Shown one piece after another: positions 1-64,000 of a stretch of DNA of 64,000 nucleotides. How positions within the stretch are numbered: position 1 is the stretch's first letter; each line of letters starts with the position of its first letter. The notes beneath the pieces were generated by a model. It was not told the origin of the DNA. It made no database searches and saw nothing but the letters and a program-made list of their open reading frames with translations. The stretch is taken from the NCBI GenBank assembly GCA_016235745.1, contig JACRJA010000065.1, positions 62,001 through 126,000 of the forward strand, read 5' to 3'. The DNA is from Rhodocyclales bacterium (GTDB lineage Bacteria; Pseudomonadota; Gammaproteobacteria; Burkholderiales; Rhodocyclaceae). The translations under genes were made by a program, and so were the position numbers.

Positions 1-228
1 CGCGCGCTGTGCCCGAGGAGATCCGGCAGTGAGCGGCGACTGTTGCGCTTCGTAAAAAGCACTTGTTTTCCCCGGTGCTAGGATTAGGATGGATGATGTG
101 GGCGCGTTCAGTTTGGGTTAACATAGCGCCTCGCGCCGCGGGAGGTGCCGCGGTTTGAGCGACGAAGGCGCCGGCGGCGCATCTTGCCGGGCGCTTTGCA
201 CTTTTTCAGTGACTCAAAGGAGAAAACG

Positions 229-537
229 ATGCACAAGGCACTCTGGGTTGGCGCTGCGGCGCTGTTCCTGGCCGGCCCCGCGCTTGCCGCCACGGAAGGC
301 GAAACCCTGATGAAGACCAAGGGGTGCGCCGCCTGCCATGCGGTCGACAAGAAGCTGGTCGGCCCGGCGTACAAGGACGTGGCCAAGAAATACACCGAAG
401 CCGACGTGCCCAAGCTCGTCGAGAAAGTGAAGAAAGGCGGTGTGGGCGTGTGGGGGCCGGTGCCGATGCCGCCCAACCCGCAGGTGGCCGATGCGGATAT
501 CGAGAAGATCGTTCGCTGGATCCTGACCCTGAAGTGA
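229..537 (+). CDS. c-type cytochrome (cytochrome c-551/c-552 family), secreted
   Basis: Signal peptide MHKALWVGAAALFLAGPALA, CAACH haem motif, KKLVGPAYKDVAKKY...MPPNPQV as in c-552; RBS-like aaaggag upstream of ATG 229. Confidence 0.93.
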   Translation: MHKALWVGAAALFLAGPALAATEGETLMKTKGCAACHAVDKKLVGPAYKDVAKKYTEADVPKLVEKVKKGGVGVWGPVPMPPNPQVADADIEKIVRWILTLK

Positions 538-546
538 GTATCCTCG

Positions 547-578
547 CGCCGCGGCGCCCTCAGCGCCGCGGCGTTTTT
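547..578. terminator. Rho-independent terminator between convergent cytochrome c and HDOD genes
   Basis: cgccgcggcgc-cctca-gcgccgcggcg stem followed by TTTTT. Confidence 0.8.
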
Positions 579-1723
579 CACGCATTGAGCCGGTCGGCGT
601 ATTCCAGTGCCGTGAGGTGGGCCCGGTTCAAGCTCAGGGAGGCAAGCCCCAGTTTTTCTGCATGATGGCGCAGGAGCGCCGCATCGGGGCTCTCGCATGC
701 CCGCGCAAGTTCGAGGAAGGGGGCGAATTCTCCCTGGTTTCGCGTGAGCGCCTCGCGTATTGCCTCGCTCACGGCGATGTGCTGCAGAACTTCCGTCATT
801 GAGACTCCGAGCAAGACATCGAGGACGGAAAAAACGCCGCACAAGAACAACTGTTCCGTGACTTCGACAGGGAACAACCCCTTGCCGATCTCTTCCATGA
901 ATCGACCGCGGACGATGGCCGTCTGGGCCAGCGCTTGCTGCGAGGGATGCTGCGAGGTGTGCAGCAGAAGCAGTGACAGCCATTTCAGCAGATTGCGGTA
1001 GCCGAGGATCTGGACCGCGTGCCGGAACGAGGTCACTTCGCATATCAGCCCCATCCCTGCCGAGTTGATGTAGCGCAAGAGGCGATAGCTGAGCGCGACG
1101 TCCCGTTTCAGGAGTTCTTCGATCTCGGCGATGTCAGCGTCGTGCTGGAGTTTCTGGATGAGCTGCAGGACGATGCCGAAAGTGGGGGCGGCGCGTTGCT
1201 GGTCCGCCTGCGGCATGCCGCGCAGGAAGAACCAGCCGCAGGCGCCGGAAAAGCCGCGTGCGACGGTGTCGGCGAAGGCGGCGGGGTCGGTTAGACCCCA
1301 GGCAAGGGCGATGCCGGGCGCGAGCCCGGGGACGGAACTGCGGCGCAGATCGACCAAGGTGAAGCGCCAGTCGCCTATGGCAGGAACGGGGCTTGCGCCG
1401 TCGTACCAGCCGAGGCAAAGGGGGAGCCCTTGGGCATGGACGAGGGGCAACAGGGTCTGGACCTTGGGATGCGTGAGAGCCGGGGTGGGGATCTCAAGAA
1501 AGGTCCCCTCGGGCCAGGGCCATTCCAGGAGCTCCGGCCCTGGAACCAGGCGCCCGAAAGAGAGGAAGACCGTGTGCGCGGTCGGCCAGCAGGGGCGCAA
1601 ACGAGCCAGTTCTTCGAGCGCAGCCTGCGTCGAGGAGGCATGCAGGAAGAGGCGGTTGGCGGTGATCGCCTGTTTGCGATTGACCGCGGGTTCTCGCGTC
1701 AGAACGGTGGCGCTGTCGCTCAT
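578..1723 (-). CDS. HDOD-domain signalling protein with degenerate EAL-like N-terminus
   Basis: Translation from MSDSATVLTREP; C-terminal HDOD-like region (LLKRDVALSYRLLRYINSAG...FRHAVQILGYRNLLKWLSLLLL). Confidence 0.75.
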   Translation of the reverse strand: MSDSATVLTREPAVNRKQAITANRLFLHASSTQAALEELARLRPCWPTAHTVFLSFGRLVPGPELLEWPWPEGTFLEIPTPALTHPKVQTLLPLVHAQGLPLCLGWYDGASPVPAIGDWRFTLVDLRRSSVPGLAPGIALAWGLTDPAAFADTVARGFSGACGWFFLRGMPQADQQRAAPTFGIVLQLIQKLQHDADIAEIEELLKRDVALSYRLLRYINSAGMGLICEVTSFRHAVQILGYRNLLKWLSLLLLHTSQHPSQQALAQTAIVRGRFMEEIGKGLFPVEVTEQLFLCGVFSVLDVLLGVSMTEVLQHIAVSEAIREALTRNQGEFAPFLELARACESPDAALLRHHAEKLGLASLSLNRAHLTALEYADRLNA

Positions 1724-2745
1724 GTGGGGCCCGTGGCGAAGGTGAATGCGTCGCTGAAGAATGAGTCTGCGTCCAGGCCATGCGCCAGGAAGTCGCGCCG
1801 CGCCGCTTCGATCATCGCCGGTGCGCCGCAGGCGTAGACCTCGAAACCGGCGAGCGTGGGAAGGTCTTGCAGCACGACGCGGTGCACCAGCTCGGTGTGC
1901 CCTTCCCAGCGATCCTCCACCAGGGGTTCGGAGAGCACCGGCACGTAGCGAAACCACGCGTGTTCGGCAGCGAAGCGCTCGAGCCATTCGTGCCGGTAGA
2001 GGCCGGTGCGCGTGCGTGCGCCCCAGTAGAGCGTGGCCGGACGGGCGATCCCGGCATGGTGCATGTGCCGCAGCATAGCCTGGATCGGTGCAAATCCCGT
2101 GCCGCCAGCGAGAAAAAGGATCGGCGCAGTACTTTCCTCGCGCAGGAAGAAGCTCCCCAAGGGGCCTTCGAGCCGCAGCACGTCTTTGGGTTTCATCGCC
2201 GTGAAGACGTGCTGGGTGAAGCGGCCGCCGGGCACGAGCCGGACGTGCAGTTCGAGGAAATCGTCCTCTTCCGGGGCATTGGCGAGCGAGAAGCTGCGCC
2301 GCGCCCCGTCGGGCAGCAGTACGTCCACATACTGGCCGGCGCGGAAGCGCAAGTCCAGGCTCGCCGGGCGCTTGAGCGTGAGGATCATCACGTCTTCGGC
2401 CGCGCGCTCCAGGCGCTCGACCCGCGCGGGGAATTTGTGCACCGGGAAGTCGTCGGCACGGCGCAGCTCGCGCACGGCGATGGTGAGATCCGTGAGGGCC
2501 CGGGCGCGGCAGGGCAGGAACCAGCCCTGGGCGCGCTCTTCTTCGGTGAGCGCCGAGGCGGCCACGGGGCCGGTATACTCGATCCGGCCTTCGATGAGCC
2601 GGGCGCGGCAGGCGCCGCAGGCGCCGTCGCGGCAGCCGTAGGGCAGCAGCAGCCCGGCGGCGAGTGCCGCTTCGAGCACGGTCTGATCCGGGGCGACGCG
2701 GAAGTCGGCACCGGGATGATCGACGATGCGGACGGTGGCGTTCAT
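1720..2745 (-). CDS. 2Fe-2S ferredoxin / FAD-NAD reductase (CDP-6-deoxy-delta-3,4-glucoseen reductase-like)
   Basis: Ferredoxin motif YGCRDGACGACRA, FAD motif RSFSLANAP, NAD motif LFLAGGTGFAPI; start may be 2745 or 2760. Confidence 0.85.
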   Translation of the reverse strand: MNATVRIVDHPGADFRVAPDQTVLEAALAAGLLLPYGCRDGACGACRARLIEGRIEYTGPVAASALTEEERAQGWFLPCRARALTDLTIAVRELRRADDFPVHKFPARVERLERAAEDVMILTLKRPASLDLRFRAGQYVDVLLPDGARRSFSLANAPEEDDFLELHVRLVPGGRFTQHVFTAMKPKDVLRLEGPLGSFFLREESTAPILFLAGGTGFAPIQAMLRHMHHAGIARPATLYWGARTRTGLYRHEWLERFAAEHAWFRYVPVLSEPLVEDRWEGHTELVHRVVLQDLPTLAGFEVYACGAPAMIEAARRDFLAHGLDADSFFSDAFTFATGPT

Positions 2746-2792
2746 GGTAGGCTTGAGCATCCAGGGTGATCTGGGAAACGGAAAAGGATAGC

Positions 2793-3686
2793 ATGAAGCG
2801 GCGCGCACGATTGCTGGTGGTCGGAGCGGGGGAGGTGGCCGCGCGGGCGGTGCGTTTCCTGCCAAAAGGGGTGGCGGTGATCGCCCTCGTGCGCCGTCCC
2901 GAAGCGGCGCCAGCCTGGCGTGCGAGGGGGGCGAAGGTGGTGCTTGCCGATCTCGACGATCAGCGCAGTCTGCGGCGGATTGCCGGGCTCGCGCCCTGGG
3001 TGTGGATGCTTGCCCCGCCGCCGGGCGAGGGGATGGACGACCCCCGCTCGAAGCGGCTGGCGGCGGCGCTGGCGCGCGGCGGACGGCGGCCGCGCCGCCT
3101 GGTCTATGTCGGCACGAGCGGGATTTACGGCGATCGGGGCGGGGCCTGGGTGCGCGAATCGGACCCGCCGCGGCCGCAGACGGGGCGGGGCAAACGGCGG
3201 CTGGCTGCCGAGCGGCGCTGGCGCGCGTTTGCGCGCCGGCTTGGCGTGTGGTTGGCGATTTTGCGCGCGCCGGGCATCTACGCCGAGGATCGGCTGCCCT
3301 TGGAGCGGCTGCGCCGCGGCTGGCCGCTGCCGCAAGAGCCGGTGTGGACCAATCACATCCATGCCGACGATCTGGCGCGCGTCCTGTGGCTCGCTACCTT
3401 CCGCGGCGCGAGCCTGCGCGCTTATCACGTGGTCGATCAAAGCGGGCTGACGCTCAGAGAATTCTATGAGCGGCTCGCCGAAACCTTCGACTTGCCGCTG
3501 CCGCCGCGCCTGCCCTTGGCCGAGGCGCTGGCGGCGGTTCCTCCCGCCGTGGCTTCCTTCATGCGAGAATCACGCCGTTTGCACAGCACGCGGCTGCGCG
3601 CGGAACTGCGCCTGCGCTTGCGCCATCCGACGGTGGAGGGGGTGCTGGCGGCGCTCGCGCACCGTCGGGAAACGAAAGGAGCTTGA
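2793..3686 (+). CDS. NAD(P)-dependent epimerase/dehydratase (SDR, YeeZ-like)
   Basis: N-terminal Rossmann-like LLVVGAGEVAARAVRFL, YVGTSGIYGDRGG motif. Confidence 0.8.
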   Translation: MKRRARLLVVGAGEVAARAVRFLPKGVAVIALVRRPEAAPAWRARGAKVVLADLDDQRSLRRIAGLAPWVWMLAPPPGEGMDDPRSKRLAAALARGGRRPRRLVYVGTSGIYGDRGGAWVRESDPPRPQTGRGKRRLAAERRWRAFARRLGVWLAILRAPGIYAEDRLPLERLRRGWPLPQEPVWTNHIHADDLARVLWLATFRGASLRAYHVVDQSGLTLREFYERLAETFDLPLPPRLPLAEALAAVPPAVASFMRESRRLHSTRLRAELRLRLRHPTVEGVLAALAHRRETKGA

Positions 3687-3690
3687 GACC

Positions 3691-4101
3691 ATGTTGTGGG
3701 TGAAATCGCTGCACATCATTTTCATCGTGAGCTGGTTCGCTGGACTTTTCTACTTGCCGCGCATCTTCGTCAACCTGGCGATGGTCGAGGAGCCGGCGGT
3801 GCGGGCGCACCTCTTGGTGATGGCGCGCAAGCTCTACCGCTTCATGACGCCGCTGGGGGTGCTGGCGATCGTCTTCGGTCTGTGGCTGTGGTTCGGCTTC
3901 GATTTTTCTGGCGGCTGGCTGCACGCCAAGACGCTGCTCGCGGTCTTTCTCATCGTTTATCACCTGTGGTGCGGGCGGTTGCTGCGCGCGTTTGCCGAGG
4001 GGCGCAATCGTCACTCGCATCGCTGGTATCGCGTCTTCAACGAGATTCCCGTGCTGGTGCTCACGGCGGTGGTGTTCCTCGCCGTGTTGAAGCCTTTTTG
4101 A
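3691..4101 (+). CDS. hemJ: HemJ/CopD-family membrane protein (protoporphyrinogen oxidase HemJ-like)
   Basis: MLWVKSLHIIFIVSWFAGLFYLPRIFV typical HemJ N-terminus; multiple TM segments. Confidence 0.85.
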   Translation: MLWVKSLHIIFIVSWFAGLFYLPRIFVNLAMVEEPAVRAHLLVMARKLYRFMTPLGVLAIVFGLWLWFGFDFSGGWLHAKTLLAVFLIVYHLWCGRLLRAFAEGRNRHSHRWYRVFNEIPVLVLTAVVFLAVLKPF

Positions 4102-4110
4102 GGAGACGGC

Positions 4111-5271
4111 GTGAGCGAGCGCTTCTTCTGTCCTTGCCCGCGCGGCCTCGAGGGGGCGCTCGCCCAGGAGTTGGCGAGCCTGGGAATCGAGCGGCCCGAA
4201 CCGGCTTCTGCCGGGGTGGGATTTACCGGCGAATTCGCCCTCGGCGCCTGGGTGAACCTGACGAGCCGCATCGCCACGCGCGTGCTGTGGCAGGTGGGGG
4301 AAGGGAGCTATCGCAACGAGGACGAGCTCTACCGTCTGGCGCGCGACATTCCCTGGCCACGGCATTTTGCCGTCGAGCGCACCCTCCGCGTCGATGTGCG
4401 CGCCCAGCGCTCGCCCTTGCGCAGCCTCGAATTCGCGGCGCTGCGGGTCAAGGATGCGGTCTGCGACCGCTTCCGGGCGCAGCTGGGGGCACGGCCCAGC
4501 GTCGATACCGCCGCGCCGCAGGTGCGCCTCTGGGCTTTTCTGCAAGAGCGGCGTGCGCGGCTCTACCTCGATCTGAGCGGCGAGCCGCTCTACCGCCGCG
4601 GGTTCAAGCGCTCGACGGTCGCCGCGCCGCTGAAGGAAAACCTCGCAGCGGGCATCCTGGCACTCAGCGGCTGGCGGCCGGACGAGCCGCTCGCCGATCC
4701 GATGTGCGGCAGCGGCACCTTCCTCCTCGAAGCGGCGATGGCCGCGCGCGGCATCGCCCCAGGGCTCGCGCGGAATTTCGCCCTGGAAAACCTGGCGACT
4801 TTCGACCCGGCGCAGTGGCAGTCCTTGCGCCGGCGCGCCGCGGCGCTGTGCCGCGACCTTTCTCTGCGGCTGTGGGGCTCCGACGTCGATCCGGCGATGG
4901 TGGCGGCCGCGCGCGAGAACCTCGCCGCGGCGGGGCTGGAGGAGGAGGTGCACTGGCAGGTGGCCGAGGTGGGGGAACTGGTCGCCCCGGCGCCGGAGGG
5001 AGTCTTGGTGGCCAACCCGCCCTACGGCGTGCGGCTCGATGAGCGGGAGCGGCTGGCCGTATGGTATCCGCGGCTGGGCGATGCGCTCAAGCGCCACTGG
5101 ACGGGCTGGCGCGCCTGGATCCTTACCGCCGACCCGGAATTGCCGCGCCGCCTTGGGCTCAAGGCGAGCCGGCGCGTGCCGCTCTTCAACGGGGCGCTGG
5201 AGTGTCGCCTGCTGGAATACCGCCTCGTGGCCGGCCCGATGCGGCGGCGCGCCGCGCTCACAGCACGTTGA
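4111..5271 (+). CDS. rlmL: THUMP-domain class I SAM-dependent RNA methyltransferase (RlmL/YcbY N-terminal type)
   Basis: RRGFKRSTVAAPLKENLAAGIL, DPMCGSGTFLLEAAM, NPPYGVR motifs. Confidence 0.88.
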   Translation: MSERFFCPCPRGLEGALAQELASLGIERPEPASAGVGFTGEFALGAWVNLTSRIATRVLWQVGEGSYRNEDELYRLARDIPWPRHFAVERTLRVDVRAQRSPLRSLEFAALRVKDAVCDRFRAQLGARPSVDTAAPQVRLWAFLQERRARLYLDLSGEPLYRRGFKRSTVAAPLKENLAAGILALSGWRPDEPLADPMCGSGTFLLEAAMAARGIAPGLARNFALENLATFDPAQWQSLRRRAAALCRDLSLRLWGSDVDPAMVAAARENLAAAGLEEEVHWQVAEVGELVAPAPEGVLVANPPYGVRLDERERLAVWYPRLGDALKRHWTGWRAWILTADPELPRRLGLKASRRVPLFNGALECRLLEYRLVAGPMRRRAALTAR

Positions 5272-6391
5272 GGTCGTCCGGCGGGCGGATGTCGGGTCTG
5301 TCTTCCCGCTTGCTGTAGAGCTTGATCTGCAGCCGCAGATCGTTGACCGAGTCGGCGTAGCGCAGGGCGTCTTCGTAGCGGATGAGCCCGGCTTCGTAGA
5401 GATCGAAGAGGGCTTGGTCGAAGGTCTGCATGCCCAGCTCGCGCGAGCGCTTTATCACGTCCTTGATCTCGCCCACCTCTCCTTTGAAGATGAGATCGGC
5501 AATGAGGGGGGAGTTGAGCATGATCTCCACGGCCGGAACCCGGCCGGGGCCGTCGGCGCGCGGTAGCAGGCGCTGCGACACGAAGGCGCGCAGGTTGAGC
5601 GAGAGATCCATGAGCAGCTGCTGGCGCCGGTCTTCGGGAAAGAAGTTGATGATGCGGTCGAGCGCCTGGTTGGCGCTGTTGGCGTGCAGGGTGGCAAGCG
5701 CAAGGTGTCCCGTCTCGGCGAAGGCGATGGCGTAGTCCATCGTCTCGCGGTCGCGGATCTCCCCCATCATGATGACGTCGGGGGCTTGGCGCAGCGTGTT
5801 CTTCAGGGCGATTTCCCAGTTCTCGGTGTCGATGCCGACCTCGCGCTGCGACACGATGCAGTTCTTGTGGGTGTGCACGAACTCGATCGGGTCCTCGATG
5901 GTGATGATGTGGCCGAAGGAATTCTCGTTGCGGTAATCGACGAGCGCGGCGAGCGAGGTGCTCTTGCCGGTGCCGGTGCCGCCGACGAAGATCACCAGGC
6001 CGCGTTTGAGCATGGCGATTTCCTTGAGGATGGGCGGCAGCATGAGCTCATCGAAGGTGGGGACGCGGTCGGCGATGGCGCGCAGCACCAGCGCCACGGT
6101 GCCCTTTTCCAGATAGGCATTGACGCGGAAGCGCCCGACGCCGGTGGGATTGATGGCGAAGTTGCATTCCTTGGTTGCTTCGAACTCGGCGGCCTGCCGG
6201 TCGTTCATCAGGGCGCGGGCGATCTCCGCGGTATGGACCGCGGTGAGCGGCTGCGCCGTCTGCGGCGTGATCTTGCCGTCGATTTTCAGCGCCGGGGGGA
6301 AATCCGGGGTGATGAAGAGGTCGGAAGCCTTTTTCTGCTTTGCGAGTTTGAGCAGGTCGTTGACGAAGCGCAGCGCTTGGTCTTTTTGCAT
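5258..6391 (-). CDS. pilU: Type IV pilus retraction ATPase PilU
   Basis: VGGTGTGKST Walker A, GEIRDRETMDYAIAFAETGHLALATLHANSANQALDRIINFFPEDRRQQ; starts MQKDQALRFV. Confidence 0.93.
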   Translation of the reverse strand: MQKDQALRFVNDLLKLAKQKKASDLFITPDFPPALKIDGKITPQTAQPLTAVHTAEIARALMNDRQAAEFEATKECNFAINPTGVGRFRVNAYLEKGTVALVLRAIADRVPTFDELMLPPILKEIAMLKRGLVIFVGGTGTGKSTSLAALVDYRNENSFGHIITIEDPIEFVHTHKNCIVSQREVGIDTENWEIALKNTLRQAPDVIMMGEIRDRETMDYAIAFAETGHLALATLHANSANQALDRIINFFPEDRRQQLLMDLSLNLRAFVSQRLLPRADGPGRVPAVEIMLNSPLIADLIFKGEVGEIKDVIKRSRELGMQTFDQALFDLYEAGLIRYEDALRYADSVNDLRLQIKLYSKREDRPDIRPPDDLNVL

Positions 6392-6402
6392 GATGACGAT
6401 CC

Positions 6403-7443
6403 TTAGCGGAACTGATCCTTGTTCTGAGCCACCGAACGCGCTTCGTCGACCGCGATCACTTGCTGACGCACCAGCTCCATGAGGCACTGGTCGAGCGTTT
6501 GCATGCCGATGGCCTGGTTGGTCTGCATGATGGAGTACATCTGGGCGATCTTGTTCTCGCGGATGAGGTTGCGGATGGCGGCGTTGGCGATCATGATCTC
6601 GTGCGCCGCCACGCGGCCGGTGCCGTCCTTGCGCTTGAGCAGTACCTGCGAGATGACGGCGCGCAGGGATTCGGAGAGCATGGAGCGCACCATCTCTTTC
6701 TCGGCGGCGGGAAAGACGTCGACGATGCGGTCGATCGTCTTGGCGGCCGAGGAGGTGTGCAAGGTGGCGAAGACGAGGTGGCCGGTCTCGGCCGCGGTGA
6801 GCGCGAGCCGGATGGTCTCGATGTCGCGCATCTCGCCCACCAGGATCACGTCCGGATCTTCGCGCAGCGCCGAGCGTAGCGCATTTTCGAAAGAATGGGT
6901 GTCGCGGTGCACCTCGCGCTGGTTGATGAGCGCTTTCTTCGGTTCGTGGACGAATTCGATCGGGTCTTCGATGGTGAGGATGTGCACCGGCTGGTGCGTG
7001 TTGATGTGATCGAGCATCGCCGCCAGCGTGGTCGATTTCCCCGAGCCGGTGGGACCGGTGACGAGCACGATGCCGCGGGGTTGATCGCAGATGGTCTTGA
7101 ACACGGGCGGGGCGGCCAGATCTTCGAGCGTGAGGACTTTGCTCGGGATGGTACGGAACGCCGCTCCCATGCCCCGGTCCTGCATGAAGGCATTGACCCG
7201 GAAACGGGCGATGCCAGGCACTTCGAAGGAGAAGTCCGCTTCCAGATGTTCCTCGAAGTTCTTGCGCTGCGCATCGTTCATGATGTCATAGACGAGTGCC
7301 TTGACGTCGGCATCGGCGAGCACGGGCAGGTTGATGCGCCGGATGTCGCCGTTGATGCGCAGCATCGGCGGCATGCCGGCCGACAGGTGCAGGTCGGAAG
7401 CCTTGTTCTTGACGGAGAAGGCGAGCAGTTCGGTGATGTCCAT
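6403..7443 (-). CDS. pilT: Type IV pilus retraction ATPase PilT
   Basis: MDITELLAFSVKNKASDLHLSAGMPPMLRINGD; GPTGSGKSTT; VGEMRDIETIRLALTAAETGHLVFATLHTSSAAKTIDRIVDVFPA. Confidence 0.96.
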   Translation of the reverse strand: MDITELLAFSVKNKASDLHLSAGMPPMLRINGDIRRINLPVLADADVKALVYDIMNDAQRKNFEEHLEADFSFEVPGIARFRVNAFMQDRGMGAAFRTIPSKVLTLEDLAAPPVFKTICDQPRGIVLVTGPTGSGKSTTLAAMLDHINTHQPVHILTIEDPIEFVHEPKKALINQREVHRDTHSFENALRSALREDPDVILVGEMRDIETIRLALTAAETGHLVFATLHTSSAAKTIDRIVDVFPAAEKEMVRSMLSESLRAVISQVLLKRKDGTGRVAAHEIMIANAAIRNLIRENKIAQMYSIMQTNQAIGMQTLDQCLMELVRQQVIAVDEARSVAQNKDQFR

Positions 7444-7515
7444 ACGATCTCCTGGGAGGCGGACGGCGGCGATGCTATACTCGGTGCGGTCTTGGACTTC
7501 GAGTATGGCTTCGGA

Positions 7516-8241
7516 ATGACGATTGTAGCGGATTCGTCGCGCTGCGAGGAACTTTTGTGTCGCCGGCTCGAGGCGCTGCGCGCGCGCGTGGCCGAGGCCG
7601 AGGCCGAGGCGCGTGCCGGGCGTGCACCCGGTTCGGTGACGATCGTGGCGGTCTCGAAGACCCAGCCGCCGGAATCCGTGCGCGCAGCCTTTGCCTGCGG
7701 CCAGCGGGTCTTTGGCGAGAACTACGTGCAGGAAGGCGTGGCCAAGGTCGAGGCGCTTGCCGACCTGCCGCTCGAGTGGCATTTCATCGGTCCCATTCAA
7801 AGCAACAAGACGCGCGCCATCGCCGAGCACTTCGCCTGGGTGCATTCCGTCGATCGCCTGAAAGTGGCCGAGCGGCTGGCGGCGCAGCGCCCGGCCGCCT
7901 TGGGGCCGCTGCAGGTGCTGTTGCAGGTCAATGTGAGCGGCGAAGCGAGCAAATCCGGTGTGGCGCCGGCCGAGGTGCCGGCGCTCGCCCAGGCCGTGGC
8001 GGCATTGCCCGGTCTGCGCCTGCGCGGGCTGATGTGCATTCCGGAGCCAACTTCCGACGAGGCGCTCTTGCGGGCGCGTTTCCGCACGCTGCGCCGTTGC
8101 CTGGAGGATCTGTGCGCGCAGGGGCTCGAACTCGACGCGCTCTCGATGGGCATGTCGGGTGATTTCACGATCGCGATCGAGGAGGGGGCGACGCACGTGC
8201 GCCTGGGGACGGCCATCTTCGGGGAGAGGAAGAAACCATGA
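7516..8241 (+). CDS. YggS family pyridoxal phosphate homeostasis protein
   Basis: VAVSKTQPPE, FGENYVQEG, WHFIGPIQSNKTR, LSMGMSGDFTIAIEEGATHVRLGTAIFG. Confidence 0.95.
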   Translation: MTIVADSSRCEELLCRRLEALRARVAEAEAEARAGRAPGSVTIVAVSKTQPPESVRAAFACGQRVFGENYVQEGVAKVEALADLPLEWHFIGPIQSNKTRAIAEHFAWVHSVDRLKVAERLAAQRPAALGPLQVLLQVNVSGEASKSGVAPAEVPALAQAVAALPGLRLRGLMCIPEPTSDEALLRARFRTLRRCLEDLCAQGLELDALSMGMSGDFTIAIEEGATHVRLGTAIFGERKKP

Positions 8242-9056
8242 GAATCAGTTTTCTCGGCGGCGGCCGCATGGCCGAAGCGCTGATCGGCGGCTTGCTGGCG
8301 CGTCAGGTGGCCAGTGCGCGCGGAGTCCAGGTGAGGGATCCCGATGCGGCGCGCTGCCGGGCGCTGGAGGCGCGTTTCGGCGTGGCGGCGCAGACGGTGC
8401 TCGACGATGCCTGGTTCGAGACCGAGGTGATCGTGCTGGCGGTCAAACCGCAGCATTTGCGCGAAGCAGTGGCCCCGCTCGCCGGCCGTCTGGGGCGGGT
8501 CCTGGTGCTGAGCATCGCCGCCGGCTTGCCGCTCGGCGTGATCGGGCGCTGGCTCGGCGGGCACCGGCGGCTGGTGCGCGCCATGCCCAATACGCCGGCT
8601 TTGGTGGGCGCGGGAGTCACGGGAATCTATGCCGACCCGAGCGTCGACGCGCTGGGGCGCGAGGAGGCCGAGCGCATCATGGGCGCGGTGGGCGAGGTGA
8701 TCTGGGTCGAGGATGAGGGCAAAATCGACGCCATCACCGCCCTTTCCGGCAGCGGCCCGGCCTATGTCTTCGCCTTTCTCGAAGCCTTGCAGGCGGCGGG
8801 CGAAGCGCTGGGGTTCGACGCCGCCACTGCCCGGCACTTGGCGCAGGCTACCGCCGCCGGGGCGGTGCGGCTCGCCCATGAGAGCGAGGAGCCGCTGTCG
8901 CGCTTGCGCGAGAACGTCACCTCCAAGGGCGGGACGACGGAGGCGGCGCTGGCGCGCCTCACCGAGCGAGGATTCGCCGAGGCCCTCCGCGAGGCGGTGT
9001 TCGCCGCCTATGCGCGTAGCCAAGAACTCGCGCGGCAGCTGGGCGAGGCGCCGTGA
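8238..9056 (+). CDS. proC: Pyrroline-5-carboxylate reductase
   Basis: MRISFLGGGRMAEALIGGLL; VRAMPNTPALVGAG; ALSGSGPAYVFAFLEAL; NVTSKGGTTEAAL. Confidence 0.97.
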   Translation: MRISFLGGGRMAEALIGGLLARQVASARGVQVRDPDAARCRALEARFGVAAQTVLDDAWFETEVIVLAVKPQHLREAVAPLAGRLGRVLVLSIAAGLPLGVIGRWLGGHRRLVRAMPNTPALVGAGVTGIYADPSVDALGREEAERIMGAVGEVIWVEDEGKIDAITALSGSGPAYVFAFLEALQAAGEALGFDAATARHLAQATAAGAVRLAHESEEPLSRLRENVTSKGGTTEAALARLTERGFAEALREAVFAAYARSQELARQLGEAP

Positions 9057-9649
9057 TGATGGGACAACAGCTCTTCGATCTGGTGCTCGGCACCTTGGCG
9101 CAGGCCTTCACCGCCCTGCTCTGGCTGCGGGTGCTGATGCAGGCGCAGCGTATTTCCTTCTATACGCCGCTGGGGCGTGTCGTGCTTGCGCTCACCGACT
9201 GGGCGGTCTTGCCGCTTCGCCGCATCGCGAAGCCGCGCACGCGCTGGGACGCCGTGAGCCTAGGATTGGTCTGGGTGACACAGTCGCTCTTCGTGCTGCT
9301 GAAGATGGCGCTCTTCGGCCAGCTCGCGCTCTTGCCTCTGGGCGGACTCATCGGCCTGGTGGTGCTGGGCGGGCTGCTCGAGAGCTTCTACGTGCTGGGA
9401 TATCTGCTCTTTTTCGCGGTGCTCTTCGCGGCGGTCCTGAGCTGGGTCAATCCGCGCGCCCCGGCCGCGGCGATCGCCGAGGCGATCGTGGCGCCCTGGC
9501 TCGAACCGATCCGGCGCGTCGTGCCGGTGATCGCCGGTATCGACCTGAGTCCCTTGGTCTTTCTGCTGTTGCTGCAGGTGTTGGCGATCGCTGGCGGCCA
9601 GCTGCGGTTCATGCTGGTGCGGCTCTTGCTCGGTGGTACGCTGGGATGA
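9053..9649 (+). CDS. YggT family membrane protein
   Basis: Two YGGT-type hydrophobic repeats with W-x-x-P-R/P-x-R patterns; follows proC in conserved order. Confidence 0.85.
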   Translation: MMMGQQLFDLVLGTLAQAFTALLWLRVLMQAQRISFYTPLGRVVLALTDWAVLPLRRIAKPRTRWDAVSLGLVWVTQSLFVLLKMALFGQLALLPLGGLIGLVVLGGLLESFYVLGYLLFFAVLFAAVLSWVNPRAPAAAIAEAIVAPWLEPIRRVVPVIAGIDLSPLVFLLLLQVLAIAGGQLRFMLVRLLLGGTLG

Positions 9650-9945
9650 ATGAGGCGCCAATCCGCCAGGAGCGCGAGGCGGTGGTGCTGGCGCTGCACG
9701 TGCAGCCGGGTGCCAAACGCAGCCAGTGGGCGGGGCGCCATGGCGAGGCGCTGAAACTGCGCGTGGCCGCCCCGGCCGTGGAAGGGAAGGCGAACGAGGC
9801 GCTCGTGCGCTTTCTGGCCGAATTCTGCGGTGTGCCTCGCGCGGCGATCGAGATCGTGCAGGGCGAGACGGGCCGCGCCAAGCGCGTGCGCATCGCTACC
9901 TCCGATCCGCAGGCGGTGGCGGCGCGGCTGGCGACGCTGCTCTAG
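9646..9945 (+). CDS. DUF167 (YggU) family protein
   Basis: VQPGAKRSQWAGRHGEALKLRVAAPAVEGKANEALVRFLA. Confidence 0.9.
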   Translation: MNEAPIRQEREAVVLALHVQPGAKRSQWAGRHGEALKLRVAAPAVEGKANEALVRFLAEFCGVPRAAIEIVQGETGRAKRVRIATSDPQAVAARLATLL

Positions 9946-11216
9946 CGGCTGAAGACCAAGCGGCCGGCTACCAGGGTGGCGACCACGCGCCCCTGCACGG
10001 TCTGCCCCAAGAGCGGTGTGTTCTTCCCAAGGCTTGCGAGCGACTCGGGCGTGACCTGCCAGCGGGCCTCGGGGTCGAAGAGGCAGAGGTCGGCCAGCGC
10101 GCCTTCTCCCAGATGCCCCGCGTCTTCCAGACCGAGAAGCCGGGCGGGGTGGGCGGTGAGGGGGGCGAGCGCTTCGGCGAGGCCGAGCCCGCGCTCGCGC
10201 GCCCAGGCGAGCGTGAGCGGCAGCAGCAGCTCCAGCCCGGTCGCCCCAGGTTCGCTCTCGGCAAAAGGGACCGCCTTGGCGTCGTCGTCGACCGGGGTGT
10301 GGTTCGAGTCGATTACGTCGATCAGGCCTTCGGCCACGGCCTCGGCGAGTGCCGCGCGGTCGACCTGGCCGCGCAAGGGAGGGATCACGTGCGCGTGGGT
10401 GTCGAAGTGCCCGATGTCGTGTTCGTTGCAGACAAGGTGCAGCGCCGAGACGCTGGCGCTCACGGGCAAGCCTGAGGCTTTCGCCTGGGCGAGCAGCGGC
10501 AGCGAAGCGGCGCTCGAGAGGTGCTGCACGTGCAGCCGCACGCCGGTGGCGCGAGCGAGCTCCAGGAGCCGCGCCAAGGCGATCGTCTCGGTGCAGGCGG
10601 GAATGCCCGGCAGGCCCAGGCGGGCGGCCACTTCCCCGTCGTGGGCGCAGCCGGCTGCCGCAAGCCACGGGTCGGCGGCGGTGAGCCACACGGGGAGGTC
10701 GAACGTCGCGGCGTACTGGAGCGCGCGAAAGAGGGAGAGGCTGTCGGCGATGGGCACGTCCGCCTGACCCAGGGCGACGCAGCCGACTTCGGTCAAAAGC
10801 GCCATCTCCGCGAGCCGCTCGCCTTTGAGCCCCAGCGTGAGTGCGCCCACCGGATGCACGCGAGCAAGCCCCAGCGCTTCGGAACGGAAACGCAGCATCT
10901 CGACGAGAGCGGCTTCGTCGAGCGGGGGATCGGTGTCGGGGGGGGTGACGACGCGGGTGATGCCGCCGCGCACGGCCGCCTTGAGTTCGGAGGCGAGCGT
11001 GGCGCGATATTCGAAGCCGGGTTCGCGCAAGCGGGCGAAGGTGTCGATGAGGCCGGGACAGACGACCAGCCCTTGGGCCTCGATCGTGTGATCGGCGTGG
11101 AAGTCCGGGGCCGGGCCGCGGCCGACGATGCGTCCGTCGGCGATCAGCAGATCGGCGAGCTCTTCCTGGCCGCAACGGGGGTCGACGAGGCGGGCGCCGC
11201 GGATGCGCACTCTCAT
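9942..11216 (-). CDS. pyrC: Dihydroorotase-like protein, probably non-catalytic (PyrC'/PyrX type)
   Basis: DHOase fold motifs ([23 protein letters not shown]-like [18 protein letters not shown]) but HxH and catalytic Asp absent; adjacent to pyrB. Confidence 0.88.
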
Positions 11217-12184
11217 GCTTGGGCTCCTTGTCCGGCGAGCAGGCTCATCACCGCCATGCGCACGGCGATGCCGAAAGTGACTTGCGGCAGGATCACCGAC
11301 CGGGGGCCGTCGGCCACCGCCGAGTCGATCTCGATGCCGCGGTTGAGCGGTCCCGGGTGCATGACGATGGCGTCGGGTTTGGCGAGCGCGAGCTTCTCGG
11401 CGGTGAGCCCGAAGCGCTGGTGGTACTCTTCCTTGGAGGGCAGCAATGCCCCTTTCATGCGCTCGTTTTGCAGCCGCAGCATCATGACGACGTCGACGTC
11501 GCGTAAGCCCTGGCGCAGGTCGTGGAAGACGCGGGCGCCGAACTGTTCAAGCCCTACGGGCAGCAGCGTCTTGGGGCCGATCACGCGCAGCTCGCCCACG
11601 CCCAGGGTGGTGAGCGCGGCGATCTCGGAACGGGCCACGCGCGAGTGGAGTACGTCGCCGACGATGGCCACCGTCAGGCGGGAAAAATCCTTCTTGTAGT
11701 GCCGGATGGTGTACATGTCGAGCAACCCCTGGGTGGGGTGGGCGTAGCGCCCGTCGCCAGCATTGATCACGTGGATGTGCTCGCGGCCGCGCTCGCGCAG
11801 ATGGCGGGCGATGAGGAAGGGCGCGCCGCTGATCGCGTGGCGTACGATGAACATGTCGGCGTTCATCGCGCAGAGGTTGTCGATGGTGTCGAGCAGCGAC
11901 TCCCCCTTGGTGGTGGAGCTCGTGCTGACGTTGAGGTTGATGACGTCGGCCGACAGCCGCTTGGCGGCGATCTCGAAGGTGGTGCGAGTGCGGGTGGAGT
12001 TCTCGAAGAAGAGGTTGAAGACGCTCTTGCCGCGCAACAGCGGCACTTTTTTCACTTCCCGCTCGGTGACTTCGAGAAAGGGCTCGGCCATGTCGAGGAT
12101 CTGCAGCAGCACCTCGCGCGGCAGCCCGTCGAGGCTCAGGAGATGCTGCAAGCGGCCGTGTTCATCGAGTTGTGGGTGGCTCAT
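11213..12184 (-). CDS. pyrB: Aspartate carbamoyltransferase catalytic subunit
   Basis: [40 protein letters not shown] motifs. Confidence 0.97.
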
Positions 12185-12686
12185 CGCGCAGGGTCCGGAG
12201 GGTGAAGAGTCCTGCTTCAGTGCGGGCGAGTTCGAGCCGCTCGCCGGCAGGAAGCGGCTGGGGTAGGGTATGGGCTACATAGCGCGCGCAGATGGGAAGC
12301 TCCCGCTCGCCGCGGTCGACGAGCACGGCGAGCTCCACGCGCGCCGGGCGGCCGTAGTCGAAGAGCTCGTTGATCGCCGCGCGCACGGTGCGGCCCGTGT
12401 AGAGCACGTCATCGACGAGCAGGATTTTTGCATCCTGCACCGGAAAGGGGATGTGCGAAGCGCGCACACGCGAGCGGCCCAGGCCGCGCTGCGCGAGGTC
12501 GTCGCGATAAAACGAAATGTCGATGCTGCCCAGCGCCTTGGCAGGGGCGAGCTCGCGCTGCAGGCGCTCGGCAAGCCAGACGCCGCCGGAGTGGATGCCC
12601 ACCAGCGCGTCGAACCGGTCGATGTCGGGGGCGAGCCGTTCGCGCAGCCGCGCATGGAGGGCTTCCGCCTCGGGGAGTAGGTTCAT
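12162..12686 (-). CDS. pyrR: PyrR bifunctional pyrimidine regulatory protein / uracil phosphoribosyltransferase
   Basis: [50 protein letters not shown]. Confidence 0.94.
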
Positions 12687-13159
12687 GCGGGTTCCTTGGG
12701 GGCAACGGCGTCGCGCCAGGGCACACCGTCGAAGAAACTTTGCAGGATGGCGCGCGCGGCGAGCGCATCGCGCACCGGTTTGCGGTGTCGCCAGTCGCGG
12801 CGACCGGCTTCTACGAGCTGACGTTCGGCCACACAGGAAGAAAAGGCTTCGTCCACCAGGACGACCGGCAGCCGGTGGCGGCCATGCAGGCGGCGGGCGA
12901 AGCGCTCGCAGCGCCGCCCATGCTCGTGGTCTTGCGCTTCGCCGGGGCGGCCGACGACGAGGAGCACCGGCTGCCACTCTTCGACGAGCGCGGCGATGGC
13001 GGCAAAGAGCGCGGATTCGTCGCGCGCGGAGAGCGTGGTGAGCGGCACCGCCAGGCGCAATTCGAGATCCCCCTGCGCGAGACCGGTGCGGGCGAGGCCG
13101 TAATCGAAGGCAAGCACCGTTCCGCGCCGCGGCAGGGCTGTTTCAACCGTGCCCGGCAT
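12683..13159 (-). CDS. ruvX: Holliday junction resolvase-like YqgF/RuvX
   Basis: VLAFDYGLARTGLAQGD; VVGRP; VDEAFSS; RDALAARAILQSF. Confidence 0.92.
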   Translation of the reverse strand: MPGTVETALPRRGTVLAFDYGLARTGLAQGDLELRLAVPLTTLSARDESALFAAIAALVEEWQPVLLVVGRPGEAQDHEHGRRCERFARRLHGRHRLPVVLVDEAFSSCVAERQLVEAGRRDWRHRKPVRDALAARAILQSFFDGVPWRDAVAPKEPA

Positions 13160-13709
13160 GGACGACGAGGTGATGCAGCGCCACGCCAAGCAACGCGAGC
13201 GCCGCTTCGTAGCGTTGCTCCGGCGCTACGCCGAAGATGAGTTCGGGATCGGCCGGGACGGTGAGCCAGGCGTTTTGCGCGAGTTCCTGTTCGAGCTGCC
13301 CCGGGGCCCAGCCGGCGTGTCCCAGAACGACGAGGAAGTCGTGCGGATCCTTGCCTTCGCCGATCGCCTGCAGCACGTCGCGGGAACTGGTGAGCGCGAG
13401 GCCGTGCGGCAGCACCGTGGTCCCATGCCAGCTGCCGCCCGGGCGATGCAGCACGAACCCGCGCTCGGTGGCCACAGGGCCGCCGAAGAAAACCGGCATG
13501 GCGGCAATTGCGGGAGCGGGGGGTGATAGGTCGATGCGCTCATAGAGCGTTCCGAGCGTGATCTCGGTGGGGCGGTTGATGATCACGCCCATCGCCCCCC
13601 CTTCGGAGTGCTCGGCGAGATACACCACCGTTTGGGAAAAGTTGGGATCGGCCATGTCGGGCATGGCAATGAGGAAATGGTGCTTCAGGCTCACGCGGGA
13701 TTGGCTCAT
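13143..13709 (-). CDS. YqgE/AlgH family protein
   Basis: LKHHFLIAMPDMADPNFSQTVVYLAEHSEGGAMGVIINRPTE; VVLGHAGWAPGQLEQEL. Confidence 0.95.
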   Translation of the reverse strand: MSQSRVSLKHHFLIAMPDMADPNFSQTVVYLAEHSEGGAMGVIINRPTEITLGTLYERIDLSPPAPAIAAMPVFFGGPVATERGFVLHRPGGSWHGTTVLPHGLALTSSRDVLQAIGEGKDPHDFLVVLGHAGWAPGQLEQELAQNAWLTVPADPELIFGVAPEQRYEAALALLGVALHHLVVHAGHG

Positions 13710-13723
13710 GAGCGAATTTTAAC

Positions 13724-16117
13724 TCAATTCAGGAAAGGGCGATCGAGCACCGGGGCGCGAGGCGCGGTGTCGTACCTACCTTCCTGTCGCCGCTGCTGGA
13801 TCAAATCATAGAAAGGGTCTTCCGTCAGGTCGTTCGGCGGCACAGTTTCCGTCGCGGGTTCGGGGGAGGGAGGGTAAGGGTCCGGCGGAGGATATTCGCT
13901 ATAGTAATACTCTGGTGTGTCGTCGAGCAGCACCGTGGAGATGCCTTCGGGCATGGGGCGTTTGACCTCGGGCTGGCCTTGCAGCGCCGCCTCCATGTAC
14001 TCGATCCAGATGGGCAGTGCGGCGCGCCCCCCCGTCTCAGCCCGCCCGAGCGAGCGCGGCTGGCTGAAACCGAGCCAGCTAACGGCGACGATCTTGGGCT
14101 GATAGCCGGCAAACCAGGTATCGACCTGGTTGTTGGTCGTGCCGGTCTTGCCGGCCAGGTCTGAACGCTTGAGCCGGGCACGCGCCGACGCGGCAGTGCC
14201 TCGCTCGACCACCGTGCGCAGCAGCGAGTCCATCATCCAGGCGTTGCGCTCAGAGAGCACGCGGGGCGCATCTTGTCCTGCAACCTTGGGCTGTACGCGC
14301 AGGAGCAGATTTCCTTGGGCGTCGCGGAGCTCTTGGATGAAATAAGGCTCGACGAGATAGCCGCCGTTGGCGAACACGGCATAGGCCCGCGCCATTTCCC
14401 AGGGGTTGGCGCTGCCTGCCCCAAGGGCCATCGTCAGGTAGGCGGGGTGTTTGGCCGGATCGAGGCCGAAGCGCGTGATCCATTGCTGGGCGTAGGCGGG
14501 GGTGATGTCGTTGAGCACCCGGATCGCGACCACGTTCTTCGACTTGGCCACGGCCTCGCGCAAGCGCATCCAGCCTTCGTAGCGATCGTCGTAGTTTTTC
14601 GGCTCCCAGTCCTTGCTGCCCGTGACGGCGGCGGAGAACGAGATCGGCGCATCTTCCACCCAGCTGCCCGGACCCCAGCCCTTCTCCAGGGCGGCGGAAT
14701 AGATGAAGGGTTTGAAGGATGAGCCGGGCTGACGCTGCCCTTGGGTGGCGTGATTGAACTTCGTCAGGCCGAAGTCGTAACCGCCCACGAGGGCGCGCAC
14801 CGCGCCGGTGTCGGCATCGAGCGAGACGAGCGCCGCCTGCGCTTCGGGCAGCTGGGTGAGCTCCCAGCGCTCATTGGGCAGGGGACGCAGACGCACGACG
14901 GCGCCGGGCTGCAGACGCTGTGCTTCGGATGCCTTGGTGCCGAGGCTGCGGCGCACGAAGTCGAGCGCCTTGCCGGTGAATTCCACGGTCTTGCCATGGC
15001 GCCAGACGAGGAGGCGGCGATCGCTTGCTTCCAGCACGACGGCGGCAAGCGCCTCGGGGAAGTCGGGGTAGGACGACAGCTGGGCATCGAGGGTATCCCA
15101 ATCGCGTTCGGCCACCGCTTTTGCGTCGAGCATGCCTTCGGGGCCGCGGTAACCGTGGCGCCGGTCGTAGGCCAGCAGCCCGTGGCGCACGGCGGCTTCC
15201 GCCGCCCGCTGGTCGGCCAGGCGAATGGTGGTGAAGATCTGGATGCCGGCGGTGTAGGCGGCGTCCCCGAAACGCTCCAGCGCGAAGAGGCGCGCCATCT
15301 CGGCCACGTACTGGCCGACGCCGCTTCCGTTGATCGCGGCGGGGTCGTTACGGTAGCGTTCCTGGGCGAGCACGATCGGCTCGACCGCCGCGGCGGCGTA
15401 TTGCTCTTGGGTGATGAAACCTGCTTCCAGCATACGCGAGAGCACGTACTCGCGGCGTTTCTTCGCCGCCTCGGGGTTGCGAATGGGGTTGAGCTGCGAG
15501 GGGGCTTTGGGCAGCCCGGCGAGCAGCGCTGCCTCGGCCAGGGTGAGCGCCTGCACCGGCTTGCCGAAATAGGTCTGCGCCGCGGCGGCGAAGCCGTAGG
15601 CGCGCTGGCCGAGGTAGATCTGGTTGAGGTAGAGCTCGAGGATCTGATCCTTGGTGAGCTCGCGCTCGATTTTGAGGGCGAGCAGGATCTCGTAGAACTT
15701 GCGGTTGAAGGTCTTCTCGCGCGAGAGGTAGAAGTTGCGCGCTACCTGCATGGTGATGGTCGAGGCCCCCTGGGCTCTGCCGCCGCGCACGAAATTGACG
15801 AAGGCGGCGCGAACGATGCCTTGCACGTCGATGCCGGGGTGCTCGTAGAAGCGCTCGTCCTCGGCGGCGAGGATGGCCTGCTTGAGATGATCTGGTATGA
15901 CATTTACGTTAAGGACGACGCGTTTCTCTTCGCCGAACTCCGCCAGCGGCTCGCCTTCGGCCGAGTAGACCCGCAGCGGGATCTTTGGCTGATAGTCGAT
16001 GAGCTGATCGAGCGCGGGCAGCTGCTGCCAAGCGAGGACGATGGTCGTTGCAAGAATGCCACAGGCGGCGATTCCCAAGGCGAGTAGGGCGAGTATCGAG
16101 GTTTTGACCCAAGACAT
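13724..16117 (-). CDS. mrcA: Penicillin-binding protein 1A (bifunctional transglycosylase/transpeptidase)
   Basis: AILAAEDERFYEHPGID, GASTITMQVARNFYLSREKTFNRK, RQPGSSFKPFIYSAALE, KTGTTNNQVDTWFAGY. Confidence 0.96.
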   Translation of the reverse strand: MSWVKTSILALLALGIAACGILATTIVLAWQQLPALDQLIDYQPKIPLRVYSAEGEPLAEFGEEKRVVLNVNVIPDHLKQAILAAEDERFYEHPGIDVQGIVRAAFVNFVRGGRAQGASTITMQVARNFYLSREKTFNRKFYEILLALKIERELTKDQILELYLNQIYLGQRAYGFAAAAQTYFGKPVQALTLAEAALLAGLPKAPSQLNPIRNPEAAKKRREYVLSRMLEAGFITQEQYAAAAVEPIVLAQERYRNDPAAINGSGVGQYVAEMARLFALERFGDAAYTAGIQIFTTIRLADQRAAEAAVRHGLLAYDRRHGYRGPEGMLDAKAVAERDWDTLDAQLSSYPDFPEALAAVVLEASDRRLLVWRHGKTVEFTGKALDFVRRSLGTKASEAQRLQPGAVVRLRPLPNERWELTQLPEAQAALVSLDADTGAVRALVGGYDFGLTKFNHATQGQRQPGSSFKPFIYSAALEKGWGPGSWVEDAPISFSAAVTGSKDWEPKNYDDRYEGWMRLREAVAKSKNVVAIRVLNDITPAYAQQWITRFGLDPAKHPAYLTMALGAGSANPWEMARAYAVFANGGYLVEPYFIQELRDAQGNLLLRVQPKVAGQDAPRVLSERNAWMMDSLLRTVVERGTAASARARLKRSDLAGKTGTTNNQVDTWFAGYQPKIVAVSWLGFSQPRSLGRAETGGRAALPIWIEYMEAALQGQPEVKRPMPEGISTVLLDDTPEYYYSEYPPPDPYPPSPEPATETVPPNDLTEDPFYDLIQQRRQEGRYDTAPRAPVLDRPFLN

Positions 16118-16163
16118 GGGGGAGTCCGTAGAGAGTTTTTTGATTATACCGATGGAAAGGGCG

Positions 16164-16193
16164 TTGTCCTTCGATGGATATGCCGATTATAAT
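16164..16193 (+). promoter_or_regulatory. Putative sigma70 promoter for pilMNOPQ
   Basis: TTGTCC (16164-16169) - 18 bp - TATAAT (16188-16193) in ponA/pilM divergent region. Confidence 0.65.
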
Positions 16194-16237
16194 TGCCACG
16201 CGACCGTGAGGCGTGATGCCGGACAGGGGGCCATCGG

Positions 16238-17308
16238 ATGATCTGGGACAAGTTGCTGGGACGGGGCAGTGGAGGCGGAAGCGGCTTGATCGGGGTAGAC
16301 CTCTCGGCTTCCGCGATCAAAACATTGGAATTGTCTGGCAGCATCGAGGTTCCGCTCATCGAAGAGAGCGTCATCGTGCCCCTTCCCGAAGGGGCGATCG
16401 TCGACAATGCACTGGTCAACTTCGATGGGGTAGCGCAGGCTTTGCGCGCCGCGATTTCCCAGCACCACGGGGGATCAAAGCGTCTCGCCTTCGCCTTGCC
16501 CGATGCCGTCGTGATGATGAAGACGGTGACGCTGGCCGCTCTGGAGAGCGAGCGCGAGTTCGAAGAGCTCGTTCTGATGGAGGCGGCGCGTTTCGTCCCC
16601 TTCCCGCTCGAAGAGGTCGCGCTCGACTGGGAGGTCACGGGGCCGGGCCATCTCGAAGAGACCGTCGAGGTCTTCATCGTCGCGGCTCGGCGCGATCGCG
16701 TCGATGAGCTCGTGGCGCTCGCCGATGCGATCGGCGTGGAACCGGCGGTGGTCGACGTCGCCTCGCTCGCGTGGCAACGGGCCCTGTTTCGGGGTAGCGA
16801 GGAAGAAAGGTCGAAACGCATCGAGGCGCATTGTAATCTCGGGGCGAACCTCTTGGAAGTGTTCGTCTTCCATCGCGGCCGGCGCGTTTTCGATCGCACC
16901 CAGCCCGTGGGAGGGCAGCAGCTCGCCCGCGAATTGATGCGCCGCAGCGGCAAAACAGCCCAGGAAGTGGAGCGGATGACGGAAGATCATCGCTGGCCGG
17001 TCGATCTCCTCGCCCAGGTGGTGGCCCCTTTCTGTGACACGCTGGCCCAGGAAATCGCCCGGGCGCTGCAATATTTTTTTGCAACTCAGTCTTCGGATCA
17101 CGTCGATCGGGTCGTCCTGGGCGGAGGCTTGGCGGCTTTGCCGATGCTTCCCGACGCCGTCCGGCAGCGGGTGGCGGTTCCCGTCGAAGTGGCCGATCCC
17201 TGGAAGGGTTTTCAGATCCATCCGCGCCTGCGTGACCGCCTTCGCCCGGGTCTCGCGCCGCGCATGGTCATCGCCACCGGTCTCGCCCTGCGGAGGTTCG
17301 ATCAGTGA
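16238..17308 (+). CDS. pilM: Type IV pilus assembly protein PilM
   Basis: LIGVDLSASAIKTLELS; VVLGGGLAALPML; followed by pilNOPQ. Confidence 0.95.
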   Translation: MIWDKLLGRGSGGGSGLIGVDLSASAIKTLELSGSIEVPLIEESVIVPLPEGAIVDNALVNFDGVAQALRAAISQHHGGSKRLAFALPDAVVMMKTVTLAALESEREFEELVLMEAARFVPFPLEEVALDWEVTGPGHLEETVEVFIVAARRDRVDELVALADAIGVEPAVVDVASLAWQRALFRGSEEERSKRIEAHCNLGANLLEVFVFHRGRRVFDRTQPVGGQQLARELMRRSGKTAQEVERMTEDHRWPVDLLAQVVAPFCDTLAQEIARALQYFFATQSSDHVDRVVLGGGLAALPMLPDAVRQRVAVPVEVADPWKGFQIHPRLRDRLRPGLAPRMVIATGLALRRFDQ

Positions 17309-17895
17309 CCCGTATCAATCTCTTGCCCTGGCGCGAAGCGCTGCGAGAACGGCGCCGGCGCCTGTTCTATAGCGGACTGGCTGCCGCTGCCTTGGCCGGG
17401 GTGCTCGTCGGCGCCATCGGCTCTCTCTACCTCGATGGGCTCGTCGAGCGGCAGCAGGAGCGTAACCGCTTCCTCACCGAGCAGATCAGGCAACTCGACA
17501 AGCAGCTCGCCGAGCTCAAGGATCTGCGGACGCTTATCGACGGCATTGTCGCCCGCAAGAACGTCATCGAGTCCTTGCGCGCGCGCCGTGTCGAACCGGT
17601 GCTGCTCTTCGACGAACTGCCCCAGCGTCTTCCCGAGGCCACTTTTCTCGAGTCCTTGGAGCGGCGCGACGCCCTCGTGACCTTACGCGGCATTTCCCAG
17701 TCGAACGCGCGCGTCTCCGAGACCATGCGTTCCCTCGACGCCTCGCCTTACCTCACCGACGTGCGGCTCATCGAGACCTTGGGCCTGGATCGGAACGGGC
17801 AGCGGGTCGTCCGTTTTGCCCTCCAGCTGCGGATGGATCGTCCGGTGATCGAGGCGATGGGGACGGAAAAACCGGCGTCGGAGGTCAAACCATGA
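17305..17895 (+). CDS. pilN: Type IV pilus assembly protein PilN
   Basis: MTRINLLPWREALRERRRRLFY; single TM and PilN-like C-terminus. Confidence 0.94.
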   Translation: MTRINLLPWREALRERRRRLFYSGLAAAALAGVLVGAIGSLYLDGLVERQQERNRFLTEQIRQLDKQLAELKDLRTLIDGIVARKNVIESLRARRVEPVLLFDELPQRLPEATFLESLERRDALVTLRGISQSNARVSETMRSLDASPYLTDVRLIETLGLDRNGQRVVRFALQLRMDRPVIEAMGTEKPASEVKP

Positions 17896-18560
17896 AAGTC
17901 GATGTGCGCTTCGATCTACGGCGCGACCCCTTGCGTTGGATCCGGCAGTTCCGCGATCTGGATCCCCAAGATCCCGGCAGATGGCCGCTTGCACCGCAGA
18001 TTGCCGTCATGGTGCTCCTCTTCGTCATCATCGTCGCCGGTGCCTGGTGGTTTTTCTGGACCTCCCAGGCCGATGAGCTCGAGCGCGTCAAGGGGCAGGA
18101 GAAAGAGTTGCGCGACCAGTGGCTGGCGAAGAAACGGCAGGCGGTCAATCTGCCGGAATACCGCGCCCAGCTGCGCACGGCCGAAGCCCAGTTCGGCGCC
18201 TTGCTCAAGCAGCTGCCGAGCAAGTCCGAGATGGATGCCCTGCTGCAGGACGTGCATCAATTCGGGCTGAAGCGGGGGTTGCGTTTCGAGCTGTTCCGCC
18301 CGGGAGACGAGGCGCGGCGTGACTTCTACGTCGAGATGCCGGTGGCGATCGCGCTCGAAGGGGGATACCACGAGATCGCCGGTTTCCTCAGCGACGTCTC
18401 TTCCATGCCGCGGGTGGTGACGTTCGGTGACATCAAGCTCGCGCCGCAGAAAGATGTGGGCCTGAAGTTCGAGGCGACGCTGCATACCTACCGCTATCTG
18501 GACGAGGAAGAACTCAGCGCGGCTGCAGCCAAGCCGGCGGCGAAAGGAGGGAAAAAATGA
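17892..18560 (+). CDS. pilO: Type IV pilus assembly protein PilO
   Basis: WPLAPQIAVMVLLF TM; LLKQLPSKSEMDALLQDVHQFGLKRGLRFELFRPG; EMPVAIALEGGYHEIAGFLSDVSSMPRVV. Confidence 0.94.
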   Translation: MKVDVRFDLRRDPLRWIRQFRDLDPQDPGRWPLAPQIAVMVLLFVIIVAGAWWFFWTSQADELERVKGQEKELRDQWLAKKRQAVNLPEYRAQLRTAEAQFGALLKQLPSKSEMDALLQDVHQFGLKRGLRFELFRPGDEARRDFYVEMPVAIALEGGYHEIAGFLSDVSSMPRVVTFGDIKLAPQKDVGLKFEATLHTYRYLDEEELSAAAAKPAAKGGKK

Positions 18561-19099
18561 GCTTTCCTTCACTGCCTGCGCTCGCCTCGCTTTTGGCCGC
18601 GTTCCTGCTGGCCGGCTGCGTCGAGGCGCCTCCTTCGGACGTGACCGACATCCAGCAATGGATGGAGGAGTCTGCCAAGGGGCTGAAAGGGCGGGTCCCG
18701 CCGCTTCCTGAAGTCAAGCCGTTTCCTTCTGTGGCGTACAAGGCCCAGGATTTGCCCGACCCCTTCGACTCTGGCCGCTTGGCCCCGCCGGCGCTCAAGT
18801 CGGCCAAAGGAGAAGGCTTGCCTGCGCCAGACATGAATCGGCCGCGTGAGCCGCTCGAGCGTTTCTCGCTCGAAGAGCTCAAGCTCAGAGGGCTGCTGCG
18901 CCGGGGCAACGAGATCCGGGCGCTGATCGAGGCGCCAGATGGGGTTTATCCCGTCACGGTGGGCTCCTATCTCGGACAGAATTTCGGCCGGGTCGTGGCG
19001 ATCGAGGAGCTCAAGGTCAGGATCGAAGAAATGGTGCAAGATGACGAACGGCGCTGGATCAAGCGGCCGGTGGAATTGAACTTGGAGGAAAAACCATGA
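18557..19099 (+). CDS. pilP: Type IV pilus assembly lipoprotein PilP
   Basis: Lipobox LAGC; YPVTVGSYLGQNFGRVVAIEELKVRIEEMVQDDERRWIKRPVEL. Confidence 0.94.
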   Translation: MSFPSLPALASLLAAFLLAGCVEAPPSDVTDIQQWMEESAKGLKGRVPPLPEVKPFPSVAYKAQDLPDPFDSGRLAPPALKSAKGEGLPAPDMNRPREPLERFSLEELKLRGLLRRGNEIRALIEAPDGVYPVTVGSYLGQNFGRVVAIEELKVRIEEMVQDDERRWIKRPVELNLEEKP

Positions 19100-21252
19100 T
19101 TCGCGAAGCGAGGGAAAAACGGGGGTTCAGGGCCGAGAGGGGCGTCGCGGCAGGCTGGTCGGGAGTCCTTGCCTTTGGACTTTGCCTGGTCCTGCTCTTG
19201 GGCGGATGGCATCCGGTGAGAGCCCAGGAGCAGAGCGCCCTCCTCAAAGACGTCTCCCTCGTCGAGTCGGGCCAGGGAGGAATGCGCGTCGATTTCGCCT
19301 TCGAGGGGAGCGTCGCCAATCCCTCGCATTTCGCGCTCACCAGCCCGTCGCGCATCGTCATCGATTTTCCCAATGCGAAGAGCCAGTTGGGGGCTCCCTC
19401 GCGCGAGATCAAGCGCAACGGCATCGAACGGATCTACGCGGTCGAGGCGGCCGGCCGCTTGCGCGTCGTCCTCGCCCTGTCGCAGCCGATGACGTACCGC
19501 CTTGCCCCGATCGGCTCGGGCTGGGGCGTGGAGCTCGATGCCGCGGCTGGAGAGGGCGCAGCGAGCAAGGTGCAGGAGACGCTGGCCGCTTATCAGACGC
19601 AGGCAGCCGGAGCTGGGCAATCCCCGGCTGCGGTAGTCGCCGCCCCTTCGATCCTCTCGGCCGACTTTCGGCGGGGAACGAATGGCGAGGGCAAAGTGAT
19701 GGTGAATCTCTCCACTGCCGAGATCGCGCCTGACCTGCGCCGCGCCGGCGAGCGCATCGAGGTCGTCTTCCCCGAGACGGCTCTGCCGCAGGAGCTCTAC
19801 CGGCGCAGCGACGTGACCGATTTCGCCACGCCGGTGCAGAGTTTCCGCTTTGAACGGCGCGGGCGCGACACCGTGCTCGTGATCGAGCCCAAGGGGAACT
19901 GGCAGCACACCGCCTATCAGGCCGACACGCTCTTCGTCGTCGACATCCAGCCCATCCAGGAGGATCCGAACAGGGCGATCGTGGGCCGGCCGCAATACAA
20001 GGGCGAGCGGCTCACCCTCAACTTCCAGAACATCGACGTGCGCGCCGTGCTGCAGGTGCTGGCCGACTTCAGCGGGTTCAACCTCGTCGTCTCCGACACC
20101 GTGCAGGGAACCATCACCCTGCGTCTGGTCGACGTGCCCTGGGATCAAGCCCTCGACATCATCTTGCAGAACAAGAAGCTCGACAAGCGTCAGCAAGGCA
20201 ACGTCATCTGGGTCGCCCCGGCGCAGGAGATCGCCGAGCAGGAGAAAGTGCAGCTCGACGCGTTCAATCAGCGCATCGAGAAGGGGGTGCTGGTCACCGA
20301 GAGTTTTCAGATCAATTACCACTCGGCGGCCGAGATCTACCAGATGATCTCGAATGACAATACCAGCGGCGGCGGAAGTGGCAACACGAAAAAAATGCTC
20401 TCCGACCGCGGCATGGCCACCTTCGACATGCGCACCAACAAGCTCTTCGTCACCGACGTCGAGGAGCGTCTCCAGGCGGTGCGGGAACTCCTGAAGCAGA
20501 TCGACGTGCCGCCGCGCCAGGTGGTGATCGAGGCGCGCATCCTCGAGGTGACGTCGAACTTCGGCAAAGAGATCGGGGCCAGGCTCAATACCGGCGACAG
20601 GCCACTCATTTCGGCCGATTACTTCAATGTCGGGCCGTTCAACCGACCGTTCTACCAGCAGAGCTCGCTGCCTGGGGGTCAGTTCTCGACGTTCGCCTTG
20701 TCGATCTTCAACCGCTCGGCCACGCGTTTCCTCAACCTCGAATTGAATCTGGCCGAGGTCACGGGCAAGAGCCGCATTCTGTCCAATCCGAAGATCATGA
20801 CGGCGAACAACATCGAGGCGCGTATCGCCGTCGGCGATGAGATTCCCTACACGACGACCTCCACGGTCGGCAACATGACCTCGCAGGACGTCCAGTTCAA
20901 GGAGGCGTTACTCGAATTGCGGGTGACTCCGGTGCTCACCCCCGACGGGCGTGTGCGCATGAAGGTGGTCGTGCGCAAAGACCGGGCGGACTTCTCCCGC
21001 TCGGTTCAAGGCAATCCGCCGATCATGAAAAAGGAGGTGACCACGGATGTGCTCGTCGATAACGGAGGCACCGTCGTGCTCGGCGGGCTGTTCGAAGAGA
21101 CCGAGACCAACGTGGTCGATAAAGTGCCGGGGCTGGGTGACATCCCCGTGTTCGGCAACCTCTTCCGCAACAATGCGGATACGACGCAACGCACCGAACT
21201 GATGGTCTTTCTCACGCCGCGCATCGTCGCCGAAGATCTGCGCCTGCGCTGA
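19096..21252 (+). CDS. pilQ: Type IV pilus secretin PilQ
   Basis: AMIN-type N-terminus, NFQNIDVRAVLQVLADFSGFNLVVSDTVQG, IEARILEVTSNFGKEIG, VPGLGDIPVFGNLFRN. Confidence 0.97.
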   Translation: MIREAREKRGFRAERGVAAGWSGVLAFGLCLVLLLGGWHPVRAQEQSALLKDVSLVESGQGGMRVDFAFEGSVANPSHFALTSPSRIVIDFPNAKSQLGAPSREIKRNGIERIYAVEAAGRLRVVLALSQPMTYRLAPIGSGWGVELDAAAGEGAASKVQETLAAYQTQAAGAGQSPAAVVAAPSILSADFRRGTNGEGKVMVNLSTAEIAPDLRRAGERIEVVFPETALPQELYRRSDVTDFATPVQSFRFERRGRDTVLVIEPKGNWQHTAYQADTLFVVDIQPIQEDPNRAIVGRPQYKGERLTLNFQNIDVRAVLQVLADFSGFNLVVSDTVQGTITLRLVDVPWDQALDIILQNKKLDKRQQGNVIWVAPAQEIAEQEKVQLDAFNQRIEKGVLVTESFQINYHSAAEIYQMISNDNTSGGGSGNTKKMLSDRGMATFDMRTNKLFVTDVEERLQAVRELLKQIDVPPRQVVIEARILEVTSNFGKEIGARLNTGDRPLISADYFNVGPFNRPFYQQSSLPGGQFSTFALSIFNRSATRFLNLELNLAEVTGKSRILSNPKIMTANNIEARIAVGDEIPYTTTSTVGNMTSQDVQFKEALLELRVTPVLTPDGRVRMKVVVRKDRADFSRSVQGNPPIMKKEVTTDVLVDNGGTVVLGGLFEETETNVVDKVPGLGDIPVFGNLFRNNADTTQRTELMVFLTPRIVAEDLRLR

Positions 21253-21270
21253 CCCGGCGCGCCCGTCGGC

Positions 21271-21308
21271 AAAAAACCCGCTCTCCCTTGCCGGGAGGCG
21301 GGTTTTTT
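21271..21308 (+). terminator. Rho-independent terminator downstream of pilQ
   Basis: aaaaaacccgc-ctcccttgccgggag-gcgggtttttt stem-loop with T tract. Confidence 0.85.
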
Positions 21309-21317
21309 AGGGCACAG

Positions 21318-21452
21318 CGAACAACCTACTGCGCGGCCGCATGGCGGCGTTGCGCGGTGCTCTCAGGCTCGCCTATCTGCATGATATGTCTCGCCTGCTG
21401 CGCTCCGGGCGCCTTGCCCTGAAGCCCCTCGCGACGGTTTTTCGCGGCGCCC
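21318..21452 (+). repeat. 135-bp interspersed repeat, copy A
   Basis: Reverse complement of 57035-57169 matches with about 7 mismatches counted by eye; ends CGAACAACC ... GGTTTTTCG followed by cggcgccc. Confidence 0.93.
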
Positions 21453-21521
21453 TTTAGCGTCCATGCGGCGACGGTTTTTTTACGGTACACTAGCCTCGAT
21501 CAAGGAACGTGAGCGTATCGG

Positions 21522-22082
21522 GTGGAGCCCATCGTGTTCATCGGGATGATGGGGGCCGGCAAGACGACCGTGGGGCGCAGCTACGCGGCGCGGCACGGGC
21601 TGGCCTTCATCGACAGTGACTTGGAGCTGGAGGCGCGCACCGGCGTCTCCATCCCTACGATCTTTGCCGTCGAAGGTGAGGAGGGATTCCGTGAGCGCGA
21701 GGCGCGTCTGCTCGCCGAGCTGCTCGGCCGCGAGGATCTCGTGCTCGCCACCGGCGGCGGGGTGGTGCTGCGGCCGGAGAACCGGGCGCAGCTGCGCCGC
21801 CGCGGCCTCGTGGTCTATCTGCACGTGCCGCCGGAGGTGCTGTGGGAGCGGCTGCGGCACGATCGCCACCGGCCGCTGCTGCAGGTGCCGCAGCCGAGGC
21901 AGCGCATTTTCGAACTCTACGCCCAGCGCGATCCCCTCTATCGCGAGGTGGCCGACGTCGTGGTCGATGGCGGTCGGCTGAAGCCTGCGGCCATGCTCGC
22001 GCGAGTGGAAGAGGCGGTGCGCGACCGTCTGTCGGGCAAGGGGGAAGGAGCGGTGGTGACCGAAGGAGAGCGGGATGCGTGA
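21522..22082 (+). CDS. aroK: Shikimate kinase
   Basis: [12 protein letters not shown] Walker [43 protein letters not shown] start. Confidence 0.95.
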
Positions 22083-23154
22083 GCTGGCCGTCGATCTGGG
22101 TGAGCGGTCTTATCCTATTTTCATTGGCTCCGGCCTGCTTGCGGCCCACGAGCTGCTGTTGCCGCACCTGGATCAGCCGCGCGCGGTGCTCGTCACCAAC
22201 GAGACGGTGGCGCCGCTCTATCTCGGGCGGGTGGCGGCGATGCTCGAGCGCCACGCGGTGCGCGTCGACCCGGTGGTGCTGCCCGACGGAGAGCAGTACA
22301 AGAACTGGCAGACCCTGGAGAAAATCTACGATACCCTCGTCGATACCCGCGCCGAGCGCACCACCCCCCTCATCGCCCTGGGCGGGGGCGTGATCGGGGA
22401 CATGACCGGCTTCGCCGCCGCCACCTGGCAGCGCGGCGCGCCTTTCGTGCAGCTTCCCACCACCCTGCTCGCGCAGGTCGATTCCTCGGTGGGGGGCAAG
22501 ACGGCGATCAATCATCCGCGCGGCAAGAACATGATCGGGGCTTTCCATCAGCCGCGCGCGGTGCTCATCGATATCGACACCCTCGCTACCTTGCCGCTGC
22601 GCGAGCTGCGCGCGGGGCTCGCCGAGGTGATCAAGTACGGGCTCATCCGGGATGCCGCCTTCTTCGAGTGGCTCGAGGGGCACATGGAGGCGTTGCTCGC
22701 GCTGGAGCCGGGGCCGGTAGCCTTCGCCATCGAGCGTTGCTGCCGCAACAAGGCCGAGGTGGTGGCGGCCGACGAGACCGAGCGCGGCGAACGGGCGTTG
22801 CTGAACCTGGGACACACCTTCGGCCACGCGATCGAGACGGGGACGGGCTACGTCGGCTGGCTGCACGGCGAGGCGGTGGCCGTGGGAATGCTGATGGCGG
22901 CCGAGGTGTCGCTGCGCCTGGGCTGGCTCGACGAGGATGAGCTCGCGCGCATCGAGGGACTCTTGATCCGGGCCGGCCTCCCCGTGCGGGGGCCGGGCTT
23001 GCCGGTGGATGAGATGCTGCACTGGATGGCCGGAGACAAGAAAGTGAGCGGCGGGTGCCTGCGGCTGGTGCTGCTGCAGGGCATCGGCCGCGCGCTGGTG
23101 ACGGCAGAGGTCCCGCCGGCGCTCTTGCGCGCGGCGATCGAAGCCAGGCGCTGA
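22075..23154 (+). CDS. aroB: 3-dehydroquinate synthase
   Basis: [58 protein letters not shown]. Confidence 0.97.
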
Positions 23155-23155
23155 G

Positions 23156-24274
23156 ATGCTCGCGCCTTACGCGGTCCAGGAGACGGCGAGCTGCGGCCGC
23201 CGTCATCCCGAGCCGAGCGCGGCGCCGCGCAGCGAATTCCAGCGCGACCGCGACCGCATCGTGCATTCGAGCGCCTTTCGCCGGCTGGAATACAAGACCC
23301 AGGTTTTCGTCAATCACGTGGGGGACCACTTCCGCACGCGGCTCACCCATTCGCTGGAAGTGGCGCAGATCGGGCGATCGATCGCCCAGATGCTGGCGGT
23401 CAACGACGTGCTGGTCGAGGCGATCACGCTGGCGCACGACCTGGGGCACACCCCTTTCGGGCACGCCGGGCAGGAGGCGCTCGACGAGTGCATGAAGGAT
23501 GAGGGCGGCTTCGAACACAACTTGCAGTCCTTGCGCATCGTCGACGAACTCGAGGAGAAGTATGCCGAATTCGACGGGCTCAACCTCATGTTCGAGACGC
23601 GCGAGGGCATCCTGAAGCACTGCCGGCCGGAACACTGGGCCCGCCTGGGGGAGGTGGCCGAGCGGTTTCGCCGCGATCTGCGGCCTTCGCTGGAAGCCCA
23701 GATCGCCAACCTCGCCGACGAGCTCGCCTACAACAACCACGACATCGACGACGGCCTGCGCTCGGGGCTCCTCACCCTGGATGCCCTCGAGTCGGTGCCG
23801 ATCTTCGCGCGCACGCGCGCCGAGGTGCAGGCGCGCTATCCGGGTCTGGAGCGCAAGCGCCTCATCCATGAAACGATCCGCCGCATGATCTCGCTCATGG
23901 TGCTCGATCTCGTCGAGGAGAGCCGGCGGCGCATCGCCGAAGCCGATCCTGCCTGCGTCGAGGACGTGCGCCGCGCGCCGCCGCTCGTGCAGCATTCGAG
24001 CGCGATGCGCGAGGAAGTGGCGCTGCTCAAGCGCTTTCTCTTCCTTCAGCTCTACCGCCATCCGCGGGTGGTCGACATGAACCGCCGCGCGCAGCGCATC
24101 GTTCGCGAACTCTTCGCCGCCTATGCCGCCGATCCTTCCCTGCTACCCGAGACGCACCGGCGCCGTTTCGCCGAGAAAGGCCGGCGCGCGCTGGCCGATT
24201 ACATCGCTGGAATGACGGATCGCTATGCGGTGCGCGAGCACCGCCGGCTCTTCGGCCTGGAAGAGCCGTTCTGA
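23156..24274 (+). CDS. dgt: Deoxyguanosinetriphosphate triphosphohydrolase-like protein
   Basis: HD motif AHDLGHTPFGHAGQEAL; FQRDRDRIVHSSAFRRLEYKTQVF. Confidence 0.94.
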   Translation: MLAPYAVQETASCGRRHPEPSAAPRSEFQRDRDRIVHSSAFRRLEYKTQVFVNHVGDHFRTRLTHSLEVAQIGRSIAQMLAVNDVLVEAITLAHDLGHTPFGHAGQEALDECMKDEGGFEHNLQSLRIVDELEEKYAEFDGLNLMFETREGILKHCRPEHWARLGEVAERFRRDLRPSLEAQIANLADELAYNNHDIDDGLRSGLLTLDALESVPIFARTRAEVQARYPGLERKRLIHETIRRMISLMVLDLVEESRRRIAEADPACVEDVRRAPPLVQHSSAMREEVALLKRFLFLQLYRHPRVVDMNRRAQRIVRELFAAYAADPSLLPETHRRRFAEKGRRALADYIAGMTDRYAVREHRRLFGLEEPF

Positions 24275-24332
24275 CCCTGCCCGCTGCTTTCGACCACGAA
24301 AAGATCGGGGACAAATTTTTCTTTCGCCGATC

Positions 24333-24361
24333 TTGATCGTCAGGTCCTTCGACGGTATAGT
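24333..24361 (+). promoter_or_regulatory. Putative sigma70 promoter for gltBD
   Basis: TTGATC (24333-24338) - 17 bp - TATAGT (24356-24361) upstream of gltB. Confidence 0.65.
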
Positions 24362-24493
24362 GTTTCGCCCGCTTTTTTTCGGCGCCAAGCCTCGCCGCCC
24401 GTGCTCCATCCTCCGCGAGGCGCGGCTTTGCTGCGCCGGATCAGCGCGCCCTTCTTTTCACCTCATTGGATCCGAGCCGAGGAAAGCCTGACC

Positions 24494-29173
<4,680 letters not shown>

Positions 29174-29196
29174 TTCCCTCTGGAGAGTGCAAAGAA

Positions 29197-30663
29197 ATGG
29201 GCAAACCCACCGGTTTTCTCGAATACCGCCGCGTCGCGGAAGCCTACGATCCGGTCCCGGAGCGGATCCGGTATTACAAGGAGTTCGTGCATCGTCTCTC
29301 GGAGAGCGAGGCGACGATCCAGGGCGCGCGCTGCATGGACTGCGGCATCCCGTTTTGCCACAACGGCTGCCCGGTGAATAACCTCATCCCGGACTGGAAC
29401 GATCTCGTCTATCGCAAGCGCTGGCGCGAGGGCTGGAACGCGCTCGATGCGACGAACAACTTTCCCGAATTCACCGGGCGCGTGTGTCCGGCGCCGTGCG
29501 AGGCGGCCTGTACGCTCAACATCAACGATGATGCCGTCGGCATCAAGTCGATCGAACGCTTCCTCGTCGATCTCGCCTGGGAGCGCGGCTGGGTGCTGCC
29601 GCATCCGCCCAAGCGCAAGACGGGCAAGAAAGTCGCGGTGGTGGGTTCCGGTCCGGCGGGGCTCGCGGCGGCGCAGCAGCTGGCGCGCGCCGGGCACGAG
29701 GTGACGCTCTTCGAGAAGAACGACCGCATCGGTGGTCTTCTGCGGTACGGTATCCCCGACTTCAAGCTGGAGAAATGGCTCATCGACCGGCGGCTGGCGC
29801 AGATGGAGGCCGAAGGGGTGCGGTTTCGTACCGGCGTGCTCGTCGGGGCGGCGGAGACGCCAGCCGCGATCCAGAATGCGGCCAAGAGCTTCGTCTCCGC
29901 CGAGGAGCTGCGCCGTGAGTTCGACGCGGTGGTGCTCGCCGCGGGCTCGGAGGTGCCGCGGGATCTGCCGGTGCCGGGACGCGAGCTCGAAGGCGTCTAC
30001 TTCGCCCTGCAGTTCCTCATTCCGCAAAACCGGGAGGTGGCGGGCGACGCGCCCAATCCGATCTCGGCCAAGGGCAAGCACGTGGTGGTGATCGGCGGCG
30101 GCGACACCGGCGCCGACTGTGTCGGCACGGCCATCCGCCACGGCGCCAAGTCGGTGACCCAGCTCGAACTCATGCCGCGTCCGCCCGAGCAGGAGGACAA
30201 GGCCCTCACCTGGCCGTACTGGCCGAACAAGCTGCGTACCTCGACCTCGCACCTAGAGGGGGAGGTGAAACGCGAGTTCGCCGTGCTCACCAAGGCCTTC
30301 CTCGGTGAGAATGGCCGCGTGCGGGCGCTGCGCCTGGCGCGGCTCGACTGGAGCGGGGGGCAGATGAAAGAGATTCCGGGTTCGGAATTCGAGATTCCTG
30401 CCGATCTCGTGCTGCTCGCCATGGGCTTCACTCATCCGCTCGGGGCGCTGCTCGAAGCCTTCGGGGTGGAGAAGGATGCGCGCGGCAACGCCGCCGCTCC
30501 CACCGAGGGCCTGCAGGCCTACGCCACCAGCGTGCCGGGCGTGTTCGCTGCCGGCGACGTGCGCCGCGGTCAATCGCTGATCGTCTGGGCGATCCGCGAA
30601 GGGCGGCAGGCGGCGCGCGCGGTCGATCTCTACCTGATGGGCGAGAGCGTCCTGCCGGCCTGA
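29197..30663 (+). CDS. gltD: Glutamate synthase small subunit
   Basis: [70 protein letters not shown]. Confidence 0.97.
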
Positions 30664-30691
30664 GGCGGCGGGGTTCGTCGCGAATCCCGAG

Positions 30692-30726
30692 GAAGCCGGT
30701 CGCTTTCGTGGCCGGCTTCGTTTTTT
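30692..30726 (+). terminator. Rho-independent terminator downstream of gltD
   Basis: gaagccgg-tcgctttcgtgg-ccggcttc followed by gtttttt. Confidence 0.8.
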
Positions 30727-30738
30727 GCCGGAGTAAGC

Positions 30739-31938
30739 ATGAACGATCGACTCTCGCGCAGCGAACGGATGGTGGTGGTGCGGCTCGCGGCGGTATTCGC
30801 GCTGCGCATGCTGGGGCTTTTCCTCATCCTGCCGGTGTTCGCCGAACATGCCCGGCATTTGCCCGGTGGCGAGGACCGGGCAGCGATCGGGCTGGCGATC
30901 GGCATCTACGGTCTCACCCAGGCCGCCTTGTTGATCCCGTTTGGCGCCGCCTCCGACCGCTTCGGGCGCAAGCCGGTGATCGTCGCCGGGCTGGCGCTCT
31001 TCGTGGTGGGCAGCCTCGTGGCCGCGTTTGCGCCCGACCTGCGCTGGCTCACCTGGGGGCGGGCCTTGCAGGGCGCGGGGGCGGTCTCGGCGGCCGTCAC
31101 CGCCCTGGTGGCCGATCTCACGCCCGAGACGCATCGCACGCGGGCCATGGCCATGATCGGTTCGACCATCGGCCTCAGCTTCGCCCTCTCGCTGGTGCTG
31201 GGGCCGGCGCTCTACGGCCTGGTGGGCATGCGCGGCATTTTCCTGCTCACGGGGCTACTCGCTGCCGGCGCGGCGGTGATGGTCTGGCGCGGCGTGCCCA
31301 CCCCGCAGCGTGCCGCCGTGCCCGCGGCGGCGCCGCGTACCTCGCTGTGGGCGGCGCTCAAGGACGCGCGCCTGCTGCGGCTCGATGCCGGTGTTTTTCT
31401 CCTGCACTTCATCCAGATGGCGATGTGGGTGGTGGTGCCCAGTGCGCTGGTTTCGCGGGGGGGATTGCCGCTCGAGCGTCACTGGGGCGTCTATCTGGCG
31501 GCGGTGCTCGTTTCCTTCGCGGTGATGGTGCCGGCCATCGTCTTCGCCGAACGGCATGCTCGCCTGAAGCCGGTCTATCTGGCCGCCATTGCCCTGCTCG
31601 TCGTGGTGCAGCTTGGGTTTGCCTTATGGGCGAACGACTTGTGGACGATGGGCCTATGGCTCACGGGGTTTTTCGTCGCGTTCAACATCCTGGAAGCGAC
31701 GCAGCCTTCCTGGGTGTCGCGCATCGCGCCGCCGCAACGCAAAGGAGCGGTGCTCGGCGTCTATAATACTTTGCAATCTCTGGGACTTTTTTGCGGCGGC
31801 TGGGCGGGGGGGCTGATCGCTCAGCACCTCGCACCGGGAGCGATCCACTGGGTGGCGGCGGCGCTCGCCCTCGCGTGGTATGCTTTGAGCCTCGGGCTTC
31901 AGCCGCCGGCAAATCCGCGGGATTCCCATCATTCATGA
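30739..31938 (+). CDS. MFS transporter
   Basis: 12 TM-like segments; [31 protein letters not shown] motif. Confidence 0.92.
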
Positions 31939-31951
31939 AGAGGACGAAACG

Positions 31952-32428
31952 ATGGCATCGGTCAACAAAGTGATCCTGATCGGCAATCTCGGCCGAGACC
32001 CCGAAACGCGCTATATGCCCAGCGGCGAGGCGGTGTGCACCTTCTCCGTCGCCACCAGCGAGACCTGGAAGGACAAAGCCACGGGCGAGCGCAAGGAAGC
32101 CACCGAGTGGCACCGGGTGGTGTTCTTCGGCCGCCAGGCGGAGATCGCCGCACAGTACCTGCGCAAAGGCTCGTCGGTCTATATCGAAGGGAGCCTGCGT
32201 ACGCGCAAATGGACCGACCAGAGTGGCCAAGAGCGCTATACCACCGAAATTCGCGGCGACGTGATGCGCATGCTCGGTTCGCGCGGTGGTGCCGGAGCCG
32301 GTGCCGATGCGCCGATGGAAGAGGGCGCTCCTTCGCCTTCTGCGGCATCACGGCAGAGCGCACAGTCTGCGCCGGCGGCCAAAAAAGGGTTCGACAATGG
32401 GTTTGAGGAAGACGACATCCCCTTCTAG
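31952..32428 (+). CDS. ssb: Single-stranded DNA-binding protein
   Basis: [37 protein letters not shown]; acidic tail ...FEEDDIPF. Confidence 0.98.
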
Positions 32429-32436
32429 CAAATTTG

Positions 32437-32547
32437 GCGGTGAGTTCCACCGTGTCCGCCTGTGGAGAGGAAGGCTCTGGCCTTGGGCGCAAGCTCGAGA
32501 CGAAATCGGCCTCGGTGAAGCAGGAACTCAGCACTGAACCCGTTTAG
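32437..32547 (+). pseudogene. Apparent C-terminal remnant of IS200/IS605-family TnpB (transposase-associated RNA-guided nuclease)
   Basis: Start-less frame reads AVSSTVSACGEEGSGLGRKLETKSASVKQELSTEPV*, resembling TnpB C-termini (ACGEE..GLGRK..KSASVKQE); no upstream TnpB sequence, abuts ssb stop at 32428. Confidence 0.6.
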
Positions 32548-32670
32548 ATAGTTCTAGACGGTTTGGGTAGATCTGAGAGAACGGCGTATGAATCACGGAA
32601 TCGAGGAACCCGGCAAGTGCGGCGACCCTAAAGAGTCGGGGCGGAACCTGCCAGGCGAAAGGGGGCAGCG

Positions 32671-33630
32671 GTGGACTATGTGATCGCACACGAGGACGGG
32701 GTGCTCACCGTCGATACGGGCTATCTGCGCCCGGGTTTGGCGGCGGTGCACCTGATCGTACAGGACGGACGGGCGGCGGTGGTCGACACCGGGGTGAATG
32801 CCTCGATACCGCGGGTGCTGGAAGCGCTGGCGGCGAGCCACGTTCCTCCTCAGGCGGTGGACTATGTCCTGCTCACGCACGTGCATCTGGATCATGCCGG
32901 CGGAACGGGGCACCTCATGGCGGCTCTGCCCAACGCCCGGCTGGTGGTGCATCCGCGCGGGGCGCGCCACATGATCGATCCGTCGCGCTTGTGGCAGGCG
33001 GCCGCCGCCGTCTATGGCGAAGCCGAAACGTACGCGATGTACGGGCATCTCGTGCCGGTGCCGCCCGAACGGGTGATCGCCGTGGAGGACGGGCAAACTT
33101 TCCTGCTCGGATCTCGTCCGCTGACGCTCTGGCATACGCCGGGGCATGCACGCCACCATGTCGTGATCCACGATCCGGTAGCGGAGGCCGTTTTCACGGG
33201 GGATACGTTCGGTATCTCGTACCGTGAGCTGGACGTGGCGGGACGGGCGTCGGTGATCCCGACCACCACCCCCAGCGAATTCGAGCCGGAAGCGCTCCAT
33301 GCTTCCATCGACCGGATCCTTGCCGCCCGCCCTTCGGCCGCCTATCTGACGCACTTTGGCCGGGTGCGCGAACTGGAGCGCTTGGCCGCGGATCTGCATC
33401 GCCTGATCGACGCCTACGTGGAAGTCGCCCGGGCGGCGCGCGGTGAAGGAGTGGCGCGGCACCTGGAAATCCTCGGCGGGCTCGACGCCTTGATGCAGGA
33501 GGAGGCGGAGCGGCAAGGCTGGCCGTTGCGCGGGGAAGCGCTCACCGAGTTCCTGCACATGGACATGGAGCTCAACGCCCAAGGCTTGGGCGTGTGGCTG
33601 GACCAGCAGCGGCGCAAAGGTTCCGGATGA
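32671..33630 (+). CDS. MBL-fold metallo-hydrolase
   Basis: LLTHVHLDHAGGTG HxHxDH motif; HTPGHARHHVVIHDP; FTGDTFG; GTG start. Confidence 0.9.
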   Translation: MDYVIAHEDGVLTVDTGYLRPGLAAVHLIVQDGRAAVVDTGVNASIPRVLEALAASHVPPQAVDYVLLTHVHLDHAGGTGHLMAALPNARLVVHPRGARHMIDPSRLWQAAAAVYGEAETYAMYGHLVPVPPERVIAVEDGQTFLLGSRPLTLWHTPGHARHHVVIHDPVAEAVFTGDTFGISYRELDVAGRASVIPTTTPSEFEPEALHASIDRILAARPSAAYLTHFGRVRELERLAADLHRLIDAYVEVARAARGEGVARHLEILGGLDALMQEEAERQGWPLRGEALTEFLHMDMELNAQGLGVWLDQQRRKGSG

Positions 33631-34379
33631 GCGAGGCCGTCGACCTCGAACGGCGTTTCGGCGGCATCGAGCGTCTCTATGGCCAGGGGGTGCTGGCCCG
33701 ACTGCAGCGCTGCAAGGTGGCGGTGGTCGGGGTGGGCGGAGTCGGCTCTTGGGCGGCCGAAGCGCTCGCGCGCAGCGGCGTGGGAAGCTTGCGCCTCATC
33801 GACCTCGACGTGGTGGCAGAATCGAACTGCAACCGGCAGCTGCATGCGCTCTCTTCGACGCTGGGGCGCGCCAAGGTGGAGGTGATGGCCGAGCGCTTGC
33901 GCGACATCAATCCCCTGCTGTCGTGCGAGCCGGTCGACGACTTTCTCACGCCGCAGAATTGCGCCTCGCTCATCGCCGGGATGGACGCGGTGATCGACGC
34001 CATCGACGCGGTGCGCGCCAAGGCGGCGCTGGCTGCGCAGTGCCGGGCGCAGGGGATTTTCCTCGTGATGACGGGCGCGGCCGGCGGCAAGCGTGACCCG
34101 GCGCGGCTCGAGTCGGCCGATCTCGCGCAGACGGTGCAAGATCCGCTGCTCGCCAAGACGCGGGCCTTGCTGCGCCGGGAATACGGCTTTCCCCGCGGCC
34201 GGGAGCGCTTCGGCGTGCCGGCGGTCTTTTCTTCCGAGTCCGTGCGCCGCGATGCCCAATGCGATGCGCGCGCCGGGCTCGCCTGTGCCGGCTACGGCTC
34301 GAGCATGATGATGACCGCGGCGATGGGTTTGATCGCTGCCGAGCGCGTCGTCGCGCACTTGGTGCAGGAGGGGCGATGA
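33627..34379 (+). CDS. tcdA: tRNA threonylcarbamoyladenosine dehydratase (TcdA/CsdL, ThiF/E1-like)
   Basis: RFGGIERLYGQGVLARLQRCKVAVVGVGGVGSWAAEALARSGVG; DAIDAVRAKAAL. Confidence 0.93.
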   Translation: MSEAVDLERRFGGIERLYGQGVLARLQRCKVAVVGVGGVGSWAAEALARSGVGSLRLIDLDVVAESNCNRQLHALSSTLGRAKVEVMAERLRDINPLLSCEPVDDFLTPQNCASLIAGMDAVIDAIDAVRAKAALAAQCRAQGIFLVMTGAAGGKRDPARLESADLAQTVQDPLLAKTRALLRREYGFPRGRERFGVPAVFSSESVRRDAQCDARAGLACAGYGSSMMMTAAMGLIAAERVVAHLVQEGR

Positions 34380-34759
34380 GCGGGGCGCCGGCGATCATCC
34401 TTTTCGCGCACGGGGCGCGCGATCCTCGCTGGGCCGAGCCGGTTTTGGCCTTGGCACAGCGTCTGCGGCAAGCCCTGCCCGAGGCCTTCGTGCAGCCGGC
34501 CTTCCTCGAATTTCTCTCGCCCAGCCTGCCCGAGGCGGTAGAAGCGGCGCTCGTACGCGGCCATCGGCGCGTGGCGCTGGTGCCGGTGTTCATCGCCGTT
34601 GGCGGCCATCTGCGCGAGGACCTGCCGCAGCTGCTCGCTCAGCTTCGACGAGCGCATCCCGAGGTGTCGATCGAGGTCCTGCCCGCCCTGGGCGAGGCGG
34701 AAGCGGTACGCCGGGCGATGGCCGATACCGTTTTGGAATGGGTTGCAGGAGGCGCATGA
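34376..34759 (+). CDS. CbiX-type sirohydrochlorin chelatase-like protein
   Basis: IILFAHGARDPRWAEPVLALAQRL; ALVPVFIAVGGHLREDLPQL. Confidence 0.87.
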   Translation: MSGAPAIILFAHGARDPRWAEPVLALAQRLRQALPEAFVQPAFLEFLSPSLPEAVEAALVRGHRRVALVPVFIAVGGHLREDLPQLLAQLRRAHPEVSIEVLPALGEAEAVRRAMADTVLEWVAGGA

Positions 34760-34816
34760 ACCGCGTGCCGTCGCTGTGGTAATATCGACGCACGAACGAT
34801 AGCCCGCGAACGATCC

Positions 34817-35575
34817 ATGCGTTTCCTGCTCAGCAACGACGACGGTTATTTCTCTCCTGGCCTCGAGGCGCTCGCGCACGCCCTGCGCACCCTGGGCGAG
34901 GTGACGGTGGTCGCGCCCGAGCGCGACCGCAGCGGGGCGAGCAATTCGCTTACGCTCGATCGTCCGCTCATCGTGCGGCGGGCACCCAACGGGTTTTATT
35001 TCGTCAATGGCACGCCCAGCGACTGCGTGCACCTCGCGGTGACCGGTATGCTCGATCTGCAGCCGGACATGGTCATCTCGGGCATCAACATCGGCGCCAA
35101 CATGGGCGACGACACCGTCTATTCCGGTACGGTGGCGGCGGCGACCGAAGGCTATCTGTTGGGGGTGCCATCGCTGGCGGTCTCCCTGGTGAGCAAGTCG
35201 CCGCAGGATTTCTCCACCGCAGCCTATGTCACGCGTCGGCTGGTCGAACGGCTCATGTCCCAGCCGCTGTCGCAGCGGGCGGTGCTTTTGAACGTCAATA
35301 TCCCCGACGTGCCGCTGACGCAGCTCAAAGGCTATCGGGTGACGCGGCTGGGACGGCGGCACAAGGCCGAAGCGGTGATCCCGGCGCAGAACCCGCGCGG
35401 CGAGACGGTCTATTGGATCGGCCCGGCGGGCAAGGCCGCCGAAGCCGGCGAAGGAACGGATTTCCACGCCGTGGCCGAAGGCTACGTGTCGGTCACCCCC
35501 TTGCAGATGGATCTGACGCACTACGAATTGCTGCCGGAAGTGGAGCGTTGGCTGCGGGAGAGCGGTGCGCCATGA
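34817..35575 (+). CDS. surE: 5'/3'-nucleotidase SurE
   Basis: [63 protein letters not shown]. Confidence 0.97.
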
Positions 35576-36225
35576 AGACGGCGGCGCGCCTCGATGCGAT
35601 CTCGGCGCGGGCGCTGGAGCGTCTGCTCGAGAAGCTGCGTCACGACGGCATCCGCGACGAGCGGGTGCTGGAGGCGATGCGCCGCGTGCCGCGGCATCAT
35701 TTCGTCGAGGAGGGGCTGCAGCTGCGCGCTTATGATGACATCGCCCTGCCCATCGGTTTCCAGCAAACGATTTCTCAGCCCTACGTGGTGGCGCGCATGC
35801 TCGAGCTGCTGCTCGCCGGGCGCGAGGCGGGGAGGACGTTGGAAGTGGGCGTGGGGTGCGGGTATCAGACGGCGCTGCTTGCGCAGCTCGCACCGGAAGT
35901 CTACGGCATCGAACGCATCCGCGCGCTCTTCGAACTCGCGCGGGAAAACCTTCGTCCGTTTCGCATGGCGCACGTGCGACTGAAACACGGCGACGGTATG
36001 CTGGGGCTGCCGGAAGTGGCGCCGTTCGATTCGATCATCGTCGCTGCGGCCGCACCCGTCGTTCCTCCGGCGCTCATCGAACAGCTCGCTGAAGGGGGGC
36101 GGCTGGTGATGCCGGTGGGCGATGCGGCGCAGACGCTGCGGGTGGTCGATCGAACCGCTTCCGGCATCGTGATCGCGGAGCACGACCCGGTGCGTTTCGT
36201 GCCCTTGCTGGGCGGGGTGGGTTGA
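35572..36225 (+). CDS. pcm: Protein-L-isoaspartate O-methyltransferase
   Basis: [54 protein letters not shown]. Confidence 0.96.
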
Positions 36226-36248
36226 ATGAATGCCGAAGGAGTCGTGAG

Positions 36249-37109
36249 ATGACCAAAGTGCGGAACCGCCGGCTGGCGTTCCTCTTGGGATGGGCGGTGG
36301 TATTGGCCGGCTGTTCGAGTGCGGTGAAGGCGCCGGTGGCCGACCGTTCCACGGCAAGCCCGTCGAGCGCGTCGGTTCCGGCCGCGAAGGCGCCGGAGAC
36401 TGCCGCCGAGCCGCTCTATCACGTGGTGCAGCCGGGCGAGACCCTGCGCGGCATCGCGCGGCAATACGGCGTGACCACGGAAGAGCTGATCTCCCTCAAC
36501 CAGCTCTCCGATCCGAACCGCATTTTCGTTGGTCAGCGTCTGAAGATCCGCGAGGGAACCTCGGCAGCGGCGGGCTCGGGGGCGGGGGTGCAGGTGGTGC
36601 CGGTGCCGGTCGAAGGCGGGCCCGAAGCGGTGAGCGCGGCGCCGGTGGTCACCTCGCCCAAGGGGGGGCGCACGGGGGCGGAGGCGGCTCCCGCGCCCGT
36701 CGCTCCGAAAGCGGAGGAACAAGCGCCGGGCGCTGCCAGCGAGGGCTGGCAGTGGCCGGCCGACGGACCCATTCTCACGCGCTTCAACGGCACGACCGTC
36801 AAGGGCATCGACGTCGGCGGCAAAGTGGGCGACCCCGTGCGCGCGGCGCTCGATGGCACGGTCTCCTATACCGGCGAGGGCATCGAAGGCTACGGGCTCA
36901 TCGTCATCATCCAGCATCCCAACGATTACGTCTCGGTGTATGCCCACAACAGCAAGGTCCTCGTCAAGGAAGGACAGCAGGTCAAGCGCGGCGAGACCAT
37001 CGCGGCCGTGGGCCAGACCGGCAAGGACGTGAAGCAGCCCAAGTTACATTTTCAGATCCGCAAGGCTGGACAGGCCATCGATCCGCTCAAACTCTTACCC
37101 CCACGCTGA
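36249..37109 (+). CDS. nlpD: NlpD-like lipoprotein: LysM plus degenerate M23 (LytM) domain
   Basis: Lipobox VLAGC; Lys[44 protein letters not shown]23-like C-terminus. Confidence 0.94.
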
Positions 37110-37123
37110 GGAGGCGCGATGCC

Positions 37124-38092
37124 ATGGAGGAGGAAGACGTCACCGGAGTCGGGGAGAGCCCTGTCGGCGGGGAGCTGACGTGGTGGGACAACGAGGACGG
37201 CGCCGAGGAGGTGCCGCCGGAGATCGCCGCCTTCGACGAAGAGGCGGCCGTCGACGACGAACTCTTCTCCGACGTCACGCAGCGCTATCTCAACGAAATC
37301 GGCACCTATCCTTTGCTCTCGGCCGAGGAGGAGCGGCGGCTGGCGCACCTGGCCAAGGAAGGGGACGAGCAGGCGCGCCGCACGATGATCGAGCGCAACC
37401 TGCGTCTGGTGGTGAGCATCGCCAAGCACTACCAGCACCGCGGGCTGCCTTTTCTCGATCTCATCGAGGAAGGTAACCTGGGGCTGATCCACGCGCTCGA
37501 GAAGTTCGATCCTTCCCGCGGTTTCCGCTTTTCCACCTACGCCACGTGGTGGATCCGGCAGAACATCGAGCGGGCGATCATGAACCAGGGCCGCACGATC
37601 CGCCTGCCGATCCACGTGATGAAGCGCATCAACCGGCTCTATCACGCGCGCCGGGCGCAGGCCACGGAACAGGGCGGCGAGACGCCCCAGTCGCTCGCCG
37701 AGCGTCTCGGGCGTCCCGTCGAGGAAGTGCACGAACTGCTCGCGCTCCTGGAACCTACGGCTTCGCTCGATGCGCAGATCGACCGTGACACGGCGCGCTC
37801 CCTCGTCGAGCTGGTGGCCGACGAATCCAGCCTCAGCCCGGAAGAGCAGATCTACAACGCCGAACTCGAAGCGCTGGTGCAGCGCTGGCTCGACGCCTTG
37901 CCGCCGAAACATCGTTTCGTCGTCGTGCATCGCTACGGCTTGCGCGGCATCCTGCCGCAGACGCTGGAAGATCTCTCCGAAGAGATGGGTCTCACGCGCG
38001 AGCGGGTGCGCCAGATCCAGCTCGAGTCCCTGCGCCGGCTGCGCCATATGGCGCGCGAATCGGGGCTCGACGGTCAGGCGCTCTTTTCCTGA
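37124..38092 (+). CDS. rpoS: RNA polymerase sigma factor RpoS
   Basis: [22 protein letters not shown]; sigma70 region 2 [30 protein letters not shown]; surE-pcm-nlpD-rpoS synteny. Confidence 0.96.
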
Positions 38093-40092
38093 GGCAGGCG
38101 ACGGCGCAGGTTCCGTAGGGCACGCCGCATCGCCGCGGCCGCCTCGTCCGCCGTCAGAGTGCCACCGTAGCGGGCTTGGAGATAGGGGCGAAGCAGGGCC
38201 TCGATTTCCCCGCTCGCCTGGGGAAAGTGCCGCATCAGCCGTTCACCATAATCCAACGGCCCCTCGGCCGGGTCGCGCGCCAGGCCGCGGCGCGCCATCA
38301 GACGGCAGAAACGCCGCCACTGCCGCTCTAGGGGATCGCGCGATGCCGCGGGCCGTTGCAGCCACCAGGCGAGCAGGGCGGCGAGCGCGAGCGCGATCCC
38401 CGTGGCGGCGAGCGCCCAGCCGAGGGCGCGATCCGGCCTCCAGCCCAGACTGCGCCACAGGCGATGCTGGCGCTCGGCGTCGAACCCCGCCGCCCATACG
38501 TTCCAGGCGTATTCCCAGGCTTCGAGCTGGGCGCGCAGGCGCCAGGCCCAGCGCCATTCGGGGCGCAAGAGCAGCGGCAATCCCTCGCGCTCGAGCAGCA
38601 CTTCCCCCAGGCTGCGCTCGGCGCGCTCGGGTTGGGCGAACGCGGTCGGATCGACGCGCACCCAGCCGTGAGGCGCGAGCCAAACTTCCACCCATGAGTG
38701 CGCGTCCGCCTGGCGGATGATCCAGGTGCCGTTGGCCGGATTGCGCTCGCCGCCGAGGTAGCCGAGCACGACGCGGGCGGGAAGCCCCGCGGCGCGGGCC
38801 ATCACGGCGAAGGCATCGGCGAAGTGCTCGCAGAAGCCGGCGCGGGTGTCGAAGAGCACGGCATCGGCGCTGTCGCGCGCCACCGCCGGTGGCGTCAGGG
38901 TATAGCGCAGCTGGCGCGCGCGGAAGAAGGCGGCGAGGGCTTCCAGCCGGGCTTCGGCCTGGGGGTGTTCCCGGGCGAGGGCTTCGCCCGCTTCGCGGGT
39001 GCGGGGATTGACCTGCGGCGGCAGGAACGTCAAGGCGCGGATTGCGGCCGGCGTCAGGTTCTCGGGCAGCGCCTCGCCGAAGCGCGCCTCGCCCGTGAAG
39101 AGCGTGCGCTGCAGCAGTGGCTGGCGGGCACGCCAGGATCCGGTCGCAGTGCGCTCCACGTCCACCGCGCCGCTCAACGCGTGGGTACGCTCCAGGGTAA
39201 ATAGCCAGGGCAGATCGGACGGTTCCTGCAGGCTGCGGTAGCGTACCTGGGCCGGTCCCTGCGTGGCTTCGAGCGCCGGGTTCGGCACGCGCCAGGGGGA
39301 AGGCTTCCAGCTGCGGCCGTCGTAGACTTCGAGCACCGGGCCGCGCCAGTAGCGCGCGGCGGGCAGTTCGCCCTCCAGGACTTCGACGACGAAGGCGATT
39401 TCGTCGGAGCGGGCAAGTTGGGCGATGCTGCCCGCTTCCAGCGTCTCCGACAAGCCCGTTTTGCCGGCGCGGGCGTCGGCGGGCAGCCCCCACAGCGGCC
39501 CAGGGACGCGCGGCACCAGCACGAAGAGAAGCAGCGCGAACGGAATCGCCCAGGCCATGGTGCGGCCGACGTCGCGATCCAGCCGCCCGGAGGGCTGCGT
39601 CGGGAAAGATGACAGCGTGAGCCGCGCGCAGGCAAGCAGCACGAGCCCGGCCCCGGCGAAAGCGGCCAGCGCGTGCAGCGGCGTCTGTCCGCGTAAAAAG
39701 ACGGCCGTGAGAAGAAAGAGGGTGAGCGCGGCGACCAGGCGCTCGTCGCGCTCGCCGCGCGCCTCGAGCCATTTCAGCCACACCAGCAGGGCGACGAGGG
39801 CGACGCCCGATTCCTGTCCGAACCAGTAGCCGTACTGCCAGCGTACGCCGAGGGCGCAGGCAAGTCCCATGAGCCACAGACGCCAGCCGGTGAGCGATCC
39901 GGCCCCTTGGCGGCGGCGCAGAAACCAGACGGTGGCGAGGACGGCGATGCCAGCCTGGATGCCGAGGGGGAATTCATTGAACTGACTCCCCAGGGCGAGC
40001 GCCAAGGCGAGGGCGAGCGGCGCGGCGGCCGTGCCGGCAAGGGGCCCCGCCAGGCGCTTCAGTCCGCGCAGCAGCGGTGCCGGCGCGTTCAT
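38074..40092 (-). CDS. TgpA-type transmembrane transglutaminase (DUF3488 + transglutaminase core)
   Basis: N-terminal TM segments; [35 protein letters not shown]...[11 protein letters not shown]. Confidence 0.92.
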
Positions 40093-41072
40093 GCCGCCTC
40101 CGGCGGGAAGAGGGCGAGGCGGCGCAGCACGGCGTGCAGATGGGCTTCGCCCCGATCCGGAGGCAAGACGCCGTCGGGCAATTCGACCCCGAAGGCTAGG
40201 TGCTGATGGTGAGCAGCGAGCACCCAGGCGCACAGGCGCGAGAGGCGCGCTTCCACGTCGCCCGCGCCCAGGGTGTCGTTCCAGCGCAGGAGCACGGTGC
40301 CGGCGGCTGGCCCTTCACGCCGGGACAACATGCGCGGCCCTCCGCGGGCGACGATCTTCCAGAGCACGCGCCGCAGCGGTTCGCCGGCCCGCCAGGGGCG
40401 AAGATCGGCGAAGTCTTCTTCTCCCGGGCGAATCCCCTGGGACAGCGCGCCCGTTTCCTCGGCCAAGGACGCGGCTGCGGGCCAGGGCGGGGCCTGCGGC
40501 TCAGGCCGGGGATAGATCCAGGCGCTCGTCGTGGGCCAGAGCAGGGTCCAGGCGCGGAACCAGCCGAAGGGGTGGCGCGTGGCGACGCGCAGGCGCCCGA
40601 GGCGCACGAGGCCGCGCCGTTCGGCGTTCTGCTCGAGGAAGACACGCACCGATCCGAGCGAAGGGGTGAGCAGGGCGACGGCCTGCGCTCCCGGCGCCGT
40701 GAGCTCCAGCGGGCGGAAACGCGGGGCGCCAGCGCGCAGCATCACCGGCCAGCGCAGGCGCTCGCCGGCGAAGACCGCTTCGGGTTCGCCGACGTCGATT
40801 GCCACGCCGCGCAGGTTGGCGGCCGTGGCCGGAATCGCCATGACCGCGACGGCGGCGAGCCAGAAGACGAGGGCGTGGCCCAGGGAGAGCGAGTAGTTGA
40901 TGGCAAGCAGCCAGAGCACGAAGAGGGTGAGGGCGAAGCCCGCCCCGGCCGCGGTGGGGAGAATGTAGAGAGTACGGTGGGTGACGGTGAACGTCCCCGC
41001 GGACGCGGCAGCGCGGCGGCGTTGCCAGCGCTCCAGCCCTTCCCGCCAGGGTGCTGCGCCGCGCGAGATCAC
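40089..41072 (-). CDS. DUF58 domain-containing membrane protein
   Basis: Two N-terminal TM segments; IRPGEEDFADLRPWRAGEPLRRVLWKIVARGG; GTG start overlapping moxR stop. Confidence 0.88.
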   Translation of the reverse strand: MISRGAAPWREGLERWQRRRAAASAGTFTVTHRTLYILPTAAGAGFALTLFVLWLLAINYSLSLGHALVFWLAAVAVMAIPATAANLRGVAIDVGEPEAVFAGERLRWPVMLRAGAPRFRPLELTAPGAQAVALLTPSLGSVRVFLEQNAERRGLVRLGRLRVATRHPFGWFRAWTLLWPTTSAWIYPRPEPQAPPWPAAASLAEETGALSQGIRPGEEDFADLRPWRAGEPLRRVLWKIVARGGPRMLSRREGPAAGTVLLRWNDTLGAGDVEARLSRLCAWVLAAHHQHLAFGVELPDGVLPPDRGEAHLHAVLRRLALFPPEAA

Positions 41073-41995
41073 GGCACCGGCACCACGGAGAGGATGCGGG
41101 CCGCCGTCTCTTTGGCATCCTCGCGCGCCCCGCCGCGGTGCAGCACCAGGCGGTGCGCGGTGGCAGCGACGAATACGGCCTGCACGTCTTCGGGCAGGGC
41201 AAACGCCCGGCCGGCGAGGAAGGCGTGGGCGCGCGCCGCGGCGAGCAGGGCGAGTCCGCCGCGCGGGCTCAAGCCCAGCCGCACGCCCGGATGCGTGCGG
41301 GTTTCTTGTACGAGCGCAAGCACGTAGTCGAGCAACGCCTCGCGCACCGTCAGGGAACGCACGGCGGCTTGCCAGGCGCGCAGCTCGGCGGCGTCGGCCA
41401 GCGGCCGCAGGGCCGCCAGGGCCGTGGCGCCGCCCTCGCCAGCGAGCAGGCGTTTTTCCACCTCGGGCGGCGGATAGCCGATCTCCAGGCGCAGCAGAAA
41501 ACGGTCGAGTTCGCTTTCTGGCAGGGGATAGGTGCCCACCTGTTCGAGCGGGTTTTGCGTGGCGATCACGCAGAACGGCTCGGGCAGGGGATGCGAGACG
41601 CCATCGATGGTGACCTGGCGCTCGGCCATCGCTTCGAGCAGCGCGCTCTGCGTCTTGGGGGAAGCGCGGTTGAGCTCGTCGGCGAGCAGCACCTGGTGGA
41701 AGATCGGCCCGGGCGCGAAACGCAGTTCGTGCCGCGCCTCGTCGTAGACCGAAAGACCCAGCAAGTCGGAAGGCAGGAGGTCGTTCGTGCCCTGGACGCG
41801 CCCGAAGTCGAGCCCGAAGACCCGGGCGAGGGCCTGCGCCAGGGTCGTCTTGCCGACGCCGGGCAAGTCTTCGATGAGCAGGTGTCCACCAGCGAGCAGC
41901 CCGGCGAGCGCCAGGCGCACCGTCGTCCCCTTTCCCAGCAACACGTTTTCCAATGCTTGGCGTATCGCGCCCAGGCGCTCGAATGAAGGGCTCAT
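41069..41995 (-). CDS. MoxR family AAA+ ATPase
   Basis: LEDLPGVGKTTLAQALARVFGLDFGRVQGTNDLLPSDLLG; ADELNRASPKTQSALLEAMAERQVTIDG. Confidence 0.96.
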   Translation of the reverse strand: MSPSFERLGAIRQALENVLLGKGTTVRLALAGLLAGGHLLIEDLPGVGKTTLAQALARVFGLDFGRVQGTNDLLPSDLLGLSVYDEARHELRFAPGPIFHQVLLADELNRASPKTQSALLEAMAERQVTIDGVSHPLPEPFCVIATQNPLEQVGTYPLPESELDRFLLRLEIGYPPPEVEKRLLAGEGGATALAALRPLADAAELRAWQAAVRSLTVREALLDYVLALVQETRTHPGVRLGLSPRGGLALLAAARAHAFLAGRAFALPEDVQAVFVAATAHRLVLHRGGAREDAKETAARILSVVPVP

Positions 41996-42104
41996 CGCGG
42001 GAGATTGTCAGCAAGGAAGAAAGACCCGATAATAGCCGATACGGACGGGCGCGACGGAGGAGACTGCCCAAAGAGCCCGCCCGCCCAAGGAGGGACTCCC
42101 CAAC

Positions 42105-43031
42105 ATGACGATGACCGCCCTGATCTCCCATCGCGAGTGCGCCTTGCACGAGATGGGCTCTTATCACCCCGAATGTCCCGAGCGGCTGGCGGCGATCCAG
42201 GATCGATTGATCGCCACGGGCCTCGACCAGTATCTCGTCTACTACGATGCCCCCGTGGCCGAGCGCGAGCATCTGCTGCGCGCGCACACCGCCGAGTATC
42301 TCGACGCGCTCTTTGCCAGCGCTCCGGAAAAAGGCTTGGTGCACCTCGACCCGGACACGGCCATGAACCCGCACACCCTGCGCGCGGCCCTGCGCGCAGC
42401 CGGCGCCGGCGTGCTCGCGGTCGATCTGGTGATGAAGGGCGAGGTGGAGAACGCCTTTTGCCTCGTGCGTCCGCCCGGCCATCACGCCGAACGCGGCAAG
42501 GCCATGGGCTTTTGCTTCTTCAACAACGTGGCCGTGGCCGCCCTGCACGCGCTGGAAGCGCACGGGCTCGAACGGGTGGCCATCGTCGATTTCGACGTGC
42601 ACCACGGCAACGGTACCGAGGACATCTTCCGCGACGATGCGCGGGCGATGATGGTGAGCATCTTCCAGCACCCCTTTTATCCTTACTGCGGCACCGACGA
42701 TCCGCCCCGGCACATGGTCAATATTCCGGTGCCGTCGGGAACCCGGGGTGATGCCTTCCGTCAAATCGTGTGGGACATCTGGCTCCCCGCCTTGCGCGAG
42801 CACCAGCCGCAGATGCTCTTCATCTCGGCCGGCTTCGATTCGCATTACGAGGACGACATGGGCGGGCTTGGCCTGGTCGAGAACGATTACTTCTGGGTGA
42901 CGCAGCAACTCGTGGATCTGGCGAAGGAATGCGGCCATCGGCGCATCGTCTCCCTGCTCGAGGGCGGCTACAATCTTTCCTCGCTCGCGCGCTCTGCGGT
43001 CGCCCACATCAAGGCCCTCGCGGAAAGCTGA
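42105..43031 (+). CDS. Histone deacetylase / acetylpolyamine amidohydrolase family protein
   Basis: [57 protein letters not shown]. Confidence 0.95.
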
Positions 43032-43083
43032 AGCTCCGACGTACAATACACATCTTACGCAACTTTTTGCAGGAAGCGCACGC

Positions 43084-43974
43084 ATGAACCGCATCACCGG
43101 CTCCCTGGTCGCCATCGTCACCCCCATGCACGAAGACGGCAGTCTCGACTGGGAGCGCTTCAGGGCGCTGATCGACTGGCACATTGCCGAAGGAACCGAC
43201 GGCATCGTCGTGGTCGGCACCACCGGCGAATCGCCCACCGTCTCGTTCGAGGAACACGTCGAGCTCATCCGCGTGGCCGTGGCGCACGCCGCCGGGCGCA
43301 TTCCCATCATCGCCGGCACGGGGGCTAATTCCACGCGCGAGGCGATCTACCTCGCCCAGGCGGCCAAAGACGCCGGGGCCACGGCGCACCTCTCGGTCGT
43401 GCCCTACTACAACCGCCCGACGCAGGAGGGGCTCTACCGGCATTTCCGCGCCATCGCCGAGGCGGTGGAGTTGCCGATGATCCTCTACAACGTGCCGGGG
43501 CGCACCGTGGCCGATCTGAGCAGCGACACGGTCTTGCGCCTGGCGCAGGTCCCCAACGTCGTCGGCATCAAGGAGGCCACCGGCAACCTCGATCGTGCCT
43601 GCGATCTCATCGATCGCGTCCCCGAAGGCTTCCTGCTCTATTCGGGTGACGACATGACGGCCATGGCCTTCATGCTGCTCGGCGGTCACGGCACGATTTC
43701 GGTCACTGCCAATGTCGCCCCGCGGCTGATGCACGAGATGTGCGCCGCAGCGGTGGCGGGCGACGGCGTGCGGGCGCGCGAGCTCAACCGGCGGCTGGTC
43801 GGCCTGCACCGCGATCTTTTTTGCGAGGCCAATCCCATTCCGGTGAAATGGGCGCTTGCGCGCATGGGCCGCATCGCCGATGGCATCCGCCTGCCGCTCA
43901 CGCCTTTGTCTTCCCTCTACCACGACCGCGTTCGCGCCGCCCTGGCGCGTGCCGGTATCACGCTCCCGCTTTGA
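43084..43974 (+). CDS. dapA: 4-hydroxy-tetrahydrodipicolinate synthase
   Basis: [67 protein letters not shown]. Confidence 0.98.
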
Positions 43975-43992
43975 TCCCCTGGAAACGACTGC

Positions 43993-45138
43993 ATGAAGTA
44001 TTTCCCATCACGCGAACTGGCCGGCTCGCTTGCGGCGCTGGCGGCCGTCGGCGTGCTCTCCGGCTGTAGCAGCAGCAGCGATCTGCTCCAAGGCAAAAAA
44101 ATCGATTACCGCAGTGAGCAGAAGGTGGCGCCGCTCGAGGTGCCGCCCGATCTCATCTCTCCGGCCAGGGAAGACCGCTTCGTCGTGCCGACCACCGCCG
44201 GCAAGAGTGAGGCGACGTTTTCGGCCTACGTCGCCGAGCGCAACGCGCCCAAGGATGCTTCCCAGCGCGAGGTGCTGGTCGAGCCGCAGGCGGGCATGCG
44301 CATCGAGCGCGCCGGCACGCAGCGCTGGCTCGTGGTGCAAGGAACGCCCGACGCGATCTGGCCCAAGCTGCGCGATTTCTGGCTCACCATGGGGTTCTCG
44401 CTGGCGGTCGATCGCCCCGACATCGGCGTGCTCGAGACCGATTGGGCGGAGAACCGGGCGAAGATCCCGCAGGATTTCATCCGCAATACGCTCGGCAAGC
44501 TCGTCGACAGCCTCTACTCCACGCCCGAGCGCGACAAGTTCCGCATGCGCATCGAACCGGGCAAGCGCGCTGGTGAAATCGAGGTCTACATCTCGCACCG
44601 CGGCATGCAGGAGATCTATCCTACCGAGGCCAAAGACCGTACCATCTGGCAGCCGCGTCCGCCCGACCCCGATCTGGAGGCCGAGATGCTGCGCCGCCTC
44701 ATGGTCTTCCTCGGCGTGAAGGAAGAGCAGGCGCAGCAGATGCTGGTGCAGGCGCAGCCCAACCTGCGCGCGCGGCTCGAGACCGACGGCAACGTCGCCC
44801 GTCTCGTGGTCGAGGACAACTTCGACCGGGCGTGGCGGCGTACGGGCTTGGCGCTCGACCGCATCGGCTTTACCGTCGAAGACCGCGATCCGGCCGGCGG
44901 CCTCTACGTCGTGCGCTACCTCGATCCGGATGTCGACACCGGCGAGAGCCAGGGGTGGTTCTCGCGCCTCGCGTTCTGGAAGGGCGGCGACAAGCCGCAG
45001 CAGAATTCGCAGTACCGCGTGCGGGTGCGGGGGCAAGGGGATACGACGGTGGTGCAGGTGCTCACGCCCGACAGCCAGCCGGATACCTCGAAAACGGCCA
45101 AGCAGATCCTCGAGCTGCTCTACGAAGAGCTGAAGTAA
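43993..45138 (+). CDS. bamC: Outer membrane protein assembly factor BamC (NlpB/DapX lipoprotein)
   Basis: Lipobox VLSGC; YRSEQKVAPLEVPPDL; located downstream of dapA. Confidence 0.93.
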   Translation: MKYFPSRELAGSLAALAAVGVLSGCSSSSDLLQGKKIDYRSEQKVAPLEVPPDLISPAREDRFVVPTTAGKSEATFSAYVAERNAPKDASQREVLVEPQAGMRIERAGTQRWLVVQGTPDAIWPKLRDFWLTMGFSLAVDRPDIGVLETDWAENRAKIPQDFIRNTLGKLVDSLYSTPERDKFRMRIEPGKRAGEIEVYISHRGMQEIYPTEAKDRTIWQPRPPDPDLEAEMLRRLMVFLGVKEEQAQQMLVQAQPNLRARLETDGNVARLVVEDNFDRAWRRTGLALDRIGFTVEDRDPAGGLYVVRYLDPDVDTGESQGWFSRLAFWKGGDKPQQNSQYRVRVRGQGDTTVVQVLTPDSQPDTSKTAKQILELLYEELK

Positions 45139-45144
45139 GGGCCG

Positions 45145-46452
45145 ATGAACCAGGCGCGCATCGAATCGCTCGATCTCGAGGGCCGCGGCGTGGCGCACGT
45201 CGAGGGCAAGGCCGTCTTCATCGAAGGGGCGCTGCCCGGCGAGCTGGTGGAGTTCACCGTGCTGCGGCGCCGTCCGAGCTACGAGCTGGGGCGGCTCGTG
45301 CGGGTGATTCGTCCTTCCAGCCAGCGCCTTGCGCCGCGCTGCCCGCACTTCGGCGTGTGCGGCGGCTGCGCCCTGCAGCACTTCGAGCCGGCGGCGCAGG
45401 TGGCGGCCAAGCAGCGGGTGCTGGAAGACGCGCTGTGGCACATCGGCCGACTGCGCGCCGAGCGGCTGCTCGCTCCCATCCACGGCCCGTACTGGGGCTA
45501 CCGCAGCCGCGCGCGCATCGGGGTGCGCCTGGTACCGAAGAAAGGCGGCGTGCTCGTGGGGTTTCGTGAGCGCAAGAGCAGCTACATCGCCGACATGACG
45601 CGCTGCGAGATCCTGCCGCCGCAGGTCTCGGCCCTGCTGCCGGCGCTGCGCACGCTCATCGGCGAGCTTTCCTGTCCCGATCGCATTCCCCAGCTGGAAG
45701 TGGCGGTGGGCGACGATGGAACCACCGTGCTCGTCTTCCGTCATCTGGTGCCGCTGCTGCCGACCGACCGGGAGGCGCTCGCAGCTTTTGGCGAGCGTCA
45801 CGGGGTGCAGGTGTGGCTACAGCCTGGGGGGCCGGATTCGATCGTCCCGCTCTTCGTCGGCGAGGGGAGGCCGCTCGCCTACCGGCTGCCGGAATTCGGC
45901 CTGACGCTCTTCTTCGCGCCGACCGATTTCACCCAGGTGAACGTGGCCGTGAACCGCTTGCTGGTGCGCCGCGCGATCGATCTGCTGGAGCCGCGCGCCG
46001 GGGAGCGCATCGCCGATTTCTTCTGCGGGCTGGGCAACTTCAGCCTGCCGATCGCCCGCCGCGGCGCGCAGGTGTTGGGTATCGAGGGGTCGGAGGCGCT
46101 GGTGGCGCGCGCCTTCGAGAATGCGCAAAAAAACGGTCTCGCCGGGCGTTGCCGCTTCGATGCCGCCAACCTCTTCACCGTCACGCCCGACAGCCTCGCC
46201 GCGCTCGGGACCTTCGACAAGTGGCTGGTCGATCCGCCGCGCGACGGGGCGATCGAGCTCGTCAAGGCGATCGATCCAGTGCAGGGGCCGCGCCGCATCG
46301 TCTATGTCTCGTGCAACCCGGCGACGCTCGCGCGCGACGCGGCGGTGCTGGTGCACGAGAAAGGCTATCGGCTGGAAGCGGCTGGGGTGGCGAACATGTT
46401 TCCGCACACGGCGCACGTGGAATCGATCGCGCGCTTCGAGCGGGCCGGCTGA
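45145..46452 (+). CDS. rlmD: 23S rRNA (uracil(1939)-C(5))-methyltransferase
   Basis: TRAM domain; Fe-S cysteines [40 protein letters not shown]. Confidence 0.95.
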
Positions 46453-46462
46453 GGGCGGGCGG

Positions 46463-46852
46463 GTGCAGCAGGAGGCGGCGCGGCGCAAGAACGAGGGGGG
46501 ATGGCGACATGCTTTCGTCGCCTTCGTCTATTCCTGGCGCGGCTTGCGCGCAGCTTGGTGCCACGAGGTGGCGTTCCGCCAGGAGGTGCTCGTCTTTTTG
46601 CTCGCTCTGCCGGCGGCCTGGTTTTTGGGCCGCACCCCGGCCGAGCGGGCGGTGCTGGTGGCCGTGACCTTGGCGGTGCTGGTCGTCGAATTGCTCAATT
46701 CGGCGATCGAGGCGGTGTGCGATCTGGTGCATCCCGATGCTCATCCCCTCGTGGGGCGGGCCAAGGATCTGGGTAGCGCCGCGGTCTTGTTGTCGATCTC
46801 GTGCGCTGCGCTCGTGTGGGGCGGGGTGCTGTGGATGAGGTTATTCGATTGA
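46463..46852 (+). CDS. dgkA: Diacylglycerol kinase
   Basis: FVYSWRGLRAAWCHEVAFRQE; VELLNSAIEAVCDL; GRAKDLGSAAVLLS; GTG start inferred. Confidence 0.92.
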   Translation: MQQEAARRKNEGGWRHAFVAFVYSWRGLRAAWCHEVAFRQEVLVFLLALPAAWFLGRTPAERAVLVAVTLAVLVVELLNSAIEAVCDLVHPDAHPLVGRAKDLGSAAVLLSISCAALVWGGVLWMRLFD

Positions 46853-46893
46853 GGTGCGCCGAGCGCTTGGTGAGCCGGCGCAGGGGCTGAGCC

Positions 46894-47745
46894 GTGCCGT
46901 CTTGCCGCCTGCCGGAGTGCGGCGGTTCATGGGGGATCTTACCGGTGTCAGGAATATCGTGGTGGGAAGCCGTCGTCTTGGGCATGGTGGAAGGGGCGAC
47001 CGAATTTTTGCCGATCTCTTCGACGGGACACCTCATCATCGTGCAGGATCTGCTGGGGCATACGGATGAATCGAGCAAGGTGTTCAACGTGGCCATTCAG
47101 CTGGGGGCGATCCTGGCCGTGTGCTGGTATTACCGTGAACGGCTCTTGCGGGTGGCCCAGGGGCTGGGGCACGATCCGGCGGCGCGGCGTTTCGTCCTCA
47201 ATTTGTTCGTCGCCTTTTTGCCCGCCGCGCTGATCGGCCTCGTCGCGCACAAGGCGATTAAGACCTACCTCTTCTCGCCGCTGACGGTGGCGCTTGCTCT
47301 GGCGCTGGGGGCGGTGCTCATCTTCGTGGTGGAGCGTTGGCGTCCGGCGCCGCGCATCCAGTCCGTCGACGACATGCGGCTTGCCGATGCCTTGAAAGTG
47401 GGATTGGCGCAGAGTCTGGCGCTGATCCCGGGCACTTCGCGCTCCGGGGCGACGATCATCGGCGGGATGGCGTTTGGCCTGTCGCGCCAGGCGGCCACCG
47501 AATTTTCGTTCTTCCTGGCGATTCCGACCATGTTCGCGGCGGTGCTCTACGATCTGGCGAAGAATTGGTCGGCCTTGAGCCGTGATGATCTGATGGCGAT
47601 CGCGCTGGGGTTCGCCGTGGCCTTCGTCTCGGCCTTGGCGGCGGTGCGCTTCCTGCTGGGGTTCGTCGCGCGGCACTCGTTCGTCGGCTTTGCGTGGTAT
47701 CGCCTGATCTTGGCGCTCGTGGTCTGGAGTTATTTCTCGGCCTGA
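46894..47745 (+). CDS. uppP: Undecaprenyl-diphosphatase UppP/BacA (start uncertain)
   Basis: VVLGMVEGATEFLPISSTGHLIIV; LIPGTSRSGATIIGGMAFGLSRQAATEFSFFLAIPTM. Confidence 0.95.
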   Translation: MPSCRLPECGGSWGILPVSGISWWEAVVLGMVEGATEFLPISSTGHLIIVQDLLGHTDESSKVFNVAIQLGAILAVCWYYRERLLRVAQGLGHDPAARRFVLNLFVAFLPAALIGLVAHKAIKTYLFSPLTVALALALGAVLIFVVERWRPAPRIQSVDDMRLADALKVGLAQSLALIPGTSRSGATIIGGMAFGLSRQAATEFSFFLAIPTMFAAVLYDLAKNWSALSRDDLMAIALGFAVAFVSALAAVRFLLGFVARHSFVGFAWYRLILALVVWSYFSA

Positions 47746-50324
47746 GCCAGGTCGAGCGCGCGGGTGAGCTCGGCCACCAGGGCGTTGCGCCGCTCGGGTG
47801 CTTCGAGCATCCCGCCGCGGATGAGGAAGGTGTCTTCGGCCCGCTCGCCCAAGGTGTCGATACGCGCCATGTCGATGGCGATGCCATGGCGCGCGAGCGT
47901 GCGCACGATCTTGTAGAGCAGTCCCGGCTGGTCGACGGCGGTCACGCTCAGCACGTAGTGCTGGCCGCGCTCGTCTGGGTGCAGATGGATCTGCGGCGGA
48001 AAAGGGAAGTGGCGCACCAGCCGCGGCAGGCGCCGCGCGCCCAGGTCGGGCTCGGGCGGGGGGCCTTCGTGCATCAGCCGGCGCGGGAGTTCATATTCGA
48101 GCAGCGGTAACAGCTCGCGCGCCGGCAGATCGTCCGGGGCGCGCAACACGAAGCTGTCGAGCGCATAGCCGGCGTGCGTGGTGTGGATCTTCGCTTCCCA
48201 TACGTCGAGCCCGAGCTGGGCCAGGCCGGCGATGAGCCGCAAGAGGAGCTCGGGCGCATCGCGCGTATAGACCATGAGCTGGATGCCGCTGCCGTCGCCG
48301 TCGGGCAGCCGCCGGGCGCGCACCACCGGTTCGTCCTGCTGGAAGCGCCCGTAGAGGATGCGGGTGTGCCAGGCGATCTCTTCGGCAGAGTGGCGCAGGA
48401 AGTAGGCGGTATCCAGTGTGCGCCAGAAAGGGGCCTCGGCTTCCGGCCGCAGGCCGTGGAAACGCAGCAGGCGGCGGGCGTCCTCGAGCCGGACGGAAAG
48501 CGGATCGTGCGCGAGCCCTTGGCGGCGCTGACGCAGATGGCGGCGCGTGGCCTCGAACAGATCCTGCAGCAGGCGCTCTTTCCACGGCGTCCACACTTTC
48601 GGGCTGGTGCCGCGGATGTCGGCGTGGGTGAGGAGGTAGAGGGCGATGAGATGCCGCTCGTCGCCCACCAGCGCCGCGAAGCGCGCCACCACTGCGGGGT
48701 CGCTGGGGTCTTCTTTCTGCGCCACGCGCGACATTTCCAGGTGATGACGCACCAGCCAGACGACGAGTTCGGCGTCCGGCGCGGCGAGCCGGTGTTCGCG
48801 GCAGAACCGTTCGGCTTCTTCCGCGCCGATCACGCAGTGATCGCCGCCGCGTCCCTTGCCGATGTCGTGAAAGAGGGCCGCGAGGTAGAGCAGCCAGGGT
48901 TGCCCGAACTCGAACATGAGCGCATTCATCGCTGGGTATTCGTGCGCATGCTCTCCCATGGTGAAGCAGCGCAGGTTGCGCACGACCATCAGGGTGTGGG
49001 TGTCTACGGTGTAGGCGTGGTAGAGGTCGTACTGCATCTGGCAGATGATGCGCCGCCAGGGAGGGATATAGCGCGAGAGGATGCCGAACTGGTTCATCCG
49101 CCGCAGGCCGTGCACGATGCCGCGGCGTTGCTGCAAGAGCTCGAGGAAGAGCGCCTGGTGGCGCGGTTCGAGGTGATAGGCCTCGTCGATGAGCTCGCGC
49201 TGCGCCCACAGCAGCCGCAGGGTGCGGGCGGTGAGATCGGTGAGCTCGCTGCGCTGTGCCAGCAGCAGGAAGGCTTCGAGCAGCGCCTCGGGGTGGCGCA
49301 CGAAAGTGTCCTCGCTTACCACGTCGAGCCGGTCGCCGCGCTGCTGGAAGCGCTCGTTGATGGGAAAGGGCAGGCGCTGGCGTTCGGGGAAGAGCGCTTC
49401 GGCGAACGTGGCCATGAGGATGGCGTTGACCTGCAGCACCTGTTTGGCGGTGAGGTAGTAGCGGCGCATGAAGACTTCGGCGGGACGGCGGCCCTCGCGG
49501 CCAGCGATGCCGAGGCGCTGGGCGAGCTGCTCTTGATGGTCGAAGAGCAGCCGGTCTTCGGCGCGGCGCGCGAGCAGGTGCAGGTGGATGCGCACGCGGG
49601 CAAGGAAGCTCTGGCAGCGCGAGAGCGCCTGCGCTTCGGTGGGAGTGAGCAGCCCTTTGGCGGCGAGTGCCGCCCAGCCGCCGCGATAGCCGAGCGCCCG
49701 GGCGATCCACACGAGCAGCTGCAGGTCGCGCAGCCCGCCGGGGTGTTCCTTGCAGTTGGGCTCGAGCGCGAAGGGCGAGCCGAGCATGCGGGCGTGGCGC
49801 TGCTCTTGTTCCTGGCGCTTGGCCTCATAGAAGGCGCGCGGGTCGAGCCAGGTGCGATAGCGTTCGCGGAATGTACGATACAGCGCCTTGGAACCGGCCA
49901 ACAGCCGCGATTCGAGCAGCGTGGTGGCCACCGTGATGTCCTCGTTGGCGAGCGCGAGCGATTGTTCGAGGGTGCGCACGCTCGCTCCCACTTGCAGCCC
50001 TACGTCCCACAGCGCGGCGACCAGGGCGCGTACCCGGGCTTCGTCTTCGGCATCCGCTGCCTGGGCAAGCAGGATCAGGACGTCGATGTCGGAGTGGGGA
50101 TAGAGCTCGCCGCGGCCGTAGCCGCCCACGGCCAGGAGCGCCGCGCCGTGCGGCAGCGGATGGATTTCCAGCAGGCGGCGCAGGGTTTCGTCGACCAGGC
50201 GGGCGTGGCGCGCCAGGTAGTGTGCCGGGGAGAACGGACCTGCGAGAAAGGCGCGCGCGAGCGCTTCGCGCCCGGCGGCGAGTTCGTCCTTGAGCGGAGC
50301 GAGGTGCTCAGCCGACGAAGCCAT
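47730..50324 (-). CDS. glnD: [Protein-PII] uridylyltransferase/uridylyl-removing enzyme
   Basis: GGYGRGELYPHSDIDVLIL nucleotidyltransferase motif; FHDIGKGRGGDH HD motif; C-terminal ACT domains. Confidence 0.97.
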   Translation of the reverse strand: MASSAEHLAPLKDELAAGREALARAFLAGPFSPAHYLARHARLVDETLRRLLEIHPLPHGAALLAVGGYGRGELYPHSDIDVLILLAQAADAEDEARVRALVAALWDVGLQVGASVRTLEQSLALANEDITVATTLLESRLLAGSKALYRTFRERYRTWLDPRAFYEAKRQEQEQRHARMLGSPFALEPNCKEHPGGLRDLQLLVWIARALGYRGGWAALAAKGLLTPTEAQALSRCQSFLARVRIHLHLLARRAEDRLLFDHQEQLAQRLGIAGREGRRPAEVFMRRYYLTAKQVLQVNAILMATFAEALFPERQRLPFPINERFQQRGDRLDVVSEDTFVRHPEALLEAFLLLAQRSELTDLTARTLRLLWAQRELIDEAYHLEPRHQALFLELLQQRRGIVHGLRRMNQFGILSRYIPPWRRIICQMQYDLYHAYTVDTHTLMVVRNLRCFTMGEHAHEYPAMNALMFEFGQPWLLYLAALFHDIGKGRGGDHCVIGAEEAERFCREHRLAAPDAELVVWLVRHHLEMSRVAQKEDPSDPAVVARFAALVGDERHLIALYLLTHADIRGTSPKVWTPWKERLLQDLFEATRRHLRQRRQGLAHDPLSVRLEDARRLLRFHGLRPEAEAPFWRTLDTAYFLRHSAEEIAWHTRILYGRFQQDEPVVRARRLPDGDGSGIQLMVYTRDAPELLLRLIAGLAQLGLDVWEAKIHTTHAGYALDSFVLRAPDDLPARELLPLLEYELPRRLMHEGPPPEPDLGARRLPRLVRHFPFPPQIHLHPDERGQHYVLSVTAVDQPGLLYKIVRTLARHGIAIDMARIDTLGERAEDTFLIRGGMLEAPERRNALVAELTRALDLAQAEK

Positions 50325-51135
50325 GGCCGAAACGCTCGCGCACGATCTCGGGCGGCGACGGGCAGCCGGGCGAGACGGTGAGTACTTCCACGCCGGTGTC
50401 GGTGACCAGCACCGCGTGTTCCCATTGTGCCGAGAGGCTGCGATCCTTGGTGATGACGGTCCAACCGTCGGGCAGCACCGAAGTAGCCGCGCGCCCGGCG
50501 TTGATCATCGGCTCGATGGTGAAGATCATGCCGGGCTTGAGTTCGATGCCGGTGCCGGCTTTGCCGTAGTGCAGCACCTGCGGGTCTTCGTGGAACTTGC
50601 GCCCCACGCCGTGGCCGCAGTATTCGCGCACCACGGAGAAGCCGTGGCGTTCGGCATGGCGCTGGATGGCGGCGCCGATGTCGCCCAGGCGCGCCCCGGG
50701 CCGTACCTGGGCGATGCCCAGCCACATGCATTCGAACGTCACTTCCACCAGGCGCTTGGCGAGGATGCTGGCTTCGCCGCCGACGAGGAACATGCGGCTG
50801 GTGTCGCCATGCCAGCCGTCGTTGATGACGGTGATGTCGATGTTGAGGATGTCGCCTTTCTTCAGTTTCTTCGGCGCGGGGATGCCGTGGCAGACGACGT
50901 GATTGACCGAGGTGCAGATCGACTTGGGGTAGGGCCGGCTGCCGCCGCCGGTGTAGTTGAGCGGCGCAGGGATGGTGCCCTGGACGTTGACCATGTAGTC
51001 GTGACAGAGCCGGTCGAGCTCTTCGGTGGTCACGCCCGGCTGCACGTAGGGGGCGATGTAGTCGAGCACTTCGGCGGCCAGGCGCGAAGCGACGCGCATT
51101 TTTTCCAGGTCTTCGGGATCGGTGTAGATGGCCAT
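50308..51135 (-). CDS. map: Type I methionine aminopeptidase
   Basis: DILNIDITVINDGWHGDTSRMF; EYCGHGVGRKFHEDPQVLHYG; GMIFTIEPMINAG. Confidence 0.97.
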   Translation of the reverse strand: MAIYTDPEDLEKMRVASRLAAEVLDYIAPYVQPGVTTEELDRLCHDYMVNVQGTIPAPLNYTGGGSRPYPKSICTSVNHVVCHGIPAPKKLKKGDILNIDITVINDGWHGDTSRMFLVGGEASILAKRLVEVTFECMWLGIAQVRPGARLGDIGAAIQRHAERHGFSVVREYCGHGVGRKFHEDPQVLHYGKAGTGIELKPGMIFTIEPMINAGRAATSVLPDGWTVITKDRSLSAQWEHAVLVTDTGVEVLTVSPGCPSPPEIVRERFGHGFVG

Positions 51136-51148
51136 CGTTCGCTTCCGG

Positions 51149-52253
51149 TCAGACGCCCTGTTTGAGCGAGGCTTCGATGAAGCCGTCGAGATCGCCGTCG
51201 AGCACGGCCTGGGTGTTGCCTACCTCGTATCCGGTGCGCAGGTCTTTGATGCGCGACTGGTCGAGCACGTAGGAGCGGATCTGGTGCCCCCAGCCGATGT
51301 CGCTCTTGCTTTCCTCGAGCTTTTGCTGCTCCTCGCGGCGCTTGCGCAGCTCGTGTTCGTAGAGCCGGGCGCGCAGCATGGACATGGCCTCGGCTTTGTT
51401 CTTGTGCTGCGAGCGGTCGTTCTGGCATTGCACGACGATGCCGGTGGGCAGGTGGGTGATGCGCACGGCCGAATCGGTGCGGTTGACGTGCTGCCCGCCG
51501 GCGCCCGAGGCGCGGTAGGTGTCGATGCGCAGCTCCGCCGGGTTGATCTCAATTTCGATGGAGTCGTCGACTTCAGGGTAGACGAAGACCGAGGCGAAAC
51601 TGGTATGACGCCGGGCGTTGGAGTCGAAGGGACTCTTGCGCACCAGGCGGTGGATGCCGGTCTCGGTGCGCAGGTGGCCGTAGGCGTAGGGGCCGGAGAC
51701 CTTGATGGTCGCGCCCTTGATGCCGGCCACTTCCCCTTCGGATTCTTCGAGCAGCTCGGTCTGGAAGCCCTTGCGCTCGCAGTAGCGCAGGTACATGCGC
51801 TCGAGCATCGCCGCCCAGTCCTGCGCCTCGGTGCCGCCGGCGCCGGCCTGGATCTCGATGAAGCAGTTGCCCGGATCCATGGGGTCGGAGAACATCCGGC
51901 GCAGCTCGAGTTCGTGCAGCTTGGCTTCGACCGCTTCGACTTCGGGAATGAGCTGCTCGAGCGAGGCGTCGTCGCCCTCTTCCTTGGCGAGTTCGAAGAG
52001 CTCGGCAAGCGCCTGGGCCGAGTCGGCCACTTCTTCGAGCGTCAGGACGACGTCTTCGAGCGCGCGCTTTTCCTTGCCGAGTTTCTGCGCCTGCTCGGGG
52101 TCGTTCCACACCGCGGGATCTTCGAGGGCGCGGTTGACCTCTTCGAGCCGGCTTTTCTTCTCGGCGTAGTCAAAGATACCTCCGTAAGTCGGCGCCGCGC
52201 TCGGCCAGGCCGTGGATGCGGGCTTCGAGTTCGTTGATCGTTTGGGCGTCCAT
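51149..52253 (-). CDS. prfB: Peptide chain release factor 2 (joined by programmed +1 frameshift)
   Basis: ORF1 [27 protein letters not shown] (52253-52170) plus ORF2 [19 protein letters not shown]...; [21 protein letters not shown] motif. Confidence 0.97.
52165..52187 (-). other. prfB: Programmed +1 frameshift site of prfB
   Basis: Minus-strand ACGGAGGTATCTTTGACTACG: SD-like GGAGG upstream of CTT-TGA-C slippery stop; TGA at 52172-52170. Confidence 0.93.
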
Positions 52254-52291
52254 CGTTGCTCCTAAAAATGGTTGAAGATTTTGCTCGGAAA

Positions 52292-54010
52292 TTATACGCT
52301 GCCGACTTCGACCCCGGCCGGTCGGGCGAGTTCGATCTGCAAGCGCAGGCGCTCGACGCCGTTCCAGGCGTCGCGAACCGGTCGGTAGGCGAGCTCGACC
52401 TGGGAGGGCAGCGGCTCGGCATGGCCGAAGAAGATCGCCTCGCACGGCTGGCGGTCTCGGCGCAGCTTGAGCTGCAGGTGCGTCTCTTTGAGGAGGCGCT
52501 GCTCGAGCACGGTGAAGGCATCGAGAAAGAGCGGGGCGGGAAAGCCTTGTCCCCAGACTTCGCTCTCGAGCCGTCCGACGGTGGCGAGCGTGAGCGCTTC
52601 GAGGGGGAGCGAGCCGTCGGTGGGCAGCTCCGCCACGCCCAGCGCTTCGGTGCCGATCGTCTGCGCCGCCTCTTCGAACGCCTCTTCGAAGCGGGCGAGG
52701 TCGGCGGCGCGCAGCGTCACCCCGGCGGCCATGGCGTGCCCGCCGAAGCGCAGCAAGAGCCCAGGGTGCTTCTTGCTGATCCAGTCGAGGGCGTCGCGCA
52801 GGTGCAGTCCGGGGACGGAGCGGCCGGAGCCTTTGAGCAGGTCTTCCTCGCCGGGGGCGAAGGCGAATACGGGGCGATGGTGGCGCTCTTTGAGGCGCCC
52901 GGCGACGATGCCGATCACGCCCTGGTGCCAGCCGGGGTGAAAGAGGGTGAGCGTGGCGCGCCCTTCGAGCGTGAGGGCATCGAGTGCGAGCTCGGCCTGC
53001 GCACGCATCTGCGCCTCGATCCCGCGCCGTTCGCGGTTGATGTCCTCGAGCCGCTGCGCGAGTTCCTGCGCCCGGGCGGGGTCGTCTTCGAGCAGGCAGG
53101 CGATGCCCAGGCTCATGTCTTCGAGCCGCCCGGCGGCGTTGAGCCGGGGGCCAAGGAAGAATCCCAGGTCCTGGGCGGTGGCGCGGGCGGGGTCGCGCCG
53201 GGCTACCTGGAAGAGGGCGCGTATGCCTGGCTGCATTCGGCCGGCGCGGATGCGCGCCAGGCCCTGGGCCACCAGGATGCGGTTGTTGTGATCGAGCCGC
53301 ACGACGTCGGCCACCGTCCCTAGGGCGACGAGATCGAGCAGGTGCGCGAGATTGGGCTCGGGGCGGACCGTGAACGCGCCGCGGCGGCGCAGCTCGGCGC
53401 GCAGCGCCAGCATCACGTAGAAGACGACGCCTACGCCGGCGATCGCCTTGCTGGGAAAGTCGCAGCCGGGCTGGTTGGGGTTGACGATGGCGTCGGCTTC
53501 GGGGAGGACGTCGCCGGGAAGATGGTGGTCGGTGATGACGAGGCTCATGCCGAGTGCGCGGGCGGCGGCGGCTCCCTCGACGCTGGCGATGCCGTTGTCG
53601 ACGGTGACGAGCACGTCCGGGGCGAAGCGTTCGGCCGCGAGCGCCACGATCTCGGGCGAGAGCCCATAGCCGTAGGTGAAGCGGTTGGGCACGAGAAAAT
53701 CGACGTGCGCTCCCATGGCGCGCAGGGCGCGCACCGCCACGGCGGTGGCGGTGGCGCCGTCGCAGTCGTAGTCGCCTACGACCACGATGCGCGCCTGCGC
53801 TTCGATCGCCTCGGCCAAGAGCTCCGCCGCTTCACGCGCGCCTTTCATCGCTTCGGGGGGCAAGAGGCGCGCGAGCGCCGTGTCGGTCTCGGCGGGGTGC
53901 TCGATGCCGCGGGCGGCGTAGAGGCGCGCGAGCAAGGGATCGATGCCGGCTGCGAGCAGCCGCTCCAGGGCGCGGCGCGGCGTGGGGCGGACGATGGGGC
54001 TGGGGGTCAT
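52292..54010 (-). CDS. recJ: Single-stranded-DNA-specific exonuclease RecJ
   Basis: VVVGDYDCDGATATAV; VTVDNGIAS; VITDHHLPG; GGHAMAAGVTL. Confidence 0.97.
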   Translation of the reverse strand: MTPSPIVRPTPRRALERLLAAGIDPLLARLYAARGIEHPAETDTALARLLPPEAMKGAREAAELLAEAIEAQARIVVVGDYDCDGATATAVAVRALRAMGAHVDFLVPNRFTYGYGLSPEIVALAAERFAPDVLVTVDNGIASVEGAAAARALGMSLVITDHHLPGDVLPEADAIVNPNQPGCDFPSKAIAGVGVVFYVMLALRAELRRRGAFTVRPEPNLAHLLDLVALGTVADVVRLDHNNRILVAQGLARIRAGRMQPGIRALFQVARRDPARATAQDLGFFLGPRLNAAGRLEDMSLGIACLLEDDPARAQELAQRLEDINRERRGIEAQMRAQAELALDALTLEGRATLTLFHPGWHQGVIGIVAGRLKERHHRPVFAFAPGEEDLLKGSGRSVPGLHLRDALDWISKKHPGLLLRFGGHAMAAGVTLRAADLARFEEAFEEAAQTIGTEALGVAELPTDGSLPLEALTLATVGRLESEVWGQGFPAPLFLDAFTVLEQRLLKETHLQLKLRRDRQPCEAIFFGHAEPLPSQVELAYRPVRDAWNGVERLRLQIELARPAGVEVGSV

Positions 54011-55041
54011 CGGGCGGTTTTCTCCAACAGCCGCGCGAGCGTGCGCGGGCGGCGAACGAGGCGGCGCAGGGGGGCGAGATGGCGACGCCATGGGGTGAGC
54101 TCCAGGCGCAGGCTCGCCTTGTCGCCCGGCAGCCAGAGCGAGAGGCGCGGCAGGCAGGCCTCGAAGCGGGAGAGCCAGTCGCGCTCGAGCGCAGCGATGG
54201 CTGCCCGCCAGCCAGGGAGGTCGAGCCGGCGGCAGGGGGTTTCGGCGGCATCGAGCAGCGCCACGTCGAATTCCTGGCCCGGATCGCGCTCGGCGAGCAC
54301 GAGGTCGTGGCCGGCGGCGCGCGCCCAACCGCGCGCGAGCGCATCGAGCGTGCGCGCTCCGAGCACGCGCCTGGGAGGGACAGCGTTTGCCGTCGGCCGT
54401 TCGTTACCCCACAACCACAGCGAATCGACGGTAGGCCATCCCCGGCGGCGGCGTTCGGCGTTGACGGGGTGGGCGTGCAGCCAAACTTGGATCTCGTTCA
54501 TCAGCCGCCGCCAGCGCCGGGCCTCTTCCCCTTGCGGCAGGAGGGCGTCGAGCGAGCGGCCGGAGGCTTCGTCGAGGGGGGCGAAGCGCACGCCCTCGGC
54601 CGGAGCGGCGAGCCGCAAGTAGCCGCGCTGCGGCGTGACGAGTTCGAAACCGAGGATCGCGTCCGGGGCAAGCTGCGTGAGCCAGGCGGAGAGGGCCGGG
54701 GCGAGGGCGGCGGCTTCCTCGGGGCTCAGCCCGGCTTCACCCGGTTCGGTGACGACGATGCGATCGCGCGCGAGCGTCAGCGTCACGGGGTCGGCGCACA
54801 AGAGGAAACCGGCGGGAGGCGGCGCTTCCTGCTCTTCGCCGCGGCGGCGCAGTTCGGCGAGCGGCGCCGGCGCCGGCCCCAGCACGGCGGCGAGCGTTTC
54901 GCGGTATGATCGCGGCGGTTCGACACGGCAGGCGCCTGCGGCGAGCCAGCGCTCGAGCGTGGGATGCACAAGGCCGTCGAGCAGACCCTGCGCGCCGGCG
55001 TTGGGCCAGAGCAGGCCGGGGAGGACGACGGTCGGACTCAT
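54007..55041 (-). CDS. Conserved hypothetical protein, possibly phosphoglycerate-mutase-like regulatory protein of betaproteobacteria
   Basis: 345-aa ORF with ATGA overlap with recJ; LMNEIQVWLHAHPVNAERRRRGWPTVDSLWLWG. Confidence 0.6.
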   Translation of the reverse strand: MSPTVVLPGLLWPNAGAQGLLDGLVHPTLERWLAAGACRVEPPRSYRETLAAVLGPAPAPLAELRRRGEEQEAPPPAGFLLCADPVTLTLARDRIVVTEPGEAGLSPEEAAALAPALSAWLTQLAPDAILGFELVTPQRGYLRLAAPAEGVRFAPLDEASGRSLDALLPQGEEARRWRRLMNEIQVWLHAHPVNAERRRRGWPTVDSLWLWGNERPTANAVPPRRVLGARTLDALARGWARAAGHDLVLAERDPGQEFDVALLDAAETPCRRLDLPGWRAAIAALERDWLSRFEACLPRLSLWLPGDKASLRLELTPWRRHLAPLRRLVRRPRTLARLLEKTAR

Positions 55042-55092
55042 GGGGCGATTGTACCGTCGACGGCGCAGGCCACGAAAAACGGAAAAGGGACG

Positions 55093-56343
55093 ATGTACGA
55101 AGGGTTCATCGGCTGGCGCTACACGCGCCGGCAACGCGGCACGCGCGGGCGCAATGCGTTCGTGTCGTTCATCTCGCTGGTGTCCATGCTGGGCCTGATG
55201 CTGGGGGTGGCCGCGCTCATCGTGGTGCTGTCGGTGATGAACGGTTTTCAGGACGAGCTGCGCCATCGCATCCTGGGAGTGGCCTCGCACATCGAGGTGA
55301 CGTCCCAGAGGGGGATGCTCGAAGAATGGCCGGCGGTGCTCGACCGGGTGCGCCGCCATCCGGAGGTGCTCGGCGCCGCACCTTTCATCCAGGAACAGGC
55401 GATGCTGAGCGGCAACGGCCGCGTGCAGGGCGTGGGGGTGCGCGGCATCGAGCCAGCGCTCGAGCGCGGCGTCGCGCAGTTCGCCGACTATCTGCGCGCC
55501 GGCAGCCTGGATGCCTTGCAGCCGCATTCCTATGGGATCGTTTTGGGCACGGATCTGGCACGTCGCCTGGCCGTGGGGCTGGGGGACGAAGTGACGCTGA
55601 TCGCGCCCACGGCCACGGCGACGCTTGCTGGCGTCATGCCGCGGGTGCGCGCTTTTCGTGTGGTCGGGCTCTTCGAATCGGGGATGTATGAATACGATTC
55701 GGGGCTGGTACTGGTGTCTCTGCGCGATGCCCAGGCGCTCTATCGCTACGGCGAGGCGGTCTCGGGAGTGCGCCTGAAGGTGCGCGACCTCTTCGCCGCG
55801 CCGGCCGTAGTGCGCCAACTCGCGCCGACGCTGCCCGCCGGCCTGTGGCTGCGCGACTGGACGCAGACGCACGCCAATTTCTTCCGCGCGGTGCAGCTGG
55901 AGAAGACGATGATGACGCTCATCCTCTTCCTCATCGTGGCGGTGGCGGCGTTCAACATCGTCTCGACGCTGGTGATGGCGGTGCAGGACAAGACCGCCGA
56001 CATCGCCATCCTGCGCACCCTGGGCGCGAGCCCGGCGTCCATCATGGGGATTTTCGTCGTGCAGGGCACCACCATCGGCGTGCTGGGGCTGGCGGCGGGG
56101 CTCGCGCTGGGGCTGGCGATCGCCCATCACCTCGACGTGGTGGTGCCGGCGCTCGAGCATCTCACCGGGGCGACGCTGTGGAACAAAGAGATCTACTTTC
56201 TGAGCGAGCTGCCCTCGAAAGTGCTCGCCGCCGACGTGCTGCGCGTGCTGGGGGGCTCTTTCGTGCTCACGCTGCTCGCCACCCTCTATCCCAGCTGGCG
56301 CGCTTCGCGCCTGCAACCGGCCGAGGCGCTGCGCCATGAGTGA
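55093..56343 (+). CDS. lolC: Lipoprotein-releasing ABC transporter permease LolC/E
   Basis: MYEGFIGWRYTRRQRGTRGRNAFVSFISLVSMLGLMLGVAALIVVLSVMNGFQDELRHRILG; IVSTLVMAVQDKTADIAILRTLGAS. Confidence 0.96.
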   Translation: MYEGFIGWRYTRRQRGTRGRNAFVSFISLVSMLGLMLGVAALIVVLSVMNGFQDELRHRILGVASHIEVTSQRGMLEEWPAVLDRVRRHPEVLGAAPFIQEQAMLSGNGRVQGVGVRGIEPALERGVAQFADYLRAGSLDALQPHSYGIVLGTDLARRLAVGLGDEVTLIAPTATATLAGVMPRVRAFRVVGLFESGMYEYDSGLVLVSLRDAQALYRYGEAVSGVRLKVRDLFAAPAVVRQLAPTLPAGLWLRDWTQTHANFFRAVQLEKTMMTLILFLIVAVAAFNIVSTLVMAVQDKTADIAILRTLGASPASIMGIFVVQGTTIGVLGLAAGLALGLAIAHHLDVVVPALEHLTGATLWNKEIYFLSELPSKVLAADVLRVLGGSFVLTLLATLYPSWRASRLQPAEALRHE

Positions 56344-57028
56344 GACGTCGATGGACCCGGTGCTGGAGGCGCAGGGGCTAGGCAAAGTGTACCTCGACGC
56401 GGGCGCGCCGCTCACCATCCTCGAGGGGGTGGAGCTGGCGATCCGTGCCGGCGAGCGCGTGGCCATCGTCGGCGCGTCGGGTTCGGGCAAGAGCACCTTG
56501 CTGCACCTGCTCGGCGGGCTCGATCGGCCCAGCAGCGGCGAAGTGCGCTGGTCGGGGCAGGCGGTGTTCGCGCTCGACGAGGCGGCCCGCGGGCGGCTGC
56601 GCAACGCCATGCTCGGCTTCGTCTATCAATTCCACCACCTGCTGCCGGAATTCACTGCGCTCGAGAACGTGGCGCTGCCGTGGATGATCCGGCGCCGGCC
56701 CAAGGCCGAGGCCCTGGAACGGGCGCGGGCGCTGCTGTGTGAAGTCGGGCTGGAAGCGCGGCTGGCGCACTTCCCGGCCCAGCTCTCGGGCGGGGAGCGC
56801 CAGCGCGTGGCGATCGCCCGGGCATTGGTGACCGAGCCGCCCTGCCTGCTCGCCGACGAGCCCACCGGCAACCTCGACCGGACCAATGCCGAGCGCGTCT
56901 TCGAATTGCTTCTTTCGCTCACCCGCACGCGCGGCATGGCGCTGGTGGTCGTCACCCACGACGAGCGGCTTGCCGCCCGGCTCGACCGCCGGCTCGCGCT
57001 GGAGGGGGGGCGGTTGACGCAGGCATGA
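56336..57028 (+). CDS. lolD: Lipoprotein-releasing ABC transporter ATP-binding protein LolD
   Basis: VGASGSGKSTLLHLLGGLDRPSSGEV; LSGGERQRVAIARAL; LLADEPTGNLD. Confidence 0.96.
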   Translation: MSETSMDPVLEAQGLGKVYLDAGAPLTILEGVELAIRAGERVAIVGASGSGKSTLLHLLGGLDRPSSGEVRWSGQAVFALDEAARGRLRNAMLGFVYQFHHLLPEFTALENVALPWMIRRRPKAEALERARALLCEVGLEARLAHFPAQLSGGERQRVAIARALVTEPPCLLADEPTGNLDRTNAERVFELLLSLTRTRGMALVVVTHDERLAARLDRRLALEGGRLTQA

Positions 57029-57034
57029 TGCAGG

Positions 57035-57169
57035 GGGCGCCGCGAACAACCGTCGCGAGCGGCTGCAGGGCAAGGCGCCCGGAGCGCAGCAGGCGAGACA
57101 TATCGTGAAGATAGGCGAGCCTGCGAGCACCGCGCAACGCCGCCATGCGGCCGCGCAGTAGATTGTTCG
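57035..57169 (-). repeat. 135-bp interspersed repeat, copy B (inverted relative to copy A)
   Basis: Reverse complement matches 21318-21452 over its full length with about 7 mismatches by eye. Confidence 0.93.
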
Positions 57170-57189
57170 AGGTGCCCAGGGGGGTCGGC

Positions 57190-57768
57190 TCATCCCCCTT
57201 CTTTTCCGCGTGTGAAGCAAGCCGCCGTCGCGCGACGTCGGCTGCGACGTCGGCGCCACTGCTGGATGAGGTGCCAGCGCCACCAGGCGCGCACGAGGAA
57301 ATAGCCTGCGATGGCGAGCGTGCTCGCCAGCACGAAGAGGCCGAAAAAGAGGGGCGTTCCCAGGGACGCTACCCAGGCGAACGCCTGATCCATCCATTCT
57401 CCCAGGCTTTGCTCGCCCCATTCGGGTGCGGGCTGGAAGCCGCCGTCTTCCCGTCCGAGCAGGAAACTGCCGATCTGGAAGGCGGCGAAATAGATCACCG
57501 GGATGGTGAGGGGGTTCGTATAGAGAGTGGTGAACACAGCGACCGGCAGATTGGCGCGAAAGAGGACGCACAGAAGCGCGGCGGTGAGCATCTGGAACGG
57601 CCCGGGGATGAGGCCGCACCACAGACCGACGGCCACCCCCGCTGACACCGAGCGGCGGTTGATGTGCCACAGCCGCGGGTGGAGCAGGGTGTTGCGAAAC
57701 GGGCGCAGCCAGCGGTTGTCGCGTATGACTTCATGATTCGGCAGAATGCGTTTGAACCAGCGCCGCAT
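57190..57768 (-). CDS. DUF2062 domain-containing membrane protein
   Basis: RRSVSAGVAVGLWCGLIPGPFQMLTAALLCVLFRANLPVAVFTTLYTNPLTIPVIYFAAFQIG. Confidence 0.92.
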   Translation of the reverse strand: MRRWFKRILPNHEVIRDNRWLRPFRNTLLHPRLWHINRRSVSAGVAVGLWCGLIPGPFQMLTAALLCVLFRANLPVAVFTTLYTNPLTIPVIYFAAFQIGSFLLGREDGGFQPAPEWGEQSLGEWMDQAFAWVASLGTPLFFGLFVLASTLAIAGYFLVRAWWRWHLIQQWRRRRSRRRATAACFTRGKEGG

Positions 57769-57775
57769 GGAAACC

Positions 57776-58741
57776 TCAGGGTGAAGAGTGATCGAGAAGA
57801 AAATCGCGCACGATGGCGATCTGCTGCGGGTCCATCAGCGCCGGGGCGTGCCCGACGCCGGGGATCTCCACCAACTTGGCGCGCGGGCCGCGGCGGGTCA
57901 TTTCCTCGGCGCTCTCGTGCGTGAGCAGATCCGATTCGGCGCCGCGCAGCACCAGGGTGGAACAGCGGATGGCGTCCCAGAGTGTCCACAGGTCGACGTC
58001 GAGCGCCGGCTGCGTCTGGAAAGGGACGGCGATGCCGGGGTCGTAGCGCAGTACCCAGCGCCCGTCTACGTCTTGGCGCACCGAGTGCAGGGTGAGGTGC
58101 CGCCACTGCGCATCGGTGAGCGGCCCGAAGGGGGCGTGGATGCGCCGCAGGTAGGCTTCGGCCGCTTCCAGGGTGGCGAAGTGCGGTGTTTCGCCCACGT
58201 AGCGCCCGATGCGCTCGAGCGAGGCGGCCGAGAGCACGGGGCCGACGTCGTTGAGCACCAGCTTTTCGATCGGGCTCATGGGCTGCGCAGCGAGCGTCAT
58301 GCCGATCAGACCGCCCATGGAAGTGCCGAGCCAGTGCAGGGTCTTGGGGCGGATCTTGCCGAGCAGGGTGAAGAGGTCCGAGACGTAGAGCGGGATCGTG
58401 TAGTCAGTCTTGACCGTGAGCCAATCGGAGAGCCCGCGCCCGACCACGTCGGGGCAGATCACGCGGTAGTGCGGTGCGAGCGCCCGGGCGAGTTCGTCGA
58501 AGTCACGCCCGGTGCGCGTGAGACCGTGCACGCACAGCAGCACCTTGGGGTTGGTCGGATCGCCCCACTCGTAGTAGACCATGCGATGCATGCCGTGCGG
58601 ACCGACGCACATGATGTGGTCGGTGCGCATCTCGGCGGAGGCGTCGCGAGGGGGCGAGGATTCGCCGGCGGGGGCGCGGGGGGCACGGCGTGTGCCGGCA
58701 AGCCAGCGCTTGGCACGTTCGATCCACTTGGCAAGGCTCAT
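57776..58741 (-). CDS. Alpha/beta hydrolase
   Basis: LLCVHGLTRTGRDFDELA; GTSMGGLIGM nucleophile elbow; GVGHAPAL. Confidence 0.92.
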   Translation of the reverse strand: MSLAKWIERAKRWLAGTRRAPRAPAGESSPPRDASAEMRTDHIMCVGPHGMHRMVYYEWGDPTNPKVLLCVHGLTRTGRDFDELARALAPHYRVICPDVVGRGLSDWLTVKTDYTIPLYVSDLFTLLGKIRPKTLHWLGTSMGGLIGMTLAAQPMSPIEKLVLNDVGPVLSAASLERIGRYVGETPHFATLEAAEAYLRRIHAPFGPLTDAQWRHLTLHSVRQDVDGRWVLRYDPGIAVPFQTQPALDVDLWTLWDAIRCSTLVLRGAESDLLTHESAEEMTRRGPRAKLVEIPGVGHAPALMDPQQIAIVRDFLLDHSSP

Positions 58742-61185
58742 GGGGAGAGCTCCTCTTCGTCGCAGGAAGGTTCTTGCCACACAGAATACCAGTAGCGCCG
58801 CGTTTCTGTCCGGTGGCTGCGCACGCTCAAGCCCTCGGCCGCGAAGAAGGCCGTGACCGCGCCGTCGCGGTCGCTGCGCCACGCTTGCGCCCCGGCGCGC
58901 CGCCAGGCCGAGGCAACGCCGCAGTCCGGATGATGAAAACGGTTGCGGTAGCCGACGGCGTAGACCACGTGGCGCGCGCCGGTGGCGGCGATCCACTCGG
59001 GCGCTGAGCTCGTCTTGCTGCCGTGGTGCCCGGCGACGACGAGCTCGGCGCGAACGTCCCGCGCCGGCAGGCTGTCGAGCAGGTGGCGTTCGCCGCGCCG
59101 CCCCAGGTCGCCCGGCACGATCGCCGCCCCGGAGGCCGTCTCCACGCGCAGCACGCAGGAAGCGTCGTTGTCCCCTCGCCCTTTCCATGGGTCGGTGAGG
59201 TCGGGATGCAGCACGGAGAAACGCACGCCGTCCCATTCCCAGCGATCGTCGCGGCTGCAGGGCAGCGCCAGCGGATGCATCGCCGCGAGCCGCTCGTCGT
59301 CCAGGCCGCCAGCGCGCACGGAGGCCGCGGGCAGGGCCCGTGCGAGCGCAGGCCAGCCGCCGACGTGGTCGTTGTCCGGATGCGAGAGGATGACGCGGTC
59401 GAGCTGGCGCACGCCCTGGGCGCGCAGGTAGGGGATGAGCACGCGGCTGCCGGCGTCGAACCCGCCCTGCCGGGGGCCGGTGTCGAAGACGAGGTCATGC
59501 GCGGCGGTCTGCACGTGTACTGCCAGTCCCTGTCCGACGTCGAGCACCGTGAGGCGCGCTTCGCCCGGCCCCGGCCGCGGCGGCTGCCAGAAAAGGATCG
59601 AGGCGATGCCGACGAGGCCGATCGATCGCGCCGGCGTGCCGCGCGGCAGCAGCATCCAGGCGATGGCGGCCGTGGCAGCGAGCACCAGCGGCCAGGGCGG
59701 CGACGGCAGGGCGAACGTCGCGCCGGGTAGCGCCGCGCAAAAGCGCAGCACCGCTTCGAGCAAGGCCACGCTCGCATCGAACGCCGCCACGAGGAAGCCG
59801 GCGGGAAAGGCGAGCACGAGCAGCGCAAGCGGCGTGACTACCCAGCTCACCCAGGGAATGGCCACTAGGTTGGCGAGCGTGCCGAGCGCGGCGACGCTGC
59901 CGAACCAACCGAGCACCACCGGCGCGAGCAGCAGCGTCAGGCGCCATTGCACCGTGACGAGTTCCCGCCCGAAGGACGGCAGCGACCGGTACCACGGCCG
60001 GGTTTGTTGCGCCGCGGCTGCTTCGGCTGTGGCCGCATCTTGCGGCGCAGGCGAACCATAAACGATGAGCGCGCCCATGGCGAGGAAGGAAAGCCAGAAA
60101 CCGGGCGCGCCCACCGCCCAGGGGTCGAAGACGAGCACCGCCCACAGGCTCAACATCAGCACCGTCCAGCCGGAGACGAAACGGCCGCTGAAGAGCGCCC
60201 CGGCCGCTGCCAGCAGCATCACCACGGCGCGTTGCGTCGGCACTTCCATGCCCGCGAGGAGCGCATAGGCGAGCGCCGCGAGCACGCCGGCGACCAGCCC
60301 CGCCTGCCGCGCCGGCACGCGCAGCAGACGATCCGGATCGCGGCGCCACAGGGCCGCCGTGATTCCCCCCGCGAGCACCGCCACCAGCGTCACGTGCAAG
60401 CCGGAGATACTCACCAGGTGCGCCGTGCCGGTGGCAGCGATCGTCTGCCAGGCCTCTTCGTCGAACCCCCGCGTCTCGCCGATCGCCAGCGCCGCGAGCC
60501 ATTCGCCCTGGCGCGAACCCGTGCGTTCGAGCCGTTGCCGCGCCGCCTCGCGCCAGCGCTCCAGCGCTACCCGGGGCGTCCAGACGGTGCCGGCAAGGGC
60601 GTGCGGCGGCGCGCTCACCCGACCGGTGGCACCGATGCCGCGGGAAAACCAGAAGAACTCACGATCGAAGACGCCCGGATCGGCCAGACCCTGCGGCGGG
60701 CGCAGCTTCACCTGCAAGCGCCAGCGTGTTCCGGGCTGCCAGAAGGCGTCGGGAAAATCCGCCTCCTCCCGCCCCTTTCGCGCCGTTGGCGCCAGCAGCC
60801 ACAGGCGGGAAGGAACGCCTTCGGGCGCGCGCTCGACGGCGAGCTCGAAACGACGGCCGGATTCGTCCGCCCTCCCCATAGCGCGCACGTAGCCCTCGAC
60901 CACGAGCTCATGCCCGGCGAGCGCTTCCGGCAGGCGATCGGCCAGGTGCGCAGCGCTGCGCCAGCCGCTCGAAGAGAAAGCGAGCAGCGCGGCGGCAAGA
61001 AAGACGAGCCCATGCCCCCACAGACCCAGCGCCTCGGGCACCTTGCGCCAGCGCCGCCAGCCCAGAGCGAGGGCGATCGCCCCCGCGAGGGCCGAAGCCG
61101 CCAGCACTCCCCGACCCGGCAGCGCTGGCAGCAGGTGCAGCGCGACGCAGCCGAGCAGCCAGCCGGGCGCGAGCGTGGCGATCAC
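58738..61185 (-). CDS. comEC: DNA internalization-related competence protein ComEC/Rec2
   Basis: Competence domain with HLVSISGLHVTL; C-terminal MBL-like LDVGQGLAVHVQT...SHPDNDHVGG. Confidence 0.95.
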   Translation of the reverse strand: MIATLAPGWLLGCVALHLLPALPGRGVLAASALAGAIALALGWRRWRKVPEALGLWGHGLVFLAAALLAFSSSGWRSAAHLADRLPEALAGHELVVEGYVRAMGRADESGRRFELAVERAPEGVPSRLWLLAPTARKGREEADFPDAFWQPGTRWRLQVKLRPPQGLADPGVFDREFFWFSRGIGATGRVSAPPHALAGTVWTPRVALERWREAARQRLERTGSRQGEWLAALAIGETRGFDEEAWQTIAATGTAHLVSISGLHVTLVAVLAGGITAALWRRDPDRLLRVPARQAGLVAGVLAALAYALLAGMEVPTQRAVVMLLAAAGALFSGRFVSGWTVLMLSLWAVLVFDPWAVGAPGFWLSFLAMGALIVYGSPAPQDAATAEAAAAQQTRPWYRSLPSFGRELVTVQWRLTLLLAPVVLGWFGSVAALGTLANLVAIPWVSWVVTPLALLVLAFPAGFLVAAFDASVALLEAVLRFCAALPGATFALPSPPWPLVLAATAAIAWMLLPRGTPARSIGLVGIASILFWQPPRPGPGEARLTVLDVGQGLAVHVQTAAHDLVFDTGPRQGGFDAGSRVLIPYLRAQGVRQLDRVILSHPDNDHVGGWPALARALPAASVRAGGLDDERLAAMHPLALPCSRDDRWEWDGVRFSVLHPDLTDPWKGRGDNDASCVLRVETASGAAIVPGDLGRRGERHLLDSLPARDVRAELVVAGHHGSKTSSAPEWIAATGARHVVYAVGYRNRFHHPDCGVASAWRRAGAQAWRSDRDGAVTAFFAAEGLSVRSHRTETRRYWYSVWQEPSCDEEELSP

Positions 61186-61203
61186 GGCCGGGCATCCCGC
61201 CGC

Positions 61204-62406
61204 TCAATGCAGGTAGCGCGGACCCGACGGCGTATGGTTGGGATTGCTGTCGCCCCCGTCTTCCTCTTGGGCGGGAAGCTCGGCGTGCACCAGTTCCCCC
61301 TCGGCGTTGGGGAAGAGCGGAGCGCCGCAGTCGTCGCAGAATTCGAGCGGCAGGGTACGGCGCAGCGTCACGACGTCGTGGATGCCCACCGCCTTGAGGG
61401 TTTCATGGATCTGCCGCTGCGCCTCGGCCTCCGTCTCGTCGGCGCCGAGCAAGGGCCAGGGCACGCCGTGCACCACCTGGCCGCCGTGCTTGAGGGCGAG
61501 CCCGATGCGGTATTCGAATTCGCCCTGGCTCTCGCAGGGCGCGACCACCGCGCGCAGGTGGCTCGCGGCGATGTCGGCCTCGGCGGCGAGAAAGGCGACG
61601 GCGGCATGGATCGCAAAGGGGCGGGCGTCGCGATTGGCCTTGCGCGAGGCGGTGAAGTAGGCATCGGGCAATTCCGTCTCGGTGCCGCAGCCGGGCATGA
61701 TCTGCGCGAGCACCGGCCCGGCCTGCTTGCGCCATTGGGCGAAGGCGAATTCGCGATCGCCCTCCGCTTCCTGCCAGGTGAAGATGGGCCCATCCTTGGG
61801 CGCGGCGGCGGCCGCCAGCACGTAGCGGATGTCGGAGAGGAAGACGGCGGATTCGGGAAGCGCATCGCGATCGACGGCATGATCGCGCCCGGCGAGCGCG
61901 TCTTTGCCGGCCGCCTGCAGCCACTGCCGCGTGGCGACGAACCCCTGGGGCAGCTGGTCGGGGCTGAAGAGATAGTCGAAAAGGGCGAATTTCACCCCGG
62001 CGGCGAAGATGTGCGCGCCCAGATGCACGCGCAGGTTCTCACGCACCGCCTGGGGAATCGGGCGGGCCGGGATCTGGAAGCGCGACCAGGCGAGCACGGG
62101 GGCGGCCACGAGCACCAGGTCATGGTTCTTGTCGAAATCGGTCAGCGTCTCGGCCTCCGAGTCGAGCACGTCGCTCAACTCCTCGTAGGCCTGCAGCTCG
62201 CTCTGGTAGAGATGATCGAGCGCGCGCTCGATCGCGGCTTCGTCTCCGGCCTCGAGCAGGGTGCGGACCGCCTCGCCGAGCAGACGTTCCCAGTAGCGAT
62301 CCTCGATGCGGCTGCCCGACTGGGCCAGCCCCTTGGCGAGCCAGCACAGACGCTCGGCATCGCGCGGCAGGCCGCTCGGGCGGGGAATGCGGGTTTTCTT
62401 CTTCAT
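61204..62406 (-). CDS. DUF2863-like conserved protein of betaproteobacteria
   Basis: 400-aa ORF starting MKKKTRIPRPSGLPRDAERLCWLAKGLAQSGSRIEDRYWE; C-terminal FCDDCGAPLFPN. Confidence 0.75.
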   Translation of the reverse strand: MKKKTRIPRPSGLPRDAERLCWLAKGLAQSGSRIEDRYWERLLGEAVRTLLEAGDEAAIERALDHLYQSELQAYEELSDVLDSEAETLTDFDKNHDLVLVAAPVLAWSRFQIPARPIPQAVRENLRVHLGAHIFAAGVKFALFDYLFSPDQLPQGFVATRQWLQAAGKDALAGRDHAVDRDALPESAVFLSDIRYVLAAAAAPKDGPIFTWQEAEGDREFAFAQWRKQAGPVLAQIMPGCGTETELPDAYFTASRKANRDARPFAIHAAVAFLAAEADIAASHLRAVVAPCESQGEFEYRIGLALKHGGQVVHGVPWPLLGADETEAEAQRQIHETLKAVGIHDVVTLRRTLPLEFCDDCGAPLFPNAEGELVHAELPAQEEDGGDSNPNHTPSGPRYLH

Positions 62407-62429
62407 GGTGTCGCTCCAAAAAACCCGTC

Positions 62430-63269
62430 TCACAGATCGGCGTATTTTTGCATCTTTTGCAGATGCTGCATGATCACGGCAGCGATCTCCTCGATCGATT
62501 TGGTCGTCGAGTCGATCCAGGGGATCCCTTCGCGGCGCATCAGGGCCAGCGCCTCTTCCACCTCCTTGCGGCAGTTCTCCAGTGAAGCATAGGCGCTGCT
62601 GGGGCGGCGCTCCTCGCGGATTTGGGCCAGGCGCTCGGGGGAGATGGTCAGCCCGAAGAGCTTGGCGCGGTGCGGCTTGAGCGGCGCGGGCAGCGCCTTG
62701 CGCTCGAAATCCTCGGGAATCAGCGGGTAGTTGGCCGCCTTCACCGCATACTGCATGGCCAGGTACAGGCTCGTGGGCGTTTTTCCCGAGCGGGACACGC
62801 CGATGAGAATGATGTCAGCGTCGTCGAGCGTGCCATCCTGCACGATCCCGTCGTCGTGCGAGAGCGCGAAGTTGATCGCTTCGATGCGCCGCTGGTAGCT
62901 GCGGTTGTCGAGGATGCCGTGGAATCGCCCCACCGCGTGCGTGCTCGGCATGCCCAGCTCGCGCTCGAGCGGCCCGAGAAAAGTGCCGAAGAGATCGACG
63001 ATGTGGGCTTCGGCCCGATGCAGCACCGCCACCACGGCGGGCTGCACCAGGGTGCTGAAAACGATGGGACGCAGCCCCGTGCGCCGCTTCACCCGTTCGA
63101 TGCGCTCCACGAGGTCGCTCGCTTTTTCCGGCGCATCGACGAAGGGCGCGCGCACCTCGTCGTAGTCGAAGTCGGGGAATTGCGCGAGCAGACTGTGACC
63201 GAGCGTTTCGGCGGTGATGCCCGTGCCGTCGGAGACGTAGAATACGGTGCGTTTTGGGGTATCCGGCAT
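62430..63269 (-). CDS. ppsR: Pyruvate,water dikinase regulatory protein (bifunctional kinase/phosphorylase)
   Basis: FYVSDGTGITAETLGHSLLAQFP; LIGVSRSGKTPTSLYLAMQYAVKAANYPL; divergent from ppsA. Confidence 0.96.
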   Translation of the reverse strand: MPDTPKRTVFYVSDGTGITAETLGHSLLAQFPDFDYDEVRAPFVDAPEKASDLVERIERVKRRTGLRPIVFSTLVQPAVVAVLHRAEAHIVDLFGTFLGPLERELGMPSTHAVGRFHGILDNRSYQRRIEAINFALSHDDGIVQDGTLDDADIILIGVSRSGKTPTSLYLAMQYAVKAANYPLIPEDFERKALPAPLKPHRAKLFGLTISPERLAQIREERRPSSAYASLENCRKEVEEALALMRREGIPWIDSTTKSIEEIAAVIMQHLQKMQKYADL

Positions 63270-63370
63270 GGCGGGGGAGCTGGCGCTCGTGGCGCGTTGC
63301 GCTTACCAAAATGAGGGAAAACCCTTAGAATACCATTTTTCCGTGCCTCACGAACTCAGGAAAGGCTGCG

Positions 63371-64000
63371 ATGACCCGATATGTGATCCCGTTCAACGAG
63401 CTGCGCATGACCGACGTCGGCATCGTCGGCGGCAAGAACGCCTCGCTCGGCGAGATGATCAGCCAACTGCCCGCGGACGTGCGCGTGCCGGGCGGTTTTG
63501 CCACCACCGCCGAAGCCTACCGCCTCTTCCTGGCGCAAAATGGTCTCGCACAGCGCATCCATGACGCGCTCGAAACGCTCGACGTCGATGACGTCAGCGC
63601 GCTCGCCCAGACCGGCGCCGAGATCCGCCGCTGGATCATGGAGACGCCTTTCCCGCCCGAGTTCGAGGCCCAGATCCGCCAAGCCTACGCCGAACTCGTC
63701 ACCCGCGAAGGCGAAGGGGCGAGTTTCGCCGTGCGCTCCTCGGCCACGGCCGAAGACCTGCCCGATGCCTCCTTCGCCGGCCAGCAGGAAACCCTGCTCA
63801 ACGTCTCCGGCATCGAGAACATCCTCCACGCCATCAAGGAAGTCTTCGCCTCGCTCTACAACGACCGGGCGATCGCCTATCGCGTGCACAAGGGCTTCCG
63901 TCACGCCGAGGTGGCCTTGTCGGCCGGCGTGCAGCGCATGGTGCGCTCCGACGCGGGCGCTTCCGGCGTGATGTTCACCATCGACACCGAATCCGGATTC
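63371..64000 (+). CDS. ppsA: Phosphoenolpyruvate synthase (partial, runs off window end)
   Basis: [54 protein letters not shown]. Confidence 0.97.

Follow-up and report, generated by a model that had tools for sequence, protein, structure and literature searches.

A short repeat that occurs twice in a 64,000-nucleotide stretch of bacterial DNA (the window; contig JACRJA010000065.1, positions 62,001 to 126,000) poses the question of what kind of sequence it is: a mobile element, a structured RNA, or a small gene copied from place to place. An earlier note, made from the letters of the window, had proposed "MITE/REP-like or structured RNA" and had drawn attention to a micro-ORF kept in both copies. 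The repeat is very probably a type II MITE, a non-coding element that would depend for its movement on an IS5-family transposase acting in trans. The host genome appears to be that of a Tepidiphilus species; of the four congeners compared with it (G001 to G004), G001 would be Tepidiphilus olei and G004 T. margaritifer.

Alignment of copies A and B over 135 bp, the length first described, gives exactly 7 differences (identity 94.8%), which agrees with the earlier note in coordinates and in number ("about 7"); copy B is indeed reversed relative to copy A. Boundaries read from the flanks of many copies make the full element 143 bp, 8 bp longer on the 5' side, with ends GGGCACCTCGAACAACC...GGTTGTTCGCGGCGCCC and 9 differences between A and B. 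The inverted-repeat ends claimed for it are real, but their length of 9 bp is not: the 9-bp repeat and a "cggcgccc" tail are parts of one imperfect terminal inverted repeat (TIR) of 17 bp, whose left and right versions agree at 14 of 17 positions in both copies. Placement behind pilQ and lolD holds in a refined form. Copy A sits in the interval between pilQ (19096-21252) and aroK (21522-22082), and copy B lies 6 bp past lolD (56336-57028), with a convergent minus-strand gene (57190-57768; DUF2062-like by eye) as its other neighbour. Table 1 gives the coordinates.

Table 1. Features of the two window copies and of the sequence around them (window coordinates).
Feature	Position	Strand	Basis or remark
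MITE copy A, 143 bp	21310..21452	+	copy search (at least 40 copies), boundary analysis
left TIR, copy A, GGGCACAGCGAACAACC	21310..21326	+	14/17 against right TIR
palindromic core, copy A	21327..21435	+	common to elements with other TIRs in other genera
right TIR, copy A, GGTTTTTCGCGGCGCCC	21436..21452	+	TIR comparison
left 4-bp target-site duplication, copy A, TTTA	21306..21309	.	same as 21453-21456; single unbroken site in congeners
right target-site duplication, copy A, TTTA	21453..21456	.	boundary analysis
MITE copy B, 143 bp	57035..57177	-	copy search (match at G000:C49:119035-119169), boundary analysis
left TIR, copy B, GGGCACCTCGAACAATC	57161..57177	-	TIR comparison
right TIR, copy B, GGTTGTTCGCGGCGCCC	57035..57051	-	TIR comparison
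intrinsic terminator of pilQ	21281..21309	+	copy A inserted at end of T tract
micro-ORF frame of the earlier note	21341..21457	+	not a gene; stop codon outside element

The 2.16-Mb draft genome holds at least 40 near-full-length copies (81-100% identity) beside truncated remnants of the element. Measured against their consensus, forty copies have 1-19 substitutions each (mean 7.5), and most of them keep TIRs at both ends. An exact 4-bp target-site duplication, scored when the four bases before GGG are identical to the four after CCC, flanks 20 of the 40 copies, where 0.16 would be expected; the remaining 20 lack one at the consensus boundary. Copy A has TTTA, and other copies have TGAA, TATT, GCAT, TACA, CATT, AATA and more, while copy B has a 3-bp match only, or a 4-bp match if it is slipped by 1 bp. 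The duplicated bases are A or T in 59 of 80 cases, with C preceding in 11 of 20 and G following in 12 of 20, describing a target of roughly C(WWWW)G. A length of 4 bp is that of the IS5 group, whose members make 4- or 6-bp duplications (table of PMC3281130).

Orthologous sites in the congeners are empty. The pilQ-aroK site is unbroken in all four (e.g. GGGTTTTTTACGCCGTATG) and reads GGGTTTTTTA-(element)-TTTAGCG in the host genome; at the copy B site, the element is missing from three congeners (G001-G003), where the sequence is uninterrupted, and in the fourth the sequence is unrelated. Both window insertions are therefore lineage-specific. Insertion points fall outside predicted genes in 23 of 30 cases (7 inside), against 11% of control positions (89% inside). 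Gene positions for this count come from a GC3-based gene call, used because overlap with plain six-frame ORFs is no guide to intergenic position in so GC-rich a genome. The intergenic bias is as expected for a mobile element, because selection opposes gene interruption: copies would survive mostly between genes, and those landing inside genes would be selected against.

Prokaryotic type II MITEs, as a 2024 review (PMC10969869) defines them, are similar to an insertion sequence (IS) in their TIRs alone, and an IS with closely similar TIRs exists in the same genus. A PF05598 search located it in congeners. Full-length copies with ends GGGCACCTCGAAAAACC / GGGAACCTCGATCAACC lie in G004 (L160 407-1700, and L117), and the two halves of their transposase hit NCBIfam NF033581 (IS5 family) at 2e-35 and 7e-17; the split in the ORF keeps these matches under the curated cut-off. 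Bases just inside the IS TIRs (CCCTCCACC...) are unlike the MITE core, the resemblance being restricted to the TIRs. This IS was found only in defective copies. L160 and L117 share the same kind of interruption of the transposase frame (either an amplified defective copy or an unusual frameshifted gene). Fragments of this GGGCACC-type IS are present in 5 of 5 Tepidiphilus genomes, and degraded copies in the host genome (C37, C22) were found through the TIR pattern; no intact GGGCACC-type IS was found in the host genome or the four congeners, the full-length G004 copies having a disrupted transposase frame. A search of the host draft (73 contigs, 94% complete) for an intact transposase yielded fragments only, and a search for PF13586 transposases in it yielded none. 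Lone TIR matches at C70:14152, C5:14078 and C36:52842, considered as autonomous copies, are truncated MITE remnants and not IS; the one at C70:14152 (L053 1501-1538) is a 36-bp truncated MITE end abutting the 3' end of a PriA-like gene.

The mover would be the transposase of the GGGCACC-type IS or of a close relative, acting on MITE TIRs that resemble its own ends and inserting the element at an AT-rich 4-bp target, of the roughly C(WWWW)G form, to produce the 4-bp duplication. The actual helper may instead be related to the G004 IS, because two remnants of this IS in the host genome start directly after CTAG-like sequence whereas MITE targets are varied and AT-rich, and because the right TIR of the MITE is matched less well by the IS end GGGAACCTCGATCAACC. 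Transposition may by now have stopped, or may depend on an unassembled IS copy.

Matches in relatives break off at element positions 14-20 and 123-130, beyond which other TIRs frame the core. The core is an imperfect palindrome of roughly 105 bp found across Pseudomonadota, and at least 8 TIR types surround it, with 3- or 4-bp duplications (the count comes from manual merging, automated clustering having overcounted through register shifts). TIR GGAAACGCTGAATAA goes with 4-bp duplications such as CTTA and CTGA, GAACGTGTTTTGAAAG with a 3-bp duplication (TNA), GAGGTTGTGAATAAATC with TCA, and CAGGCTGTTGAAAAAC with a 4-bp duplication. A contig scan returned at least 119 stretches with the core, from Halomonadaceae, Lysobacterales, Gallionella, Polaromonas, Rhodocyclaceae, Geobacteraceae, Nitrospira, Troglogloeales and others, where a few assemblies carry the labels Nitrospira, Geobacteraceae or Troglogloeales and contamination is possible in individual MAG records from outside Pseudomonadota. 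Among 399 Pseudomonadota genomes sampled, 23 have a match at E<=1e-6. A plasmid search gave one weak match, and a phage search for the element gave none. One locus, L190 1757-2390 (MAG JAJZUW010000009.1), is unlike the others seen: it has five cores head to tail at a spacing of about 142 bp, with a repeated spacer, AGGCCGAAATGGCCTG.

The 143-nt consensus folds as a long imperfect hairpin (-81 kcal/mol), and when 62 diverse cores are aligned, 91% of the cells of a 32-pair hairpin are paired. Cells changed on both sides number 233, against 82.6 (sd 6.5) in shuffled alignments and 29-49 in slid controls, and the covariation score is 0.302 against 0.091; these figures are to be read with the structure having been derived from the same alignment, with related sequences inflating such scores, with contig-scan sequences having been chosen by exact motifs at two stretches, and with DNA palindromes being able to keep their arms matched via template switching. 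With covariation, homologues in other genomes and far more than two copies, the outcome is the opposite on every point of what the earlier note would have taken for an incidental duplication. The hairpin invites the reading that the repeat is a dispersed regulatory RNA or terminator, transcribed from the upstream gene to stabilise or end its mRNA, with the TIRs as the base of the stem. Strong compensatory change and the position of most copies, intergenic and often no more than tens of bases from the end of a gene, agree with a conserved structure of this kind. Target-site duplications and empty sites demonstrate insertion, however, and in other genera the base of the stem is swapped wholesale for IS-type TIRs. 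No T tract follows the hairpin, copy A already stands behind pilQ's own terminator, and no Rfam family falls on the element at gathering score. Core folding energies are only modestly under those of dinucleotide shuffles (z mostly -1 to -3, with 2 of 11 above 0), and complementary change in a DNA palindrome can come from template-switch correction without selection on RNA. We regard the regulatory reading as quite improbable; of the earlier "structured RNA", hairpin and covariation are borne out, while action as RNA finds no support in this analysis.

Being short, palindromic, intergenic and present in many copies, with CTAC (the complement of GTAG) at one end of the core, the repeat also recalls a REP or REPIN moved by a RAYT (Y1 tyrosine) transposase. 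Yet GTAG is found at a single core end only, the 17-bp TIRs are like those of IS5-family elements, and they are bordered by 3- or 4-bp duplications, which REPINs are not known to make. The chance that the repeat belongs there is vanishingly small, and of the earlier pairing the MITE half stands (on TIRs, duplications, the number of copies, empty sites in relatives and the closely similar ends of an IS5-family element) where the REP half is not borne out, REPs not being known to carry TIRs with target-site duplications. Hardly any credence, either, goes to the idea that a small protein gene (38 aa) is expressed and has been copied to many places, although both window copies, and most of the 40, keep its frame open. 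Distinct substitution types in the micro-ORF number 28 synonymous and 63 nonsynonymous across the 40 copies, a synonymous fraction of 0.308 against 0.309 expected (computed at transition weight 2), with no sign of purifying selection. Several copies have lost the start or have a frameshift or an early stop; reading usually runs out at random with no stop codon inside the element, and the peptide is not conserved in other subfamilies that have the same core. The micro-ORF is present as described, and is neutral, not a gene; the earlier note had not claimed that it codes. What remains is very probably a type II MITE, short (about 143 bp) and present in at least 40 copies, with no frame but a neutral one of 38 aa. 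For annotation, this makes spurious "hypothetical proteins" of the MAALRGARRLAYLHD type recognisable as MITE sequence.

That ends have been exchanged is shown by comparison of the sequences in one related genome, G023. An element with a CAGG TIR (L153) and one with a GGAAACG TIR (L081) have apical hairpins identical at 71 of 71 positions and arms only 59% identical; two elements of the same TIR type (L286 and L288) have arms 95% identical and apices 82% identical. Elements of four TIR types have, at one and the same position, an additional hairpin module some 80 bp long. One or two such modules (TTGGCTTCGGCCGCTTCGCTTAACC...GCCTTCGCCGCAACTTCG) lie within the core at L283, L291, L293, L296, L297, L303, L306 and L312. 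The simplest cause would be that MITEs recombine with one another, or undergo gene conversion, within the palindrome. For two TIR types, an IS5-family partner whose ends are of the matching kind exists in the same genome or genus, and the same is probably true of a third: G023 itself has an intact IS5-family IS with a CAGG-type TIR (L311; 360 aa, NF033581 at 305 bits, cut-off 140), and a transposase remnant adjoining a GGAAACACTGAACAAG end (L313). At L312, a CAGG-type MITE (613-823) lies directly beside a degraded IS5-family IS (867-2186) of the same TIR type. It is unlikely that no ends were ever exchanged and that all TIR types diverged gradually from one ancestor, co-evolving with diverging IS5-family transposases. 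That most TIRs have a G/C-rich outer half and a GAAAAA or GAATAA inner half, like IS5-family ends, and that NF033581-type transposases accompany two of the types, would suit such a history. Gradual divergence cannot yield the G023 pattern without recombination, however, because identical apices span elements with unlike TIRs and outer stems; the module common to four TIR types and the apical differences between copies of the same TIR type also tell against it. For the wider family, one covarying hairpin core probably recombines with different IS-type end pairs. We tentatively suggest, as a reading with nearly as much for it as against it, that the core is a long-lived parasite with replaceable ends, its lineage persisting in Pseudomonadota and beyond by recombining onto the TIR pairs of whichever IS5-family element is available and so outliving any one helper.

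MITEs are usually seen as the dying remnants of one insertion sequence. A constant core with changing ends would, if true, parasitise an entire family of transposases, and end exchange would help to explain how MITEs persist and spread among distant bacteria. The searchable literature, with subscription journals mostly outside its scope, gave neither the core strings nor TIR-exchanging bacterial MITEs; prior description (e.g. in ISfinder) is possible. Compared with an IS5-family IS, the present element is alike in TIR sequence type, in its 4-bp duplication and in having a similar-ended IS in the same genus; unlike such an IS it is 143 bp long, has no transposase, and enters varied AT-rich tetramers where two IS remnants lie beside CTAG-like sequence. 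QMITE1 and QMITE2 of Coxiella burnetii (PMC5896051) are likewise hairpin MITEs, with about 50 copies per family and internal basic-peptide ORFs, and variable ends are noted for QMITE1. Their duplications, however, are of 2-3 or 7-11 nt, no helper is identified for them, and QMITE1 is reported in one species only; sRNA expression is demonstrated for QMITEs. ERIC / RU-1 sequences are palindromic. By description, the 127-bp intergenic mobile sequence ERIC / RU-1 (PMC2759123) is similar in having internal ORFs and differs in being enterobacterial. In the excerpted text of the review (PMC10969869), the Chunjie MITE of Geobacter uraniireducens also has dozens of mainly intergenic copies; compared by that description only, its conserved TIRs and variable internal length are the opposite pattern. 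Type II MITEs in general, in the same text, are alike in size (50-500 bp), in TIRs and target-site duplications, and in mobilisation in trans without a transposase of their own; that text describes no exchange like that of the present family, in which TIRs vary around a palindromic core that is kept from one bacterial family or class to another. The window element itself represents a new IS5-type MITE family of an ordinary kind; what is unexpected to a specialist is the core family that exchanges its ends.
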